Part shown: positions 1 to 64,000 of the stretch, piece after piece
Numbering within the stretch: the first letter of the stretch is position 1
Layout: each line of letters starts with the position of its first letter
Notes under the pieces: generated by a model
What the model was told of the DNA's origin: nothing
Databases searched by the model: none
What the model saw: only the letters and a program-made list of their open reading frames with translations
Source of the DNA: Deltaproteobacteria bacterium
GTDB taxonomy: Bacteria > Desulfobacterota > Dissulfuribacteria > Dissulfuribacterales > UBA5754
DNA length: 64,000 nt
NCBI GenBank assembly: GCA_036574075.1
Contig: JAINCN010000021.1
Span: 1-64,000, forward strand
Direction: 5' to 3'
Translations under genes and position numbers: made by a program

Positions 1-1
1 C

Positions 2-115
2 GCGCCGGATGAGGTGGTGCGTTATGCCGAACGGCAAGGGCTGTATGTGCTGGTGCAAAGCGATGATGACGTGGTGCTGCGCAATAGCACGGGGTTTGTG
101 CCCAGGCGGTGGTAA
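2..115 (+). CDS. C-terminal end of a DUF3782-like PD-(D/E)XK family protein (partial)
   Basis: An open frame enters from the left edge and stops at TAA 113-115, giving the last 37 residues of a protein. It contains VVRYAERQGLYVLVQSDDD and ends in FVPRRW. This ending (a ...YA.R.GL.VL.QS....LRN..GF.PR.W pattern) is what I know from the C-terminus of the coiled-coil plus PD-(D/E)XK nuclease-like proteins annotated DUF3782 or hypothetical, which often occur as tandem or scattered copies. The catalytic region lies outside the window, so nuclease function cannot be judged. A start fragment of the same family lies just downstream at 216-284. Confidence 0.6.
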   Translation, partial: APDEVVRYAERQGLYVLVQSDDDVVLRNSTGFVPRRW

Positions 116-215
116 ATGAAGCTAAAGGACACCTACTTCGTGTCACTACCTGCAAACACCCGCCCAGCGCGCGGCTATGGTTTAATGACAGCAAAACAAC
201 CCTTTGGATTTCACC

Positions 216-284
216 ATGACCACGACTACAACGGATCTTAGCTGGGATGACCTCAAGGCCATGATCGCAGGGCTTGCCGAGTAA
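216..284 (+). pseudogene. N-terminal remnant of a second DUF3782-like gene
   Basis: ATG 216 opens a 22-residue frame, MTTTTTDLSWDDLKAMIAGL plus AE, ended by TAA 282-284. The Thr-rich start followed by LSWDDLKAMI matches the usual N-terminus of the family whose C-terminus lies at 2-115. The following coiled-coil and nuclease parts are absent; hairpin repeats (320-429) follow instead. I read it as a truncated duplicate rather than a functional small protein, but a 22-aa peptide cannot be excluded. Confidence 0.5.
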
Positions 285-319
285 GGAAAAAAGGGCAGGT
301 AAGCTATGCATGTTTTTAG

Positions 320-387
320 GGCTCCTCGACGTTTCGTGTGGATTTGGAGTTTAATGGGCTCCATTCCACACGAAACGTCGAGGAGCC
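320..387. repeat. Long perfect inverted repeat (23-bp arms)
   Basis: The arms are 320-342 and 365-387, exactly complementary over 23 bp, starting GGCTCCTCGACGTTTCG. The 22-nt loop itself holds a GGAG/CTCC pairing, so a single strand would fold into a very stable hairpin. It sits 35 bp after the truncated gene at 216-284. There is no T-run after it on the plus strand, so it is not a classical terminator. It looks like a REP/palindromic repeat unit. Confidence 0.75.
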
Positions 388-397
388 GAAAATAATG

Positions 398-429
398 TAG
401 GATGCGGTGAGGAACGAACCGCATCCTAC
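398..429. repeat. REP-like hairpin with 12-bp arms
   Basis: GTAGGATGCGGT (398-409) and ACCGCATCCTAC (418-429) are perfect inverted arms around a short loop. The motif resembles the GTAGG-TGCG palindromic repeats spread through many bacterial genomes and often linked to REP-associated tyrosine transposases; that link is from general knowledge. No transposase gene is visible nearby. Confidence 0.65.
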
Positions 430-517
430 GCGGGCTACGCGGGCTATCAGCGCAGTAATGGGCCATGCCGAAATGCGTCCGGAATGTACTTGCAAAACAA
501 CATCATAGAGAAATTTT

Positions 518-691
518 CCTGAATCCGTGAGATATCCACTCAACCATTCGATTTTACAAAATCAGCCTACGGCCAGGGTGTTTGTGGAGTGAGGCGCCCA
601 CGGACGGGCGCCGTCGGCAAATCCGCCCCCATGGACGGGGGCTATTTGCCGCACGGAACAAATACCCTGGCCGTAGGCTCACGGATTCAGG
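518..691 (+). mobile_element. MITE-like repeat, copy 1 (subfamily 1)
   Basis: A 174-bp non-coding element. It starts with the terminal inverted repeat CCTGAATCCGTGAG (518-531) and ends with CTCACGGATTCAGG (678-691). It is flanked by a direct 5-bp duplication ATTTT (513-517 and 692-696). Inside, a long imperfect stem pairs GCCTACGGCCAGGGT with ACCCTGGCCGTAGGC near the right end, and a central hairpin is bounded by GGCAAAT/ATTTGCC. A related uninterrupted target sequence exists in inverse orientation at 3891-3932, supporting true insertion. It encodes no transposase, so mobility would need one in trans. Confidence 0.85.
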
Positions 692-732
692 ATTTTCTCT
701 GTGTCCTCTGTGCTCTCTGTGGTGAGATATAA
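691..732 (+). repeat. CTCTGTG-rich repeat, left copy of an inverted pair
   Basis: The segment starting GATTTTCTCTGTGTCCTCTG and ending TGGTGAGATATAA reappears in reverse complement at 3891-3925 with one 6-bp gap and few mismatches. The two copies bracket the three-gene phospholipid cassette. Similar 'tctctgtg..ctctgtggtga' repeats are, from memory, common between genes of deltaproteobacterial genomes. The pair could support inversion or excision of the cassette by recombination; that is inference. Confidence 0.7.
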
Positions 733-769
733 ATCAATTGATTGCATGTATCACATTGAGAGGTGAGCG

Positions 770-1711
770 CTAACGGAATCCACCTTGTCGCCAGATCCTC
801 CACAAGGCCCTGCATGCAGCCAGATGCGGGAAACGGGAAGACTCAAGGGAGACATGGGCCTTGACCCCGGAATGCCTCTCTATCTTCCAGAAGATGTAGG
901 GTATCCCGCCCCTGAAGGTAAGGAGGCCTTTCAGCAATCTGAGTATGGAGAGGGCCTTGCCGAGGATGCGTCGGGTAGCCCATACGAAGCCCGCCCAGGC
1001 ATGCCTGATCCCGCCGGTCCGGGGTCTGTATGCCCCGGGCTGGGTGTCGGAATCCGGAGGGCCGAGGACGAATGTAGTGACGGACTCATAATAATCACGA
1101 TCGGCAAGAAAGAGGGCTCGTGCCCTGTCCGGGCCTTCGCTCCTGATCTCAGATGCATACGTCAGGGCAAATCCTGTCTGCCAGAGGTCCATCGGGGTGA
1201 AAGGGGCGTTCATCACGGCAGTGGTCTCTTGAATGAACCGGCGGATCGCCACCTCGAAGGCATGGAGCATCTCCTCCGTGATGGCCTGATTGCGGCTGTA
1301 GGCTATGCGCACAGGCTGGGCGAACCTGGCCCAGAAATAGGGATGGAACCCCAGCCGGATCCCTGAGGCAAAGGCCTTTCGGGAGACCACGGCGTACTTG
1401 GCCCGATAGGTCGATCCCTGGAAAGGGACCTCGAGATAATAGACATTGGGGGGGAGGATCTGATTCAAAAGGGCGGTAAAAAGGCCTCCCAGGGCCTGAC
1501 GGTAGCCATCCACGATGAGATATAGATCCACGATCCCATCTACCGAGACCCCGGTGCGGAGACAGGAGCCGTAAAAAAGGATTGCGGCGGATCCGCTGTG
1601 GCGCTCGACCAGCACATTCGACATGGCAGTAACAGGACCGGGGACCGGGGCTGTGGCATATCCCTGCAAGAGGCCTCGAAGGTCACCCTGGGAGAGATGC
1701 GGATCAGACAC
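770..1711 (-). CDS. Tam41-like phosphatidate cytidylyltransferase (nucleotidyltransferase fold)
   Basis: This 313-aa protein probably makes CDP-diacylglycerol from phosphatidic acid and CTP. It has a nucleotidyltransferase signature: FYGS near residue 48, then VDLYLIVDG near 61-69, matching the G-S...D-(x5)-D layout of Tam41. Further on, PPNVYYLE, YRAKYAVVSR and FHPYFWARFAQPVRI resemble the Tam41 blocks that bind lipid and nucleotide. The GTG start at 1711 gives an 8-nt overlap with the upstream kinase-like gene; an ATG at 1777 would overlap it by 74 nt. As last gene of a lipase-kinase-type cassette (CDP-alcohol phosphatidyltransferase, diacylglycerol kinase, this gene), it would connect the kinase product to the transferase substrate. 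Assignment rests on motif recall, so a more general nucleotidyltransferase remains possible. Confidence 0.6.
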   Translation of the reverse strand: MSDPHLSQGDLRGLLQGYATAPVPGPVTAMSNVLVERHSGSAAILFYGSCLRTGVSVDGIVDLYLIVDGYRQALGGLFTALLNQILPPNVYYLEVPFQGSTYRAKYAVVSRKAFASGIRLGFHPYFWARFAQPVRIAYSRNQAITEEMLHAFEVAIRRFIQETTAVMNAPFTPMDLWQTGFALTYASEIRSEGPDRARALFLADRDYYESVTTFVLGPPDSDTQPGAYRPRTGGIRHAWAGFVWATRRILGKALSILRLLKGLLTFRGGIPYIFWKIERHSGVKAHVSLESSRFPHLAACRALWRIWRQGGFR

Positions 1712-2696
1712 GGAGGAACCTGAGGGGCCCTGCAGGCGTGATGGTGATGGCCCCATCATTTTCAAACAACTGTCCATCCAGTGTGAAGGCGCCGCGAAAG
1801 GCGAGATCGAGGCGGGAAGTGGTCCGGCTGCAATAGCCGTTTTCCTCGGTCATGAGGACATGGGGACGCCCCCGCACCAGAGATGGGAGGCACCTGACGA
1901 GGGATGCCGGCCTGGAAGAGACGGCCGTAAACTTAAGCGGTGAAGACCCTGCACCCCAATAGGGCCTCAGCCCGAGTAACAACCTCTCGAGGGTGGTCGC
2001 CATGGAGAAAAGGACCTCCTGAAAGGGAATGGGGGCCCTGTCCGCAGAGATCCCTGCTGAAACAGGGGGGACCACCCCTCTGTTGCCGCGAAAAAGTAGC
2101 GAAAAAAGGAGGTAAAGGACCGTAACACCGCAGAGTATCTCCCCCCGGAGACCTCCGGGATTTACCTGGCTGTGAAAGAGCTCGATGCCCTGGCAGATGG
2201 CGCCTATCCCAAAGAACATCCCGTAGAGGGGGAGGGAAGGACGGGCTGCATCCACCTTGAGGATGAAACGCTCGAAAAGATGTGCGTATCCTGTGGAGAC
2301 CCCGCCATTCCATGCCTCGAGGATCCGTTTGAAGGCCTTAGACGGATGGCCCTCGACCCCTGCATCCCGGGCGAGCATACTCGTCGTCCCTGACCTCAAG
2401 AGGCAGAGGACCGGTGGGGACGGAAACATCCCATGGTTGAAGAGGGCGGTAAGGACGGCCTGGACCGTCCCGTCCCCCCCATTGATCACGAGAAGGCCGA
2501 TCCTTTCCCTCGAAAGGGCCAAAAGCCCCTCAGTGATCTCCTTGGGGGTCGTCCCTTCAGCCAAAACCAGGTCGGAAACACGAGTCAGCCAGGGATATCC
2601 CCTGCGGTTGCCTCCGCTCGAGGGGTTGGTAAGTACTCCGATCGGACCTTGCAGGTCACACGCACGGGGACACAGACCCCCGGATGGGATGGCCAT
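1704..2696 (-). CDS. Diacylglycerol/lipid kinase family protein
   Basis: This 330-aa protein belongs to the DAGK catalytic fold that phosphorylates lipid alcohols such as diacylglycerol with ATP. The N-terminal part shows a GVLTNPSSGGNRR-like nucleotide-binding strand and the hallmark VINGGDGTVQAVL (GGDGT loop). The C-terminal half ends with a beta-rich segment (LDGQLFENDGAITITPAGPL), as in YegS/DgkB-type proteins. The ATG at 2696 lies one base after the stop of the upstream CDP-alcohol phosphatidyltransferase; a longer frame up to 2831 would run inside that gene and is rejected. Expected product is phosphatidic acid, the substrate of the Tam41-like enzyme encoded next. Confidence 0.8.
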   Translation of the reverse strand: MAIPSGGLCPRACDLQGPIGVLTNPSSGGNRRGYPWLTRVSDLVLAEGTTPKEITEGLLALSRERIGLLVINGGDGTVQAVLTALFNHGMFPSPPVLCLLRSGTTSMLARDAGVEGHPSKAFKRILEAWNGGVSTGYAHLFERFILKVDAARPSLPLYGMFFGIGAICQGIELFHSQVNPGGLRGEILCGVTVLYLLFSLLFRGNRGVVPPVSAGISADRAPIPFQEVLFSMATTLERLLLGLRPYWGAGSSPLKFTAVSSRPASLVRCLPSLVRGRPHVLMTEENGYCSRTTSRLDLAFRGAFTLDGQLFENDGAITITPAGPLRFLRV

Positions 2697-2697
2697 G

Positions 2698-3885
2698 TCA
2701 GCGTTTGATCCCGGTAAACCATCGCTGGGCCAGGGATGGATGGGGATCTCCGGGATCCACGTCCAGGAACCAGGACCGCAAGGCCCCTTTGCGATGCCTT
2801 TCCCAAAATCCTTCCAAAAGCCGCACCACAAGAAAAAGACTGGTGATCACGGTCCAGAGCGCAACCCACAGGAGTCCGAGGTCAGGCCGTCCGAAAAGGG
2901 TGCCTGTGGTCAAGAGGATGAGATTCGGATTTCGCCGGGCAGTGATCAGACGAAAAAAGGAATCAATCGGTCTCCATCCAAAGATCCCTGACGGTTCGAG
3001 GCACGCCTTGAAGATCCCCTCGCACAGGCGACCGGCGATGTATCCTGCAAAAATCATACAGTATGCAGCGGTCAGGGAAACAGGGATCCACGGGTCCCAC
3101 CTGCCGAGACCTAATCCCCATACCAGGTACCAGATGGGCGGAGAAACAAGATCTATGGCGTGATCGTATATGTGCCCGAACTCGCTCGACCTGAGGGTCA
3201 CCCGGGCAAGTTTTCCGTCCACGGTGTCAAGAAAGGTCATCAGCCAGGCCGCAGCAAGCCCACCCATCCATTCCCCTTGATAAAAGAGGAACCCGGCAAG
3301 GATCACGAGGATAAAGCCGAGCGATGTCACATGGTTGGGACGGATGCCAAACCGAACGCACATCCTGGTCACCCAAAAGGCCGGAACAGGCCAGACCCAC
3401 TTGGTTACAAGATCCGTTACACCTTTGTAGGACCTATAATAAAGCCCTTCCTCCACGGAAAAGACGGATGCCGAATCCACAGGATACAGATACGGCTCGT
3501 CTATCTTCCGCAGCTTCCTCTGATAGGACGAGGCTATCGTATGAGGCGTCTCGAAGGAAAGAGGCGGAAGCCGGTCCTTTTCACATCGGCCGGTCATAAA
3601 GTCATGGACCGTCCGGGCGTCACCCGACCTGACATGGGCGGCAACGGGTATGTCGCCGCGAAGAAGGATGCACCCGACTTTTTGAGCGAGTCCCGCAAGG
3701 ATCCGGTCGTCAAAGACGTGATCCCCCCGAAGCAGGATGACCGTCTCGCAGGCGTCTGCCTGATCAGGATCCGGAATCCACTGCCTTACACCGATTTTCT
3801 CAAGGGCCTTCTCAAGACGCTCCCGGCAGGTCAGGCCCCAAACACGCACGGGTGTCTCCTGGAAGACACAGGCACAGGCCGTCAT
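2698..3885 (-). CDS. CDP-alcohol phosphatidyltransferase with N-terminal nucleotidyltransferase-like region
   Basis: A 395-aa integral membrane enzyme that transfers a phospho-alcohol from a CDP-activated donor. The family signature D-x2-DG-x2-AR-x8-G-x3-D-x3-D is complete at residues 220-245 (DTVDGKLAR, then GHIYDHAID). Several hydrophobic segments surround it, from about residue 165 to 375. The first ~130 residues are soluble and contain VILLRGDHVFD and PVAAHV, resembling the remnant sugar-nucleotidyltransferase domain fused to inositol-phosphate-type transferases. It is the first gene of the three-gene minus-strand cassette. The alcohol acceptor cannot be told from sequence; phosphatidylinositol-phosphate-like products are one possibility. 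Confidence 0.85.
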   Translation of the reverse strand: MTACACVFQETPVRVWGLTCRERLEKALEKIGVRQWIPDPDQADACETVILLRGDHVFDDRILAGLAQKVGCILLRGDIPVAAHVRSGDARTVHDFMTGRCEKDRLPPLSFETPHTIASSYQRKLRKIDEPYLYPVDSASVFSVEEGLYYRSYKGVTDLVTKWVWPVPAFWVTRMCVRFGIRPNHVTSLGFILVILAGFLFYQGEWMGGLAAAWLMTFLDTVDGKLARVTLRSSEFGHIYDHAIDLVSPPIWYLVWGLGLGRWDPWIPVSLTAAYCMIFAGYIAGRLCEGIFKACLEPSGIFGWRPIDSFFRLITARRNPNLILLTTGTLFGRPDLGLLWVALWTVITSLFLVVRLLEGFWERHRKGALRSWFLDVDPGDPHPSLAQRWFTGIKR

Positions 3886-3890
3886 GTTAG

Positions 3891-3925
3891 TTATATCTCA
3901 CCACACAGAGGGCACAGAGAAAATC
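3891..3925 (-). repeat. CTCTGTG-rich repeat, right copy of the inverted pair
   Basis: Its reverse complement starts GATTTTCTCTGTGCCCTCTG and ends TGGTGAGATATAA, matching 691-732. Together with the adjacent bases to 3932 it represents the target site of copy 1 without the inserted element (CATCGAGAGATTTTCTCTG here, versus CATCATAGAGAA-ATTTT before the element and CTCTGTG after it). Confidence 0.7.
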
Positions 3926-3931
3926 TCTCGA

Positions 3932-3960
3932 TGTTGAATGCATATTTCATGGATTTGCGA
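3932..3960 (-). repeat. Decayed left end of a MITE-like repeat
   Basis: GTTGAATGCATATTTCATGG followed by ATTTGCG is a degraded reverse complement of the left end of subfamily-1 elements (CCTGAATCCGTGAAATATGC then ACTCAAC, as at 9159). No stem or second terminal repeat remains. Confidence 0.5.
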
Positions 3961-3985
3961 GGTATCATAGTGAATCTTTAATGCC

Positions 3986-4939
3986 ATGAAAACCCCACAA
4001 GTCCAACCAGAAACAAAAGAGGCGTCACCCCCCACCTGTCTGCTCCTCGCCCACATCTCAGATCTGCACATGATGGGACAGAAAGATTTCCGTATCAGGT
4101 CTCTTCTGAGTAAACGCATCCTCGGATATCTCTCATGGCGCTTCAAAAGGGGGAAACATCATCAGGTCCGCGTCCTTGACGCCCTGCTGGAAGACCTGAG
4201 ACAGATACGCCCCAATCACGTCGCCATCACAGGGGACCTCACACATCTCGGGACGCCAGGTGAGTGCGTCAAGGCACGCGCATGGCTGGAACGCCTTGGA
4301 AGGCCCCATGATGTGACCGTCATCCCCGGCAACCACGACACCTACGTCAAGGAGCCATGGGAAAGGACCCTGATTCATTGGGCGCCCTTCATGACGGATA
4401 ATGGGACGCATGGACCTTCCGCATTTCCGTTTCTCAGGGTCCGAGGTCCGGTGGCCATCATCGGACTTTCAAGCGCACGCCCTACCCCGCCGTTTCTTGC
4501 CACCGGATATCTTGGGAGATCTCAACTCGAAAGGCTGGCGACACTCCTCGTGGAAACGGGCCGCCAAGGACTCATGCGTGTCATCCTCATCCATCATCCT
4601 CCGGTGCCAGGGAGCATCACGTGGAGAAAACGGCTGGTGGACGGACAAGAATTTTGCCATGTCATTCGGCGCCACGGGGCAGAACTCGTCCTCCATGGCC
4701 ATGCCCACATCCCACTTTTCAGGGAAATTGACGCGCACGGGAAAAGGATTCCTGTCATCGGCGTTCCTTCTGCTTCGTGCATCCTCCCAGGCCGGGGGGA
4801 AATGGCCCGGTATCACCTCTTCAACATCCGGAAAAAGGCTGGAGGATGTGAGGTGCTCCTCGTAATACGGGGCTATGACCCTTCCCTGAATCGGTTTCTC
4901 GACATGGAGAAAAAGGCCATGGTCATCCCCTTCTCCTGA
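3986..4939 (+). CDS. Calcineurin-like metallophosphoesterase
   Basis: A 317-aa soluble binuclear-metal phosphoesterase. All metal-binding motifs are present: ISDLHM (residues ~24-29), TGDLTHLG, PGNHDTY, the single His of ILIHHPPVP, and LHGHAHIP. The layout fits class III cyclic-nucleotide phosphodiesterase-like and LpxH-like proteins. It converges with lptG, overlapping its end by 17 bp. Because it lies between a phospholipid cassette and the LPS transporter genes, a lipid or lipid A precursor (UDP-diacylglucosamine) substrate is conceivable, but nothing in the sequence fixes the substrate. Confidence 0.8.
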   Translation: MKTPQVQPETKEASPPTCLLLAHISDLHMMGQKDFRIRSLLSKRILGYLSWRFKRGKHHQVRVLDALLEDLRQIRPNHVAITGDLTHLGTPGECVKARAWLERLGRPHDVTVIPGNHDTYVKEPWERTLIHWAPFMTDNGTHGPSAFPFLRVRGPVAIIGLSSARPTPPFLATGYLGRSQLERLATLLVETGRQGLMRVILIHHPPVPGSITWRKRLVDGQEFCHVIRRHGAELVLHGHAHIPLFREIDAHGKRIPVIGVPSASCILPGRGEMARYHLFNIRKKAGGCEVLLVIRGYDPSLNRFLDMEKKAMVIPFS

Positions 4940-5987
4940 TCCACCAGAGACTCGCAACAAGCAGGAGAGATCCCGGGAACAGGGTAGTCCATGCCGCCGA
5001 GATCCCGTGGATGAGGCCGGCGTATCCACCGATCCGGTTCGCGTAGTAGAGCCCGATCCCCAGGACAGACCCGGCCATGATCCTGTGGCTGTATCTAAGA
5101 TCTCGAGAAAAACCGATGGAAAATATCAGGGAGAAAAAGAGCATGCCTGCGGTCCAGACTGGCATGGCAAGCATTTTCCAAAGGGCGAGTTCATATCGGC
5201 TGGCATTCTGCCCCTTTTTGTGCAAAAGGCGGATGGAATCCCAGAGTTCGGAAAAGGAAAGGGTCTCGGCCGGCAAGGACAATTCCTCAGCCTGCTTAGG
5301 TGTAAGCAGCTGGTCGAGAATCCTTGCAGGCTCCATCTCGCCGGTGGCTGCGGCCACTGGTTTCCCCACATGAACCGCATGCGTATCAGTGAGTCTCCAC
5401 TGATCATTGGTTACCGAGATCACCGCAGTGATGTATCGGCTCACATTTTCCGAGACATCCAGATAATACATGTCCACGACATCTTTTCCCGTCAGGGCAT
5501 CCCTATACAGGTTGACAAAGACCCCGTGACCCCGTGTCCAGAAACCCTCTTCCGGAAGGAACGTCCCCAATGGGGATAGGGCCGTCACCCGGCTTATCCA
5601 TGCCGTCTGTTCCAGGGGAGGGATGAGAAACTGGCCGCAGAGAAGTGCAGCGAAGAGGACCGGGACGGATGCGACCAAGAGTGAACGTCCGATGGAGAGG
5701 ACAGAGATCCCGCACGCCCTCAGGGCAAGGATCTCCTGATGTTGCGACAGGAGGCCGATGGCCCCTATGCCTCCGAGAAAGGCGCTCGTGGGGGCGAGTT
5801 CGAACATGTGCCCTGGAATCCTCAAGAGGACCTGGAGAAGTGCCTGGGAAAATCCGTAACTCCCCTTGCCGATTGCGTCCAGTTCCCTTGCCAGATCAAG
5901 AAAGGCTACAAGGCCGGCAAGGACCAGATTCGCCGTCCACCAGTTGATTAGAAACACCCTGCCGATATATCCGTGAAGTATCCTCAC
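4923..5987 (-). CDS. lptG: LPS export ABC transporter permease LptG
   Basis: A 354-aa inner-membrane permease of the YjgP/YjgQ family. With LptF and the LptB ATPase it extracts lipopolysaccharide from the inner membrane. Three N-terminal membrane helices (about residues 10-125), a periplasmic jellyroll region with LPEEGFWTRGHGVFVN and YYLDVSE, and three C-terminal helices (about 265-350) give the typical family architecture. Its ATG overlaps the stop of lptF by 4 nt (ATGA), so the two are translationally coupled. lptB and the lptA/lptC genes are not in this window. Confidence 0.9.
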   Translation of the reverse strand: MRILHGYIGRVFLINWWTANLVLAGLVAFLDLARELDAIGKGSYGFSQALLQVLLRIPGHMFELAPTSAFLGGIGAIGLLSQHQEILALRACGISVLSIGRSLLVASVPVLFAALLCGQFLIPPLEQTAWISRVTALSPLGTFLPEEGFWTRGHGVFVNLYRDALTGKDVVDMYYLDVSENVSRYITAVISVTNDQWRLTDTHAVHVGKPVAAATGEMEPARILDQLLTPKQAEELSLPAETLSFSELWDSIRLLHKKGQNASRYELALWKMLAMPVWTAGMLFFSLIFSIGFSRDLRYSHRIMAGSVLGIGLYYANRIGGYAGLIHGISAAWTTLFPGSLLLVASLWWIRRRG

Positions 5988-7069
5988 CGGGGATGTCTCT
6001 CCTCATGGGCAGGCCGCGCCCGCAGCCGGATCAGGGGCTTGAAGAAGAGGACAGACACCACGGCGGCAAGCAGGATGTCCACCATCCACACGCCGGGAAA
6101 GGCGGCGAGGACCCCCTTTTCCACACCGGTCTTGGCAATGAGGGACAGGATGTAATAGGCAAAAAAGGCAAGGATGCCTATCGTGGCCCTGCCATACACG
6201 TCCCTGCCCTGAACGTGGAGGCCAAGAAAAACCGCGAGCAGGGAAATGAGAAGGAGTGAAGGGCCTGTGGAGACCCTCCACTCATATTCGGCAACTGCCT
6301 TTGGAACGCCGAAGGCCAAGAGCCTGGAGGTCTCCGCGGCCTTGATACGCCTCTCAATAGGTCTTAGCCTGGGAGGTTTCAGGCGCACCCACCCTTTATC
6401 AAACTGGATGGTCAGGACGGTTTCGTCCCCACCCAAGACGGTCTGGACCCCTTTTTGAAAAAACAGGGATCTCCCCTCTGGTGCATCCATCTGGGAGGCC
6501 CTCAGGGCATGAGTCACCTTGCGACGCTGGTCTTCTTTCTCCCAGACATGGACACCTTCGGCCTCACCCTTGCTATGATCCATCTTCTCACAGAAAAAGA
6601 CCCGTCCGCCCCCGATCTCGTAAAACCTGCCAGGCTCTATCTTGGCCAGATCGAATTGGCCCTGCGCCGCAGACTCTATGCCGTAAAGCCTCTCATACGC
6701 CCAGGGGCGAACATAAAAGGACAGGAGTGCGACCAGCACGGAAAGGGGCACGGAAAGCAGGATGACGGAGCACGATATGCGCCCCCGGCCGATTCCGCAG
6801 GCCTCGAGCGCAGTAATCTCGTTTTCGGCATGGAGACGGCCAAGCGCGAGTATAATGGAGAGAAAAAACGTGACCGGAAAGATCACCTCAAATGCGATGA
6901 GCAACTTGAGAAAGACGAGGATGGCAACGGTTTTGGCAGGCAAAAGCCCGTTCACAACGTCATTTAGGAGGCGGACCGCGCCAAAACCTGAATAGATCGC
7001 CCCGAGAACGGAAAACACGCCCATTTGAGGGATGAGGATCTCTCGGGCTATGTACCGGTCAAGGATCAC
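5984..7069 (-). CDS. lptF: LPS export ABC transporter permease LptF
   Basis: A 361-aa partner of LptG with the same six-helix plus periplasmic-domain design; the protein begins VILDRYIAREILIPQ, typical of LptF. I chose GTG at 7069 because AAAGGA lies 5-7 nt upstream and it gives the canonical N-terminus. An ATG at 7111 would add 14 atypical residues. Residues ~150-260 form the periplasmic part (FYEIGGGRVFFCEKMD). Membrane helices occupy roughly the first 110 and last 90 residues. Confidence 0.88.
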   Translation of the reverse strand: MILDRYIAREILIPQMGVFSVLGAIYSGFGAVRLLNDVVNGLLPAKTVAILVFLKLLIAFEVIFPVTFFLSIILALGRLHAENEITALEACGIGRGRISCSVILLSVPLSVLVALLSFYVRPWAYERLYGIESAAQGQFDLAKIEPGRFYEIGGGRVFFCEKMDHSKGEAEGVHVWEKEDQRRKVTHALRASQMDAPEGRSLFFQKGVQTVLGGDETVLTIQFDKGWVRLKPPRLRPIERRIKAAETSRLLAFGVPKAVAEYEWRVSTGPSLLLISLLAVFLGLHVQGRDVYGRATIGILAFFAYYILSLIAKTGVEKGVLAAFPGVWMVDILLAAVVSVLFFKPLIRLRARPAHEERHPR

Positions 7070-7194
7070 GGCTTTCCTTTCATGGGAGATACCAGTACGA
7101 CACGACAGCACAGACCCGGTTTTTGCATTACAATAATTTTTTGTTTTTATTAATGGAAGAAGGCAGCTATCAGTTATCAGCTATCAGCAAAAAC

Positions 7195-7400
7195 CCTGAA
7201 TCCGTGAGATATGAACTTAACTTCCTGAATCCGTGAAATATGCCCTCAACCTTTCGATTTCACAGCATAAGCCTGCGGCCGGGGTATTTGTGGATGGAGG
7301 CGCCCACGGATGGGGCTCGAACGGCAAATCCGCCCCCATGGACAGGAGGCTATTTGCCGCACGGAACAAATAACCTGGCCCGTAGGCTCACGGATTCAGG
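7195..7400 (+). mobile_element. MITE-like repeat, copy 2 (composite of two subfamilies)
   Basis: An outer terminal repeat CCTGAATCCGTGAG at 7195 is followed by the subfamily-2 box AGATATGAACTTAACTT. A second terminal repeat starts at 7224, leading into a complete subfamily-1 element that ends CTCACGGATTCAGG at 7400. A direct repeat AAAAAC (7189-7194 and 7401-7406) flanks the outer composite, not the inner element. This suggests the left end was duplicated or replaced after insertion. The internal stem of this copy has decayed (AACCTGGCCCG on the right arm). Confidence 0.8.
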
Positions 7401-7412
7401 AAAAACTCTTCG

Positions 7413-7433
7413 GATTTTTTTCAGCGGGATCAT
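7413..7433. repeat. Short repeat shared with 37072-37092 (inverse)
   Basis: TTTTTTCAGCGGGAT (7416-7430) is the exact reverse complement of ATCCCGCTGAAAAAA at 37073-37087, with partial similarity on both sides. It lies between MITE copy 2 and the GMC oxidoreductase gene. Its function is unknown. Confidence 0.4.
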
Positions 7434-7450
7434 AAAGGGGCAACGAATGT

Positions 7451-9064
7451 ATGTTGTTGGATCTCTCAGAGTCATCGAGCGAAAAACTTGATATCGAATC
7501 AGACCTTTGCATCGTTGGAGCTGGGATCAGCGGGATCACACTGGCCCGGGAGCTGAAAGGGCTCGGAATCGACATCGTCCTTCTTGAAAGCGGCGGAGGC
7601 GGGTTCGATCAGAGGACGCAGGGGCTATACCAAGGCCCTAATGTGGGCATGCCCTATTACCCGCTCGAGCACTCCCGACTCCGATTCTTCGGAGGAAGCA
7701 CCACCGTCTGGGGAGGACGGTGTACACCTCTTGACAGGATCGATCTTGAAAGGCGGGATTGGGTTCAGGACAGCGGCTGGCCCTTTTCCATTGAGGAACT
7801 CCAGCCGTTTTACGAAAAGGCCAACCGGGCCCTCGAACTCGGAGAGATGCGCTACGATGAAGGCCTTTGGCATGACCTGGGCATCAATCCCCCGTCTTTC
7901 GATCCTGACACATTCACCACGCGATTCTGGCGCTTCGACACAAAACGGGGGCGGTTCTCCCTTGGATCCTGCAACGACCTCATCAGGGCGCCGAACGTGA
8001 AGGTCCTCCTGCACGCGAACGTAACGAGGATCCAGGCCAATGAATACGGATCGGCCGTCCGACATGTCCTGGCAAGGTCGCTCGAGGGCAGGCAGGCGAC
8101 CATCCGTTCCCGTGTGTTTGTGATCGCCACGGGCGGCATCGAAAACGCCCGTCTCCTCCTTGTCTCGAACGATGTGGAGCCGAACGGAATAGGAAATTCC
8201 CACGACCTGGTGGGACGCTATTTCATGGAACACCCGCACGCAAGGGCTGGGATCATTCAAGGGCCGGGGATATATCGTCTCTGGTCCCTATTCCAAAAAC
8301 GCTACCCCCGCAGAGGTGTTCCTGTGGCGCCTATAATCGTCCCGGCCCACGGCCTCCAGCAAAAGAGACAGATCCTCAATACCGGCCTCACCCTCAAGAT
8401 GCAGCGCATGCCCATCAAGGTGTCGATGGAAAAGGCGGTCTATTTCCGCTTGAAGCACAATATCTTGCATCCGACGCGATTCGGGTTGGGTGTCTGGGGG
8501 ACCTACAGGGATTTCAAGGCATGGGTCTCCAGATACGTCAGGCCCGTGAACAACTGGCTGCGTACCGTCCGGGGCAAGGCAGGCCTTTCCGTGATCATCC
8601 GCGCCGAGCAGTCACCCAATCCGCAGAGTAGGGTGCTTCTTTCCGATGAACTGGACGAACTCGGCATGCCTCGCACCAAACTGGACTGGCAACTAAGCGC
8701 TATTGACAAACACACGGTGAGGGTGATTGCCGAGGTGCTCGGAAAGGAGGTGGAGCGACTCGGCTACGGAAGCCTGACACCCAGCCCCTGGCTTTCAGAG
8801 GACTCCCTGGAGTGGCCCATCGACCGGACGGTAAGCAATCACTACATCGGCGGCTTCCACCACATGGGGACCACGCGCATGAGCGCCTCACCCAGACACG
8901 GCGTGGTGGATGCCAACTGCAAGGTCCATGGCTACGAAAACCTTTATATCGCCGGTAGTTCCGTCTTTCCCACAGGCGGATGGGCCAACCCGAACCTGAC
9001 GATCCTCGCCCTTGTCTTTCGTATGGCCGAACATGTCGGTTCCAGATTGCGGCATCTAACCTGA
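7451..9064 (+). CDS. GMC-family FAD-dependent oxidoreductase
   Basis: A 537-aa flavoprotein of the glucose-methanol-choline oxidoreductase family. The N-terminal FAD Rossmann motif is CIVGAGISGITLARE (~residues 20-34). GGSTTVWGGRC fits the second FAD contact. The C-terminal block contains GGFHHMGTTRMS, the conserved substrate-side His, and IAGSSVFPTGGWANPNLT with the conserved Asn. Substrate is not identifiable; close relatives act on sugars, alcohols or inositol-like compounds. It stands alone, downstream of MITE copy 2 and upstream of copy 3, with GGGG 8-11 nt before the ATG as ribosome-binding site. Confidence 0.85.
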   Translation: MLLDLSESSSEKLDIESDLCIVGAGISGITLARELKGLGIDIVLLESGGGGFDQRTQGLYQGPNVGMPYYPLEHSRLRFFGGSTTVWGGRCTPLDRIDLERRDWVQDSGWPFSIEELQPFYEKANRALELGEMRYDEGLWHDLGINPPSFDPDTFTTRFWRFDTKRGRFSLGSCNDLIRAPNVKVLLHANVTRIQANEYGSAVRHVLARSLEGRQATIRSRVFVIATGGIENARLLLVSNDVEPNGIGNSHDLVGRYFMEHPHARAGIIQGPGIYRLWSLFQKRYPRRGVPVAPIIVPAHGLQQKRQILNTGLTLKMQRMPIKVSMEKAVYFRLKHNILHPTRFGLGVWGTYRDFKAWVSRYVRPVNNWLRTVRGKAGLSVIIRAEQSPNPQSRVLLSDELDELGMPRTKLDWQLSAIDKHTVRVIAEVLGKEVERLGYGSLTPSPWLSEDSLEWPIDRTVSNHYIGGFHHMGTTRMSASPRHGVVDANCKVHGYENLYIAGSSVFPTGGWANPNLTILALVFRMAEHVGSRLRHLT

Positions 9065-9158
9065 TGACGACGGCCTGTGCCGCATGCGTGGGCTCTGATC
9101 TGCGTGGATCCGTCCGGGAAATATCTGCCCGTCTTACAATCCAGGCCCTTATGGAGTT

Positions 9159-9334
9159 CCTGAATCCGTGAAATATGCACTCAACCTTTCGATTTCACAG
9201 CATAAGCCTACAGCCGGGGTATTTGCGGATGGAGGCGCCCATGGAAGGGGCTCGAACGGCAAATCTGCCCCCATGGACAGGAGGCTATTTGCCGCACGAA
9301 ACAGATACCCCGGCCGCAGGCTCACGGATTCAGG
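9159..9334 (+). mobile_element. MITE-like repeat, copy 3 (subfamily 1)
   Basis: A 176-bp element with terminal repeats CCTGAATCCGTGAA (9159) and CTCACGGATTCAGG (ending 9334). It carries the subfamily-1 subterminal box (ATATGCACTCAACC then TTTCGATTTCACAGC) and arms GCCTACAGCCGGGGTA and TACCCCGGCCGCAGGC. Two A-C mismatches have accumulated in the stem. No target duplication is recognisable (GAGTT versus GGTAG), suggesting an older insertion. Confidence 0.8.
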
Positions 9335-9353
9335 GGTAGGTCCTTATGCCCGA

Positions 9354-9382
9354 TTGACCTTTTCCCTCGGCCTTTTTATTCT
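9354..9382 (+). promoter_or_regulatory. Putative sigma70 promoter of the NIL-ferredoxin operon
   Basis: TTGACC (9354-9359), 17-bp spacer, TATTCT (9377-9382). It lies between MITE copy 3 and the ferredoxin start, with AAGGAG at 9401-9406 and ATG at 9413. The operon it would drive is NIL-ferredoxin, mnmA, mtaB-like. Confidence 0.45.
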
Positions 9383-9412
9383 GCAAACCCTGCTCCAAAC
9401 AAGGAGAAGCCG

Positions 9413-9841
9413 ATGTACCGGAGAGTCCTCGTCCTCAGGTTCCCCCCTCATATCACGGACAAACCCATTGTGTGCAGCCTGAGCCGCGAATTCAATCTCT
9501 GTTTCAACATCATCAAGGCAGAGATCTTGCCGGGTCAGGAAGGACGCATGGTCCTCGAACTCTCAGGGGTGAAGAAAGACCTCCTCGACGGGCTCAAGTA
9601 TCTCCGTGCCCAGGGGGTCGGTGTCAAATCCATGGCCCAGGAGGTCAGGCGAAACGACGAGGTCTGCATCCAGTGCGGGGCCTGCACTGGCATCTGCCCA
9701 AGCGGGGCCCTTGCCATGGACCATGAGACCCAGGAGGTCATCTTCACCCCGGAGAAGTGCACCGGGTGCGAGTTCTGTATCACTGTCTGTCCGGTTCGGG
9801 CCATGGAGATCAGTTTCAGCAGGGAAAAGGCCTTGGCCTGA
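9413..9841 (+). CDS. NIL-domain 4Fe-4S ferredoxin
   Basis: A 142-aa protein with an N-terminal NIL domain (residues ~1-75, the ligand-sensing fold also found on methionine ABC ATPases) and a C-terminal 2[4Fe-4S] ferredoxin domain. The clusters are marked by CIQCGACTGICPSGAL and CTGCEFCITVCPVRAM. The start is supported by AAGGAG 7 nt upstream. Such proteins are frequent in anaerobic Desulfobacterota and archaea and have been linked to sulfur assimilation (homocysteine formation). Being directly upstream of mnmA (3-nt gap), it may supply electrons or sulfur to tRNA thiolation; this is inference. Confidence 0.88.
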   Translation: MYRRVLVLRFPPHITDKPIVCSLSREFNLCFNIIKAEILPGQEGRMVLELSGVKKDLLDGLKYLRAQGVGVKSMAQEVRRNDEVCIQCGACTGICPSGALAMDHETQEVIFTPEKCTGCEFCITVCPVRAMEISFSREKALA

Positions 9842-9843
9842 CC

Positions 9844-10881
9844 ATGCCCCCCGGAGTGCTCGCCGCCCTGAGCGGCGGGATAGACAGCGCTGTAGCGGCC
9901 CATTTCCTCATCATGAACGGCTATCGCGTGGAGGCCGTCCATCTCGACCTCCATGCCGACCGGCGTGGACGTTCGAGCAAGGAGGCTGCCCGAGACACGG
10001 CCGCACGACTCGGGATCCCATTGCATTTCCTGGATGTCAGGGCCGAGTTCGAACGAATAGTCGTGGACCATTTCATCCAGACCTACCGAAACGGACTCAC
10101 CCCGAATCCGTGTGTCATCTGCAACCCAGCCATCAAGATCCGTCTGGGGCTTAAACTTGCCGACGAGCTCGGACTCAGATTCCTGGCCACAGGTCACTAC
10201 GCACGGATCGAGACCAGGGACGGGGCCTTTGCCCTTTTGCGGGCGCGTGACCTTGCCAAGGATCAGTCCTATTTTCTCCACCAGGTAAAACCCGAAGACC
10301 TCTCCCGCCTCCTTTTCCCCTTGGGGGACCGGACGAAAGACGAGGTCCTGGAGATCGGGGCCCGGCTCGGGCTCTCCCAGATTGTAGAAGATGAGAGCCA
10401 GGATGCGTGTTTTATCTCCGGGGACTACCGGCGTCTTCTCGAGGAACGGGGGCTCGGCGCCGGCACATCCGGCAATGTGGTCACCAGTGACGGACGGGTC
10501 CTTGGGACCCATTCGGGCCTCTTCGGCTACACCATCGGGCAACGCAAGGGGATCGGCATTGCGGATGCTACCCCCTATTATGTCCTCGGCCTCGATATTG
10601 ACGCTAACCGCCTCGTGGTCGGCAAGCGGGAGGAACTCTTCACGGCATCCTGCCTGGTAAGGGAGATCAACTGGCTCGTCAGTCCTGAAAAGGTATACGA
10701 ACGGACAGTTACAGTGAAGATCCGCTCCCGGCATTCGGGATGCCCTGCCAGGGTCCTCGCCAAACCGGACGGAAAAGTCGCGGTCCTTTTCGAAAGGCCG
10801 CAACCCGCTGTGACCCCTGGCCAGTACGCTGTCTTTTACGAGAATGACCGGATCCTCGCCGGAGGGATCATATGCGTGTAG
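9844..10881 (+). CDS. mnmA: tRNA-specific 2-thiouridylase MnmA
   Basis: A 345-aa enzyme catalysing ATP-dependent 2-thiolation of U34 in tRNAs for Lys, Glu and Gln. The PP-loop is ALSGGIDSAVAA (residues ~8-19). The two redox cysteines are in NPCVICNPAIK and QDACFISGDY. GHYARI is also conserved. ATG 9844 puts the PP-loop at the usual distance from the N-terminus; an upstream in-frame ATG at 9757 lies inside the ferredoxin gene and is rejected. The last 10 bases overlap the next gene. Confidence 0.93.
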   Translation: MPPGVLAALSGGIDSAVAAHFLIMNGYRVEAVHLDLHADRRGRSSKEAARDTAARLGIPLHFLDVRAEFERIVVDHFIQTYRNGLTPNPCVICNPAIKIRLGLKLADELGLRFLATGHYARIETRDGAFALLRARDLAKDQSYFLHQVKPEDLSRLLFPLGDRTKDEVLEIGARLGLSQIVEDESQDACFISGDYRRLLEERGLGAGTSGNVVTSDGRVLGTHSGLFGYTIGQRKGIGIADATPYYVLGLDIDANRLVVGKREELFTASCLVREINWLVSPEKVYERTVTVKIRSRHSGCPARVLAKPDGKVAVLFERPQPAVTPGQYAVFYENDRILAGGIICV

Positions 10882-12182
10882 CCATTGCCACCCTCGGATG
10901 CAAGGTGAACCAGCTGGAATCCGACGCCATTGCCGAGGAATTTATGGCAAACGGCCATGAAGTTGTCCCTTTTCCTCGACCTTTTGACATCTGCGTGGTG
11001 AACACCTGCGCGGTGACCGCCAAGGCCTCTGCCGAGTCCCGCAGGCTTCTCCGGAGGGCGAGGAGACTGAACCCCGAGGCCCGTATAGTCGCTACCGGCT
11101 GTCTCGTCCAGGTGGCCCCCCAAGACCTCCTGGATGCCCTGGGCTGGCAGGTCTGCCTCGTCGGAAACGACCAAAAGGACCGCCTTGCCGGCCGTATCCT
11201 TGCCCATGGGGACTGTATCGGCCTTTACATGGGGGACGTGGCCCGCCTCACACGGTGTCAGGATTTTCCAGTGCGCAGTCCCCTCTCACGGACCCGCGCC
11301 TATCTCAAGGTCCAGGACGGCTGTAACGCCTTTTGCAGCTACTGCATCGTGCCCTATGCACGGGGAAGGAGCAGGAGCCTTCCAGCAGCCCGGGTGCTCG
11401 ACCAGGTGGAGACCTATGCCAAACAGGGCATACGTGAGGTGGTCGTCACCGGAATCCACGTGGGGATGTACGGGGCGGACCTTGCGCAATCCCCTGACCT
11501 TGCTGGGCTCCTTGCCCGCCTCTGCGAGACCTTTCCCCGCATGAGATTCCGTCTGAGTTCCATCGAACCCCTGGAACTCACGCACGGCATCATAGAAATA
11601 GCCCAGACCCGGCCCAACTTCGCCCGACACTTCCACATCCCCCTTCAGAGCGGCTCAGACCGGATCCTTCGGGCCATGAACCGGAAATACACCAGCGCGT
11701 TCTACCGGGATCTCGTCACCTCCATCCATGAGAGGCTCCCTGATGCAGCCATCGGCGCGGACGTCCTCGTGGGCTTTCCCGGAGAGGACGACGAGGCCTT
11801 CGGGCAGACCCTCTCCCTCATAGGGTCTCTTCCCCTTTCTTATGTCCATGCCTTTCCTTTTTCCAGGCGGCCGTTCACCCTTGCCTCAGCCCTGCCCGAG
11901 ACCGTCGGTCCCCAAGAAAAGGCCCGACGCGTGGACGCGGTGCGCAGACTCGGCGCCCGAAAGCGTGAGGCGTTTTACCGGTCCCGGATCGAAGCGGTGG
12001 AGGAGTTCCTCGTGGAAAGGATCGACGGGGAAGGTGGATTCATCACCGGGACCACGTCCAACTATCTTCCCGCCCGAATAAGGATCGGGGACGCCATACC
12101 GCCACCTTCTGCCAACTCGCTTATTCCAGTGCGTATTACGGACGTGATCGACGGCCGACCGATCGGGGTCCCTGCGATCTGA
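10872..12182 (+). CDS. mtaB: MtaB-like tRNA (t6A37) methylthiotransferase
   Basis: A 436-aa radical-SAM methylthiotransferase that converts t6A to ms2t6A at position 37 of ANN-decoding tRNAs. N-terminal UPF0004 domain: ATLGCKVNQLES, NTCAVT and ATGCLVQ carry the three cysteines of the auxiliary cluster. The radical-SAM motif is CNAFCSYC, preceded by LKVQDG. A C-terminal TRAM-like segment follows about residue 370. The start overlaps mnmA by 10 nt, so both tRNA-thiolating enzymes and the ferredoxin form one operon. Confidence 0.9.
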   Translation: MRVAIATLGCKVNQLESDAIAEEFMANGHEVVPFPRPFDICVVNTCAVTAKASAESRRLLRRARRLNPEARIVATGCLVQVAPQDLLDALGWQVCLVGNDQKDRLAGRILAHGDCIGLYMGDVARLTRCQDFPVRSPLSRTRAYLKVQDGCNAFCSYCIVPYARGRSRSLPAARVLDQVETYAKQGIREVVVTGIHVGMYGADLAQSPDLAGLLARLCETFPRMRFRLSSIEPLELTHGIIEIAQTRPNFARHFHIPLQSGSDRILRAMNRKYTSAFYRDLVTSIHERLPDAAIGADVLVGFPGEDDEAFGQTLSLIGSLPLSYVHAFPFSRRPFTLASALPETVGPQEKARRVDAVRRLGARKREAFYRSRIEAVEEFLVERIDGEGGFITGTTSNYLPARIRIGDAIPPPSANSLIPVRITDVIDGRPIGVPAI

Positions 12183-12194
12183 AAAATCAGCCGG

Positions 12195-12851
12195 TCAGGG
12201 ACCTTCGATCGCCTTGTGCCTTTTCATCGCTGAGCGTGTGAACTCGATCACGCCAGGTGTTACGGAAAGGAGGATGATGGTGATGACAACCAGGGAGAAA
12301 TTTTCCTTGACTGCGGAAATGTTCCCGAAGAGATAGCCCCCCACGAGAAAGACGGACATCCAAAGGATGCTTCCAGCAAGGCTGAAGCCTATGAACTTTC
12401 CGTATCTCATGGCACCAACGCCAGCCACAAAAGGGGCAAATGTGCGGATGACGGGCAGAAATCGCGCGATGATGACGGTCTTTCCACCATGTCTCTTGTA
12501 AAAGAGGCGGGTCTTTTCCATGTATTCCTGCCTTAAAAAGCGATACCTGCCGGAAAACGCCACAGGCCCGATGTAATTTCCCACGAAGTAGTTGCAGTTA
12601 TCCCCGAGAAAGGCAGCAAGGGGGAGGAGAAAAACGAGGTATTCCATCTGGAGCAGGCCGATCCCTGCCAGGGTGCCGGCGGCAAAGAGGAGGGAATCGC
12701 CTGGGAGAAGCGGGGTCACCACAAGCCCGGTCTCGCAAAAGACTATCAGGAAGAGGATCGCATAGGTCCACGGCCCGAACTGGCCTATGAGTTCATGGAG
12801 ATGACGATCCATGTGAAGAATGATGTCGATAAGGGTGGTGAAGCTATCCAT
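12195..12851 (-). CDS. DedA-family membrane protein
   Basis: A 218-aa protein with about five membrane segments. Family motifs are clear: FCETGLVVTPLLPGDSLLF near residues 38-56, GDNCNYFVG, and the Arg-containing FLPVIRTFAPFVAGVGAM. DedA proteins are flippases/transport-type membrane proteins needed for envelope homeostasis (polyprenyl-phosphate or phospholipid recycling in characterised members). Monocistronic, convergent with the mtaB-like gene with a 12-bp gap. Confidence 0.88.
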   Translation of the reverse strand: MDSFTTLIDIILHMDRHLHELIGQFGPWTYAILFLIVFCETGLVVTPLLPGDSLLFAAGTLAGIGLLQMEYLVFLLPLAAFLGDNCNYFVGNYIGPVAFSGRYRFLRQEYMEKTRLFYKRHGGKTVIIARFLPVIRTFAPFVAGVGAMRYGKFIGFSLAGSILWMSVFLVGGYLFGNISAVKENFSLVVITIILLSVTPGVIEFTRSAMKRHKAIEGP

Positions 12852-13089
12852 GGGGTCTCTGGTTTACTGGGTTAGAATTCGGTCCACAAGAGGATACTTC
12901 ATAACGCCACCCGTGTCCAAATAAGCCTGCATCCGTGAGCCTGAGGTGTAGCGGGCCCAGGAAGTGGCCAAGGCCAACCTGAGCCATCGGGCAAAACGCC
13001 CATTTCCCGTTGTCCTTTTTGGGCATCCTTCCGAAACGTGGATAAGATGTCACCGGTGGGAAGATGACGGAACAATGGAGGGAGACGAC

Positions 13090-14049
13090 ATGAAGATCCT
13101 TGTCACTGGCGGGGCCGGATTCATAGGCTCGAATGTAGTGGATGCATACATCGAGGCAGGGCACGAGGTCGTCGTCGTGGACAATCTCTACTCTGGAAAG
13201 CGGGAGAACCTGAATCCGAAGGCGCGTTTTTATCTCATGGACATCAGGAGCCCCGAACTCGGAAAGATGCTCGAGTTCGAGCGGCCAGAGATCGTCAACC
13301 ACCATGCGGCACAGATCTCTGTCCCGGCCTCGGTGGAGGATCCCCTTTTCGACGCCTCTGTGAACATCCAGGGATTTTTGAACCTTCTTGAGGGGGCGCG
13401 AAGATACGGGGTCCGAAAGATAATATTTATCTCTTCAGGAGGGGCCATCTATGGAGAGGCCAAAGAGTATCCAACGAGCGAGTCGTCCCCTGCCCTCCCC
13501 CTCTCTCCCTATGCCATCGCCAAGGCCGTCTCGGAGAACTACCTCGCCTTTTACCGGCACCAGTACGGCCTTGACTTCACGGTCCTCCGGTATGCCAACG
13601 TTTACGGCCCAAGGCAGGTTCCCCACGGAGAGGCCGGGGTCGTGGCCATCTTCATGGACCGGCTCCTCGCCAAAAGGCCATGCACTATCTACCACTTCCC
13701 AGACGCCCCAATGGGCATGATCCGCGACTATTGCTTTGTTGGAGACGTGGTGCAGGCGAACCTCTCCGCCCTCGAGCGGGGAAGCGGCACGGCCTTCAAC
13801 ATCGGTACCGGCAGGGAAACAAGGACCCGCGAGCTCTTTGACGCGATCTGTTCTGCTATCGAAAGAAAACTGCCCCTTGACCCCGCCCTCAAGGAGCCGC
13901 TCACGGCCATCGCCCGCCCCGGCGACCTGAGCCGTAGCTGCCTCTTGGTGGACCGCGCGCGAGAAGGCCTAAAATGGACGCCCACAACCGTGCTCGAAGA
14001 TGGGCTTGCCAAGACCCTCCAGTGGAAACTCTCCACCCTTGCCGCATGA
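13090..14049 (+). CDS. NAD-dependent epimerase/dehydratase (UDP-glucose 4-epimerase-like)
   Basis: A 319-aa extended SDR. The N-terminal VTGGAGFIGSNVVDAY binds NAD(P). VVDNLYSGK and the ISSGGAIYG / YAIAK catalytic pair (Ser, Tyr-x3-Lys) follow the GalE-type pattern. ATG 13090 follows GGAGGGAGACGAC; a longer frame to 12964 lacks family similarity. It probably makes an activated galactose, galacturonate or related sugar nucleotide for LPS or exopolysaccharide. It shares a 4-nt ATGA overlap with the nitrilase-RfaE2 fusion, and RfaE2 (heptose activation) suggests a surface-glycan role for the pair. Confidence 0.85.
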   Translation: MKILVTGGAGFIGSNVVDAYIEAGHEVVVVDNLYSGKRENLNPKARFYLMDIRSPELGKMLEFERPEIVNHHAAQISVPASVEDPLFDASVNIQGFLNLLEGARRYGVRKIIFISSGGAIYGEAKEYPTSESSPALPLSPYAIAKAVSENYLAFYRHQYGLDFTVLRYANVYGPRQVPHGEAGVVAIFMDRLLAKRPCTIYHFPDAPMGMIRDYCFVGDVVQANLSALERGSGTAFNIGTGRETRTRELFDAICSAIERKLPLDPALKEPLTAIARPGDLSRSCLLVDRAREGLKWTPTTVLEDGLAKTLQWKLSTLAA

Positions 14050-15332
14050 GTTCCGCCTTTCGAATCGCTGTCGTACAGAATACGCCCATTCATCTTGCGC
14101 CCTTTGAAAACTGGCGCAGGGTGAAAGAGGCAGCCGCGCGGCTCGCCGCATCCGGCGCCGATCTCATCCTCCTTCCCGAACTCTGGGCAACAGGACCCTT
14201 GGGTGATGGAGACGAAAAGATCGGGCAGGAGACCCCGAGGCTGGTCCATCTCATAGAGGAGACTGCTAAAAAACTCGGTGTGACCTTTGTCGGAACCCTT
14301 CCCGATCCGGATCAGGCCCCCGAAGGCCGCCTCTTCAATGCCACGTTCGTGACCGGCCCTGGCGGAACGCATGTGCCGTACCGCAAGATCCACCTCTTTG
14401 CCCCCCTAAGGGAGGACAGGGTCTATGCCCCGGGCCGGGAACCCGGAATCTATCGCATAAAACTTCGGGACCGGAAGATCCCTGTCGGCTTTCTGACATG
14501 TTTTGACCTCCGATTCCCGGAACTTGCCCGGCATCTTGCGTTTCAGGGGATCCAAATCCTCCTGGTCTCGGCCCTCTGGCCCAGCGTCCGGAAAGAGGCA
14601 TTCATCCGCCTTCTCGAGGCCCGTGCCATCGAAAATCAGATCTTTGTCGCAGCAGCGAACGCCTGGGGAGAGACGGGCGGGGTCTTTTTCGGCGGCAAAA
14701 GCCGCATCTTAGGCCCCACCGGAGAGGTCATAGCCAAGGCCGAGGAGGGCGAGGACACCATAATCGCGGATGTGGATCTGGCAGACGTGGAAGAGGCCCG
14801 AAAGGCATTTGTAACGGTCCTTCCCCCAGGGGAATGGCTGCACCGGTCCAGCCGAAAGATCCTCGGGGAGGAAGGCCTCGCAAGACTCCTCGAACGAAGG
14901 GCCGTGACAGGGCAAAGGATGGTCTTTACGAACGGCTGTTTCGACCTTCTGCACGCAGGCCACGTGGACTATCTCGAAAAGGCCCGATCCCTCGGAGACC
15001 TCCTTGTGGTAGGGCTCAACAGCGATGCCTCCGTCCGGGTCCTCAAGGGGGAAGGCCGCCCGATCACGCCAGAAGACCAGCGTGCCCGCATACTGGCCGC
15101 CCTCGAATGCGTGGACGCCGTGGTCATCTTTGACGCCCCCACACCAATCCGCCTCATAGAGGCCCTTTGCCCGGAAGTACTCGTAAAGGGAGCGGACTGG
15201 AAGGAAGAGGAGATCGCCGGGGCCGATTACGTGAAATCCAGGGGAGGAAAGGTCGTCCGCATCCCATTCGAGCACGACGTCTCCACGAGCCGGATCCTCC
15301 ACGCCATCGAGACGAGATCGTCAAAATCCTGA
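14046..15332 (+). CDS. Fusion protein: nitrilase-family amidohydrolase + RfaE2 heptose-1-phosphate adenylyltransferase
   Basis: A 428-aa two-domain protein. Residues ~1-265 form a carbon-nitrogen hydrolase with the intact Glu-Lys-Cys triad: E45 (LLPELWATG), K114 (PYRKIHLFAP), C152 (LTCFDLRFPE); the motifs fit omega-amidase/Nit2-type enzymes. Residues ~288-428 form a cytidylyltransferase-type domain with FTNGCFDLLHAGHVDYL (HxGH at 303-306), GLNSDASVR, KGADW and DVSTSRI, characteristic of RfaE2, which activates D-glycero-beta-D-manno-heptose 1-phosphate to ADP-heptose. The RfaE1 kinase domain normally fused to RfaE2 is absent. Start ATG 14046 overlaps the epimerase stop. The fusion is continuous without frameshift. 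Confidence 0.85.
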   Translation: MSSAFRIAVVQNTPIHLAPFENWRRVKEAAARLAASGADLILLPELWATGPLGDGDEKIGQETPRLVHLIEETAKKLGVTFVGTLPDPDQAPEGRLFNATFVTGPGGTHVPYRKIHLFAPLREDRVYAPGREPGIYRIKLRDRKIPVGFLTCFDLRFPELARHLAFQGIQILLVSALWPSVRKEAFIRLLEARAIENQIFVAAANAWGETGGVFFGGKSRILGPTGEVIAKAEEGEDTIIADVDLADVEEARKAFVTVLPPGEWLHRSSRKILGEEGLARLLERRAVTGQRMVFTNGCFDLLHAGHVDYLEKARSLGDLLVVGLNSDASVRVLKGEGRPITPEDQRARILAALECVDAVVIFDAPTPIRLIEALCPEVLVKGADWKEEEIAGADYVKSRGGKVVRIPFEHDVSTSRILHAIETRSSKS

Positions 15333-15430
15333 CCAGCAGGAACATCCGGTTTTTGGGGGACAAATTCAAATATTCTTTTATTTTAGTTTGTTATTTGCCT
15401 AAAACACCTTCCTTTGCCATAATCGCGCCG

Positions 15431-15446
15431 TGGCATGAGCCTTGCT
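15431..15446 (+). promoter_or_regulatory. Sigma54 (-24/-12) promoter for the fliL flagellar operon
   Basis: TGGCATG (15431-15437), 4-nt spacer AGCC, TTGCT (15442-15446) fits the RpoN consensus TGGCAyr-N4-TTGCw. It lies in the AT-rich 147-bp gap before fliL, 34 nt upstream of the fliL ATG. Sigma54 control of the fliL-fliR-flhBAF class is common in polar-flagellated bacteria, so context agrees. The activator site was not identified. Confidence 0.75.
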
Positions 15447-15479
15447 TAATCTACCTGCAGCACCCGTCAGGAGTCTCTC

Positions 15480-16010
15480 ATGGCCGAGAAGGAAAAGGAC
15501 CAGGCCGAGGCCGAGGTCCAGGAAGGCAAGAAAAAAAAGGGCAAGCCGTTTCTCCTCATCCTGCTGGTCATTTTCGTACTCATCCTCGCAGGGGCCGGCG
15601 CCGGGGCGTATTTCTTCTTCTTTTCCGCCCCTTCTGATGAAAAACTCGCTGCGCAGATCGCCCAGGACGAGGCAAAAAAGGCTGCGCAGGCCACGCAGGC
15701 CGCCCCCATGGGTGTCACTGTGGATCTCGAACCCTTTGTGGTGAATCTCGCTGATCCACGTGTGAGACATTACCTTAAGGCGTCCATCACCATCGAACTC
15801 ACAGATGAGTTGGCAAAAGCGGACCTCGAGAAGCGCATCGCAAACATCAGAAACGACATCCTCCTTCTCATGAGCAGCAAGACGCTCGAGGAGATCGTCA
15901 CCCTTGAGGGAAAGATCCGCCTTCGGGACGAGATCGGGGCGAGGGTAGGCCGGATCGTAGGTCCCAACCGCATCCTCAACGTCTATTTTTCCCAATTCGT
16001 CGTCCAGTAG
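15480..16010 (+). CDS. fliL: Flagellar basal body-associated protein FliL
   Basis: A 176-aa single-pass inner-membrane protein. A Lys-rich cytoplasmic N-terminus precedes one hydrophobic helix at about residues 21-42 (FLLILLVIFVLILAGAGAG), and the periplasmic domain carries LEPFVVNLADP and ILNVYFSQFVV. FliL rings stabilise the stator around the motor. First gene of the sigma54-driven flagellar operon, 6 nt before fliM. Confidence 0.92.
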   Translation: MAEKEKDQAEAEVQEGKKKKGKPFLLILLVIFVLILAGAGAGAYFFFFSAPSDEKLAAQIAQDEAKKAAQATQAAPMGVTVDLEPFVVNLADPRVRHYLKASITIELTDELAKADLEKRIANIRNDILLLMSSKTLEEIVTLEGKIRLRDEIGARVGRIVGPNRILNVYFSQFVVQ

Positions 16011-16016
16011 GATCCC

Positions 16017-17003
16017 ATGGCCCAGATACTCACCCAGGAAGAGATAGATGCCCTCCTAGGAGGGCTGGACACGGTAACGGACCAGTTGTCTGAGGAAGGG
16101 GCCCAGGTCCCGCAGGCGGACAAGGGTTCGGCCGTTCCTTTTGATTTCCGAAAATACTCCCGTCCAGCCAGGGTGAAGCTTCCGGGTTTCGACGTCATTC
16201 AGGACCAGTTCAACAGGAACCTTCGGGGGACCCTGTCATCCCAGCTCCGCCTCTACGTCGATTCCACGGCCATTCCCCCGGAGGTCATCTCCTTTCAGGA
16301 ATTTCTTCGCCGCATCCCGGTCCCCAGCAGCCTTCACATCCTCAAGATGGAACCCCTGAGGGGACATATTCTCATGGTGATCGACCCCCAGATGGTCTTT
16401 TCCATAGTGGAGATCTTTCTCGGGGCCACCAAGCTCGGCCAGAGCAGGATCGAGGGCAGGGAATTCACATCTATAGAACAGCGGCTCATCCTGCGGATCG
16501 TCACCTCGCTCCTGACGGATCTGGAAAAGGCATGGCAGAACCTCATGCCCGTCAAAATCAACTATATGAGGAGCGAGATCAATCCTCAATTCGCAAAGAT
16601 CGTCCAGGAAGACGACTCGGTTCTTATCTCCCGTTATCAGCTTGAGATCGACGAGATGAGCGGATCCATCACACTCTGTCTGCCCATGGCTATGCTCCAG
16701 CCTATCAGGGCCCGTCTTCAGAGGACCTTTCAAGGGGACGAGACCGTCGATCCCGAATGGCGGAAGACCCTTGCAAAAAACCTGAGCAAGACCGAAGTCA
16801 CGGCCTCTGTGATCCTCGGAAGGGCGTCTCTCAAAGGGGCCGATCTCATCGCGCTCTCGCCAGGGGATGTCATCCCGCTCGAGACCGGCATGGAAGATCT
16901 CCTCGACCTCCTTGTGGAAGGACGTCCCAAATACCAAGTGACGCCCGGGGTGGTGAAAGGTCGGCGGGCGGTCAGGGTCGTCAAGGCCGTAGAGGCGGCG
17001 TGA
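16017..17003 (+). CDS. fliM: Flagellar motor switch protein FliM
   Basis: A 328-aa C-ring component. The N-terminal ILTQEEIDALLGGLD is the CheY-P binding peptide. The middle CheC-like domain contains RGHILMVIDPQMVFSIVE, and the C-terminal SpoA domain contains VILGRASLKGADLIAL. It couples chemotaxis to rotational switching; the CheY at 26033 is the likely ligand. Confidence 0.95.
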   Translation: MAQILTQEEIDALLGGLDTVTDQLSEEGAQVPQADKGSAVPFDFRKYSRPARVKLPGFDVIQDQFNRNLRGTLSSQLRLYVDSTAIPPEVISFQEFLRRIPVPSSLHILKMEPLRGHILMVIDPQMVFSIVEIFLGATKLGQSRIEGREFTSIEQRLILRIVTSLLTDLEKAWQNLMPVKINYMRSEINPQFAKIVQEDDSVLISRYQLEIDEMSGSITLCLPMAMLQPIRARLQRTFQGDETVDPEWRKTLAKNLSKTEVTASVILGRASLKGADLIALSPGDVIPLETGMEDLLDLLVEGRPKYQVTPGVVKGRRAVRVVKAVEAA

Positions 17004-17038
17004 CCGAAGTTTGAGCGCTGAGAGGGGAGAAAAAGGGC

Positions 17039-17599
17039 ATGCTGAGTCAGGAAGAATTGGACAAGCTCCTTGAGGAAGGGGCCGGCGCAAACGCAGCCAC
17101 CCCTGGGGATGCGGGAAAGCCACCCGCAAACGATGACCTGGACTGGTCAGCGGCCTTTGCCGAGGCGGCGGCCGGAGGCGACCAAGCGGCAGCCAAGGCC
17201 ATGAAAGAAAAAACGGCCCCTGCCGACGGACCCAAAACAGAAGAAGGCCGGCAGAAGGAAAGGGGCAGGAACGGAGGGGCCTCCCAGACCCCATCGTTTC
17301 AGGAGCTTTCCCAGACCCTTTCGGGACCAAACGGCGGAAAGGGCAACCTGGACCTCATACTCGACATCCCCCTTACCATCTCGGTGGAGTTAGGTCGTGC
17401 GCGCCTCCAGATCCGGGAGCTCCTCGCCCTTGGCCAGGGCGCCGTCGTTCCCCTCGACAAGGAGGCGGGCGAGCCCGCCGAGATCTACGTGAATCAGAGG
17501 CTGATGGCCAAGGGAGAGGTCGTGGTGATAAACGATAAGTTCGGGATTCGGCTGACAGAGATCATCAGCCCGGTGGACCGGGTGAAAAATCTCGGATAG
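17039..17599 (+). CDS. fliN: Flagellar motor switch protein FliN (with FliM-like N-terminal peptide)
   Basis: A 186-aa C-ring protein. The SpoA domain is at residues ~95-186 (LDIPLTISVELGRARL, LLALGQGAVVPLD, NDKFGIRLTEII). The first residues MLSQEELDKLLEEG copy the CheY-binding peptide of FliM, followed by a low-complexity Ala/Gly/Lys linker to about residue 90. That peptide is usual for FliY but not for short FliN. It lies 35 nt after fliM with GAGAGGGGAGAAA as ribosome-binding region. Confidence 0.9.
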   Translation: MLSQEELDKLLEEGAGANAATPGDAGKPPANDDLDWSAAFAEAAAGGDQAAAKAMKEKTAPADGPKTEEGRQKERGRNGGASQTPSFQELSQTLSGPNGGKGNLDLILDIPLTISVELGRARLQIRELLALGQGAVVPLDKEAGEPAEIYVNQRLMAKGEVVVINDKFGIRLTEIISPVDRVKNLG

Positions 17600-17607
17600 G
17601 GGGGGGA

Positions 17608-17907
17608 ATGGAAGGGGCAGGATCCATAGTGAGGGTGATCGGGGCCTTTGTCCTCGTCCTCGGACTCCTGTTGTTGGGGGCGGCCCTTCTTAGGCGCCTG
17701 GCCCCCCGGATCACAGGAGGAAGGCAAAATCCCATACAGGTCCTCGCGACCCGGGCCATCCTTCCCCGAAAGCACCTCTGCCTCGTCCGGGTCGGCGACA
17801 AGACCCTCATCATCGGAGCCTCTGAAGGGTCCATGAGCCTCCTCGGGACCTGGGAGGGCGATCTTCCAGCGGCGTTTCGAAACGACGCAACAGAGAAAAG
17901 CCTGTGA
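17608..17907 (+). CDS. fliO: Flagellar biosynthesis protein FliO
   Basis: A 99-aa protein with an N-terminal membrane helix (residues ~5-27) followed by VLATRAILPRKHLCLVRVGDKTLIIG-type FliO strands. FliO assists FliP pore assembly in the flagellar export gate. Its position between fliN and fliP and the 4-nt overlap with fliP support the call. FliO sequences diverge strongly, so similarity alone would be weak. Confidence 0.85.
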   Translation: MEGAGSIVRVIGAFVLVLGLLLLGAALLRRLAPRITGGRQNPIQVLATRAILPRKHLCLVRVGDKTLIIGASEGSMSLLGTWEGDLPAAFRNDATEKSL

Positions 17908-18653
17908 TGCGCGCCGTGTATCTCGTCCTTCTTCCCTGTCTTGCAGCTGGAATCCTTCAGGAGACCTCATGGGCGGCCACGGTCCCGACCATCAGCCTCG
18001 GCTTCGAATCCACCGACGACCCTGCGCGGGTGGCGACTGCCCTCGAGATCCTTCTCGTCCTGACGGTCCTTTCCGTGGCCCCGGCCATCCTCCTCATGAT
18101 GACCTCTTTCACCCGGCTTGTGATCGTCTTCGGATTCCTTCGCCAGGCCCTCGGGACCCAGCAGATGCCACCAAACCAGGTCCTCATAGGGCTGGCCCTG
18201 TTCCTGACGTTCTTCATCATGCAACCCGTCTGGAGTCAATCCTATTCTGGGGCCATCCGACCCTACCTTGACGACGAGATGTCCTTCGAAGATGCGCTGG
18301 CAGGGGCCGCGGCCCCCGTGCGAAAATTTATGCTCCGCCAGACCCGTGAAAAGGACCTGGCCCTTTTCGCGGATCTGGGTGGCATCAAGGACCCGAAGGA
18401 TGAGACCGAACTCCCTACCCATGTCCTGATTCCCGCCTTTGTCGTGAGTGAGATCCGGACCGCATTCGAGATCGGATTCATCCTCTTCATCCCCTTCGTG
18501 GTCATCGACATGGTGGTCTCGAGCGTCCTCCTCTCCATGGGCATGATGATGCTCCCACCGATCATGGTCTCCCTGCCGTTCAAGATCCTCCTTTTCGTGC
18601 TCGTGGACGGGTGGAACCTCGTCGTGGGTTCCCTTGTGAAGAGTTTTTCGTGA
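17904..18653 (+). CDS. fliP: Flagellar export gate protein FliP
   Basis: A 249-aa protein with a cleavable-type signal peptide (residues ~1-25, LVLLPCLAAGILQETSWA), then the LTVLSVAPAILLMMTSFTR block and FEIGFILFIPFVVIDMVVSS, both FliP hallmarks. It forms the FliPQR export channel. The ATG overlaps fliO by 4 nt. Confidence 0.95.
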   Translation: MMRAVYLVLLPCLAAGILQETSWAATVPTISLGFESTDDPARVATALEILLVLTVLSVAPAILLMMTSFTRLVIVFGFLRQALGTQQMPPNQVLIGLALFLTFFIMQPVWSQSYSGAIRPYLDDEMSFEDALAGAAAPVRKFMLRQTREKDLALFADLGGIKDPKDETELPTHVLIPAFVVSEIRTAFEIGFILFIPFVVIDMVVSSVLLSMGMMMLPPIMVSLPFKILLFVLVDGWNLVVGSLVKSFS

Positions 18654-18662
18654 GGTGAGGCC

Positions 18663-18932
18663 GTGACCCAGGACATGGTGATCGGACTTGCAAGGCAGGC
18701 CGTTGAACTGACCCTCATCCTGAGCCTTCCCGTGCTCGGAGTAGGGCTTATCGTGGGCCTTGCCGTGAGCCTGTTTCAAGCCGTGACCCAGATTCAAGAG
18801 ATGACACTGAGTTTCGTGCCGAAGATCATCGCCGTGCTCGTCGCCCTCCTTGTGAGCTTCCCATGGCTCATGAACAAGCTCATGGATTTCACCCGAAATC
18901 TCATGGAGCAGATCCCAGCAATGGTGCGCTGA
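18663..18932 (+). CDS. fliQ: Flagellar export gate protein FliQ
   Basis: An 89-aa two-helix membrane protein starting at GTG 18663. LPVLGVGLIVGLAVSLFQAVTQIQEMTLSFVPKI is the conserved core (shown here in part by VGLAVSLFQAVTQIQE). Component of the FliPQR channel; 1 nt separates it from fliR. Confidence 0.93.
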   Translation: MTQDMVIGLARQAVELTLILSLPVLGVGLIVGLAVSLFQAVTQIQEMTLSFVPKIIAVLVALLVSFPWLMNKLMDFTRNLMEQIPAMVR

Positions 18933-18933
18933 C

Positions 18934-19725
18934 ATGGAACACGACCCGCTCGCCTGGATCCTTGCCTACGCACCGGTCTTGCTCCTCGTCCTGGTCCGGG
19001 TCGCAAGCATCATCTTTCTCATGCCCGTGTTCGGGGGGAAAACCGTCCCATTGCACGTAAAGGCAGGGCTCTGCTTTGCCATTGCCCTTGCCATGACCCC
19101 TTTTGTCCCTGTGGACAAGGATACCCTTCCAGAGGATGCGGCTGGGTTTTCCTTCCTCGTCCTGGCTGAGTTCCTCGTGGGGCTCACCCTTTCCCTCATG
19201 CTCAGGATGATCCTTGCCGGTCTTCAGACCGCGGTACATATCGCCGGATTCCAGATGGGCTTTTCCGTGGCGAGCGCCATAGACCCCATGTCCGGGGTCC
19301 AGTCCCTTGTGGTCACGGAGTTCGTCTACTCCGCGGCCATCGTCCTTTTCCTCGCTTCAAACGGCCATCATGCCATCCTGAGGGTCGTCCACGAGAGTTT
19401 CGCGGCCCTTCCGGTCGGGGGAGCAGGGCTCTCGGGTTCGGTAGCGACCCTGATCATGGATATGGCGGGCGAGATGTTCGTCCTCTCCATCAAACTCATG
19501 GCCCCGGTCATTGCGATCCTCCTCTTCGTTCAGGTGGCCCTCGGCATACTTGCCCGGACGGTACCTCAGATCAATATCCTCATGATGAGCTTCAACATCA
19601 CCATTGCCGTCGGCCTCGTCTTTTTCGGCCTTACGCTCCGATTCTTCTGGCCGGTGCTCGGCCGATTCCTCGACAGGGCTGTGCGACTCATGCCCACGGC
19701 CGTCGGACAACTGGCAGGGAGCTGA
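18934..19725 (+). CDS. fliR: Flagellar export gate protein FliR
   Basis: A 263-aa protein with about six membrane segments. GFQMGFSVASAIDP and ILARTVPQINILMMSFN are typical FliR blocks. It joins FliP and FliQ in the export gate and contacts FlhB, encoded 3 nt downstream. Confidence 0.94.
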   Translation: MEHDPLAWILAYAPVLLLVLVRVASIIFLMPVFGGKTVPLHVKAGLCFAIALAMTPFVPVDKDTLPEDAAGFSFLVLAEFLVGLTLSLMLRMILAGLQTAVHIAGFQMGFSVASAIDPMSGVQSLVVTEFVYSAAIVLFLASNGHHAILRVVHESFAALPVGGAGLSGSVATLIMDMAGEMFVLSIKLMAPVIAILLFVQVALGILARTVPQINILMMSFNITIAVGLVFFGLTLRFFWPVLGRFLDRAVRLMPTAVGQLAGS

Positions 19726-19728
19726 CAC

Positions 19729-20808
19729 GTGGCTGAGCAGTCCTTTCAGGAACGCACCGAACGCGCCACACCGAAGCGCAGGGAGGAGGCGCGGAAAAAG
19801 GGGCAGGTCGCAAGAAGCCGCGAGCTCCCATCCGTCTGCGTCCTTCTCGCCGGGCTTGCTGTCCTCTTCGTGGGAGGCGGATACATGGCCACCCGTTTCC
19901 TGTCCCTCACCCGGCATTTTCTCGGAAACGCGGCAGACCTCACGCTCTCTCCCGAGGCCGTTCCGGCCATGGCCGGATTCTGCGTAGGGCAGTTCCTCGG
20001 GATCCTCGGTCCCCTCCTTGCCGTTCTCGCAGGGGTGGCAGCCTTTGTGAATCTCCTCCAGGTCGGCCCCCTCTACGCCCCTCAACTCCTTCGGCCCGAT
20101 TTTTCCCGGCTGAGTCCGGCAAAAGGTATCAAGAGGATCCTGTCCGCCCAGGCCTTTGTCGAATTTGTGAAGTCCCTTGCCAAGCTCGGAATCATCGGAT
20201 GGATCGCCTACACAACCGTGAGCGCCGAGCACATAAGGGTCTTCTCTCTTGTGGACCAGGGCGTCGGGCAGATCCTCCTATACGTAGGAGGCATCGTTGT
20301 GACGATCCTCTGGAAGACCGGACTCGCCCTCGCCGCCATGGCTGCCCTCGACTATCTCTTCCAGCGATGGGAATTCGAGAGGAACCTCCGCATGACGAAA
20401 CAGGAGGTGAAGGAGGAGTTCCGCCAGACCGAAGGAGATCCCCATGTGAAGTCCCGGATTCGGAGCATCCAGCGGGAAATGGCCCGCAGGCGCATGATGG
20501 CCGAGGTCCCCAAGGCAGACGTGGTGATCACGAACCCCACCCATCTGGCCGTCGCCCTTTCCTACAGGCCGAAGGAGATGTCGGCACCGGTTGTGGTGGC
20601 AAAGGGCGCAGGGCGCATTGCCGAGCGCATTCGGGAGATCGCCCAGGAAGCGGGTGTCCCGGTGGTGGAAAACAAAGCCCTCGCGCGCAGCCTCTTCAAA
20701 GGGGTGGAGATCGGATCCGCCATCCCCGAGGCCCTCTATCAGGCGGTCGCCGAGGTCCTCGCATTCGTTTACCGGCTTCGGGGGAAAAAGGCCGGAGGAA
20801 GGGGGTAG
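19729..20808 (+). CDS. flhB: Flagellar export protein FlhB
   Basis: A 359-aa protein beginning at GTG 19729 (AEQSFQERTERATPKRREEA, the canonical FlhB start). Four membrane helices occupy about residues 30-215. The cytoplasmic domain carries the self-cleavage site NPTH in VVITNPTHLAVALSY. Cleavage switches substrate specificity from hook to filament export. Confidence 0.95.
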   Translation: MAEQSFQERTERATPKRREEARKKGQVARSRELPSVCVLLAGLAVLFVGGGYMATRFLSLTRHFLGNAADLTLSPEAVPAMAGFCVGQFLGILGPLLAVLAGVAAFVNLLQVGPLYAPQLLRPDFSRLSPAKGIKRILSAQAFVEFVKSLAKLGIIGWIAYTTVSAEHIRVFSLVDQGVGQILLYVGGIVVTILWKTGLALAAMAALDYLFQRWEFERNLRMTKQEVKEEFRQTEGDPHVKSRIRSIQREMARRRMMAEVPKADVVITNPTHLAVALSYRPKEMSAPVVVAKGAGRIAERIREIAQEAGVPVVENKALARSLFKGVEIGSAIPEALYQAVAEVLAFVYRLRGKKAGGRG

Positions 20809-20817
20809 GGACAGGAC

Positions 20818-22908
20818 ATGGCAACCGTCGCGCTCAAAAACGTCTGGACAGACCTCAGGATCGACAACTCGAACATCCTTGCAGCAGGCGCGGTCCTTGC
20901 CATACTCCTCATCATGGTGGTGCCGATTCCGGCCGTTGCCATGGACCTGTGTATCGCCCTCAATATCACCATCTCCCTGCTCATCCTCCTCATGTCCCTC
21001 TACATCGTCAAACCCCTCGACTTTCCTGTGTTTCCGTCCCTGCTCCTCCTCACCACCCTCTTTCGCCTTTCGCTCAACATCGCAACCACGAGGCTCATCC
21101 TCATCCACGGCCACGAAGGCACAGACGCCGCAGGCAGGATCATCCTCGGGTTCGGAAACTTCGTCATCGGCGGGAATTTCGTCGTCGGCGCCATCATCTT
21201 TGCCATCCTCGTGGTCATAAACTTCGTCGTGATCACCAAGGGCGCGGGACGCATCGCAGAGGTCTCGGCCCGTTTTACCCTTGACGCCATGCCGGGCAAG
21301 CAGATGGCCATAGACGCGGATCTCAACGCGGGCCTCATCGATGAAAAGGAGGCGCGGGCCAGGAGACAAAATGTTGCCCGCGAATCCGAGTTCTACGGGG
21401 CCATGGACGGAGCGAGCAAATTCGTCCGGGGCGAGGCCGTGGCCGGGCTCATCATCATGTCCATCAACATCATCGGGGGCTTTGTGATCGGTGTCTTTCA
21501 GCAGGGCATGCCCGCCTCCGAGGCCGCCAGGTCCTATACCCTCCTCACCATAGGAGACGGCCTCGTCTCCCAGATCCCTGCCCTCATCATCTCCACGGCA
21601 GCCGGTATCCTCGTGAGCCGGGCCGCATCTGACGCGGGCATGGGCACGGAATTCGTCCGTCAGTTCGCCCTGAAACCCGAGGCCCTCCTCGTCACCTCTG
21701 GAATCTGTTTCTTCGTCGGTCTCGTGCCAGGACTCCCCACTATTCCCTTTCTGGCCATCTCTGCAGGGGTGGGAGCCCTTGCATGGATCGCCCACCGGGA
21801 AGAGACGCGGAAAAAAGAGGCGGCAACGGCTGTAGAGGCCATTCAGGACCGAAAGGCCCCGCTTCCAGGTAGCCCAGAGGAGGTGGAGCGGATCCTCCCC
21901 CTCGACGTCCTCGAGCTCGAAGTGGGCTACGGGCTCATTCCCCTCGTGGACGAGGACCAGGGGGGCGATCTCCTCGACCGCATCCGCGCCCTTCGTCGCC
22001 AGTTCGCCCAGGACATGGGCATCGTGGTCCCCCCGCTCCACATTCGGGACAACCTCCAGATCGCGCCCTCCTCTTACTCCATACTCATCAAGGGAATCGA
22101 AGTGGCATCCGGAGAACTCATGATCGGTCACTTCCTCGCCATGGATCCCGGCGGCGTGAAGAGGAAGATCCCTGGCATCCCTACGACCGAGCCGGCCTTT
22201 GGTCTTCCGGCCCTTTGGATACAGGAGGACCTTCGGGAAGAGGCGCATCTTGCAGGCTATACCGTGGTGGACCTCTCCACAGTGATCGCCACCCATCTCT
22301 CCGAGATCATCAAACAGAACGCGGACGAACTCCTTGGGAGACAGGACGTCCAGAGGCTCCTCGACACAGTCGCCAAAAACTCCCCCAAGGCCGTGGAGGA
22401 AGCGCTTGCGGTATCTCCGCTCGGGGTCATCCAGAAGGTCCTTCAGAATCTCGTGCGCGAAAGGGTCTCCATCCGCGACTTGCTCAGCATCGTTGAAACC
22501 CTGGCCGACTACGGGCCCTACACCAAGGATCCAGACATCCTGACGGAATATGTCAGACAGCGGCTCGGAAAGGCCATCCTCAAGCCTTTCCTGCGGGAGG
22601 GGACCCTCCCGGTCCTGACCATGGATGCAGCGTGCGAGGAGCTCCTGAGACGGGGTGTCCAGCAGACCGAGCAGGGAAGCTACCTGAATCTCGACCCCGC
22701 AACCGCCCAGAGGATCGTGCAGTCCGTTCAGAAAGGGATCGAGGAGGCGGCCAGACTCGGCAATCCCCCTGTGATCCTCACCCATCCCAACGTGAGAAGA
22801 CATCTCAAGAAACTCCTGGACCGGTTCATCCCGAACGTGACCGTCCTTTCCCACTCGGAGATCTCAGGAAACATCCGGATCAAGTCCGTGGCTGTGATAC
22901 GCGCGTGA
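20818..22908 (+). CDS. flhA: Flagellar export protein FlhA
   Basis: A 696-aa export-gate protein. Eight N-terminal membrane helices (about residues 20-320) enclose the conserved FHIPEP-like region (TRLILIHGHEG, AVVNFVVITKGAGRIAEV-type segment), and the large cytoplasmic domain (after ~345) forms the substrate-chaperone docking ring. GAIIFAILVVINFVVITKG is clear. It is 9 nt after flhB and 7 nt before flhF. Confidence 0.95.
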   Translation: MATVALKNVWTDLRIDNSNILAAGAVLAILLIMVVPIPAVAMDLCIALNITISLLILLMSLYIVKPLDFPVFPSLLLLTTLFRLSLNIATTRLILIHGHEGTDAAGRIILGFGNFVIGGNFVVGAIIFAILVVINFVVITKGAGRIAEVSARFTLDAMPGKQMAIDADLNAGLIDEKEARARRQNVARESEFYGAMDGASKFVRGEAVAGLIIMSINIIGGFVIGVFQQGMPASEAARSYTLLTIGDGLVSQIPALIISTAAGILVSRAASDAGMGTEFVRQFALKPEALLVTSGICFFVGLVPGLPTIPFLAISAGVGALAWIAHREETRKKEAATAVEAIQDRKAPLPGSPEEVERILPLDVLELEVGYGLIPLVDEDQGGDLLDRIRALRRQFAQDMGIVVPPLHIRDNLQIAPSSYSILIKGIEVASGELMIGHFLAMDPGGVKRKIPGIPTTEPAFGLPALWIQEDLREEAHLAGYTVVDLSTVIATHLSEIIKQNADELLGRQDVQRLLDTVAKNSPKAVEEALAVSPLGVIQKVLQNLVRERVSIRDLLSIVETLADYGPYTKDPDILTEYVRQRLGKAILKPFLREGTLPVLTMDAACEELLRRGVQQTEQGSYLNLDPATAQRIVQSVQKGIEEAARLGNPPVILTHPNVRRHLKKLLDRFIPNVTVLSHSEISGNIRIKSVAVIRA

Positions 22909-22915
22909 GGACCCG

Positions 22916-24040
22916 ATGAGGATCAAGAGATTCGAGGCCCCAGACACGACAACGGCCCTCCAGATGGTCAAGGCCGAACTCGGCGAGGACGCTGTTATCC
23001 TTGATACGACTCGAAAGCGGACGAAGGACCCTGAAACAGGACGGGTGCGGACTGTAATGGAGGTAACGGCCGCCATTGATCCAGGCGGACTTTCGGACTC
23101 AAATACCTATCCCCGCTCGTCCAGGTCTCCCTGGGCCCGTCCGGTCTCCTTTTCGGAGGGTGAACCGCCCTCACTGCCACTTGATGTCTTTTGCCGGCTT
23201 GGCCTCGGAGCCGCGGTCGGCAAGCGCCTTGCCTCCCTCTTTGAATTGAGTGTCGGGGTGGATTCCAGGACAACGCCCGCCATGGTCCATGCCTGGCTCG
23301 TCCGTTACGGGCTCTCCCGCATTCGGACCGTTCCGGATCTGGCATGTTCTCCGAATGCGGCTCGACTCGCTGTAATCGGTCCGACCGGTTCTGGAAAAAC
23401 GACGACCTTGGCCAAGATCGCTGCACGCCTCAAATACGGTGCCGGGCGAAACGGGGTCCTCGTGTGCATGGATGGATACCGCATCGGGGCCGAGGCCCAG
23501 CTCCGGACCTATGCCGAATACATGGACATCGCATTTGAGGCCCCTCGAAACCACGGCGAATTATCTCGTGTCTTCTCCCGTCACAAAGACGATGGATTCA
23601 TCCTTGTGGACACTCCGGGGCGAAGTCTATGGGATCCGCGCGCACGCGACGAACTGGCGGGTCTTTTTCAGGCAGTACCTGCCCTGGACGCCATGGCCGT
23701 CCTTCCGGCCGTGATGAAGTCCGAGGACCTGGAAAACGTGGTCTCTTTTTACGCCCAATTCCCAGTCTCAGGATGGATCATCTCCAAGGTGGACGAGACC
23801 CGCTCCACCGGCCCCCTGTTCCCTCCGGTGGTAGAGAAAGGCCTTCCCATCTCCTATGTCACGACAGGCCAGCGTGTCCCAGAGGAGATAGAGCCCGCCA
23901 CACCCCAGGGGCTTGTCAGGCTGCTCTTGTCTCCGCCTCAGACGCTGTACCGGAAAAGGGCGGACGCACAAATGGCCGCAACTACACACCCCTTGCGAAA
24001 AACCGATTACGAAGCGATTAACGCGATGAGGACGTCATGA
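22916..24040 (+). CDS. flhF: Flagellar SRP-type GTPase FlhF
   Basis: A 374-aa GTPase setting flagellar position and number. The N-terminal MRIKRFEAPDTTTALQMVK is typical FlhF. The G1 loop is VIGPTGSGKTTTLAKIAARL, followed by DGYRIGAEAQLRTYAEYM and ILVDTPGRS (DTPGR where many family members have DTAGR). The last 4 nt overlap flhG, its regulatory partner. Confidence 0.92.
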   Translation: MRIKRFEAPDTTTALQMVKAELGEDAVILDTTRKRTKDPETGRVRTVMEVTAAIDPGGLSDSNTYPRSSRSPWARPVSFSEGEPPSLPLDVFCRLGLGAAVGKRLASLFELSVGVDSRTTPAMVHAWLVRYGLSRIRTVPDLACSPNAARLAVIGPTGSGKTTTLAKIAARLKYGAGRNGVLVCMDGYRIGAEAQLRTYAEYMDIAFEAPRNHGELSRVFSRHKDDGFILVDTPGRSLWDPRARDELAGLFQAVPALDAMAVLPAVMKSEDLENVVSFYAQFPVSGWIISKVDETRSTGPLFPPVVEKGLPISYVTTGQRVPEEIEPATPQGLVRLLLSPPQTLYRKRADAQMAATTHPLRKTDYEAINAMRTS

Positions 24041-24933
24041 ACCAGGCAGAGACGCTCAAATTTACGAAATCACGGATGCCCGGACCCTTTTCACCAGGGC
24101 ATTCCCCACAGCCCGCCTCCCAGGCCCACACTCCCCGTGTGCTCACGATAAGCAGCGGCAAGGGGGGAGTGGGAAAGACGAGCATCGTGACGAATGTGGC
24201 CGTCGCTCTCGCGTCCATGGGGAAGAGGGTCATGATCATCGACGCAGATCTGGGCCTTGCGAACGTGGACGTTATGCTCGGACTCATTCCCCGCTACACG
24301 ATCCATGACGTCTTCTCTGGCGAGAAGTCCCTAAAGGACATCGTGCTTGCCGGACCGAGGGGCGTGGCCGTTCTCCCAGCCGCCTCAGGGATCACAGAGC
24401 TCTCCCACCTCAACGAAAGCGAAAAACTCTTTCTTCTTAGCGAGATAGAAGAGTTCGGGGATGCCTTTGACATCCTCCTCATCGACAATGCCGCAGGCAT
24501 TTCGGAAAATGTCATCTATTTCGCCCTGGCCTCCCAGAGGCGGATCATCGTGGTGACCCCGGAACCTACCTCCATCACTGATGCGTACGCCCTCATGAAG
24601 GTGCTCACGGGCAGGCACCGTGTCCGGTCCTATTCCATCATCATCAATCAGGCAAAAGGCCCCCAGGAGGCCATGAGGGTCTTTCAGCAGCTCTCCACGG
24701 CTACCGACCGTTTTTTACACGGGGTCTCCCTCGATTACCTCGGACACGTCACCCAGGACGACGCGGTCAGCCGGTCCATCCGGCGTCAAACCGCCGTCCT
24801 TGATGCATATCCCAACTCCCAGGCGAGCAGGGACTACTCGACGATTACGGAAAACATCTTGGCCAAGGAGGGTGAAGACGATGCAGACGGCAACATCAAA
24901 TTTTTCTGGCGTCATCTCGTCAGGGGCGCCTGA
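24037..24933 (+). CDS. flhG: Flagellar number regulator FlhG (MinD/ParA-like ATPase)
   Basis: A 298-aa ATPase with deviant Walker A ISSGKGGVGKTSIVTN and the switch sequence IIDADLGLANVDVMLG. It limits flagellar number by antagonising FlhF and, in characterised species, the flagellar master regulator. An N-terminal extension of ~30 residues (GPFSPGHSPQ...) may hold the FlhF-activating motif. The end overlaps fliA by 53 nt. Confidence 0.92.
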   Translation: MNQAETLKFTKSRMPGPFSPGHSPQPASQAHTPRVLTISSGKGGVGKTSIVTNVAVALASMGKRVMIIDADLGLANVDVMLGLIPRYTIHDVFSGEKSLKDIVLAGPRGVAVLPAASGITELSHLNESEKLFLLSEIEEFGDAFDILLIDNAAGISENVIYFALASQRRIIVVTPEPTSITDAYALMKVLTGRHRVRSYSIIINQAKGPQEAMRVFQQLSTATDRFLHGVSLDYLGHVTQDDAVSRSIRRQTAVLDAYPNSQASRDYSTITENILAKEGEDDADGNIKFFWRHLVRGA

Positions 24934-25738
24934 ATCCATAAACAGAAAAAGGAATCCCGCTCTCAGGGACTATACGGATACGTTTTTCCGCGGAGGCACC
25001 CCCTTGCCTCCGGAAAAAAGGGATGAGCTCATCCTCAAGTATCTCCCGCTCATCAAATACGTGGCCGGGCGTCTCTCCGCCAGGCTCCCGAGCAACGTCA
25101 CCATGGACGATCTCGTGAGCTCGGGTATCCTCGGACTCATAGACGCGGCAGAAAAGTTCGATCCCACAAAAAACATTCAGTTTAAGACCTATGCGGAGTT
25201 CCGCATCCGCGGCTCTATGCTCGACGAGCTCCGCTCCCAGGACTGGATCCCCAGGTCTGTCAGAAAAAAGATGAACGAACTCGAGAAGACGTTGCGAGCA
25301 CTGGAACGCACGATAGGACGTCCTGCCGAGGACGATGAGGTGGCCCAGGCCCTTGGTATCGGAATGGAGGACTACTACCGGATGCTTGAGGAGACCCGGG
25401 GGGTGACGTTTCTCGACGTGGAGATGATCCGCAGAAGGCTGCCGGATTCGAGCGACGACGACCTTTTCGATCTGATTGCTGACGATGGGAACTCTGATCC
25501 CTTTGACGCCCTCAACCTGACCGAGCTCAAGGAACATTTGGTCAAGGCCATCAGCATCCTTCCAGAGAAGGAAAAACTCATCGTATCACTCTACTACAAC
25601 GATGGCCTCACCATGAAGGAGATTGGAGAGATCCTCGGCTACACGGAATCCCGCATATCCCAGATGCATACAAAGGCCGTGATGCGGATTCGGGCCTATC
25701 TCGCAGAACAGGACCTAGGATTGGAGGATTTTATTTGA
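24881..25738 (+). CDS. fliA: RNA polymerase sigma factor FliA (sigma28)
   Basis: A 285-aa sigma factor for late flagellar genes. Region 2 includes YLPLIKYVAGRLSARLP and FDPTKNIQFKTYAEFRIRG; RSQDWIPRSVRKK follows; the region 4 helix-turn-helix is MKEIGEILGYTESRISQMH. ATG 24881 is chosen because AAGGAGG (24865-24871) precedes it; it sits within the end of flhG. Last gene of the flagellar operon. No anti-sigma FlgM is in the window. Confidence 0.94.
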   Translation: MQTATSNFSGVISSGAPESINRKRNPALRDYTDTFFRGGTPLPPEKRDELILKYLPLIKYVAGRLSARLPSNVTMDDLVSSGILGLIDAAEKFDPTKNIQFKTYAEFRIRGSMLDELRSQDWIPRSVRKKMNELEKTLRALERTIGRPAEDDEVAQALGIGMEDYYRMLEETRGVTFLDVEMIRRRLPDSSDDDLFDLIADDGNSDPFDALNLTELKEHLVKAISILPEKEKLIVSLYYNDGLTMKEIGEILGYTESRISQMHTKAVMRIRAYLAEQDLGLEDFI

Positions 25739-25788
25739 AAGACCATTGCGAACACCGTCCCCGCATGGGCAGCGGCATCAGGCCTTTT

Positions 25789-25928
25789 CCTGAATCCGTG
25801 AGCCTACGGCTGGGGTATTTATTTCGTGCGGCAAATAGCCTCCTGTCCATGGGCGCCTCAATCCACAAATACCCCCGGCCGTAGGCTTATGCTGTGAAAT
25901 CGAAAGGTTGAGTGCACACGGATTTAGG
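25789..25928 (-). mobile_element. MITE-like repeat, copy 4 (subfamily 1, deleted form)
   Basis: A 140-bp element in inverse orientation, flanked by a perfect 5-bp duplication CTTTT (25784-25788 and 25929-25933). Arms are GCCTACGGCTGGGGTA and TACCCCCGGCCGTAGGC. Compared with the 175-bp copies it lacks about 33 bp of the centre, where the long form carries two CCATGG-centred direct repeats; the deletion probably arose between them. The subterminal box is subfamily 1 (GAAATCGAAAGGTTGAGTGC). It separates fliA from cheY. Confidence 0.85.
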
Positions 25929-26032
25929 CTTTTGTCTGCCGAAAGAGCTGCGGAATCGGTTCCATTCAACACGATCAAGGCGGGTGTCGAAAAGTAATTC
26001 GAAAAGGACTATTTTATAAGAGGAGCTGAACC

Positions 26033-26413
26033 ATGGCGTTTGATACAAACATGAAGATCCTTATCGTTGACGATTTTGCTACCATGCGCAGAATCGTCAA
26101 AAATATCCTCACCCAGCTGGGCTTCAAGAATTTCATCGAGGCAGAAGACGGAACCATCGCGTGGGATGTGCTCCAGAAGGAAAAGGTCGATTTCATAGTC
26201 TCCGACTGGAACATGCCCACAATGACGGGAATCGAGCTCCTGAAAAAGGTCCGTGCTGACGAGCGTTTTAAGGACCTCCCCTTTATTATGGTCACGGCTG
26301 AGGCACAGAAGGAAAACATCATTGAGGCCGTCAAGGCACGGGTCAGCAACTATATAGTCAAGCCGTTCACGCCCGAGACCCTGAGCGAGAAGATCCAGAA
26401 GATATTCTCGTAA
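26033..26413 (+). CDS. cheY: Chemotaxis response regulator CheY
   Basis: A 126-aa single-domain receiver. The acidic pocket is ILIVDDFATMRRIVKN (two Asp near residues 13-14), the phosphorylation site is Asp in IVSDWNMPTMTG (~58), and the switch residues are T in MVTAEA and K in IVKPFTPE. Similar to CheY of enterics rather than to DNA-binding regulators. GAGGAG lies 9 nt upstream of the ATG. Its target is FliM at 16017; CheA at 60222 is the likely kinase. Confidence 0.93.
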   Translation: MAFDTNMKILIVDDFATMRRIVKNILTQLGFKNFIEAEDGTIAWDVLQKEKVDFIVSDWNMPTMTGIELLKKVRADERFKDLPFIMVTAEAQKENIIEAVKARVSNYIVKPFTPETLSEKIQKIFS

Positions 26414-26432
26414 ACGTGACGAAAGGAGAGAC

Positions 26433-27350
26433 GTGAGCCCCGAATCCCCGAAAGTTAAGGACGCCTTTTTTGAGGAGTTGCAGGAGGACGACGGCCCAGA
26501 ATCCGTCCCCGCTCTCAACGGGGAACCGATCGAGGAAGGGCAAAAGGTCGCAGAAGCAGAATCCGTGGATGGGACCGTCCTGTCCGATGACGAACTCTGG
26601 GACGCCAATGCCGGACCGGATGACGTCTCCCTTTTCGATGACCTTTCACAAAAGATCGAGGAAATCGATGCCCTGTCCGAGAACCAGAAACAGGAGACGC
26701 CCCAGGAGGGGGGCCTCCCCGAGTCCCCTCTCGAGGACGAGAGCGACAAGGCGCCTGCTCCGCCGCTCCTGGAGGAGTCACTAGAAAGTGAAGGCGCATC
26801 CGGACCTGTCGTCGTTAGGGAGAGGCCTTTTCTTGCGTGGGGGATGACGGCCCTTTCCACCATTCTTGCCGCCGGTGGGGTCTATCTCCTCTGGGTCATG
26901 GGCCTTTTCGCCCAATCTCCCGCAACTTACCCTTTGTCTCCGGCCGTGGCGACTTCTCCGGTCTCTCCGGTCTCTCCGGTTGCACAGCCCGCAGACCAGA
27001 CTTCCAGGACCATCCCGTCTCCCGCTGCCGGAAAGGGCGTGCTGCCCCAGATGGAGACCTTGGGCCTTGCGCCGTTTCTCATTCCGGCCAATCAAAGGGG
27101 AGAACTCGTCTTTTTGAGCCTAACCGTGGAACTCAGCCTGCCTGACGACGCCACAAAGCAGGAGCTTTCCCGCAAGGAGGCGTGGGTGAGGGACGCCATC
27201 TACCGGGAACTCAAGGGGATCGATCTATCCTCCCATGAGTCCGGTGACCTTCTCGTCCCGTACCGCAAATCCCTTCTCGATCGCTTGAATCGGGAGTTTG
27301 CGCCCCTGAGGGTGGAAGATGTGAAGCTCAACGGGGTCGTCCTCAAGTAG
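26433..27350 (+). CDS. Membrane protein with FliL-like periplasmic domain
   Basis: A 305-aa protein starting at GTG 26433 behind AAAGGAGAG. Residues 1-125 are highly acidic and low-complexity (cytoplasmic). One membrane helix spans ~131-157 (FLAWGMTALSTILAAGGVYL). A Pro/Ser/Val-rich linker follows, and the last ~90 residues (LVFLSLTVELSLPDD, WVRDAIYRELKGIDL, LRVEDVKLNGVVL) follow the strand-helix pattern of FliL periplasmic domains. I infer a flagellar or stator-associated role from this resemblance and the cheY/DUF2802 context. No named family was recognised over the full length. Confidence 0.6.
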   Translation: MSPESPKVKDAFFEELQEDDGPESVPALNGEPIEEGQKVAEAESVDGTVLSDDELWDANAGPDDVSLFDDLSQKIEEIDALSENQKQETPQEGGLPESPLEDESDKAPAPPLLEESLESEGASGPVVVRERPFLAWGMTALSTILAAGGVYLLWVMGLFAQSPATYPLSPAVATSPVSPVSPVAQPADQTSRTIPSPAAGKGVLPQMETLGLAPFLIPANQRGELVFLSLTVELSLPDDATKQELSRKEAWVRDAIYRELKGIDLSSHESGDLLVPYRKSLLDRLNREFAPLRVEDVKLNGVVLK

Positions 27351-27410
27351 GGGCCAATCCTATTGGCCTTTTCGCGTGGCGGTCCCATAAAAAATTCCTG
27401 GGTATCACAG

Positions 27411-27866
27411 ATGGTAACTCTTGGTTCGCCCTTTCTACCCACAATCGGGCAGATCTTTCTCGACGCAGTCCTATTTCTTGCCATCTGGATCCTTTACAGA
27501 CGCATCAGGCATCTGGATCCGGAAAAAATCGACTATCTTGTGCACCGCCTCGATGAAAACGCCAGACTCATCCGGGAGCTTGATGCAAATCTGCGGGAAA
27601 AAGAGCGCATCTCCAACGAACTTGCCGATCTCCTCAAATGGGCATCCAAAAGAGACAAGGCATCAGGATCCCCATCAGGAGACCCCTCAGGCGAAGGCAG
27701 AAAGAGAAACGTCCGGGATCTAGCCCTCTCCATGTGGGCGGATGGGAAGGACATCCAGGAGATCTCCCTTGCCACAGGCCTTTTCCCGGGCGAGATCGAA
27801 CTCCTGATAGACCTTTCGCGGCCGTTGGCAGCGAAGGAAATGCCTAAAGGGCCTCCTCGATCTTGA
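27411..27866 (+). CDS. DUF2802-type membrane-anchored protein
   Basis: A 151-aa protein: N-terminal hydrophobic helix (residues ~11-29, IGQIFLDAVLFLAIWILY), a predicted coiled coil (~35-80, HRLDENARLIRELDANLREK), a variable Ser/Gly/Lys stretch, and a C-terminal helix-turn-helix-like segment (LALSMWADGKDIQEISLATG then FPGEIELLIDL) characteristic of DUF2802. Such genes commonly accompany flagellar and chemotaxis loci, as here. ATG 27411 is preferred; a TTG at 27363 would add 16 unconserved residues. The end converges with, and overlaps by 23 nt, the gene on the other strand. Confidence 0.75.
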   Translation: MVTLGSPFLPTIGQIFLDAVLFLAIWILYRRIRHLDPEKIDYLVHRLDENARLIRELDANLREKERISNELADLLKWASKRDKASGSPSGDPSGEGRKRNVRDLALSMWADGKDIQEISLATGLFPGEIELLIDLSRPLAAKEMPKGPPRS

Positions 27867-28092
27867 CGACCGGGCAGGTCATGGTGTGGTTGATGGCGTC
27901 GATGGTCTGCATCTTCTGCATTACCACCTCGGAGAGGGCCTCATGCCCATCCGTTTCCACCTCGGCGATGATGTCGTACGGCCCCATGATGATGTCAAGC
28001 CGTTTGACTTCGGGCATGTTCTGAAGGGTCCTGGCGACCTCACTCGTCTTTCCGATCTTGGTATTGATGAGGATGTAGGCCTTGAGGGACAT
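27844..28092 (-). CDS. Stand-alone Lrp/AsnC-type ligand-binding (RAM) domain protein
   Basis: An 82-aa protein consisting only of the Lrp/AsnC effector domain: AYILINTKIGKTSEVARTL, then IIMGPYDIIAEVET and INHTMTCPVVKIEE. The helix-turn-helix part is absent. Such stand-alone domains form ring oligomers that bind amino acids and may tune Lrp regulators or enzymes. The ATG at 28092 has GCAGGAGG 7 nt upstream; a longer frame to 28209 lacks similarity. Preceded by the 46-aa membrane protein gene, likely co-transcribed. Confidence 0.85.
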   Translation of the reverse strand: MSLKAYILINTKIGKTSEVARTLQNMPEVKRLDIIMGPYDIIAEVETDGHEALSEVVMQKMQTIDAINHTMTCPVVKIEEAL

Positions 28093-28114
28093 GGGGGGTC
28101 CTCCTGCGGAATAA

Positions 28115-28255
28115 TTATCGAGTAACTTTACCGTTTTTCCGTGCCTCTTCAAGCGCGCGGGAGCGGCTGCGGAAATATCCGACCGCATCCACAACGAGCC
28201 GAAATACAATAGCCCCGCCGATAAGGAGACCGGGCATGATGCGCCACTTCTTCAT
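28115..28255 (-). CDS. Small membrane protein, 46 aa
   Basis: ATG at 28255 to TAA at 28115 encodes 46 residues, starting MKKWRIMPGLLIGGAIVFRL. A positively charged start is followed by one hydrophobic helix (~residues 7-27) and then a charged amphipathic tail (FRSRSRALEEARKNGK). GCGAGGCG lies 6-13 nt upstream of the start. The codon and charge pattern look like a real single-pass protein. It lies 22 bp upstream of the stand-alone RAM gene on the same strand. I do not recognise a family; a short leader or a chance frame are alternatives. Confidence 0.55.
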   Translation of the reverse strand: MKKWRIMPGLLIGGAIVFRLVVDAVGYFRSRSRALEEARKNGKVTR

Positions 28256-28273
28256 GAAGTCGCCTCGCAGGAA

Positions 28274-28291
28274 CCTTTGTTTGAACAAAGG
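28274..28291. promoter_or_regulatory. Perfect palindrome between divergent genes (possible operator)
   Basis: CCTTTGTT-TG-AACAAAGG, 8-bp arms with a 2-bp centre, lies 18 bp upstream of the 46-aa protein start and 112 bp upstream of the addA-like ATG. The symmetric, AT-centred form is what a dimeric repressor site looks like. The regulator is unknown. Confidence 0.4.
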
Positions 28292-28402
28292 ATAAATCCT
28301 TCCTTAATGGTCAGTCAACGCCTGACGTAAGACGCCCGTCCATGGTTTTCCCCACGGCGTCGCATAGTTCCTTGCAGGACGAGCGGCGGGTAAAATGCAC
28401 CC

Positions 28403-31400
28403 ATGTCTTCGATCGCAGTCCCGCCCCTTCCTCCAGACTCCGCCCTCCCCTTTCCCCACATCCTGAGGGTCAGGGCGTCAGCCGGCTCGGGAAAGACCTA
28501 CATCCTCGCCCTCCGCTTCGCCCAGTTCCTCCTATCAGGTAAAATCCCCCGGCCCCTGCCGGAAAACATCCTCGCCATCACGTTCACACGGGCTGCCACT
28601 GCCGAGATGCGCTCCCGCGTACTCGACAGGCTCAAAAAGGCGGCCCTGGGAGATGACAATTCTGTAAAAGGGCTTGCCTCCCTTGTTTCCATCCCGCCGG
28701 AGGCCGTCTCGAAAGAGGCGGAAAGGGTCGTGGATGAGCTGGTCTTCCGGTATGACTCTTTTCAGGTGTGCACCATCGACAGCCTCATCACCCGGCTCGT
28801 CAGGGCCTGCTCGCTCGAGCTCGGGCTCTCCCCAGTACTCGAGATAGAGACCGACACAGAGCCCTATACCGCTGCCGCCCTCGACCGCATGCTCCTTGCG
28901 GCAGGAAGGGATACCGACCTCTTCGAGGACCTCAAGGATTTCGTCCTCCATTACCTGGACTTTGAAGGAAAGGCCGGCTGGTGGCCCCGCTACGCACTCC
29001 ACCAGGTGTTTGTCAAATTCCTCGAGATCGAAACCCGCACGGGAAAGGGGCTCAAGGCGGGAAGGGCACCGCGCACGGACGCCGTTTCAGCGGCCTTTGC
29101 AGGGGAAGCGGCCCAGTTTCTCGAGCTTGGCGAGGGGCTTGGCGTGGCCTCCATGCTCAAAAAGACAGAGCGGGCGTGCATCGAAAAGGCGGCGAACGGG
29201 GATGACGAGACCTTCAAGTCAAAGACCTGGCAAAAGGCGTCTGCCCGGGACCTCTTCAAAAGGTCCTGCGACGTACCCGTCGAGATGGAAGTCTCGTGGC
29301 AACGCCTGAGGGCCCTGGCCGGGGCCTATGCCCTGGCCAGGGCCCTAAAAAGGCCCCTTCCCTACATCCGGCTATTTCGCCGATGGAAGGAGGAACTGGC
29401 AGCGGTCAAGGAGAAACGGCAGACCATATTTCTCGGTGACATAAACCTCCTTGCCAGAAGGCTTACCGAAGGGTTCCCGGCAAGCGAGGTCCTCTTTCGC
29501 CTCGGCGAGCGGATTCGTCACGTCCTCGTGGACGAATTCCAGGACACGAGTGCACTGCAGTGGAAAAACCTCCGTCCCCTACTCGATGAGGCCGTTTCAA
29601 ACGGCGGTTCCATCTTCTGCGTGGGGGATACAAAGCAGACCCTCTACCGCTGGCGCGGAAGCGACGCCCACATCTTCGACGAGGCCCTGAAGGGCTTTCC
29701 GTCCATCGCACCCGGCCATCTTCTCGATCTTGACCTGAAACACAACTGGAGAAGCCGGAGGGTGATCCTCGATTTCGTGGCGGACGTCTTTGCCACGCCA
29801 TGCCTCATGGCTGCAGACGGGTTCGTGAACGACCTGGGTGAGGAAGATGCCAGGCGCATCGCCGGGGCCTTCGCCAGTGCAGCCCAGTCCGTCCCTCCAG
29901 GACGCAAGGAGGCCCACGAAGGCGGGTATGTATCAGTAGAAAAGGTAGAGAAGACCGACAAGGACTCCCCTCCGTGGGAGCGGCTCGTGAGGCTTCTTGA
30001 GACGGATATCCTCACGCGGCGGCCACCCGGCGACGTCATGGTCCTTCTTCGAAGAAACGAAGACGTGGAGGGGGTGACTGCGGCCCTCCTTGCCGTTGGG
30101 ATCCCCACGGTCTCTGAGAGGCTCCTCGATGTGCGCTCAGATCCCGTTGTCAGGGAGATACTCTCCTTCATCAGATTTCTGGACCAGCCCGAGGACATCC
30201 ATCTCGCAACGATCCTCTCCGGCCGCCTCGCAGAGTGTGTCTGGAGGCGCCACGGCCCCGAGGGGATCTCACCGAATGGATGGATCGAATCGGTCTCGGC
30301 CCGCCCGAACAGGCGTGCAGCGCTCAAAAACGTCCTGAGACAGGATCTCCCCGGCCTGTGGGAGGCCCTTTTCCTGCCGTTTGTCAGGAAATCCGGCTCG
30401 CACACGGTCCATGATCTTGCCACCCACATGGTAAAGACCTTTCGGATTCGGGAAAGATTTCCAGAGGCCTGGCCGTCTGTAAGACACCTCCTTTCGGTCA
30501 TGCACGAGAGGGAGCCCGAGCTCGGTGGCGACCCAGCTGCCTTTCTCGAGTGGATGGAAGCGGCCCCGATGGAAGGCCTCCTTCTCCCCATGCCAAAAGA
30601 CGCGCATGCCGTCCGGGTCATGACCATCCATAAGGCCAAGGGCCTTGAGGCCCCGGTGGTGGTCCTTCCGAAGGCGGCCATCGTGCCGCGCACCGACAAC
30701 ATGATCTGCGAAGAGACCCGGGACGGGTTTCGGCTCTGGCATACGACCGAGGAACTCCGGAAGGTTTCAGAGCGACTATCCCGACTCCACAAGAGAGATC
30801 TCAAGGAGGCATGGAGGGACGAACTGAACTGCCTTTACGTGGCCCTGACCCGGGCGCAGGAGGAACTCTACCTCCTCGTCCCGCCCAAGGTCGGAAACAG
30901 AACGAACAGGATCCTGGGGATCATTGAGCACGTAGCCGAAAACAAGGCCGATGTGTTCACGCGTGGGGAGATGCTGCCTAAAAAAACGGCCCGCTGGAAC
31001 AAAGGGGTCCCGAAATTGCCTGCAAGTTGCCCACATGAAACAGAAGAAACGAAAAGGCGCCCCTGGGAGGCCCTTCTCGTCCGTCGCGACGAATCGGGCT
31101 TCCCGTTTCTTTCGCCCGTGCGGCAGATGGCCATTAGGTCAGGAGAGGCCGTGCACAGGCTCCTTGCAAGGCTCACCGCCCCCCTCGCCTGCCCTCCGGT
31201 GGCTGATCCGCTCGCAGCCCTCCTCTCCGACATGCTCGAACCATGGGAATGGGACGAAATCACCCCTGAGGACCTGAAAAGGATCGCGGACAGCCTCCTG
31301 ATCCCCGAGGCCCAGCCCCTATTCTGGCCGGTCGAAGTGGCCAGGATCTCTACAGAAAGGGAGATCGCAGACGCAAACGGAGAACTCTACCGGATCGACA

Positions 31401-31588
31401 GGCTCGTCGTAACAGACAAGGAGGTGTTCGTCTGCGAGTACAAGACCGGTGAAAGACCGCGAAGCCGGGACGCGGAACAGCTCTCTCGGTATCTCGCGCT
31501 CCTTTCATCAATCTATCAGAACCGGGCCGTCTCAGGCATCCTTCTCTATCTCGACGCAGGCATTGCCCAGAGGGTCTCGGTACCATGA
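28403..31588 (+). CDS. addA: AddA-like UvrD/RecB-family helicase-nuclease
   Basis: A 1061-aa protein with all superfamily 1A helicase motifs: RASAGSGKTYILA (motif I, ~25-37), VDEFQDTSALQWKNL (II), GDTKQTLYRWRGSD (III), MTIHKAKGLEAPVVVLPK (V) and NCLYVALTRAQEELYLL (VI). The C-terminus has a PD-(D/E)XK nuclease (DRLVVTDKEVFVCEYKTGER). It would unwind and resect double-strand DNA ends to load RecA. It overlaps the addB-like gene by 4 nt; gene order addA-addB is the reverse of the usual one. Confidence 0.85.
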   Translation: MSSIAVPPLPPDSALPFPHILRVRASAGSGKTYILALRFAQFLLSGKIPRPLPENILAITFTRAATAEMRSRVLDRLKKAALGDDNSVKGLASLVSIPPEAVSKEAERVVDELVFRYDSFQVCTIDSLITRLVRACSLELGLSPVLEIETDTEPYTAAALDRMLLAAGRDTDLFEDLKDFVLHYLDFEGKAGWWPRYALHQVFVKFLEIETRTGKGLKAGRAPRTDAVSAAFAGEAAQFLELGEGLGVASMLKKTERACIEKAANGDDETFKSKTWQKASARDLFKRSCDVPVEMEVSWQRLRALAGAYALARALKRPLPYIRLFRRWKEELAAVKEKRQTIFLGDINLLARRLTEGFPASEVLFRLGERIRHVLVDEFQDTSALQWKNLRPLLDEAVSNGGSIFCVGDTKQTLYRWRGSDAHIFDEALKGFPSIAPGHLLDLDLKHNWRSRRVILDFVADVFATPCLMAADGFVNDLGEEDARRIAGAFASAAQSVPPGRKEAHEGGYVSVEKVEKTDKDSPPWERLVRLLETDILTRRPPGDVMVLLRRNEDVEGVTAALLAVGIPTVSERLLDVRSDPVVREILSFIRFLDQPEDIHLATILSGRLAECVWRRHGPEGISPNGWIESVSARPNRRAALKNVLRQDLPGLWEALFLPFVRKSGSHTVHDLATHMVKTFRIRERFPEAWPSVRHLLSVMHEREPELGGDPAAFLEWMEAAPMEGLLLPMPKDAHAVRVMTIHKAKGLEAPVVVLPKAAIVPRTDNMICEETRDGFRLWHTTEELRKVSERLSRLHKRDLKEAWRDELNCLYVALTRAQEELYLLVPPKVGNRTNRILGIIEHVAENKADVFTRGEMLPKKTARWNKGVPKLPASCPHETEETKRRPWEALLVRRDESGFPFLSPVRQMAIRSGEAVHRLLARLTAPLACPPVADPLAALLSDMLEPWEWDEITPEDLKRIADSLLIPEAQPLFWPVEVARISTEREIADANGELYRIDRLVVTDKEVFVCEYKTGERPRSRDAEQLSRYLALLSSIYQNRAVSGILLYLDAGIAQRVSVP

Positions 31589-34440
31589 CCCATCTCATCC
31601 TTCCCCTTTCCTCCTCGCTCGTTTCGCAGGTGGCGGACATGCTCCTCAAGGACCGTCCTTGTACGCAGGATCTGTCTGATGCAGCCTGCGTCTTTCCAGG
31701 AAAGAGGCCTGCGCTCTACCTCAGACAGGAGCTTGCGCGCCGAATCGGCAGGGCCTTTCTCCCGCCCGCCATCTTTGACGTGGACGGCTTCATGTCCTAT
31801 CTCGCCCGCATGACCGAAAGGGGCAGGGGGTTGAGGGAGGCCGATCTGGTGACCCGTCTCCATCACGTCTTCTCTGCTGCCAGAGAGGCCGGAAAGACGA
31901 GGCTATCCGAACGCTTCGAGGACTTCCTCTTCTGGGGCATGAGACTCCTTGAGATCTTTGACGAATTTGGGACCGAACTCGTGGATGCAGCGGATATTGA
32001 AGGGGCAGTCGTGATCGCCCTCCATGAGGCCGGGCTCTCTGAGGAGGCACAGGGGATCTGGCAGACCCTTCCAGACCTTTTTAAGGCCTATAAAAGGCGC
32101 CTTTTGGATGAGCACATCGCAACACGAGGGGAAAACTACCGGTCCGCGGCCGAGGCCATTGACCGAATCGATCTTCCCTTCGACCAGTGCGTCATTGCCG
32201 GGTTTACGGCCCTCACAAGGGCAGAAGAAAAGGTCTTTGCCTCACTTGCACGGCGCGGCATCGCCCGCATGGTGATCCAGGAAGACCGTCAGGGCGGGTT
32301 CCATACCCGCCCGGATTTTGCCGCCCGTCTCATTGGGGTCATCCCTGGGACATGGGAACGCATGGATGGCCCCGTTACTTCGCCTCCTTCCCCGCACATC
32401 CAGATCTTCCGTGCCCCTGACCTCCACGCAGAGCTGGATCTCGCACGAAAGGTCATGCAGGAAATACCCTTGCCTGACACATCTGACATGGCCATCTGCC
32501 TTCCCGACCCGGGCGCCCTTGTCCCGGTCCTCGCCTGGCTCGTGGAGGAAACGGGTGCGCCCTTCAACGTCTCCATGGGCTATCCCCTCGAGCGCACCCC
32601 AGCCGCCAGCCTTCTCATGAAGGCCCTTGACGCCGTAGAATCCGAAGAGGGCGGGGCCTGTCACGTCCCGGAATATCTAGCATTTTTGAAACATCCCATT
32701 GTCATGTCCCTCACCCCTAAGGACGCGCCTGAAACGGGTGATCTCCGCCCAGTGGTCCACGCGGTCTCGCAAGCCTGCACGGAAAGGAGACTTATATACG
32801 TGGATCCGGCCGGGCTCGAGGATATCATGGAGTATGGCGGCGCGATCCCTCCAGGTCTCCGGGCGCTCCTTTCACAGGTCCACAAAAAGGGGCTCTTCGC
32901 CCCCAGGGCCGCCCGTACAGTCCGGGAGTTCGCAGATGCCCTCTCAGACCTTCTCTGCTTTGCGACGACAAACGGCCCAGCAGCCGCCCATCCCTTTGGA
33001 AGGGAGGCCATCGAGACCATCATCCGCCTCCTCGACGAGGCCGCCTATTCCCCCCTCGGCCCTGAGCCCATGACCGCCCAGGGATTCCGGCGCCTTCTCG
33101 CCCATCTATTCCGCTCGACCCCCATACCATTTCAGGGAAGCCCGCTTGCCGGGATCCAGGTCCTGGGTTTTCTCGAGACCCGTTCCCTCAGGTTTCGCCA
33201 CGTCCTTCTCTTCGACGCCTCAGAAGGCATCCTTCCAGGGGCACAGGATCCGGATCCCATACTCCCAGACGGTATAAGACGCGCCCTGGGCCTCCCGGCC
33301 CGGGAGACCGCAGTCGGGATCGTCAGACACCACTTTCGGGCCCTCGTGGCAGGGGCTGGCACGGTCCATATCTTTTCGACCGAAAAGGAAGACGCAGAGC
33401 CCAGCAGGTTCGTCCAGGAACTCATCTGGGAAGAGGAAAAGAAAAAAGGGGCAATTAACGCCGTTCCAATCACCAGTCTGACCGAAAGTTACCGGGTCCC
33501 CCTTCCCGAACACCGCCCCAGGCCAAAGACGAATGAGGTCCTATCCCTTCTTGGTGGATTTAGCTACTCGCCCCAAGCCCTTGATACCTACCTCGGCTGC
33601 CCATTTCGGTTCTATGCCAGATACGTCCTCGGCATAGAGGAGCCGCGCCCCATGGTCCAGGCCGAGATCGACCCCTTGATAACAGGGGAGATCGTCCACG
33701 AGACACTCGAGGAATTTTATAGAATGTTTCTTGGCAAGCCCATTGAACCGTGTGAGGCATGGGAGGCGAGGCTCGAGGCGGTATGCGACCAGACGCTCGA
33801 AAAACGGTTTGCTGAGCCGGCCTCCTGGAGCGGGCCGGTCCGCCTCTTGCGGGAGATCCTCCTCTATCGCCTGCAAAATTTCGTAGAAGATGACCTGAAG
33901 ACCGCAAGAGGCAGAAGGCTTTTGGCCCTCGAGGACAGGGCGCAGGCACGGCTCCATCTTAATGACGGGTCATCTGTGAATCTATCCGGGCGGCTTGACC
34001 GTGTGGAGCTCGACCCTGACGGGACCCTCTGGGTCCTGGACTACAAGACAGGAAGGGCCGACATGCCGTCCTCGCTCCCGCACGGGCCAGTCTCAGGACG
34101 TCATGAGATAAAAAAGGCCTTTGGATCCCTCCAGCTTCCTGTCTATCTCATCCTCTCACAGGGGAGGCAGGACGTACGGTTTAAGGCCATGAACGCCGGG
34201 ATCTACGCCATTGGAGGCACTGGTGGAAAAGACGGCAGGGGCAAAAATGGGACCCTTCGGCCCCTCATTCCCGAAGGCACGCCATGGAAAGAGGCCCTCG
34301 AGATGATCTTCATCCCAGCAGTTCAATCTGTCATCGGGGAGATCCTTGACCCAGAGGTGCCCTTTATCGAGGACCCGTCCGATCCGGGCTCATGCAGGAA
34401 TTGCCCGTATTCACAGGGCCTCTGCAGGGCCGCAGGGTAA
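31585..34440 (+). CDS. addB: AddB-like nuclease with Fe-S cluster cysteines
   Basis: A 951-aa partner of the addA-like protein. No Walker A lysine is visible in the N-terminal region, as in inactive RecC/AddB helicase folds. The C-terminal PD-(D/E)XK nuclease has GEIVHETLEEF, GRLDRVELD and VLDYKTGRAD. One cysteine in YLGCPFRFYARYV and three in SCRNCPYSQGLC bracket the nuclease as in AddB iron-sulfur nucleases. Both nuclease sites of the pair appear intact. Confidence 0.83.
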   Translation: MTHLILPLSSSLVSQVADMLLKDRPCTQDLSDAACVFPGKRPALYLRQELARRIGRAFLPPAIFDVDGFMSYLARMTERGRGLREADLVTRLHHVFSAAREAGKTRLSERFEDFLFWGMRLLEIFDEFGTELVDAADIEGAVVIALHEAGLSEEAQGIWQTLPDLFKAYKRRLLDEHIATRGENYRSAAEAIDRIDLPFDQCVIAGFTALTRAEEKVFASLARRGIARMVIQEDRQGGFHTRPDFAARLIGVIPGTWERMDGPVTSPPSPHIQIFRAPDLHAELDLARKVMQEIPLPDTSDMAICLPDPGALVPVLAWLVEETGAPFNVSMGYPLERTPAASLLMKALDAVESEEGGACHVPEYLAFLKHPIVMSLTPKDAPETGDLRPVVHAVSQACTERRLIYVDPAGLEDIMEYGGAIPPGLRALLSQVHKKGLFAPRAARTVREFADALSDLLCFATTNGPAAAHPFGREAIETIIRLLDEAAYSPLGPEPMTAQGFRRLLAHLFRSTPIPFQGSPLAGIQVLGFLETRSLRFRHVLLFDASEGILPGAQDPDPILPDGIRRALGLPARETAVGIVRHHFRALVAGAGTVHIFSTEKEDAEPSRFVQELIWEEEKKKGAINAVPITSLTESYRVPLPEHRPRPKTNEVLSLLGGFSYSPQALDTYLGCPFRFYARYVLGIEEPRPMVQAEIDPLITGEIVHETLEEFYRMFLGKPIEPCEAWEARLEAVCDQTLEKRFAEPASWSGPVRLLREILLYRLQNFVEDDLKTARGRRLLALEDRAQARLHLNDGSSVNLSGRLDRVELDPDGTLWVLDYKTGRADMPSSLPHGPVSGRHEIKKAFGSLQLPVYLILSQGRQDVRFKAMNAGIYAIGGTGGKDGRGKNGTLRPLIPEGTPWKEALEMIFIPAVQSVIGEILDPEVPFIEDPSDPGSCRNCPYSQGLCRAAG

Positions 34441-34449
34441 AAAAATGGA

Positions 34450-34478
34450 GTGCGGCCAATAGCCCCGTCCATTGGCGG
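34450..34478 (-). repeat. Degraded core fragment of the MITE-like repeat
   Basis: GTGCGGCCAATAGCCCCGTC then CATTGGCG matches the centre of intact copies (GTGCGGCAAATAGCCCCCGT then CCATGGGCG). No ends remain. It lies in the 78-bp gap between addB-like and glycosyltransferase genes. Confidence 0.5.
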
Positions 34479-34518
34479 GATGGCATCTTGCCTTCTGATA
34501 TGGTAATCGCAGCAGTAG

Positions 34519-35604
34519 ATGAAGACCGTCCACATCATCGGAAGTAAGACCCTTGGGGGGGCGGAACGTTTTTTCCTTCGCCTCGTCTCCGCCTTGGCAA
34601 CGCATGGGCTCGAGGTGACCGCTATTGTGAGGAAGGGAAGCGAGGTGGCCAAGGCGGTAAGAGATGTGGTCCCGGCCGTGGAACTTCCCCTGCGGACCGT
34701 CTGGGATCCCCTCTCCCGCATGGAGATCTCACGCGAGATCAAAAGGATCCGGCCCGAGGTGGTCCAGACCTACATGGGCCGGGCGACCCGGCTCACCCGA
34801 CTGGAACGGGGACGTGGCCCGGTCCATATCGCACGCCTCGGGGGATATTACAAGCTTGCAGGCTACCGCCACGCCCATGCATGGATCGTCAATACACGAG
34901 GACTTGGCGACTATCTCATTGAGAACGGCTTTCCTGCCGATCGGATCCATCTCATCGGAAACTTCATCCATATCCCCCGACCGAAACCGAAAGACGAGAT
35001 CGACTCCATCAGACCCTCGTTGGGGATCCCCGAGGATGCGGTCGTACTCATGACTGCCGGACGATTCATCGAGGTCAAGGGACACGCGGGGCTACTGGAG
35101 GCATTTTCGCTCATCCCGCAGCGGATCGAAGGTAGGCGTCCCTGGCTCCTCATTCTGGGGGACGGACCCCTTGGGCCATCCCTGAAGGCACAGGCCAGGG
35201 CCCTCGGGATCGATGACAGGACCGTCTGGGCCGGGTGGCAGACCGAACCCGAACCCTTTTTCCATGCCGCCGACCTCGTGGTCTTTCCTTCCCATGAGCA
35301 AGAGACGTTCGGAAACGTGATCCTTGAGGCCTGGGCTGCAGGAAAACCCCTCGTCACTACCTGCTTTCGGGGGGCGCGCGAGATCACGCGGCACGGCGAG
35401 GACGCATGGCAGGTGCCCTGCAGGGATCCCAAGGCCCTCGCCCGAGGAATCGTTAAGGTCCTGGAAGACCCAACGCTTGCCGCGCGGATTGCCAATCGGG
35501 GAAGCGAAAAGGTCAGGGAGGAATTCAGCCGGGAAGCGATCGTCCGCCAGTATGTGAAACTCTATGAAAGGCTCATGTCAGCGCCTGGGGAGAAGGACCT
35601 GTGA
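34519..35604 (+). CDS. GT4-family glycosyltransferase
   Basis: A 361-aa GT-B enzyme. The N-terminal domain begins VHIIGSKTLGGAERFFLRL, and the C-terminal nucleotide-sugar site has TAGRFIEVKGHAGLLEAF, VWAGWQTEPEPFFHAADLV and the E-x7-E region SHEQETFGNVILEAWAAGKP. It likely adds a sugar during LPS-core or polysaccharide synthesis. The stop overlaps the start of the deacetylase gene by 4 nt (GTGA). Confidence 0.88.
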   Translation: MKTVHIIGSKTLGGAERFFLRLVSALATHGLEVTAIVRKGSEVAKAVRDVVPAVELPLRTVWDPLSRMEISREIKRIRPEVVQTYMGRATRLTRLERGRGPVHIARLGGYYKLAGYRHAHAWIVNTRGLGDYLIENGFPADRIHLIGNFIHIPRPKPKDEIDSIRPSLGIPEDAVVLMTAGRFIEVKGHAGLLEAFSLIPQRIEGRRPWLLILGDGPLGPSLKAQARALGIDDRTVWAGWQTEPEPFFHAADLVVFPSHEQETFGNVILEAWAAGKPLVTTCFRGAREITRHGEDAWQVPCRDPKALARGIVKVLEDPTLAARIANRGSEKVREEFSREAIVRQYVKLYERLMSAPGEKDL

Positions 35605-36380
35605 GGGGGATCTCCATCCTCATGTATCATCAGGTGGGCGATTTCCCCCCCATGAAGGCCCACCGCTCCACTTACTGCCTTCGTCGGCGCTTTGCTTCCC
35701 AGATGGCCCTTCTAAGCCGCCTCCGATGCCCAGTACTCCCATTTGACGAGGCCCTTGCCGTCCTCGCTGGCGGAAGACCCGTACCGCAACGGGCCGTTGT
35801 CCTCACCTTTGACGACGGCTGCGAAAACTTTTACGAACACGCCTTTCCGGTCCTCAAACGCTACCGATTCCCGGCCATCGTCTATCTCGTCTCTGGGCTT
35901 GTGGGAAAACGGGCCGAATGGTTTGCTGCGGACGGGAGAACGACCCCTCCCCTCATGGATCGAGAGCGGATCCTCGGCCTTGTCAGGGAAGGCATCGCCT
36001 TCGGCTCCCACGGGATGAGCCACATGAGACTTTCCGGCCTCGACCAGAAGACCCTTCACAGGGAGATCGCCCAGAGCAAAACAGACCTCGAATCCCTCCT
36101 CGGGATCCCGATTCACCACTTCTGCTTTCCTTATGGAAGCCACGACAAGGCGGCAGTTGCAATGGTCAGAAGGGCCGGCTACGCCTCAGCGGTCACCTGT
36201 GTCAGGGGGGCAGCCCTTCCAGGCGAAGACCCTTTCCAGCTCCCGAGAAAGGCCATCTCTTACGGGGACAGCCTGGCCGGATTCCTTTGGAAGATCCTTT
36301 TCAAGAACCGCAGAAAGACGCCACCCCTTCAAGTTCCTGAAAAACATAGAAGTGGAAGGCCGGATCAGTCGAAGGAATAA
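35601..36380 (+). CDS. Polysaccharide deacetylase (NodB/CE4 family)
   Basis: A 259-aa CE4 enzyme starting at GTG 35601 behind GGAGAAGG. Motif 1 is LTFDDGCENF (catalytic and metal Asp), motif 2 SHGMSHMRLS (metal His pair), motif 3 FCFPYGSHDKAA. It probably removes acetyl groups from a glycan made with the preceding glycosyltransferase. No signal peptide is seen, so action in the cytoplasm or on a lipid-linked intermediate is possible. Converges with the sulfotransferase, overlapping by 16 nt. Confidence 0.87.
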   Translation: MRGISILMYHQVGDFPPMKAHRSTYCLRRRFASQMALLSRLRCPVLPFDEALAVLAGGRPVPQRAVVLTFDDGCENFYEHAFPVLKRYRFPAIVYLVSGLVGKRAEWFAADGRTTPPLMDRERILGLVREGIAFGSHGMSHMRLSGLDQKTLHREIAQSKTDLESLLGIPIHHFCFPYGSHDKAAVAMVRRAGYASAVTCVRGAALPGEDPFQLPRKAISYGDSLAGFLWKILFKNRRKTPPLQVPEKHRSGRPDQSKE

Positions 36381-37018
36381 CCGAACAGCTCGATATCCCG
36401 AGCAAAATGACGTGCTATGAGTTCAGCGGTCTCACTCGTATAATACGAACGATAATCCCTTCTGTCCCTGGCGCGCCTCTTTTCCGGAAGCCTCGGCGCA
36501 GGGATGCCGATCCTTAGACAGACCTCTTTGAAGTCCTCCTCCAATCTCTCGTATCTCCCGATAAAGTCCACAATGATGTTCCCATGAAGGTCAACGAGGT
36601 AGTCGGACTGGAGCTCGATGGATGTGTCTATGTGGAACTGGTATGGCCTATCCCGGTTTAATTTCCATCGAAGAAAGGCCTCGAAATCCCCAATGCCCTC
36701 AAGCAGATGCGGGCGCTCCCTCTGTATGTGATGCCATGAGCTGACCTGAAGGTCCCAGGGATTTCGTACGAAGGCGAACTTGAAAAGCCGGTCAAAGACC
36801 TCGCGGGGAAGCATCTCCCGTGCCGCTATGGCCTTGGCATGACGGGGCAGTTTGCAGGCAAGCCGGTGGCCGAAAAGGGCGCTTAGCCTGCTGCAGATAG
36901 ACATTGGAATAAAATAGGGGTCGCGGAATCGGTACCTGTTGAGCGCGGAGCGGATACTTGTCCCCCCGGTCTTGGCGATATGGACAAAGAGAAAGTTGTA
37001 ACGATAGGAAATGAGCAC
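36365..37018 (-). CDS. Sulfotransferase family 2 protein
   Basis: A 217-aa protein whose N-terminus FLFVHIAKTGGTSIRSAL is the 5'-phosphosulfate loop of PAPS-dependent carbohydrate sulfotransferases. FAFVRNPWDLQVSSWHHI is the 3'-phosphate binding block. It would transfer sulfate to a sugar. Its neighbours, a glycosyltransferase and a deacetylase, suggest a sulfated surface glycan. Confidence 0.85.
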   Translation of the reverse strand: MLISYRYNFLFVHIAKTGGTSIRSALNRYRFRDPYFIPMSICSRLSALFGHRLACKLPRHAKAIAAREMLPREVFDRLFKFAFVRNPWDLQVSSWHHIQRERPHLLEGIGDFEAFLRWKLNRDRPYQFHIDTSIELQSDYLVDLHGNIIVDFIGRYERLEEDFKEVCLRIGIPAPRLPEKRRARDRRDYRSYYTSETAELIARHFARDIELFGYSFD

Positions 37019-37071
37019 CCTGTCACTATAAAAGGGGAAAGGCCCGACGAAAAGCGGAAAGTTCCGAGCTG

Positions 37072-37092
37072 AATCCCGCTGAAAAAACCCGA
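37072..37092. repeat. Short repeat shared with 7413-7433 (inverse)
   Basis: ATCCCGCTGAAAAAA (37073-37087) is the exact reverse complement of 7416-7430. It lies in the 318-bp gap between the sulfotransferase and ferredoxin genes. Confidence 0.4.
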
Positions 37093-37110
37093 TTATCGCG
37101 GCGTTGCTTC

Positions 37111-37142
37111 AATTTTCCAGCCCTCCTCATTCCTGGAAAATT
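37111..37142. repeat. Hairpin with 10-bp arms
   Basis: AATTTTCCAG (37111-37120) pairs with CTGGAAAATT (37133-37142). Part of the same repeat-rich gap. It has no T-tract and does not follow a gene end, so a terminator role is unlikely. Confidence 0.5.
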
Positions 37143-37181
37143 TCACGCCTTCCTAACTGCCGCCTGCCTGTTGGCAGACAG

Positions 37182-37257
37182 GGCCAATAGTCTCCTGCCA
37201 TGGGGCTATTTGCCGCACGAAATAAATACCCCGGCCGTGTAGGCTCACGGATTCAGA
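37182..37257 (+). mobile_element. MITE-like repeat, copy 5 (right-half remnant, subfamily 1)
   Basis: Only the right half is recognisable: CCAATAGTCTCCTGCCATGG, GCTATTTGCCGCACGAAATA, then TACCCCGGCCGTGTAGGCTC and ACGGATTCAG ending at 37256. The left end is missing. Confidence 0.65.
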
Positions 37258-37267
37258 AAAAAATTTG

Positions 37268-37297
37268 TTGACAAGGAAAGCCTGCATGTTCTATAAG
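37268..37297 (+). promoter_or_regulatory. Sigma70-type promoter of the ferredoxin gene
   Basis: TTGACA (37268-37273), 18-bp spacer, TATAAG (37292-37297), directly after MITE remnant copy 5 and 40 nt before the ferredoxin ATG. A perfect -35 box and near-consensus -10 suggest strong expression. Confidence 0.65.
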
Positions 37298-37336
37298 GAG
37301 CAGATTAATTTGCATTAAACCCAAAAGGAGGCTGCC

Positions 37337-37522
37337 ATGTTCCAGATCACAATCGATTATGACAAGTGCCAGGGCGATGAAGAATGTGTGAACGCCTGTC
37401 CCGCCCAGGTTTATGACTTCGTGGATGGAAGGCCTGTGCCAACGCGGTCCGACGACTGTCTCGGCTGTGAGACCTGCGTTGAGGTCTGTCCGGTCGGGGC
37501 CATCACTGTCGAAGAGGTGTAA
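37337..37522 (+). CDS. 2[4Fe-4S] ferredoxin
   Basis: A 61-aa ferredoxin with cysteine motifs CQGDEECVNACP and CLGCETCVEVCPVGA. The first has a Gly-Asp-Glu-Glu insertion where the standard motif is CxxCxxC, leaving C-x5-C-x3-C in the first cluster region. AAAAGGAGG lies 7 nt upstream of the ATG. Monocistronic between its own promoter and a terminator hairpin; a low-potential electron carrier. Confidence 0.92.
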   Translation: MFQITIDYDKCQGDEECVNACPAQVYDFVDGRPVPTRSDDCLGCETCVEVCPVGAITVEEV

Positions 37523-37546
37523 GAAATCCCTATTTCCGAGGCATGA

Positions 37547-37577
37547 GGAGGGCTGGCTTTAACCAGCCCTCTTTTTT
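37547..37577 (+). terminator. Rho-independent terminator after the ferredoxin gene
   Basis: GAGGGCTGG (37548-37556) pairs with CCAGCCCTC (37563-37571), followed by TTTTTTG. It ends the monocistronic ferredoxin transcript, just before the convergent ribF. Confidence 0.85.
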
Positions 37578-37582
37578 GTTCG

Positions 37583-38548
37583 TCATGCCTCGAGGCAGGC
37601 CCGTTCCAGATCGGCCTCAGACGAAAGGATCTTCTTTGCGCCTTCTATGTCCTTGGCGATCTGACGGGCCAGCTCGCCGGGACCGGGAAACCGCCTTTCC
37701 TCCCGAATCCTCTCAAGGAGATTGATCTTGATGGGATCGCCATAGATATCCCGGTTGAAATCGAAGATATGGGCCTCGGCCCGCAACATTTCGTCGTCCT
37801 CGAAGGTGGGATTTCGTCCGATATTTAGGACCCCTCCGTAACACCTGGACTCGTGAATGACCTGGACCACATACACACCCGAACGTGGGACGAGTTCCTC
37901 CTCGTCGAGGTGGAGATTGGCAGTGGGAAAACCGACGACAGGCCCGCCCCGCCGTTTTCCTTCCTGGACCACGCCCCGTATCTGATAGTACCGGCCGAGT
38001 AGGCGCGCCACATCCCGCATCTTTCCTTCTGAGACGAGTTCCCTCACCTTGGTGCTGCTCACCACCATCCCGTCTATCGTGATCGGCGGCACTACATGCA
38101 CCCTAAAACCGAGTTCACGCCCGACAGCGATGAGATAGGGGATATTCCCCTGTCGGTCCTTGCCGCAGGCGTAGTCGTATCCAACCACGAGGTCCCGCAT
38201 CCCGAGCTTCCCGAAAAGGAATCCCTTCACGAACTCGTCGGCAGTCCTTGCCGCAAAGTCCCGGGTGAAGGGTATCACTACAAGCGCGCTGATCCCGGCC
38301 CTGGAGATGAGTTCGCACTTGTGCTCAAGGTCGGAGATCAACTTAGGTGGATTAGCAGGGCGCAAGACCTTCATGGGATGGGGCTCGAATGTTACCGCCA
38401 CCGCATCCCCTCGCCGCGACTGCGCGATTTGGACCGTCTTTTGGAAAAGGGCCTGGTGGCCGAGATGCACCCCGTCGAAATTCCCGACGGTCACCGCAGG
38501 GAGATAAAACGGCTCAAAATTGGCCTCCGTTCCTCTGTAGACCTTCAT
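37583..38548 (-). CDS. ribF: Bifunctional riboflavin kinase/FAD synthetase RibF
   Basis: A 321-aa enzyme making FMN and FAD from riboflavin. The N-terminal FAD synthetase domain has VTVGNFDGVHLGHQ (HxGH) and the SSTKVRELV block; the C-terminal riboflavin kinase domain has VVGFPTANLHLDE and GVYVVQV. ATG 38548 gives the normal N-terminus (MKVYRGTEAN); the frame extends to 38593 without similarity. Confidence 0.93.
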   Translation of the reverse strand: MKVYRGTEANFEPFYLPAVTVGNFDGVHLGHQALFQKTVQIAQSRRGDAVAVTFEPHPMKVLRPANPPKLISDLEHKCELISRAGISALVVIPFTRDFAARTADEFVKGFLFGKLGMRDLVVGYDYACGKDRQGNIPYLIAVGRELGFRVHVVPPITIDGMVVSSTKVRELVSEGKMRDVARLLGRYYQIRGVVQEGKRRGGPVVGFPTANLHLDEEELVPRSGVYVVQVIHESRCYGGVLNIGRNPTFEDDEMLRAEAHIFDFNRDIYGDPIKINLLERIREERRFPGPGELARQIAKDIEGAKKILSSEADLERACLEA

Positions 38549-38586
38549 GCCGATCCCCCTTTTCCTTCTCGTTTCTCTTGCGATCC

Positions 38587-38615
38587 TTGACAATCAGATG
38601 GCGGATCTATTTAAT
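38587..38615 (+). promoter_or_regulatory. Promoter of tRNA-Leu
   Basis: TTGACA (38587-38592), 17-bp spacer, TTTAAT (38610-38615); the tRNA begins 10 nt after the -10 box. It overlaps the upstream end of the ribF leader on the other strand. Confidence 0.7.
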
Positions 38616-38624
38616 ACGGGCCGT

Positions 38625-38711
38625 GCCGAAGTGGCGGAATTGGTAGACGCGCTAGATTCAGGGTCTAGTGAACGCAAGTTCGTGGGGGTTCGAGTCCCTT
38701 CTTCGGCACCA
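38625..38711 (+). tRNA. tRNA-Leu (anticodon CAG)
   Basis: An 87-nt class II tRNA with encoded CCA. The acceptor stem GCCGAAG pairs with CTTCGGC. The anticodon arm CTAGA-TTCAGGG-TCTAG displays CAG. A long variable arm (TGAACGCAAGTTCG) and the T-arm GGGGGTTCGAGTCCC confirm it. Reads CUG codons. Confidence 0.97.
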
Positions 38712-38745
38712 TTCAGCTTGCGAGAGACCATACCCCGCACGGCTT

Positions 38746-39204
38746 TCAGGCCGGAAGCAGTGTCCGGATGACGTCGATCCGGCCGATGATCCCAACAAGA
38801 CGCCCCTTGTCAACTACCGGAATCGTGTGGATTCGACGCTCTGCGATGATCGTTGCGACCTCCTCGATCGCAGTGTCTTCCGTAACCGTAACCACGCTTT
38901 TTGAACAGATGTCTCCAGCTGTCATGCCGATCATCTTCTTGAGTTCCTTGTCCAGCCGGTCCGGACTTTCGAGGAAAAAGACCGAGTCAAGAAGATTGAT
39001 GACAGTGGGGATATGGACCTTTTTGTGCTGATCGATTAGATCGTCCTGGGTCACGACCCCCACGAGCATGCCGTCTGACCCCACAACTGGCACCCCGTTG
39101 AATCGATGGTCCATGAAAAGACGGGCAAGTTCTGAGACCGGGGTATCCGGGGATACAGTGATCACGTTCTTCGTCATGATGTCACGAGCCAAACGTCCGC
39201 TCAT
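38746..39204 (-). CDS. CBS-domain pair protein
   Basis: A 152-aa protein made of two CBS domains: [20 protein letters not shown] with [20 protein letters not shown], and [20 protein letters not shown] with [22 protein letters not shown] pairs bind adenine nucleotides and act as energy sensors. No catalytic domain is attached, so its partner is unknown. Confidence 0.9.
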
Positions 39205-39226
39205 GTCCCGACCTCCCTATCCAGTA

Positions 39227-39369
39227 CCTGAATCCGTGAGCCGACGTTCGGGGTATTTGTTCCGTGCGGCAAATAGCCCCCGTCCATGGGCGCTTCCATC
39301 CACAAATACCCCGAACGTCGGCTTATTGTGAAAAATTGCCAAGTTAAGTTCATATCTCACGGATTCAGG
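39227..39369 (-). mobile_element. MITE-like repeat, copy 6 (subfamily 2, deleted form)
   Basis: A 143-bp element in inverse orientation with perfect 14-bp terminal repeats. The stem GCCGACGTTCGGGGTATTTG pairs perfectly with the right arm CAAATACCCCGAACGTCGGC. The subterminal box is subfamily 2 (GAAAAATTGCCAAGTTAAGT then TCATAT). The centre is shortened as in copy 4. Flanks CAGTA and CATTA are an imperfect target duplication. Confidence 0.85.
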
Positions 39370-39377
39370 CATTAACC

Positions 39378-39417
39378 ATGAATCCATGAGATATGCATTC
39401 AACTTAGCGAAGTTACA
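39378..39417 (+). repeat. Left-end remnant of a MITE-like repeat
   Basis: CATGAATCCATGAGATATGC then ATTCAACTTAGCGAAGTTAC resembles the left end plus subterminal box of the repeat family, mixing both subfamilies. The rest of the element is absent. The gap 39418-39607 up to the next gene shows no further feature. Confidence 0.5.
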
Positions 39418-39607
39418 GGACATGACCATGCCTATGGACCGAACCTCGGCACACAGATGCAGGCTGGCGTTGCCAATCGGCCCCATCGTATAGGCCGGTG
39501 CCTGCCATGTCAATAAAAAACCTCCACGAATGTGTTGCAGTACCATCCGTCTTCGTGTACCTGTTATGATTTTCTCCAACCCTATACAAAAGTGAGGTAT
39601 TGAACCC

Positions 39608-39901
39608 ATGAATGCATGCACAACACTCAAGCCCGGAACTCCTTGCAATTTCATGTCCCCCAGGGGCTGCACATATCCCGGGGGGGCCTGCATGGAAATC
39701 ATCGACAAATGCGAAGGCTGCGGGCACATCATGGAATATGAGGAGAAAAAATTCTGCAGCGTCTATCCCAACCCCGCTGCCAAGTGGCGCAGAGGCGTCT
39801 GCAATTTCGCAACCCATGTCAAGGTGGAAATGCCGAAGGACGAGAGCGGGAAGAAGATCAACCCCCTAAAGGCGGCCAAACGCGCGGCCCGAGGTCACTG
39901 A
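39608..39901 (+). CDS. PxxKW-type cysteine-rich protein
   Basis: A 97-aa protein with nine or so cysteines: NACTTLKPGTPCNF, GCTYPGGAC, CEGCGHIMEY, FCSVYPNPAAKWRRGVCNF. The PxxKW motif (PAAKW) between cysteines defines a small family I know from sulfate-reducing and related Desulfobacterota. The spacing suggests metal or Fe-S binding; the function is unknown. Followed by a strong hairpin at 39911-39949. Confidence 0.8.
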   Translation: MNACTTLKPGTPCNFMSPRGCTYPGGACMEIIDKCEGCGHIMEYEEKKFCSVYPNPAAKWRRGVCNFATHVKVEMPKDESGKKINPLKAAKRAARGH

Positions 39902-39910
39902 TCCCGTTCA

Positions 39911-39949
39911 TGCCTCCGCCCGATCCGATGTGGTGATCGGGCGGAGGCA
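39911..39949. terminator. Strong hairpin between convergent genes
   Basis: TGCCTCCGCCCGATC (39911-39925) pairs with GATCGGGCGGAGGCA (39935-39949), 15 bp, 9-nt loop. No T-tract on either strand. Placed between the stops of the PxxKW gene and the aminotransferase, so it probably ends or protects both transcripts. Confidence 0.6.
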
Positions 39950-39962
39950 AAGGCCTCCCAGT

Positions 39963-41171
39963 TCATCCACCCAGCGAGGAGATGGCCTCCTCCAGACGGT
40001 CCATCCCCTTTTCGATCACGCTGATGTCCGTCGCATAAGAAAAACGGATACATCTATCGTCTCCGAAGGCGATCCCAGGGACTACGGCCAATCGGGCCTG
40101 CTCCAGGAGAAAATCGGACATCCCGACCGAATCACCGAGCCCCTTGCCGGCAAACTCCTTATCAAAATAGGCGGAAAAGTCGGGAAAGACATAAAAGGCC
40201 CCTTGGGGCTCCACGCAAGAGACGCCCGGAATCCTCCCGAGTCTTTCCAGGATGTAGTCCCGCCGCTTACGAAAGGCCTCCCGCATGGCCACGACGCAGT
40301 CCTGCGGGCCCCGGTAGGCGGCGAGCGCCGCCTTCTGGGCGATTGAATTGGGGTTGGACGTGCTCTGGCCCTGGATCTTTGATGCGGCCTTAACAACCTT
40401 TTCGGGACCGGCAAGATAGCCAATGCGCCACCCTGTCATGGCGTATGCCTTGGAAACGCCGTTGATGATGAGCACATGGTCCCGCGCCTCAGGTAAGACA
40501 GACGCGACGTTTTCAGGCCTTCCGCCATCAAATCTGATGGCGTCATATATGTCGTCGCTGATGACATAGAAACCGTGCCGTAGGGCAAGATCCCCCACGG
40601 CCTCCAGATCCCCCCGGGACAGGACCGCACCTGTGGGGTTCGAAGGGCTGTTCAGGATGATGGCACGGGTCTTCGGGGTGATGATGGCCCGAAGGGCATC
40701 GTGATCGAGCCCGTAACCGGACCGGGCCTCGCAGGAAAGATACCGGGGGACACCCCCGGCAAGCTCCACTATAGGGGGATAGGAAACCCAGTACGGCACG
40801 GGAATGATCACCTCGTCTCCAGGGTCAACAATGGCCTGGACCGCGTTGTAGAGCGCCTGCTTTCCCCCGGTGGACACCATGATCTCCTCTGGACGCAAGC
40901 AGATCCCGTAATCGGCGGCAAGCTTGTCAGCGATCGCCTGCCTGAGCTCCAGGATCCCGCCGACCGCCGTGTATTTCGTAAATCCATCCCGTATGGCCCT
41001 GGCGGCGGCCTCCTTGACGTGATCCGGGGTGTCGAAATCGGGCTCTCCGACGGAAAAATTCAAGATGTCGATCCCCTGGGCCTTCATGGCCTTGGCCTTT
41101 GCGTCCGTAGCAAGGGTCGGGGAGGGTTTGAGATGGGTGACACGCCGGGAAAGGGGATGAGTCCAGGACAT
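39963..41171 (-). CDS. Class I/II pyridoxal-phosphate aminotransferase (aspartate aminotransferase type)
   Basis: A 402-aa fold-type I aminotransferase of the Ib subgroup. FSVGEPDFDTPDHVKEAA near the N-terminus, SPSNPTGAVLSR, and the Schiff-base lysine in SKAYAMTGWRIGY are diagnostic. It probably interconverts aspartate and oxaloacetate; prephenate or other acceptors are possible in this subgroup. First of a minus-strand run, 27 nt after truA. Confidence 0.9.
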   Translation of the reverse strand: MSWTHPLSRRVTHLKPSPTLATDAKAKAMKAQGIDILNFSVGEPDFDTPDHVKEAAARAIRDGFTKYTAVGGILELRQAIADKLAADYGICLRPEEIMVSTGGKQALYNAVQAIVDPGDEVIIPVPYWVSYPPIVELAGGVPRYLSCEARSGYGLDHDALRAIITPKTRAIILNSPSNPTGAVLSRGDLEAVGDLALRHGFYVISDDIYDAIRFDGGRPENVASVLPEARDHVLIINGVSKAYAMTGWRIGYLAGPEKVVKAASKIQGQSTSNPNSIAQKAALAAYRGPQDCVVAMREAFRKRRDYILERLGRIPGVSCVEPQGAFYVFPDFSAYFDKEFAGKGLGDSVGMSDFLLEQARLAVVPGIAFGDDRCIRFSYATDISVIEKGMDRLEEAISSLGG

Positions 41172-41198
41172 CGGTCGTTGCTCCTTGGGTATTGGGTA

Positions 41199-41993
41199 TT
41201 ATGGAAACCTCATGGGGATGTCCTCGGGCAGGTAAAAGACCCTCTCGAGGTAAAGGCCGTAGGGCGGGGCCGTCATGCCCGCACGGGAACGGTCCCGAGA
41301 TTTGATAATGCCTGGAATCGACTGGGACTCAATCCTCCCTGTCCCCACGTCCACCAGGGTCCCCACGATGTTTCGCACCATATAGCGCAGGAAACCGTCA
41401 GCAGCAATGGAAAAGACATAATGAGCCGACCCGTCAATGGGTGGGAAGAAAGGACAGGGGCAGGGTTCCAGAAAGGCGTGAAACACGGTCCTGACCGATG
41501 TCTTGGCGCTTCCTCCGCTCGCCTGGAATGCGCTGAAGTCGTGGGTACCCACGAGATGTGCCGCGGCTGCCCTCATAGATGCCACATCGAGACTGCGGGG
41601 GATGACCCAGGCGCGATGGTCCCAGAAAGGATCCCTGACCGGAGAGACGACAATATGGTAGCGATAGAGCTTTCCGATGGCGTCCCTTAGGGCATGGAAA
41701 TCGGGCGGGACCTCCTCGGCGGAAAGTATGACGATGCCGTGCGGAAGGAGACTATTTAGACCCCTTACGAAACCCTCGGGCGGGATCCGGGAAGAGGTCC
41801 GAAAACTTGCGACCTGAGCAAGTGCATGGACGCCGGCATCAGTACGCCCAGACCCTACAAGGGTGACGGCCTCGCCCGTCATGCGAAAAAGGGCGGTCTC
41901 AATGACCTCCTGGACGGTCGTCCGCCCAGGTTGTCTCTGCCATCCGTGGAACCCGGTGCCGTCGTAGCGGCACACGAGGCGGATGTTTCTCAC
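41199..41993 (-). CDS. truA: tRNA pseudouridine(38-40) synthase TruA
   Basis: A 264-aa enzyme. The N-terminus RLVCRYDGTGFHGWQRQP and the catalytic aspartate in GSGRTDAGVHAL are conserved; RYMVRNIVGTLVDVG is the C-terminal block. It lies 6 nt downstream of argC. Confidence 0.94.
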   Translation of the reverse strand: MRNIRLVCRYDGTGFHGWQRQPGRTTVQEVIETALFRMTGEAVTLVGSGRTDAGVHALAQVASFRTSSRIPPEGFVRGLNSLLPHGIVILSAEEVPPDFHALRDAIGKLYRYHIVVSPVRDPFWDHRAWVIPRSLDVASMRAAAAHLVGTHDFSAFQASGGSAKTSVRTVFHAFLEPCPCPFFPPIDGSAHYVFSIAADGFLRYMVRNIVGTLVDVGTGRIESQSIPGIIKSRDRSRAGMTAPPYGLYLERVFYLPEDIPMRFP

Positions 41994-41999
41994 GTTGCA

Positions 42000-43034
42000 C
42001 TATGGATAGAGGGGCTGGATCCCGAGCCCGGCCTTCTCGTCCAGACCGAACATGATGTTGAGGTTCTGGACCGCCTGTCCCGAGGCCCCTTTGACCAGGT
42101 TGTCGATGGCAGAGACAAGGACCACACGCCCGGTGCGCCCGTCCACATAGGCCCCGATGTCACAGTAGTTGCTCCCCTTGACATGGGACGTATTTGGGAA
42201 ATCCCCTTCGGAATGGATCCGCACGAAGGTACACCCCGCATAGGCCTCACCAAGACAACCGAGGACGTCTCGGGTGGAAACCTTCCGGGTGAGGCGACCG
42301 TAGATCGTTGTCAGGATACCCCGGGTCATGGGAACGAGATGAGGGGTAAAGGATACGGCAACAGGGACACCCGCTGCCATACTGAGTTCCTGCTCGATTT
42401 CGGGAGTGTGCCGATGATTTCCCACCTTGTAGGCCTTGAATCCCTCGTTCACCTCGCAGAAGAGGGTCGCAATCGACGGGCTCCGCCCTGCCCCGCTCGC
42501 CCCGGACTTGGAATCGATGACGATATCACCTGGGTCGATCAGGCCGGCGCGCAGAAGGGGAACGAGGGGAAGGACGGCGCTCGTGGGATAGCATCCGGGA
42601 TTGGCCACGAGCCGCGCAGAGGCGATACGGGAGGAATAGAGTTCGGGAAGGCCGTAAACGGCCTCGGCAAGGAGTTGGGGTGCGCTGTGGGGCTGATACC
42701 AGGCCTCATAGACCGCCTTGTCCCGAAGGCGAAAATCCGCTGAAAGATCGATGACCCTAAGCCCGCGATCGAGGTATTCGGGGACGATGGCCATGGCCGC
42801 CTGGTGGGGGACCGCAGCAAAGACGACCTCAGCCTCCTGTGCCACGGCATCAGGAGCAAGAGAGGAAAAGGCAAGCCCGTCATATCCCCGCAGGGAGGGA
42901 AAGACCGTCGAGATAGGACGGCCTTCGAACTGGCGGGAGGTGACGGCAACGACCTGAGCACCGGGATGACCTGCAAGTATTCGAAGAAGCTCGATGCCCG
43001 TATAACCTGAACCCCCGACAATAGCGACACGCAT
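42000..43034 (-). CDS. argC: N-acetyl-gamma-glutamyl-phosphate reductase ArgC
   Basis: A 344-aa NADP-dependent enzyme of arginine synthesis. The N-terminal [16 protein letters not shown] binds NADP; the catalytic cysteine is in [11 protein letters not shown]. The RBS GGAGGAG lies 4-10 nt before the ATG, immediately after a terminator hairpin (43046-43076), so it has its own promoter or weak readthrough. Confidence 0.94.
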
Positions 43035-43045
43035 GGCTCTCCTCC

Positions 43046-43076
43046 AAAAAAAAGGAAGGGGATCACCCTTCCTTTT
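43046..43076 (-). terminator. Rho-independent terminator (minus strand)
   Basis: AAAAGGAAGGG (43050-43060) and CCCTTCCTTTT (43066-43076) form an 11-bp stem with loop GATCA; reading on the minus strand a T-tract follows (A-run 43046-43053). It would stop transcripts coming from rplM-rpsI before argC. Confidence 0.75.
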
Positions 43077-43077
43077 C

Positions 43078-43252
43078 GTTTAATCCGTGAGCCGGCGTTC
43101 GGGGTATTTGTTCCGTGCGGCAAATAGCCCCCGTCCATGGGGGCGGATTTGCCGTTCGAGCCCCGTCCATGGGCGCCTCACTCCACAAATACCCCGAACG
43201 CCGGCTTATTTTGAAAAATTGCTAAGTTAAGTTCATATCTCACGGATTAAGG
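43078..43252 (-). mobile_element. MITE-like repeat, copy 7 (subfamily 2)
   Basis: A 175-bp full-length element in inverse orientation, flanked by TTTTC (43073-43077 and 43253-43257), in fact by TTTTCGTTT on both sides. Terminal repeats differ from consensus at a matched position (GTTTAATCCGTGAG and CTCACGGATTAAGG). The stem GCCGGCGTTCGGGG pairs with CCCCGAACGCCGGC, an A-T to G-C change on both arms relative to copies 6 and 9. Confidence 0.88.
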
Positions 43253-43271
43253 TTTTCGTTTGAAGCTATAT

Positions 43272-43413
43272 GGGCACCTCGAAAAATGGTCCTTTCGCCC
43301 GATGGCTGTGTTGCTCGTCGGTCAAAAATGCTCACATACAAGGGAGTATGCTCCGCTTTTTGAACTCCTTGCGTCTTGCCCTCGAACGAAATTCCTCATT
43401 TTTCGTAGCACCC
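43272..43413 (-). repeat. Structured inverted-repeat element downstream of rpsI
   Basis: Imperfect terminal arms GGGCACCTCGAAAAATG (43272-43288) and CATTTTTCGTAGCACCC (43397-43413) enclose 108 bp. On the minus strand it contains AAGGAGTTCAAAAAGCGGAG and a GGAG-CATA-CTCC hairpin. I recall very similar sequences scattered through Desulfobacterota intergenic regions, unverified here. It starts 11 bp after the rpsI stop, so it would be in the rpsI 3' untranslated region. Confidence 0.55.
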
Positions 43414-43424
43414 ACATGAACAGG

Positions 43425-43817
43425 TTACCGCTTGGAATACTGGAACCGTTTTCTTGCGCCTGCGAGTCCGTATTTCTTTCGCTCCTTGACACGGGGATCC
43501 CTCGTGAGAAAGCCTGCCTTCTTGAGAGGGACGCGGTAATTTTCGTTGACAGCAAGGAGCGCACGTGAAATACCGTGTCGTATAGCCTCAGCCTGCGCGG
43601 ACTTTCCTCCTCCACGGACGGTGACGAGGGTGTCATACTTGCCGATGGTCTCCGTGATGACAAAAGGCCGCTCTATCACCATGCGGGCCGTATCTCCATC
43701 GAAATACCCTTCAAGAGGTCGGCCGTTGACCTTGATGGCACCCGTTCCCGGAGATATCCAGACACGGGCAACCGCAGTCTTACGCCTTCCTGTAGCATAG
43801 TATCGTTCCTGAACCAT
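43425..43817 (-). CDS. rpsI: 30S ribosomal protein S9
   Basis: A 130-aa protein with [14 protein letters not shown] at the start and the S9 signature [19 protein letters not shown]. The C-terminus [11 protein letters not shown], ending KRFQYSKR, is typical. Cotranscribed 11 nt after rplM. Confidence 0.97.
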
Positions 43818-43828
43818 GGCTTTTCCCT

Positions 43829-44266
43829 TTATCGAGTAGCAATTTCGAGCTTTTCGGGTATCTGGGCCACATGGGGATGGGATGAACCGGCATAGATCTT
43901 GAGCTTCTTGAGCAGATGACGCCCGAGCCGGTTCTTGGGAAGCATGCGCCGGACAGCGAGCCGGAGGACCTCTGCGGGCTTCTTGTCGAGCATCTGCCGG
44001 GCTGAGGCGGATTTGAGATGACCGAGGTACCCGGTGTGCCGGTAATACATCTTGTCGTCCATCTTGTTGCCCGTGAGCCTCACCTTTTCCGCATTCAAGA
44101 CGATGATGTAATCGCCGGTGTCGAGATGGGGGGTAAAGATGGGTTTGTGCTTTCCGCGAAGGCGAAAGGCGATCTGGGAGGCAAGACGGCCGAGAACCTG
44201 GTTCTCTGCATCAATGACATACCATTTCCGGAGGATCGAATCCTCCCGGGGAAGAGGCGTCTTCAT
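43829..44266 (-). CDS. rplM: 50S ribosomal protein L13
   Basis: A 145-aa protein. [19 protein letters not shown] and the L13 signature around [13 protein letters not shown] and [14 protein letters not shown] are clear. ATG 44266, with CGGAG 7 nt upstream, is chosen over ATG 44284. First gene of rplM-rpsI, driven from 44353-44380. Confidence 0.96.
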
Positions 44267-44352
44267 GGACAAACTCCGTGGCAAACTGTCTGACTGTCGA
44301 GCCAGGACGCGTTAATATGAACGCCTCCATGGCTCGTGTCTCGAAAGAGGTG

Positions 44353-44380
44353 ATGATAAAAAAAAACCGGGCGATGTCAA
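44353..44380 (-). promoter_or_regulatory. Promoter of rplM-rpsI
   Basis: On the minus strand TTGACA (44375-44380), 16-bp spacer containing a T-run, TATCAT (44353-44358). Perfect -35 box. The leader to the rplM ATG is about 80 nt and GC-rich. Confidence 0.65.
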
Positions 44381-44406
44381 GTGGAGAAACCAAGGGGAAG
44401 GATTCA

Positions 44407-44435
44407 TTGACAGTCCCGTCTTTCAAGATCATATT
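44407..44435 (+). promoter_or_regulatory. Putative promoter of dnaG-rpoD
   Basis: TTGACA (44407-44412), 17-bp spacer, CATATT (44430-44435). Divergent from the rplM promoter, 27 bp apart, and about 125 nt before the dnaG ATG. Confidence 0.5.
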
Positions 44436-44558
44436 TCACAAACTGCAAGGAATCGCAAGACCTTTCTAAAGCTCCCGCCCGTCCATCCGCCACCCTTTCG
44501 CACATCCGTGCATGATCATGCCTTCCTCCTGAATCCGCAGGGATACACGGAAACCTCA

Positions 44559-46325
44559 ATGGGCAAAGGATATATTCCAGAAGACACGATCCGGGCAATC
44601 CTCGATGCCGTCAACATCCGCCACATCGTAGAGGGATACACCCCGCTCAAGAAACAAGGGCGAAACTGGGTCGGGCTTTGCCCATTTCACCAGGAAAAAA
44701 CCCCTTCCTTCTCCATCAACGAGGACAGGCAGTTTTTTCACTGCTTTGGGTGCGGAGAGAGCGGAGACGCCATCACATTCCTCATGAAGATCGCGGGCCT
44801 TGACTTTGTCGATGCCGTCACCCGGCTTGCTGGGATCGCCGGAATCCCCATCCCCGAGACCCCCATCTCGCCCTGGGAGAAGACCCTCAAAGACGAACAG
44901 GAGGAACTTCTCCGGACCCTTGACGTGGCTCACCGTTTCTTCCGACAAAACCTCCTTGCCCCTGAAGGCTCACAGGCCCGTGCCTATCTCAGGAAAAGGG
45001 GCATAAGTAACGAGACGGTGGAACGCTTCGGGATCGGATGGGCGCTGGATGAGTGGGATGGACTCATTCGACACCTTGAGGCCCAGGGGATCCCCATCGA
45101 TTGCGCCGAAAAGGCAGGACTCGTCATCCGTAAAGAAGGGGGACAAGGCAAACGGGCCTACTATGACAGGTTCCGATCCCGTGTCATCTTCCCCATCCAG
45201 GACCGACACGGAAAGATCATCGCCTTCGGCGGAAGGGTCCTCGGAGAGGGGATGCCCAAATACCTCAATTCTCCTGAAACATCCCTCTATCACAAGGGCA
45301 GGACCCTTTACGGCATCTCCCAGGCCGCAGGCCCCATTCGCCAGACCGGGCACGGATACGTGGTGGAAGGCTATCTGGATCTCATCGCCCTGGCCCAAGC
45401 AGGCGTGACAGAGGTGGTGGCGACCCTCGGCACCGCCCTCACCGAGAACCATGCGAAGATCCTGCGAGGGCTTTCGAAAAACTGGACGCTCGTCTTCGAT
45501 GGCGACGAGGCCGGGATCTCTGCGGCCCTGAGGACCCTGCCCATCCTCTATGCGGCGGAACTCCGGGTCTCTGTGGTCACTCTCCCCCCTGGAGACGATC
45601 CGGACAGTCTTGTCCAGCGGGAGGGAAGAGACGGATGGGAAAGGATCGCGAGCTCTGCCCATGCAGGGATCGATTTTGCCATCGACCGCGGCCTCGCACG
45701 ACATGGATCCACGCCCGACGGAAGGCTCGCGATCCTTGAGGAGATCCTGCCCATCCTTGGCTCGATCCAGGACCCTGCAAGATGCGCCCTCCTCGTCGGC
45801 CATGTAGCCCAGAGACTTGGGATCCGCGAGGAGGCCCTGTGGACACGGGTGACACCCAGGACATCCTCCTCCAGGACGGAAACGGTCAAGGCCGCTACAT
45901 CTCCGTCTCGCATCGGCCTTTCCCGGGCCAGAAGCGCAGACGAAAAACTCGTCGCCTTCGTGCTGAGCCAGCCCCATACCATGGCCCATTTCGTGGACCA
46001 CGGCCCGGGCCTGTGGCTCGACAACGGTCCACTCCGGGATCTCTGGTGCGCGATGGAACATGTCTTCAAATCCGAAGGGTGCCTGGAAATCGGCGTACTT
46101 CGCAGGCACATAGAGGCCCTTACTGAAGTCGCTGAACTTGCCGAACGCCTCGCAAGAGAGGAACACGCCGAGGATGCGACAGAGGAGACCATCCGAGCAC
46201 TGAGAAATTACTGTGAAAACCAGCGCAGGCGCGCCCTTAGAAGGGCCCTCATAGAGGACCTGAAAAAGACGGGATCGGATGGCGACGAGTCCCGTATCCT
46301 CAGACATCTTTCCCAGCTCTTATGA
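44559..46325 (+). CDS. dnaG: DNA primase DnaG
   Basis: A 588-aa primase. The N-terminal zinc-binding domain has CPFHQEKTPSF and FHCFGCGESGDAITF; the TOPRIM core has VVEGYLDLIALAQAGV and VFDGDEAG. The C-terminal helicase-interacting region (after ~430) is more variable. ATG 44559 (MGKGYIPEDT) is the canonical start; an upstream in-frame ATG at 44508 adds 17 residues. It precedes rpoD with a mobile repeat between. Confidence 0.95.
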   Translation: MGKGYIPEDTIRAILDAVNIRHIVEGYTPLKKQGRNWVGLCPFHQEKTPSFSINEDRQFFHCFGCGESGDAITFLMKIAGLDFVDAVTRLAGIAGIPIPETPISPWEKTLKDEQEELLRTLDVAHRFFRQNLLAPEGSQARAYLRKRGISNETVERFGIGWALDEWDGLIRHLEAQGIPIDCAEKAGLVIRKEGGQGKRAYYDRFRSRVIFPIQDRHGKIIAFGGRVLGEGMPKYLNSPETSLYHKGRTLYGISQAAGPIRQTGHGYVVEGYLDLIALAQAGVTEVVATLGTALTENHAKILRGLSKNWTLVFDGDEAGISAALRTLPILYAAELRVSVVTLPPGDDPDSLVQREGRDGWERIASSAHAGIDFAIDRGLARHGSTPDGRLAILEEILPILGSIQDPARCALLVGHVAQRLGIREEALWTRVTPRTSSSRTETVKAATSPSRIGLSRARSADEKLVAFVLSQPHTMAHFVDHGPGLWLDNGPLRDLWCAMEHVFKSEGCLEIGVLRRHIEALTEVAELAERLAREEHAEDATEETIRALRNYCENQRRRALRRALIEDLKKTGSDGDESRILRHLSQLL

Positions 46326-46336
46326 CCCCGAAACAT

Positions 46337-46511
46337 CTCTGAAAACGAGTCGACTTTCGGGGTGTTTGTTCCGTGCGGCAAATAGCCTCCTGTCCATGGA
46401 GGCGGATTTGCCGTTCGAGCCCCATCCATAGGCGCTTCACTCCCTAAACACCCCGAACGTCGACTTATTGTGAAAAATTGCTAAGTTAAGTTCATATCTC
46501 ACGGATTCAGG
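46337..46511 (-). mobile_element. MITE-like repeat, copy 8 (subfamily 2) between dnaG and rpoD
   Basis: A 175-bp element in inverse orientation. The left end is degenerate (CTCTGAAAACGAG); the right end CTCACGGATTCAGG is intact. Stem arms GTCGACTTTCGGGGTGTTT and AAACACCCCGAACGTCGAC pair with one mismatch. Relative to other subfamily-2 copies, GTATTT/AAATAC has become GTGTTT/AAACAC and GCC/GGC has become GTC/GAC. It ends 7 nt before the rpoD ATG. Confidence 0.85.
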
Positions 46512-46518
46512 AGAGCGC
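46508..46518 (+). promoter_or_regulatory. rpoD Shine-Dalgarno formed by the MITE end
   Basis: CAGG, the last bases of the element, joined to AGAGCGC gives AGGAG (46509-46513) 5 nt before the ATG at 46519. The ribosome-binding site of the primary sigma factor is therefore partly element-derived. Confidence 0.6.
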
Positions 46519-47997
46519 ATGATGGCACACGAATGGGACGATTCCCACGGGGATGAAATACATGGCATCGATGACCGCCTTCGGGATCTGGTGGATTCGG
46601 ATGACAATATCGTCTGGAGCACGGCCGAATCCTTCCATGACCTCTATCAGGAACCTGAGCTCACCCCGCAAAACCATCCCTTTTCGCTGAGCGCCATCGA
46701 CTCTATCAAGATCTACCTGAAGGAGATGTCCAAGAATCCCATCCTGACAAAGGAACAGGAAAGGGAGATCTTCCAGCACCTTGAAGAGAACGAAAGAAAC
46801 ACCCTTCTCTTCGCCTTCATGCTCCATCCGGCAGTAGACCGTATCCTCGTGACCGTTGGAACGGGGCGGGAACTTCCTCCCGAATGCCGGGACGAAGACC
46901 CTGAGGAGGAGGCAGACGAAAAGGACACGGCCGCACCTTCCGGGAAAGCGGAATTCGACACCCGCCTCGGCCTGATGAAGGACATACAGGCGGAAAGGAG
47001 CCGCCTCCTCGAGGATATGCTCAGGCGTGACGATACATCGACGGCGGAGGACGACATCTTGCGGATCGCGCATGCCATGGTGAAGGCAACGATCCGGGAG
47101 AGGGTCCCGGCCTGCCTCTTCACCCTCGCCTGTACGGCCTTTCTCGCCTGCTGGGATGAGCTTTCGAATTATTCCGTACGTGATCGCAGGGCCGCGACCG
47201 GGCTCAGCCAGGCCTCGCTCGAGGATCTCCATGCCGCCTTCACCGATGCCCTCTCCCAGGTGCGTCACACGAAGGAAAAGATCATCCGAGCCAATCTCCG
47301 CCTCGTTGTCAACATCGCAAAAAGGCATACTCAACGCGGACTCGCCTTATCTGACCTCATCCAGGAAGGAAACATCGGTCTCATGAAGGCCGTGGAAAAA
47401 TTCGAATACTCGAGAGGCTACAAATTCAGTACCTATGCCACATGGTGGATCCGCCAGGCCATCACCCGGGCCATCGCTGACCAGGCCCGAACCATCAGGA
47501 TACCAGTGCACATGGTCGAGACCCTCAACAAGATCATAAAGGTCTCCCGTGACCTGATCCTGGAAAAGGGGCGGGATCCCCATCCGGAGGAGCTCTCCGA
47601 ACGCACCGGAATCCCGGCGGACAAGATCCAGAACGTCCTCAAGATTGCGAAGGACACCATATCCCTCGAGGCAAGCGTCTCGGAAGACGACTATTCCCTT
47701 ATCGACCTTATAGAAGACGATTCACAGCCCCAGCCCGACGAACTGGCCATGAACCAAAATCTCGCCGAGCAGACCCGGAGGATCCTTTCAAGTCTCTCCC
47801 CCCGTGAAGAAAAGATCCTGAGGCTGCGCTTCGGCATCGGTGAACATACAGACCACACCCTGGAAGAAGTAGGGCGCAACTTTCTTGTCACACGGGAACG
47901 AATCCGCCAGATCGAGGCCAAGGCCATCAAAAAACTCCGTCAGGCCCACAGCGCCAAGGGTCTTGAGAGACTCATCGATTCTCCCAAAAAACCATGA
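46519..47997 (+). CDS. rpoD: RNA polymerase primary sigma factor RpoD
   Basis: A 492-aa housekeeping sigma70. Region 1.2 ([18 protein letters not shown]), a ~90-residue non-conserved acidic insert (~130-225), region 2 ([35 protein letters not shown]), region 3 and the region 4 helix-turn-helix ([20 protein letters not shown]) are all present. Follows dnaG as in many bacteria, but the repeat copy 8 separates the two. Confidence 0.95.
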
Positions 47998-48001
47998 ACC
48001 A

Positions 48002-49807
48002 TCAATATGTTACCCCCCCTCCTACCACCCGGATGAGCTCCTCGAGCGTCGTCATGCCCTCTTTCAGCTTGCGAAAACCGTCTGCGGCGAGCGGGGTCAC
48101 GCCCTCGGAAAAGGCCTGCCGCCTGAGGGCCGTCTCCGGTGCCCCATCATGGATTAGTCCTTTCACCACATCCGAGACAGGGAAGACCTCGTAGATCCCA
48201 ATGCGTCCGAAATACCCCGTGCCCCTGCATCTGGAACATCCCCTGCCCGCCCACCCGGTGATCCCTTCCTTCGGGGGATCGGAGACAAAGGCCGAGAGAA
48301 CGCTGGCCGGGTGATGCACAGGCTCCCGGCATGAAGGGCAGACCAGACGGACCAACCGCTGGGCCACGACACCGATCAGGGTCGAGGAAATGAGGTAGGG
48401 GGCCAGCCCCAGGTCCCTGAGACGGGTGACCGCGCCCACTGCGTCATTGGTATGGAGGGTCGAAAAGACGAGGTGCCCGGTAAGGGCCGCCTGCACCGCG
48501 TGTTCGGCGGTCTCGAGGTCACGGATCTCACCAATCATGATGATGTCCGGGTCCTGTCTCAGGATGTTTCGAAGTATAGTCGCAAAGGTGACATCGATTT
48601 GGGGCTGGACCGCTATCTGGTTGAAGTCCTCGTGGACCATCTCCACCGGATCCTCCACGCTCACTATGTTCACCTCCGGGGTGGCCAGATGCCTGAGTGT
48701 GGAATAGAGGGTCGTGGACTTTCCGCTTCCGGTCGGGCCGGTGATGAGGACGATCCCATGGCGCCGGGCCAGAAACCTTTCGTAGACCTCTAAGTCCCTC
48801 GGGGAAAATCCCAGCTCATCAAGGTCTTTAAAGAGGATCTCCGCGCTCTGGAGGCGCAGCACGATCTTTTCGCCGAAGGAGACGGGAACAGTCGAGACCC
48901 GGACCTCCGCCTCTGTATCCTTCCACGCGATCTTGATACGCCCGTCCTGGGGCCGTCTCTTCTCGGCCACGTCAAGACGGGATATGGCCTTGATCCGGGA
49001 GCAGATGGCCTCATGCACCACCTTTGGCAGCCGGTACACCGTGTGGAGGATGCCATCTATGCGGAGGCGTACCCAGGTCTCCTCCCGTTTGGGCTCGATG
49101 TGTATGTCGCTTGCCCTCTGATCCAGGGCGTAGTGGAAGAGGTGGTCAACGGCCCTCTGGATGTAGGCGTCCGTCGGGCCTCCCTCTGGGGACGTGAGCC
49201 GCACATACTGCTCCAGGTTCGAGATGTCCACTGTGGGGGAGACCAGGACGTTCTGTGCCGCAGCAATGGATTGCCTGAAGTCGAAAAATTCCTGGATGAT
49301 ACGCTCGATGTCCTTTCTCGGTGTGACTGAGATCCGGATGGGGGCCTTAACTACCCTCCGGAGGTCCTCTTCGAGCTCCTTGTCAAGGGGATCGTAGCAG
49401 ACGATTTCGAGTTCTTTCCCTTGCCAGGCGTAAGGAAGGACGAATCGCCTGCGGGCAAAGGATGCAGGAAGGGTCTTGGTCACCACGTCCATGTCAAGGC
49501 GCAAGGGGTCGAGACGGCGAAACATCCAGCCCCGATCCTGGGAAATGGCCTGGAGGATCCGTGTCTCGTCAAGGATATCTCCGTCTTTGGCAGAAAGGGG
49601 GATGGCCAGAGAATCGAGCCACTGGACCAGGTCCTGGCCTTTGCGCCTGGGGATCGCGAGTTTGGCCGCAAGCTCCTGGATCTTTTCCTGGCCAAGGAGA
49701 CCGTTTCGGGCGAGAAGTCCAAAGATATATGATGCGTCTAAATAGGGATGGGTAGGCTGGGCCTTCTGGTTGTTAACGTCTTCGACCGTATGGTACATAA
49801 TGCTCAT
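48002..49807 (-). CDS. GspE/PilB-family secretion or pilus ATPase
   Basis: A 601-aa hexameric ATPase. The N-terminal GspE-II domain is at ~25-165, Walker A is ITGPTGSGKSTTLYS, the Asp box VSVEDPVEMVHEDFNQIAVQ, Walker B DPDIIMIGEIRD, His box TGHLVFSTLHTNDA. The C-terminal zinc motif has CPSCREP and CSRCRGTGYFGR. It powers a type II secretion or type IV pilus assembly platform. No pilin, platform or outer-membrane secretin genes are in the window, so it stands isolated. Confidence 0.9.
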   Translation of the reverse strand: MSIMYHTVEDVNNQKAQPTHPYLDASYIFGLLARNGLLGQEKIQELAAKLAIPRRKGQDLVQWLDSLAIPLSAKDGDILDETRILQAISQDRGWMFRRLDPLRLDMDVVTKTLPASFARRRFVLPYAWQGKELEIVCYDPLDKELEEDLRRVVKAPIRISVTPRKDIERIIQEFFDFRQSIAAAQNVLVSPTVDISNLEQYVRLTSPEGGPTDAYIQRAVDHLFHYALDQRASDIHIEPKREETWVRLRIDGILHTVYRLPKVVHEAICSRIKAISRLDVAEKRRPQDGRIKIAWKDTEAEVRVSTVPVSFGEKIVLRLQSAEILFKDLDELGFSPRDLEVYERFLARRHGIVLITGPTGSGKSTTLYSTLRHLATPEVNIVSVEDPVEMVHEDFNQIAVQPQIDVTFATILRNILRQDPDIIMIGEIRDLETAEHAVQAALTGHLVFSTLHTNDAVGAVTRLRDLGLAPYLISSTLIGVVAQRLVRLVCPSCREPVHHPASVLSAFVSDPPKEGITGWAGRGCSRCRGTGYFGRIGIYEVFPVSDVVKGLIHDGAPETALRRQAFSEGVTPLAADGFRKLKEGMTTLEELIRVVGGGVTY

Positions 49808-49848
49808 CCATTTTTTGCAGTGAGTGCCCCATTGCCGACGGACAAAAC

Positions 49849-50024
49849 CCTGAATCCGTGAGATATGAACTTAACTTAGCAATTTTTCACAATAAGCCGA
49901 CGTTCGGGGTGTTGGTGGATGGAGGCGCCCATGGACGGGGCTCGAACGGCAAATCCGCCCCCATGGACAGGAGGCTATTTGCCGCACGGAACAAATACCC
50001 CGAACGTCGGCTCACAGATTCAGG
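49849..50024 (+). mobile_element. MITE-like repeat, copy 9 (subfamily 2)
   Basis: A 176-bp element flanked by AAAAC (49844-49848 and 50025-50029). Terminal repeats are CCTGAATCCGTGAG and CTCACAGATTCAGG (one mismatch). It has the subfamily-2 box (AGATATGAACTTAACTTAGC) and the stem GCCGACGTTCGGGGTGTTGG against AATACCCCGAACGTCGGC. A frame running through it continues into prmA, but codes nothing recognisable. Confidence 0.88.
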
Positions 50025-50095
50025 AAAACAGCCATCAGGCGCAAGGACCATCCTTCGAGGTCTCTCTTAATCCTATCGACCATCCACACATAAAC

Positions 50096-51001
50096 ATGAA
50101 ACCCGACCGAAATCCCACCCATACATGGATCGAGCTCTCTGTCACCGTCCCAGAGGAACTCTCCGACCTGCTCGTGGAAGAGGCCGTCTCGATCACGGGC
50201 CGAGGTGTGATCTGCCAGGACCTGGCCTGCCCTACTGGGGCAGAAACCCGAGTCACCATGTATCTTGATCCAGCCCGGGAACGCGAATGCGTGGAAGAGA
50301 TCACGGCCTTCCTCCAGGGGCTCCATGCCGAAGGCCGGTTCCATCACCCCTTCCCGGTCGAGAAAGACATTATCCCACAAGAAAACTGGGCTGAAGCCTG
50401 GAAGGCATCCTTCAAACCGATCCGCATCGGAGACCGTTTCGTCGTCCGCCCGAGCTGGGAGACATATTCTCCCCGTCCGTCCGATCTTGTGATCGAAATC
50501 GATCCCGGCCAGGCCTTCGGGACCGGGACCCATGCCACCACATCCCTGGTCCTGGAGGAATTGGAAAGACTCGTAAACCAAAGGGCCGTCTTCTCCGTCC
50601 TTGATATCGGCACTGGGACCGGGATCCTTGCCATCGGTGCTGCACTTCTCGGAATCCCGCGGGTGACCGGCCTTGACATCGACCCAGTGGCCGTGGCCGC
50701 AGCCCAGGAAAACGCGGCACGTAACAGGGTGGACAAAACGGTCACTATAACCGGCCTTCCCCTGGAAGAGATAAACGGGACCTTCGACGTGGTACTTGCC
50801 AACCTGGACCGAGAGACACTCCTTTGCCTGGCCGGCAAGATCCGATCGTTGATTGCCCCAGGCGGGACTCTCATCGTCTCAGGGATCCTCGACACACAGG
50901 TGGAAGCGGTCCGGAACGCCTTTGGCCTTTCGGTCCGTAAGATCCGCACCCGCCTGGATGAGTCTTGCGCCTGGGCCGCTGTCATCTTTGAGGCCAGATA
51001 G
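50096..51001 (+). CDS. prmA: Ribosomal protein L11 methyltransferase PrmA
   Basis: A 301-aa SAM-dependent enzyme trimethylating L11. DPGQAFGTGTHATTSL is the PrmA signature and VLDIGTGTGILAIGAALLG the SAM-binding motif I. ATG 50096 is preferred; the frame extends upstream to 49919 inside the mobile repeat. One nt separates it from rsmE. Confidence 0.92.
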   Translation: MKPDRNPTHTWIELSVTVPEELSDLLVEEAVSITGRGVICQDLACPTGAETRVTMYLDPARERECVEEITAFLQGLHAEGRFHHPFPVEKDIIPQENWAEAWKASFKPIRIGDRFVVRPSWETYSPRPSDLVIEIDPGQAFGTGTHATTSLVLEELERLVNQRAVFSVLDIGTGTGILAIGAALLGIPRVTGLDIDPVAVAAAQENAARNRVDKTVTITGLPLEEINGTFDVVLANLDRETLLCLAGKIRSLIAPGGTLIVSGILDTQVEAVRNAFGLSVRKIRTRLDESCAWAAVIFEAR

Positions 51002-51002
51002 G

Positions 51003-51755
51003 ATGGCCCTGCCCCGTTTCCTCGTGGAACCTGGGCGCCTCAGGCAGGCGGGGGAGAGCATCGTCCTCAATGGCAGCGAGGCCCATCACCTCTCCCGGGT
51101 CCTCAGGCTCGGCCCTGGAGAGGAGATTGACCTCCTGGACGGCGAGGGAGTGATCGCCCGCGCCCGTGTGGAGACCTCTGGCAGGGAAACCGTCATCGTC
51201 ACGGTGCTCAACAGAAGGATCCTGCCGGACGACCGCTTGCCAGTGGACCTCTACTGTTCCCTTCTCAAGGGAGAACGCATGGAATGGCTCGTCCAGAAGG
51301 CCGTGGAGCTGGGAACGAGATCCATCCACCCGGTCCTGGCCGAGCACTCGGTCCCGCGCCTTGAATCATCGCGGCTCAAAACGCGCGTTCTTCGTCTGAA
51401 TGAGGTCTCGCGCCAGGCGCTCAAACAGTGCCGGGGGGGCCATGCGACCTCCATCCACCCGATCCTTCCCCTTGATGCCGCCCTCAGGGAGGCAAAAGGG
51501 ACGCCTGTCCGGTTCGTACTCGATGAAAGGGGGTGTGCGGCGCCCCTCGCCTCTGAGTGGCAAAATGCCGAACATGGGCAGCCGATAGCGATCCTCGTTG
51601 GACCAGAAGGGGGCCTTTCACAGTCGGAGAGGTCCTTGGCGCACGAGCAAGGTTTTCGGCCTGTCACCATGGGAAAGCGCATCCTCCGCGCAGAAACGGC
51701 CGCCATCGCGGCCCTCGCATATCTCCGCCTCTCCATGGACGCAGCTGGACACTGA
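51003..51755 (+). CDS. rsmE: 16S rRNA (uracil1498-N3)-methyltransferase RsmE
   Basis: A 250-aa SPOUT enzyme: N-terminal PUA-like domain (GSEAHHLSRVLRLGPGEEI) and C-terminal knot with ILVGPEGGLSQSE and LGKRILRAETA-like MGKRILRAETAAIAAL. Start ATG 51003 directly after prmA. The stop overlaps the next start by 1 nt. Confidence 0.93.
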   Translation: MALPRFLVEPGRLRQAGESIVLNGSEAHHLSRVLRLGPGEEIDLLDGEGVIARARVETSGRETVIVTVLNRRILPDDRLPVDLYCSLLKGERMEWLVQKAVELGTRSIHPVLAEHSVPRLESSRLKTRVLRLNEVSRQALKQCRGGHATSIHPILPLDAALREAKGTPVRFVLDERGCAAPLASEWQNAEHGQPIAILVGPEGGLSQSERSLAHEQGFRPVTMGKRILRAETAAIAALAYLRLSMDAAGH

Positions 51756-52825
51756 TGGATCATACACCTCATCACGCGATCATACTCGCCGGCGGGCTCG
51801 GCATACGCCTGTGGCCCCTGAGCCGGTCGGACCGTCCCAAGCAATTCCTTCGTTTTGGGACCATGAAGACCCTCCTGCAGCACACGTTCGATCGACTCAC
51901 ACCCCTCTTCCCTAAGGAACGAATATGGGTGGTGGCAAAACCTGCGCACCGGCAGGAGGTCCTCGAAGAACTCCCGGACATGGACCCCCAACGCCTCCTC
52001 CTCGAGCCATGCCCCAAGGGGACGGCAGCAGCAGTCACCTGGGCGTGCGCCAGCGTTCACGCCCTCTACCCAGGTGCGACCCTGGGGATCTTCCCTTCGG
52101 ACCACATCATCGACAACGAGGAGGGATTTCGGGCCGTCCTCGCCCGTGGCCTTAAGTGGGCTGGCGGACATCCCGACATCTGTCTCTTCGGCATCCCCCC
52201 CGACTGGCCGGAGACCGACTACGGTTATATCGAGTCCACGCATCCATGTCAGACCCAGGTCACAGGACCCTGCGCCGTCAGGGCCTTTCACGAAAAACCC
52301 GACAGGAAGACCGCTGAGGGCTATGTGGCGTCCGGATGCCACTTTTGGAACAGCGGGATCTTTGCGTTCTCGACTGCCACATTCATCGAGACGGTGCAAA
52401 AAACAGATCCTGCCCTTCACGGCCGGCTTATGGACCTTATTGAGGCAGGCCCTTCCGAGGAAAAGGAGTTATATGCCGGGCTGCCCGATACGTCCCTTGA
52501 CACCGCGATCATGGAAAAGGCATCGAATCTCGTCGTCTTTCCGTGCGCTGTGGGCTGGCAGGACATGGGCCTCTGGGAGACGGTCTTTCGGACCCTGCCC
52601 ATTGACGAGGCCGGAAACGCCGTCAAGGGTGAGGCAGTCACCATCGACTGCTCGCGGTCCCTTTTCTACGCGACAGGGGAAATCCTGATAGCGGCCGTCG
52701 GTCTTCGCGACATGATTGTGGTAGCGAACCGTAACACCATCCTCGTATGCCCGCGCAATCGCCGCTCAGAGGTCAGGAGGGCCGTTGAAGAGATAAAAAA
52801 ACGCGGCCTCGACCGAAACCTGTAA
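51755..52825 (+). CDS. Mannose-1-phosphate guanylyltransferase (GDP-mannose pyrophosphorylase)
   Basis: A 356-aa nucleotidyltransferase. AIILAGGLGIRLWPLSR and DRPKQFL form the nucleotide site (GLGIR instead of the common GSGTR), with FPSDHIIDNEEGF and EKPDRKTAEGY further on. It lacks the C-terminal mannose-6-phosphate isomerase domain of bifunctional ManC proteins. It supplies GDP-mannose for surface glycans. Confidence 0.88.
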   Translation: MDHTPHHAIILAGGLGIRLWPLSRSDRPKQFLRFGTMKTLLQHTFDRLTPLFPKERIWVVAKPAHRQEVLEELPDMDPQRLLLEPCPKGTAAAVTWACASVHALYPGATLGIFPSDHIIDNEEGFRAVLARGLKWAGGHPDICLFGIPPDWPETDYGYIESTHPCQTQVTGPCAVRAFHEKPDRKTAEGYVASGCHFWNSGIFAFSTATFIETVQKTDPALHGRLMDLIEAGPSEEKELYAGLPDTSLDTAIMEKASNLVVFPCAVGWQDMGLWETVFRTLPIDEAGNAVKGEAVTIDCSRSLFYATGEILIAAVGLRDMIVVANRNTILVCPRNRRSEVRRAVEEIKKRGLDRNL

Positions 52826-52850
52826 AGGCCGGACCAAGGATAAAGTCGCT

Positions 52851-53393
52851 ATGATCGGTTTTGATACATCTGTCTTCCCTCGCCTTGACCCCCGTCACCC
52901 CGATGCCTTTTATGAAAAGATCCGGGAGATCAGGCAGTGTTTCGAGACAGCCGGGGACCTTGATGCGGTGAAGGAGGCCGCGCGGCGTTTGTCTGAAGAA
53001 TTCAACCGTATCGACCCCTTCATCCAGTCGTATACAACACTCGTCTGCCCCTCCTGCGGGACCGTCTGCTGCGCACAGATCCATGGACTTCCCGAATTCG
53101 CGGATGTGATCGGATTCCATGCATTAGGGCTCTCCATCCCTGCGTACGACCTCACCAGGGACCTCAACGGGCCATGCCAGTTCATGGGCACTTGGGGCTG
53201 CGTCCTTCCCCGCATCCAGAGACCATACCGTTGCACATGGTATTTCTGCGACCCCCTTCTCGTACAGATCGAGATCGGCCCCACCTCCCACTACCGGCAT
53301 TTCATCGAGATGGTCCAGGCCCTCGCCCAGGCCCGCGGGGAACTCATGCGGACGTTTTTCCCGATCTGGGACAGATACGCCAAGGGTCCATGA
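52851..53393 (+). CDS. Cysteine-rich (YkgJ-like) protein
   Basis: A 180-aa protein of unknown function. Cysteines cluster in LVCPSCGTVCCAQIHG, GPCQFMGTWGCVLP and YRCTWYFCDP, the pattern of YkgJ-type putative zinc or iron-binding proteins (CC followed by a C-x-x-x-C-x-x-R-P.C-like block). The N-terminal ~55 residues are helical and cysteine-free. It overlaps the start of the PgsA-like gene, suggesting coupled expression. Confidence 0.65.
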   Translation: MIGFDTSVFPRLDPRHPDAFYEKIREIRQCFETAGDLDAVKEAARRLSEEFNRIDPFIQSYTTLVCPSCGTVCCAQIHGLPEFADVIGFHALGLSIPAYDLTRDLNGPCQFMGTWGCVLPRIQRPYRCTWYFCDPLLVQIEIGPTSHYRHFIEMVQALAQARGELMRTFFPIWDRYAKGP

Positions 53394-54457
53394 TGATCAC
53401 AGCAAACCACCTGACTGTCCTGCGGGTCATCATCCTCCCGCTTCCGTATTTTCTCCTCTACGGAGGGACGTGGTCCCGAATTGCCGCCATCTGCGTCTTT
53501 GCGGCCCTTGGTCTCACAGACTACCTCGACGGCCTCATCGCACGTAGATACGGCCCTACCGAACTGGGCAAGCTCCTGGACCCCATAGCGGACAAGATCT
53601 TTCTCGCCGCAACCCTCGTCCCCCTCGTGGATCTGGGGGTCCTTCCACTCTGGATCGTATGGACCGTTTTTCTGCGGGAATTCCTCGTGACCGAACTTAG
53701 GGCGTGTCTCATGGACATCCACATGGATCTGCCGGTCACTGAACTCGCCAAGATCAAGACCACCATCCAGATGACCGTGGCCGGCCTCGTCCTTCTGACC
53801 GACACCTTCCCGGACAAATTCGTAACGGCTGCATTCCTGGCCGGGGCCTTTCTCGCAACCGCCTTCCTCGCCATCGGCCTCTACTGGCGGGATGGGCACC
53901 TTTCTCAGAGGATCGGCATCGCCCTAGCACTCCTTGCCTTTGGACTCGTTCTGCTGGCCGCACTTGATACCCGCACGGTCATCCTCTCTTATGGATTCAT
54001 CATGCTCGCCGTCACCCTTGCATCAGGAGGACGGTATCTCATAGCGGGCCTTCCATCGTGCCTTGCGAAAAAGGCCCGCGCCGCACCCGGAATCGTCCTC
54101 TCCCTCTCGGTCTTCCTCGCGGCCCTTGCCCTTGCAGGATCGGGAAGATCGCTTTCCGGATACGTAATCCTCATCCTGTCTGTCGGGTTCACTGCCCAGG
54201 GAATAGACATGTGGGCCTTCCAGACGGGGAAAAGGGACATCTCCGCGTGGTGGAGATACCTTGCCGCTCCAGCGGCCCTCTGTGCATTTGCTGTGCTCCC
54301 TGCCTTGGCGGGGAAGGGAAAAGGGGCGGCCCTTTTCCTTCTCATCACGCTTTCTCTTGCTTTTTCATACCTGGTTGTTGATATTTGGATGCACCGAACC
54401 CTGTTTGGAGGTCTTTTTGCAAAAAACCCGTCCCATGACCATCCGCGAGGAGATTGA
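53390..54457 (+). CDS. PgsA-like CDP-alcohol phosphatidyltransferase with C-terminal membrane extension
   Basis: A 355-aa membrane protein. Residues 1-~190 are a PgsA-type enzyme: [15 protein letters not shown] and the D-x2-DG-x2-AR-x8-G-x3-D-x3-D signature as [13 protein letters not shown] then [11 protein letters not shown]. PgsA makes phosphatidylglycerol phosphate from CDP-diacylglycerol and glycerol-3-phosphate. PgsA proteins are usually ~190 aa; here a further ~165 residues with about five hydrophobic helices follow, without a recognised family. ATG 53390 overlaps the Cys-rich gene; the end overlaps the dGTPase gene by 23 nt. Confidence 0.8.
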
Positions 54458-55499
54458 AGATCGGGAACGACAATTTCTCTGCCCCCAAGCGTGCCTGAGC
54501 GCTGAAACAAAGGGGCGGAAGTTCCCCGAGGAGGCCTGTCCGATTCGGACCGCCTTTCAACGGGACCGGGACAGAATTGTCTATTCCAAGGCATTTCGCC
54601 GTCTGAAACACAAGACGCAGGTCTTTCTCTCGCCCATGGGGGACCACTACCGAACCCGCCTCACCCACACCCTCGAGGTATCGGAGATCGCGCGCACGAT
54701 CGCCAGGGCGCTCCGTCTCAATGAGGACCTCACCGAGGCCGTGGCCCTCGGACACGATCTCGGCCACACCCCATTCGGCCACGCAGGAGAGACGGTCCTG
54801 AACGAGATCGTGCCCGGGGGGTTCTCTCACTGCCGCCAGAGCCTCCGGGTCGTGGACCATCTTGAAAACAACGGCAAGGGGCTGAACCTCACCTACGAGG
54901 TCAGGGATGGCATCCTCAAACATTCAAAGGGTTTTGGGGAGATCATCCCCAAGAATCTCGGTGAATGGGCCTGTACCCTGGAAGGGCAGGTCGTTAGGAT
55001 CGCTGACATCATCGCCTACCTAAGCCACGATCTGGACGATGCCATTCGAAGCGGGGTAATAAGGGAATCGGACATCCCCATGGACATCAAGGAGGTCTTT
55101 GGAGAAGACCACAGTACGCGAATCACCACCATGATTCGGGATGTCATCGCCAACACCCGTAATGAAGGCAAGGAGGAGCTAATCCTCAGTATCAGCCCGA
55201 CGGTACATGAATCCATGCTCAGGCTTCGGTCCTTCCTCTACGAAAACGTCTATCGTTCCCCCCGTGTCCACAACGAATTCGAGAAGGCCCGCAAGATCCT
55301 CTTCGATCTCTATGAATATTTCATCACCCACAAGGACGCCTTTAGGCAGGAAAGTATGCAACTCTTCGAGGATGACCTGGCGGAAACGAACAACCGCGAT
55401 CCCTACGAACGGCAGGTCAGCGATTTCATTGCAGGCATGACCGACCGTTACGCACAAAACCTCTTCACCCGGCTCTTCACCCCATCGTCCCTTGTCTAA
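54435..55499 (+). CDS. dgt: Deoxyguanosinetriphosphate triphosphohydrolase-like protein
   Basis: A 354-aa HD-domain enzyme. [19 protein letters not shown] and [16 protein letters not shown] contain the metal-binding H...HD, with [13 protein letters not shown] upstream. It would hydrolyse dNTPs to deoxynucleoside and triphosphate. ATG 54435 gives the family N-terminus ([10 protein letters not shown]). The end converges with the SDR gene, overlapping by 23 nt. Confidence 0.88.
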
Positions 55500-56352
55500 G
55501 CCCCGGAGCAAGCCCGCCGCCGTGGGATGGTTCATCCCCCTTCACGACCCCACGAGGGACCGAGACTGCCCTGTCTCCTCCGAGGACATAGCCACCATCC
55601 ATGCGCAAGACCGCGCCGGTCATGAAATGGGCATCGAAAACGAGAAACTCCACGGCCCGGGCCACCTCGTCCAGCCTGCCTGTCCGTCCGAGCAGGGTGT
55701 GCGAGAGTATAGCTTGCCGCTCCTCAGGGGACAAAAGTCCCCAGCCCCGGGTTCCAGGTCCGTGGCGGGTCTCCACAAAACCGAGCATGAGCTCGTTCAC
55801 CCTTACTTCCGGGGCGCCTTCACGGGCCCATGTCTCGGTCAGTGATCCCACGGCCCTGTTTGCGAGACTGTAACAGTCTGGAAACACCAGCCCGGCCGGA
55901 CCGCTTCTGCCCACCATGCCCGCAATGGATGAAACGACTACGACAGATCCGTCCCCACACCTTTTCAAATGGGGAAGGGATGCCTGAAAAAGCCGCCACT
56001 TGGCTGTTACCGTGGTCTCCCACTCAAGTCTCCACTGGCCTTCTGTATATGGGCCGTGAACCATGGGCCATCCACCCCGCTCGATGTTCGCGACGAGGAC
56101 ATCGAGACGGCCGTATCTGCCCATGGCCGCATCCACAAGGACACGGGCGCCGGATGGATCCGTGAGATCCACCGGAACGGGAAGGTAATCCCCGCCGGCT
56201 GCATCCATCTCCCGTTTCATTTCACCGAGAGACTCGACCCAATCGTAGTACGACAAGACACAGGCCAGCCCTCTGCGGGCAAACGAACGGGCTATGGCTA
56301 GTCCCACGCCCTTTATCGCACCCGTAACGATCGCCACTTTTTTACCATTCAT
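55477..56352 (-). CDS. Short-chain dehydrogenase/reductase with altered active site
   Basis: A 291-aa SDR. The cofactor motif [16 protein letters not shown] fits TGxxxGxG. The active-site Tyr is followed by SLAN ([12 protein letters not shown]), so the catalytic Lys of YxxxK is replaced by Asn. The NNAG motif is also changed ([10 protein letters not shown]), and about seven residues are inserted between Ser and Tyr. The C-terminal [16 protein letters not shown] is normal. Start ATG 56352 behind GGGAGG. It may be inactive or non-oxidoreductive. Confidence 0.82.
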
Positions 56353-56669
56353 GCAGAACCTCCCGTGAATCCCCATAAACATGAGACAAAACCGCCATCG
56401 AGATAATCCCAGGGCGTCTCACAATGAATGCCTTTTGCGTTTCTTTTCGGTCATCTTATAGCGCATAACCGATATGATACACACGTCGATGAACTCCCCC
56501 GGCCGCATCTTTGATTGGCCATCGAAGGCGAAAAAAGGGACAAGCCAATAGGCCCAAAATGGAAAGACTCCGTGTTGCCATGCCCTATTGTATCATTTGG
56601 CGCAGGAATTATAGTGATGGGCAGTCGGGAATCTCCCGAAAACCAAACAAACAAGGACATAGCCAACTC
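56353..56669. other. 317-bp intergenic region between divergent genes
   Basis: I see no repeat, RNA gene or convincing promoter here. AAGGA at 56653-56657 may serve the plus-strand gene. Frames in the region show no family similarity; the plus frame upstream of 56670 is low-complexity and basic. Confidence 0.5.
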
Positions 56670-57464
56670 ATGTACGCCCCAAAGGACCGGCCAGAGATCA
56701 TAGTTCCAGTGAGGCTCGACTTTTCCAGCACCTTTACCTTTGCCTGCGAGCCGACAATGGCCTGTTTTGGACGCTGTTGCCAGGACGCACAGATCATGCT
56801 CACCCCGTTTGACCTCATCCGCTTGAAAAACCGCTTCGGGATCACCTCAGATGAATTACTCGCCCTCTACACGGTCCCCGGCCCCATCGAAAACACGGAA
56901 CTTCCCATCCCCTACCTCAAGACGATAGGGAAGGACGAAGGGACATGTCCCTTTCTCGATGTGAATGGATGCGGCATCTACGAGGACCGCCCGGTTTCCT
57001 GTCGTTACTACCCCCTTGGGGCCGGGATCTTCCACAACAGGGATGCCTCGGAGGAGGAACGATTTTTCGCCCTCGTCAAGGAACCCCACTGCCTCGGACA
57101 CGGGCTCGGGCGGGAATGGACAGTCCGGGAATGGATCGAGGATCAGGGCATCCCAGAATACGACGAGGTGAACGCAGGCTGGGTGGAGCTCATCCTCAAG
57201 CGCAAATCCTTAGGTCCGTTCGTTACCATCCCGGAAAAAACCCTCAAGATGTTCTTCATGGGCTGCTACAACGTGGACGGCTTCCGCCGTTTTGTCTTCG
57301 ACAGCAAATTCCTTGACATTTATGTCGTACCCCAAGACAGGATCGAGCGCATAGAAAAGGATGACAAAGAGATGCTGATCTTCGCATTCGAATGGCTCAA
57401 AGGGACCCTCTTCGGCGAAGGCAAGCTCCCTATCAGAACCCAAACCGTGACAGCCGGAGCGTAA
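56670..57464 (+). CDS. YkgJ-family cysteine-cluster protein
   Basis: A 264-aa protein. FACEPTMACFGRCCQDAQIMLTP-type cysteines (shown by CFGRCCQDAQI) and CPFLDVNGCGIYEDRPVSCRYYPLG match the YkgJ putative zinc- or iron-chelating domain (C..CC...C.....C.IY..RP..CR.YP). The C-terminal ~100 residues are outside the domain. ATG 56670 is the start nearest to the domain; the function is unknown. The gap 57465-57519 has no gene. Confidence 0.82.
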   Translation: MYAPKDRPEIIVPVRLDFSSTFTFACEPTMACFGRCCQDAQIMLTPFDLIRLKNRFGITSDELLALYTVPGPIENTELPIPYLKTIGKDEGTCPFLDVNGCGIYEDRPVSCRYYPLGAGIFHNRDASEEERFFALVKEPHCLGHGLGREWTVREWIEDQGIPEYDEVNAGWVELILKRKSLGPFVTIPEKTLKMFFMGCYNVDGFRRFVFDSKFLDIYVVPQDRIERIEKDDKEMLIFAFEWLKGTLFGEGKLPIRTQTVTAGA

Positions 57465-57519
57465 TGAGGGGACGGCTGAATCGAAACAGCATCTCGCATA
57501 ATAAGAAAGATCACCTTGC

Positions 57520-57694
57520 CCTGAATCCGCGAGTTGATGTCATTGGTGTTTGTTTGTTTCCCCCGGCCGATAGCCCATCACCATTGCGGCGCATTGCCGA
57601 CAGCGCCCATCCATGGATGCTCTGTACGCAAATGCCCCCTCACAAATTTATCCTGCAAAATCGCTAAGTTGAATGAATATATCGCGGTTTTGGG
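57520..57694 (-). mobile_element. MITE-like repeat, copy 10 (strongly decayed)
   Basis: CCTGAATCCGCGAG at 57520 and AATCGCTAAGTTGAATGAAT then ATATCGCGGTTTTGGG at the right end mark both termini, in inverse orientation. Between them GTTTGTTTCCCCCGGCCGAT and CCATCCATGG match the core weakly. Length is preserved (~175 bp), but the stem no longer pairs. Confidence 0.6.
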
Positions 57695-57695
57695 C

Positions 57696-57725
57696 TTGAC
57701 TGTTCCGCTTATCCCATGATATTAA
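57696..57725 (+). promoter_or_regulatory. Promoter of tRNA-Thr
   Basis: TTGACT (57696-57701), 18-bp spacer, TATTAA (57720-57725), 10 nt before the tRNA. Located directly behind decayed MITE copy 10. Confidence 0.65.
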
Positions 57726-57734
57726 ACCCTTCGG

Positions 57735-57809
57735 GCCGGCATAGCTCAGCGGTAGAGCAGCTGATTCGTAATCAGCAGGTCTTCGGTTCAAATCCGAATG
57801 CCGGCTCCA
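57735..57809 (+). tRNA. tRNA-Thr (anticodon CGT)
   Basis: A 75-nt tRNA with encoded CCA. Acceptor GCCGGCA pairs with TGCCGGC; anticodon arm GCTGA-TTCGTAA-TCAGC displays CGT; T-arm TTCGG-TTCAAAT-CCGAA. Reads ACG codons. Confidence 0.96.
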
Positions 57810-57843
57810 TTCGGTTGAACAACCCATAATCCAGTTTACTCTC

Positions 57844-59205
57844 GTGAAAGATTCCTCATCCATATTCCGTGCATGCCTCATCGACGATCTCGACCCGGCG
57901 GAGGATATCGACACCTACATACCATCCCTCGGCCAGGCTACCATCCCTTCGCCCTTGTTGAAAAGGGATTATCCAAGTTTCGTGTGCGACGAAGACCGTG
58001 TGCTCGTGAGGATATCGACCTCAGCCTTCTCAGAATACTGCCGGACAGGGAATGTGCCGCCGAGTTTCGAGCTGGCCGGTCCTCGCGAGCGCATCTATTT
58101 CGACCCCTCCAAACTCCGGTGCGCCATAGTCACCTGCGGAGGACTGTGTCCAGGGATCAACGACGTCATTCGGGCCATCGTCTTGACCCTCTTTTATGGA
58201 TATGGGGTCAGATCCGTCTTCGGAATCCGGCAAGGCCTTCGCGGATTCATACCCCAGTACAATCTCCCTGTCATGGAACTCACGCCGGAAAACGTCAACC
58301 GGATCCACGAATACGGCGGCACCATCCTCTCCTCATCCCGCGGCCATCAACCTATCGATGGGATCGTCGACTCCCTCGAACGCATGAACATCTCCGTCCT
58401 CTTCATCATCGGCGGGGACGGGACCTTTCGGGCAGGGGCAAAGATCGTGGAGGAAGTGGAGAGAAGGGGTCTCAAGATCTCGGTCGTAGCGGTTCCCAAG
58501 ACCATCGACAATGATATTTACCTCGTTTCCAAGACCTTTGGTTTCGACACTGCCGTCGAAATGGCATGTCAGGCCATTCGGTGCGCCCACACCGAGGCCC
58601 TCGGGGCCCCCAACTGCATCGGCCTCGTCAAGGTCATGGGAAGGCACGCGGGGTTCATTGCAGCCGCAGCAACAAACGCCCTTCGTGAGGTCAACTTCTG
58701 TCTCATTCCGGAAAGCGATTTTGACCTCGAAGGCGAACACGGCCTTTACAAGGCCCTGGAGTCCAGGCTCAGGAACCGGGGACATGCGGTCATCGTGGTC
58801 GCCGAGGGCGCGGGCCAGCGATATGTGACAGGTCCTGATATACAGCGGGATATATCAGGAAACGTCAAGCTCGGGGACATCGGGACCTTTCTGCGAGACG
58901 GCATCAAGGCATATTTCGACAGGATCGGGATGGAGGTCTTTATCCGTTATATCGATCCGAGCTACATCATTCGAAGTGTGCCTGCCAACATAGACGATAG
59001 GCTTTACTGCGCAAACCTCGGGCAGAACGCCGTACACGCGGCTATGGCCGGCAAGACCGCGCTCATAGTGAGCCTCTGGAACGACCGCTACGTCCACGTC
59101 CCGCTCGCCTCAGCCATCAAAAAGAGAAAAAAGGTCGATCTTAAAAGCAGATTCTGGCTGAGCGTCCTCGAATCCACAGGCCAATCCTCCCTGAAAAATC
59201 CATAA
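57844..59205 (+). CDS. ATP-dependent 6-phosphofructokinase, plant-like (group III) type
   Basis: A 453-aa kinase of glycolysis starting at GTG 57844. IIGGDGTFRAG (Gly in GGDGT, as in ATP-using enzymes) combines with VPKTIDNDI (Lys in PKTIDND, as in PPi-type and plant-like enzymes), VKVMGRHAGFIA and VAEGAGQ. This mix fits plant-like ATP-PFKs common in Desulfobacterota and spirochetes. Cosubstrate preference (ATP or PPi) cannot be settled by motifs alone. rlmN starts immediately after the stop. Confidence 0.85.
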   Translation: MKDSSSIFRACLIDDLDPAEDIDTYIPSLGQATIPSPLLKRDYPSFVCDEDRVLVRISTSAFSEYCRTGNVPPSFELAGPRERIYFDPSKLRCAIVTCGGLCPGINDVIRAIVLTLFYGYGVRSVFGIRQGLRGFIPQYNLPVMELTPENVNRIHEYGGTILSSSRGHQPIDGIVDSLERMNISVLFIIGGDGTFRAGAKIVEEVERRGLKISVVAVPKTIDNDIYLVSKTFGFDTAVEMACQAIRCAHTEALGAPNCIGLVKVMGRHAGFIAAAATNALREVNFCLIPESDFDLEGEHGLYKALESRLRNRGHAVIVVAEGAGQRYVTGPDIQRDISGNVKLGDIGTFLRDGIKAYFDRIGMEVFIRYIDPSYIIRSVPANIDDRLYCANLGQNAVHAAMAGKTALIVSLWNDRYVHVPLASAIKKRKKVDLKSRFWLSVLESTGQSSLKNP

Positions 59206-60237
59206 GTGACGAGCTACAGAGATCTCACGAGGTCCGAGCTCGAATCCCTTACAGAGGGACTCGGGCTGCCCATCTATCGTGCCAGACAGCTCTTTCAGGC
59301 CATCTGGCAACGGGATTTCGAAGACATTTTCCAGATCACATCCCTTCCCAAGGACCTTCGTGCGATCTTTTCCGCCCGGGGAACGGCACATCTTCCAGAT
59401 GTGGTTCGTGAACTAAAGTCATCAGACGGGACGGTCAAACTCGTTCTCGGCCTTGCGGACGGTCTCCATATCGAGACGGTCCTGATCCCCGAGCGGGATC
59501 ACGTGACGGTCTGCGTCTCAACCCAGGTGGGCTGTGCCATGGGATGCACCTTCTGCCACACGGCACAGATGGGCTTCAGGCGAAATCTTTCCCCAGGCGA
59601 GATCGCCTCCCAGCCCCTTGTCGCCATGAAACACGCGCGCCTTGAAGAAAAACCCCGAAACATCGTTTTCATGGGCATGGGAGAGCCCTTGGCAAACCTG
59701 AAAAATCTCATCCCCGCCATCAAAATCCTCACGGACAGGATGGGCCTTGATTATTCTCCGAGAAGGATCACTGTCTCCACCTGCGGCCTCGTTCCTGAAC
59801 TCCTGCGCATGGGCGCTGAAATCGATGTGGGTCTTGCCGTTTCGCTCCATGCCGCTGACAACGATACCCGGGGCCGTCTCATGCCTGTCAATCGAAGATA
59901 TCCCCTCCCGGAACTCATCAGGGTGCTCAAGGCCTACCCCCTTCCCCCACGGAGGAGGATCACCTTCGAGTATCTCCTCCTCGCCGGGGTAAACGACCGT
60001 CCGGAGGATGCCAGAAGACTTGCCCGTCTCCTCAGAGGGATCCCCTCCAAGATCAACCTCATACCCTTCAATCCCAGTGAAGGTATCCCATACAAAGAGC
60101 CACAGGCAGAGCGCATCCTCGCCTTTCAGAAGGTCCTCGCGGAGGCCCACTACACGGCCATCATCCGAAAGAGCAAGGGGCGGGATATCGCTGCTGCCTG
60201 CGGTCAGCTCTTTCAGGGACGTCAGACCGTCGCCTGA
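59206..60237 (+). CDS. rlmN: 23S rRNA (A2503-C2)/tRNA (A37-C2) methyltransferase RlmN
   Basis: A 343-aa radical-SAM enzyme starting at GTG 59206. The cluster motif is CAMGCTFCHTAQMGF (CxxxCxxC). STCGLVPEL and the C-terminal catalytic Cys in IAAACGQL are present, with VNDRPEDARRLARLL typical. Converges with cheA, overlapping its end by 16 nt. Confidence 0.93.
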   Translation: MTSYRDLTRSELESLTEGLGLPIYRARQLFQAIWQRDFEDIFQITSLPKDLRAIFSARGTAHLPDVVRELKSSDGTVKLVLGLADGLHIETVLIPERDHVTVCVSTQVGCAMGCTFCHTAQMGFRRNLSPGEIASQPLVAMKHARLEEKPRNIVFMGMGEPLANLKNLIPAIKILTDRMGLDYSPRRITVSTCGLVPELLRMGAEIDVGLAVSLHAADNDTRGRLMPVNRRYPLPELIRVLKAYPLPPRRRITFEYLLLAGVNDRPEDARRLARLLRGIPSKINLIPFNPSEGIPYKEPQAERILAFQKVLAEAHYTAIIRKSKGRDIAAACGQLFQGRQTVA

Positions 60238-62963
60238 AAGATCTCCGGTTTTTTTGCGCTCGCGACCCCCAATGCATCCAGCTCAAGGAGCTGATGACGC
60301 CTTTTCACAAAGGAGCGGGCGCGCTCGACCACAGCCGGTATGTCAAGGACGAGTCCGATGGAACCGTCTCCGAGGATCGTGGTGCCGGAAAAACCGGGCT
60401 GGTCCGTCAGATAGTCGGCAAGGGGCTTGATAACGATCTCCTGCCTGCCGATGAGGCCGTCCACTGCAAGCGCCGCCTCGATCCCGTCGTGTTCCACGAG
60501 CACGGCAAAGAACTTGGGGGGATTCGGAGGGGACCCTGTCCCTCGGAAGATCCTGCCGAGCCGAATGAGGGGGATGGTCTCCTGACGAAGGGAGATGAGC
60601 TCATGCCCCTCGCACGGGCTCACGTCCTCTGATCGCAGTCGAATCGTCTCCACGATGGACGCGATGGGAACAGCCATGACATGGCTCCCCACCCGCGCAA
60701 GAAGTGTCTGCATGATGGCAAGGGTGAGAGGAATGCGGATGACGATTTCCGTACCCTTGCCTGGAGACGATACGGCCCGAATGGTGCCGCCGATCTTGTC
60801 GATGTTCCTCTTGACCACGTTCATGCCCACGCCACGCCCAGAGATCTCCGTGACGTCCGAGGCAGTCGAGACACCCGGGTGGAACATGAACTCCCAGACC
60901 TGTTCGTCCGCCAGCCCCTGGGCCACGTCCCTGGACACGAGCCCCAAGGAGACCGCCTTGCGGATGAGCCCTTCCCGATCCAGCCCCTTGCCGTCGTCAG
61001 ATACCCGGATGACAACGGAATTGCCTTCCTGTCTTGCTGAAAGCCCCACGGTCCCGGTTTCAGGCTTTCCTGAATTCGCCCGGACCTCCGGGGTCTCGAT
61101 CCCGTGGTCCACGGCATTCCTCACGATGTGGAGCAGGGGATCGGCCATCTGTTCGATGATCCGTTTGTCAAGGCCCGTCTCGGCACCCGTCACTACGAGA
61201 GAGACCTTTTTGCCCAGCCGCTGTGCGATGTCTCTCACTACACGGGGACAACGGTCGAAGAGATGACTCACCGGAAGCATCCTCATGCGCATGACCTCGT
61301 CCTGGAGCCCTTGCACAACCCGCCCGAGCACCACGGCCTGTTCCCCGAGGCGGTTTGCCGTCTCCTTGAGCGGCTTGAATGCCTTGGCGAGCCCAGGCTG
61401 GGAGAGGAGAAGATCACGGTGGATGGCCTTCAAATCCTCGTAGGCGCGGGTGACAGAGGCCCGCAGGACCACGAGCTCGCTCACGTCTGCAAGGAGCCTT
61501 TCCACCCTGTCAAGATCGATGCGCACCGAGTGGACCCGTTCCGCCTCCGGCACAGGTGTATGTGAGACCTTTTCACGGGTATCGGGCGACAAGGACGGAG
61601 AAACCGGTCCTTCTCTTCGTTCAGGCCCGGCAGAACGATCTTTCGCAAGGACCGGAGGGGATGGTGGTGCATCCTCAGGGACGGATGCCGGCTGCACTGA
61701 CGATTGCGTGGGCAAAGGCCCTTTCGATTCCGTCTCTGGGGTGATATCCCGGAAGAAATCGTCGAGTGCGGCATCCAGGATTTCCGCGTCCGGAGAGGCC
61801 GTCTCAGGGGCGGAGATCATGGGATCCAGGACGCTTTCTTTCGAACCTTCTGCATCATGCCCCACCGGGATATCTCCCAGGGAGGGAAACTGCTCCTTGA
61901 GCCTTTGCCAGATGGCGATAACGGCAGAAGGATCGATGACGCCCCCTTCTCCCTGATGGGTGATCGCCTCGGTGAGCCGTTCCGCGCACTCATCCATGAG
62001 GTTCACCACATGGGGATAATCCATGTAATTTGCCGCAGATCGGATCTTCTGGATCCCCTCCTGGCATCTCAGGATCCATTTCTCATCGCACTTTTCGGGG
62101 ACGGCCCCCAAAACAGGTGCCCACTCCCGGCAAAGGTCCAGAAAGATCCCGAGGAGCTCCGGATCCTCCTCTTCGAGAAGGGCCTCGCCTTTCCCGTCTC
62201 TTCCCATCGCCTCATCCAGAGGACCGACAAGGGGTTCGAGGACCCTTCCGACCTCCTTGATTGCCTTTTCCCAGCCCTCTGGCGCAGAAGAGACATCCCG
62301 GAGGAACTCCTCCCGCACAGCGCTTATTCGGGAACGGGCCTCCTCGTAGCCGACGTAATGAAGGACCCGTTCCATCTCCTCGAGGACATATGCAACCCTG
62401 GCCGGGGCGTCTTCTCCCTCCTGGGGTGTCTCCGTCAGCCGTGCGAAGAGATCTTTCATCTCCTGGACAAAGATCTCCCGGAGTTCCTCGTCCTCCTCAT
62501 CCACTGCCTCAAAGGAAGGGGCATGCCCTGGGGCCGCCTTTCCAGCCTCTTCCATGCTCCCTTTTGAAACGGACCGGGCGAGGAGGGAATCCACATCCGC
62601 AAGGATATCATCAACAGGGCCATTCTCCGTTCCCTTGTCAGCCACGTCATGCACGAGCCTCTTGAGCCGGTCGACCCCGGCAAAGACCACATCCATAGCA
62701 CGGGCGTCGAGTCTGAACTCCCCAGATCTCACCTGGTCGAAGAGGTTCTCGAGCGAGTGGGCCAGGGTGGATATGCCCCGAAAACCCATGTAGCCCGCAG
62801 CACCCTTGATGCTGTGCATGTTCCTGAAGCAGTCGTTTAGGACCTGCATATCGTCGGGATGCTGTTCGAGAAAAAGCAGGTTCGGTTCGAGTTCCCTGAG
62901 GTGTTCCTCGGCCTCATCGACAAATTCCTGGCAGAGAGAGGCGTCAAAGTTTTCGTTATTCAT
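60222..62963 (-). CDS. cheA: Chemotaxis histidine kinase CheA with multiple Hpt-like domains
   Basis: A 913-aa hybrid kinase. Hpt domain 1 has the phosphoryl-accepting His50 in MHSIKGAAGYMGF. Two further helical segments (~residues 160-245 and 265-345) look like Hpt repeats lacking the His (IQKIRSAANYMDYPHV replaces HxIKG). After a Pro/Ser/Asp-rich linker come the dimerisation helices (~490), the ATPase with NAVDHGIETPEVR (N box), VSDDGKGLDREGL (G1) and SGRGVGMNVVKRN (G2), and a C-terminal CheW-like domain. It phosphorylates CheY; its stop partner overlaps the response regulator gene by 4 nt. Confidence 0.92.
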   Translation of the reverse strand: MNNENFDASLCQEFVDEAEEHLRELEPNLLFLEQHPDDMQVLNDCFRNMHSIKGAAGYMGFRGISTLAHSLENLFDQVRSGEFRLDARAMDVVFAGVDRLKRLVHDVADKGTENGPVDDILADVDSLLARSVSKGSMEEAGKAAPGHAPSFEAVDEEDEELREIFVQEMKDLFARLTETPQEGEDAPARVAYVLEEMERVLHYVGYEEARSRISAVREEFLRDVSSAPEGWEKAIKEVGRVLEPLVGPLDEAMGRDGKGEALLEEEDPELLGIFLDLCREWAPVLGAVPEKCDEKWILRCQEGIQKIRSAANYMDYPHVVNLMDECAERLTEAITHQGEGGVIDPSAVIAIWQRLKEQFPSLGDIPVGHDAEGSKESVLDPMISAPETASPDAEILDAALDDFFRDITPETESKGPLPTQSSVQPASVPEDAPPSPPVLAKDRSAGPERREGPVSPSLSPDTREKVSHTPVPEAERVHSVRIDLDRVERLLADVSELVVLRASVTRAYEDLKAIHRDLLLSQPGLAKAFKPLKETANRLGEQAVVLGRVVQGLQDEVMRMRMLPVSHLFDRCPRVVRDIAQRLGKKVSLVVTGAETGLDKRIIEQMADPLLHIVRNAVDHGIETPEVRANSGKPETGTVGLSARQEGNSVVIRVSDDGKGLDREGLIRKAVSLGLVSRDVAQGLADEQVWEFMFHPGVSTASDVTEISGRGVGMNVVKRNIDKIGGTIRAVSSPGKGTEIVIRIPLTLAIMQTLLARVGSHVMAVPIASIVETIRLRSEDVSPCEGHELISLRQETIPLIRLGRIFRGTGSPPNPPKFFAVLVEHDGIEAALAVDGLIGRQEIVIKPLADYLTDQPGFSGTTILGDGSIGLVLDIPAVVERARSFVKRRHQLLELDALGVASAKKPEIFQATV

Positions 62964-63331
62964 GCCGTGACTCCTTGCGTTTCCGTGTCATCCATGATGG
63001 CCGTGATGCGATCGAGGGAATCTTTCGACACGAATCCCGCGATCCCGACCTCCCTTGCCCTCTGGATCACATCCGGATCCGATATCATGCTCATCATGAT
63101 CACCCGTGCCTGCGAATCGAGAGAGAGGATGCGCCGTGCAGCAGAGATCCCGTCCATCCCCCGCATAGTCACATCCATGATGACGAAATCCGGGCGGTAC
63201 CTCTTGTAGGCATCAAATCCCTCGCTTCCGTCACACGCCTGTCCCACAACAGTATGCCCGCCCTTTTCCAGGATCTGGGCGACCTTTTTCCTCATGAAAC
63301 TCGAATCATCCACGATTAGGACACGGGCCAT
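62960..63331 (-). CDS. CheY-like response regulator
   Basis: A 123-aa receiver domain. ILIVDDSSFMR-like start (VLIVDDSSFMRKKVAQIL), phosphoacceptor Asp53 in VIMDVTMRGMDG, MMSMISD switch Ser and VSKDSLD in place of the usual KP. Closest to the TsrA/CheY-like regulators in chemotaxis operons that lack output domains. Its ATG-to-cheA coupling (4-nt overlap) implies co-expression. Confidence 0.88.
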   Translation of the reverse strand: MARVLIVDDSSFMRKKVAQILEKGGHTVVGQACDGSEGFDAYKRYRPDFVIMDVTMRGMDGISAARRILSLDSQARVIMMSMISDPDVIQRAREVGIAGFVSKDSLDRITAIMDDTETQGVTA

Positions 63332-63337
63332 GGGCCA

Positions 63338-64000
63338 TCACCCCCTAGCTGAAAACCATTCCTGGATAAGTCTTACGCCTTCCTCCGTATTAACACAGGC
63401 CTCTTCGAGTTCCTGGGCCATAAGTCTCTTGATCGGGCCTGGAGATAATGCGCGGGATGGTTCCTGGAGGATGACCCTGCCCCCGCGGGACACCACGGCC
63501 TCGATCCCTGCAAGCATCTCGATCGTCGCCCCGCTGAGGACGAAAACCATAACCCTCTCGCCGAATGCCTCAGCGGCCGAGGTGAGGAGGAGGTCTGCGT
63601 CAAGGGAGGAAACCCCTCCTCCTGCCCTCTGTATTGCCGAGCCCTCGCTGTCCGAGACGATCTTCCACGGGAAAGACCAATCCGCTACCCAGCATTGGGC
63701 ACCAAGCAGGGGATAATCGGAGTGAAGGGCGGAGACCGCGATCGGACTCACGGAATCGAGAAAATGCGCAAGAGGATCCACAACCCCGTAGGCCACGTCC
63801 TGCAGATAGAGGATCGAAGAGTCTCCCACACCCGCAAGCACGGGTAGAATCATCTGGATCTCGAGGAGCCCTCCTGCCCCGCCGATCAGGACGAGGATAC
63901 GTTCGGCCGGAAGACCGGGACGCTCCTTCACCTTAACGGGCTGGGGAGCGCGTGCACGCCTGACATTCGAAGGCCGAAACTCCGAGACGCCCGAAACCAC
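63338..64000 (-). CDS. CheB-like protein lacking catalytic residues (partial, runs off the window)
   Basis: 220 residues of a frame open at the right edge. DADLLLTSAAEAFGERVMVF, VLSGATIEMLAGIEAV and GGRVILQEPSRALSPG follow the CheB methylesterase fold. The catalytic positions are changed: LIGGAGGLLE replaces GASTGG (no Ser), YLQDVAYG replaces QHMP (no His), and LSGATIEM replaces TGMGxDG (no Asp). It is likely a non-catalytic paralogue, perhaps a scaffold or adaptor. The N-terminus, possibly a receiver domain, lies beyond 64000. Six nt separate it from the response regulator. Confidence 0.7.
   Translation of the reverse strand: MVSGVSEFRPSNVRRARAPQPVKVKERPGLPAERILVLIGGAGGLLEIQMILPVLAGVGDSSILYLQDVAYGVVDPLAHFLDSVSPIAVSALHSDYPLLGAQCWVADWSFPWKIVSDSEGSAIQRAGGGVSSLDADLLLTSAAEAFGERVMVFVLSGATIEMLAGIEAVVSRGGRVILQEPSRALSPGPIKRLMAQELEEACVNTEEGVRLIQEWFSARG

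Follow-up and report, generated by a model that had tools for sequence, protein, structure and literature searches.

The window analyzed here, a 64,000-nucleotide stretch of contig JAINCN010000021.1 from a deltaproteobacterial assembly (GCA_036574075.1), carries near its beginning three consecutive genes on the minus strand, arranged in the order C-K-T and encoding a CDP-alcohol phosphotransferase (C), a lipid kinase (K) and a Tam41-like protein (T). Reading frame analysis bore out the tight coupling of these genes noted in the preliminary description: C ends at 2698 and the ATG of K lies at 2696, leaving a gap of 1 nt, and K, ending at 1704, overlaps by 8 nt with T, which begins with a GTG at 1711. 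An ATG further upstream, at 1777, would give a longer T protein; the alignment with 34 relatives favors the start at 1711. Upstream of C are a divergently oriented gene for a metallophosphoesterase (MP) and, beyond it, two permease genes (4923-7111), which form a second LptF/LptG pair in addition to another pair located on contig C55 of the same genome.

Table 1 Genes at the operon and related genes located on other contigs of the genome
Feature	Position	Strand	Description
T	770..1711	-	Tam41-type nucleotidyltransferase, candidate CTP:ceramide-1-phosphate cytidylyltransferase; 313 aa, GTG start; counterpart CC_1161/CpgC
K	1704..2696	-	LCB5/DAGK family lipid kinase, predicted ceramide kinase; 330 aa; PF00781; counterpart CC_1160/CpgB
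C	2698..3885	-	CDP-alcohol phosphotransferase with degenerate cytidylyltransferase-like N-terminal domain; 395 aa; PF01066; counterpart CC_1159/CpgA
MP	3986..4939	+	Calcineurin-like metallophosphoesterase, divergent from C; PF00149; counterpart CC_1158
LptG2	4923..5987	-	Second LptG-type permease; PF03739, TIGR04408
LptF2	5984..7111	-	Second LptF-type permease; PF03739, TIGR04407
CerS-like	C9:11691-12809		GNAT protein; 51% identical to a Nitrosomonas gene
Spt	C9:15963-17132		Serine palmitoyltransferase; NF047599, 609.6 bits (cut-off 500)
CpgD-like	C50 (L155:6911-7687)		Phosphoglycerate cytidylyltransferase

The C-K-T arrangement is a real conserved operon and not a chance association: contigs of other genomes were scanned with C alone as the query, and in 42 of the 63 related loci obtained the three genes occur in this order on one strand. 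Eight further loci encode C and T with no K alongside, and most of the remainder are cut by contig ends. These loci are distributed over Pseudomonadota (many of them Nitrosomonas), Myxococcota, Thermodesulfobacteriota, Nitrospirota, Methylomirabilota, Rokubacteria and one planctomycete bin. Clustering of the neighboring genes revealed a recurrent set consisting of a GNAT protein (CerS), a MobA/CofC-like transferase, a second nucleotidyltransferase (CpgD-like), LptF, LptG, MP, C, K and T, of which some loci carry or miss individual members. In roughly half of these loci MP lies immediately upstream of C in the opposite orientation, and LptF/LptG are paired with C-K-T in many relatives. In some genomes (L169, L170) the CofC-like gene accompanies K and T while C is missing from the vicinity, and the extra gene found between C and K in loci of the Myxococcota type matched no Pfam family. 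Closer to the host, T is 89% identical in the sole other genome of the genus, is found at 37-45% identity in six scattered genomes of the order and is absent from most others, a patchy distribution that likely reflects loss or transfer. The source lineage is sparsely sampled.

Moreover, seven Nitrosomonas loci encode K and T as a single fused protein, and so does a deltaproteobacterial MAG (L061), where the linker differs. Such fusions are expected if the product of K is the substrate of T, and the earlier proposal that kinase, activation and transfer reactions follow each other is plausible in this light, with the qualification that the lipid concerned is probably not diacylglycerol. K was not found next to C and T at every locus. 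Four gammaproteobacterial genomes with C and T (L031, L033, L071, L073) gave no K-family match genome-wide, in searches that recovered the positive control at 4e-107; two others (L026, L066) gave only weak, generic kinase matches, and in another (L046) K is located elsewhere in the genome. In a tree of C, L031/L033, L071/L073 and L066 occupy three separate positions.

C was matched by CDP-OH_P_transf at 42 bits (cut-off 22), and its catalytic motif (D-x2-DG-x2-AR-x8-G-x3-D-x3-D) is intact in 37 of 37 aligned relatives. The structure model (pLDDT 92.4) matched AF2299, PIP synthases and IPCT-DIPPS in the PDB, and the transferase domain most resembles archaetidylinositol-phosphate and PIP synthases. 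With IPCT-DIPPS and AF2299 (4mnd, 4o6m), C shares a two-part layout in which a cytidylyltransferase-like domain precedes the CDP-alcohol phosphotransferase membrane domain. The nucleotidyltransferase-like N-terminal region of the preliminary description is thus present as a fold; however, its nucleotide-binding motif has been lost, since G-x-G-x-R is absent from this part of C in the alignment of relatives and the single regular-expression match (L067) falls off the alignment position of the motif. An active cytidylyltransferase in the N-terminal domain of C was rejected for this reason. In contrast to IPCT-DIPPS and AF2299, the active cytidylyltransferase is predicted to be a separate gene, the CpgD-like one, whose product resembles the cytidylyltransferase half of IPCT-DIPPS, so that C together with CpgD resembles a split IPCT-DIPPS whose cytidylyltransferase activity has moved to a gene of its own.

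K was matched by DAGK_cat at 42 bits (cut-off 23.6). Among 23 aligned relatives the [GAS]GDG motif is intact in every one and a CxxxCxxC motif is absent, and in the PDB the kinase matched bacterial lipid kinases of the DAG/YegS type and, weakly, sphingosine kinase. The Caulobacter ceramide kinase CpgB, which makes ceramide-1-phosphate (PMC10331486), has in common with K the LCB5/DAGK domain, the GGDG motif, the lack of CxxxCxxC and the gene neighborhood, and by this analogy the substrate of K is predicted to be ceramide. The two differ in that K is known here from its sequence, and in that genes of the K type are fused to T in some genomes and absent from some gammaproteobacteria that keep T.

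For T, which alone gave no Pfam or NCBIfam match, assignment was based on structure prediction. The AlphaFold2 model (pLDDT 87.6) was compared with the PDB using Foldseek, and the top five matches are all Tam41 (7ecd, E 1.9e-8, followed by four chains of 6ig2/6ig4), with TM scores of 0.47-0.54 by query length. A profile search likewise returned 6ig2 at E 1.9e-4, and the Pfam Tam41 model PF09139 is matched by 20 of 35 T relatives (best E 8.8e-10). The model found no match in the own genome or in any of 14 control genomes, the controls being as blank as the host. The YGS...D motif is intact in all 35 aligned relatives. Together, these predictions support a Tam41-like fold for T, as the preliminary description had proposed for the 770-1711 product. 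T and Tam41 (6ig2, 6ig4, 7ecd) have in common the predicted fold, the nucleotidyltransferase start motif and the Ky.v / W...RF..P region; they differ in sequence, with about 16% identity and T below the Pfam model, and probably in substrate, which is phosphatidic acid for Tam41, whereas the genetic context of T points to ceramide-1-phosphate.

Links to sphingolipid metabolism were observed elsewhere in the genome. Genes for Spt, CerS, CerR, AcpR and AasR are all present on contig C9 (L151), where the row comprises a CofC-like protein, CerS, the acyl-AMP ligase AasR, CerR, the acyl carrier protein AcpR, Spt and, directly after spt, an MsbA-like ABC transporter. Spt exceeds the equivalog threshold of NCBIfam, and the solved structures closest to it are serine palmitoyltransferases. 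Contig C50 encodes the CpgD-like protein. Structures of CpgD show the residues that contact CTP and glycerate (PMC13228409); when these were placed by motif spacing on 28 CpgD-like relatives, the equivalents of Gly12, Arg16, Asn90, Asn110, Gly111, Met147 and Lys161 were invariant, that of Ser170 was conserved in 26 and that of Thr93 was T or S. Furthermore, within the phylum (198 genomes), relatives of T, counted as present at E below 1e-40, and CerS occur together, the proportions being 7 of 11 and 2 of 187 (p = 5e-9 in a Fisher test that takes no account of shared ancestry). A Spt-like gene adjoins the cluster in one genome (G056), and two draft MAGs (G135, G001), in which the cluster lies on short contigs, have T and K and no close Spt. 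Genes for ordinary phospholipids are present as well: cdsA on contig C45 (CTP_transf_1, 4e-53), pssA-like and pgsA-like genes, and a further gene resembling PIP and archaetidylinositol-phosphate synthases on contig C33. Since cdsA and the pssA-like and pgsA-like genes cover CDP-diacylglycerol for ordinary lipids, a Tam41-type route around CdsA, as suggested in the preliminary description, would be redundant; nor is the operon a self-contained route, as it depends on genes of contigs C9 and C50.

The recurrent neighborhood corresponds to the Caulobacter crescentus genes for ceramide phosphoglycerate (CPG) and ceramide diphosphoglycerate (CPG2). That cluster encodes a predicted CDP-diacylglycerol synthase domain protein (CC_1161), CpgB (CC_1160), a CDP-alcohol transferase (CC_1159), a phosphoesterase (CC_1158), a second LptF/LptG pair (CC_1156/1155), ceramide synthase (CC_1154), a CofC-like protein (CC_1153) and CpgD (CC_1152) (PMC11324152). 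Compared with CC_1152-CC_1168 as a whole (PMC11324152, PMC12275187, PMC10331486), the window contains counterparts of LptF2, LptG2, CC_1158, CC_1159, CC_1160 and CC_1161, those of C, K and T being assigned by domain, motif, fold and gene order or context rather than by direct alignment; counterparts of AasR, CerR, AcpR, Spt, CerS, CC_1153 and CpgD are encoded elsewhere in the genome. Nitrosomonas eutropha is listed among the organisms with orthologs of the Caulobacter cluster (PMC11324152), which links it to the present loci, many of which are from Nitrosomonas. In contrast to Caulobacter, the genes are split over at least three contigs, the CofC-like and CerS genes are grouped with those for ceramide and not with C-K-T, and the host lies outside the alpha-, beta- and gammaproteobacteria of the original cluster description (PMC11324152).

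We conclude, with a probability of roughly 0.8, that the operon at 3885-770 provides the head-group steps of a phosphosphingolipid pathway of the kind that makes CPG/CPG2 in Caulobacter. The correspondence between the conserved CerS/CofC-like/CpgD-like/LptF/LptG/MP/C/K/T neighborhood and CC_1152-CC_1161 supports this reading, as do the presence of the rest of the pathway in the genome, the co-occurrence of T with CerS and the K-T fusions. Ceramide would be made by AasR, AcpR, Spt, CerR and CerS and converted by K to ceramide-1-phosphate, the reaction shown for CpgB in Caulobacter. T would place CMP from CTP on ceramide-1-phosphate, probably yielding CDP-ceramide on the way to ceramide phosphoglycerate, and C would add a phosphoglycerate unit, most likely from CDP-glycerate supplied by the CpgD-like protein, whose counterpart has been shown to form CDP-glycerate in Caulobacter. 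MP and the CofC-like protein have putative assisting roles, and LptF2/LptG2, judging from gene content, probably export the finished anionic lipid toward the outer membrane. Several observations were counted against the ceramide reading: the genes for ceramide are located on other contigs and do not adjoin the operon, T falls below the Pfam Tam41 model, CpgB accepts diacylglycerol in vitro, and in the four gammaproteobacteria with C and T and no K, ceramide-1-phosphate would have to have another source or be dispensable.

The role of T is the less certain part of this pathway, and we regard the odds as even that T is a CTP:ceramide-1-phosphate cytidylyltransferase, which would mean that bacteria activate ceramide as CDP-ceramide and that an enzyme of the Tam41 type has changed its substrate from phosphatidic acid to a sphingolipid. 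CDP-ceramide is not named as an intermediate in the literature searched; a nucleotide-activated ceramide has been suggested by the Caulobacter authors (PMC11324152).

The evidence also bears on the donor used by C. In a variant that falls within the probability of the CPG/CPG2-type reading, C would act like a PIP synthase and transfer ceramide-phosphate from CDP-ceramide to a phosphoglycerate. The nearest archaetidylinositol-phosphate and PIP synthases indeed use a CDP-lipid together with a soluble phosphate, and C, K and T are the most tightly linked genes of the cluster; however, DIPPS enzymes related to C work with a soluble CDP-alcohol, and the CpgD-like partner would provide CDP-glycerate as a ready donor. 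Moreover, CC_1159 is dispensable for CPG in Caulobacter and needed for CPG2 only (PMC11324152), an observation that was also counted against the ceramide reading itself. The variant is rather unlikely, and the resemblance of C and CpgD to a divided IPCT-DIPPS favors CDP-glycerate as the probable donor of C.

A ceramide backbone carrying a different head group in this lineage, such as inositol or another polar phosphate, is improbable. The relatives of C include inositol-lipid enzymes, the gene content of the loci varies, and contig C33 encodes the other PIP/archaetidylinositol-phosphate-synthase-like protein; yet the genome has both the CofC-like gene and the CpgD-like gene, the latter with its inferred glycerate-contact residues conserved. 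Because of this CpgD-like enzyme, glycerate is a more likely head group than the inositol- or glycerol-phosphate envisaged in the preliminary description.

A diacylglycerol route, in which K makes phosphatidic acid, T converts it to CDP-diacylglycerol and C forms a dedicated glycerophospholipid, would fit a kinase family that includes diacylglycerol kinases, the CDP-diacylglycerol product of Tam41 proper and the resemblance of C to PIP synthases, which use CDP-diacylglycerol. In vitro, CpgB phosphorylates diacylglycerol, giving phosphatidic acid, about as well as ceramide; nevertheless, deletion of cpgB leaves phosphatidic acid levels in Caulobacter unchanged (PMC10331486). With a complete ceramide pathway and the cdsA, pssA-like and pgsA-like genes in the genome, and with cluster content and co-occurrence pointing to sphingolipids, this route, proposed in the preliminary description, was rejected as the main reading on genome content and is improbable, the least likely of those considered.

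Caulobacter can dispense with LPS thanks to anionic sphingolipids. Under the CPG/CPG2-type reading, the head-group genes for such lipids, at many loci with a dedicated LptF/LptG pair, would occur far outside the alpha-, beta- and gammaproteobacteria, and the K-T fusions and K-less loci provide concrete material for assigning the CpgC step.

Four related loci in other genomes (L031, L033, L071 and L073) have the CDP-alcohol phosphotransferase gene (C) adjoining the Tam41-like gene (T), and searches of the whole genomes found no ceramide-kinase-family gene. L169 and L170, which come from more distantly related members of the phylum, have a CofC-like gene, the lipid kinase gene (K) and T grouped, without C nearby. 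An additional gene (~310-400 aa), for which a Pfam search matched no family, sits between C and K in the Myxococcota-type loci L062, L077 and L079-L084; its product likely carries a signal peptide.

Within the window, a PgsA-like ORF has additional sequence beyond its transferase domain. A dispersed MITE-like repeat was also present, with a unit of ~175 nt and terminal inverted repeats of 14 nt (CCTGAATCCGTGAG ... CTCACGGATTCAGG); 40 near-full copies were scored among 268 candidate places in the 2-Mb genome. Two copies flank the 770-7111 module, one on each side.

Coordinates of repeat copies and additional genes
Feature	Position	Remark
~175-nt repeat copy	window 518-691	
~175-nt repeat copy	window 7224-7399	
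~175-nt repeat copy	window 9159-9334	
~175-nt repeat copy	window 39227-39369	
~175-nt repeat copy	window 43082-43252	
~175-nt repeat copy	window 46340-46512	
~175-nt repeat copy	window 49849-50024	
PgsA-like CDP-alcohol phosphotransferase	window 53174-54457	ORF 427 aa
Asp/Asn beta-hydroxylase-like gene	L040:11225-12094	PF05118, tested for L040
Asp/Asn beta-hydroxylase-like gene	L031:11292-12047	

In gammaproteobacterial loci, T is followed by an Asp/Asn beta-hydroxylase-like gene, whose product might hydroxylate the ceramide acyl chain.
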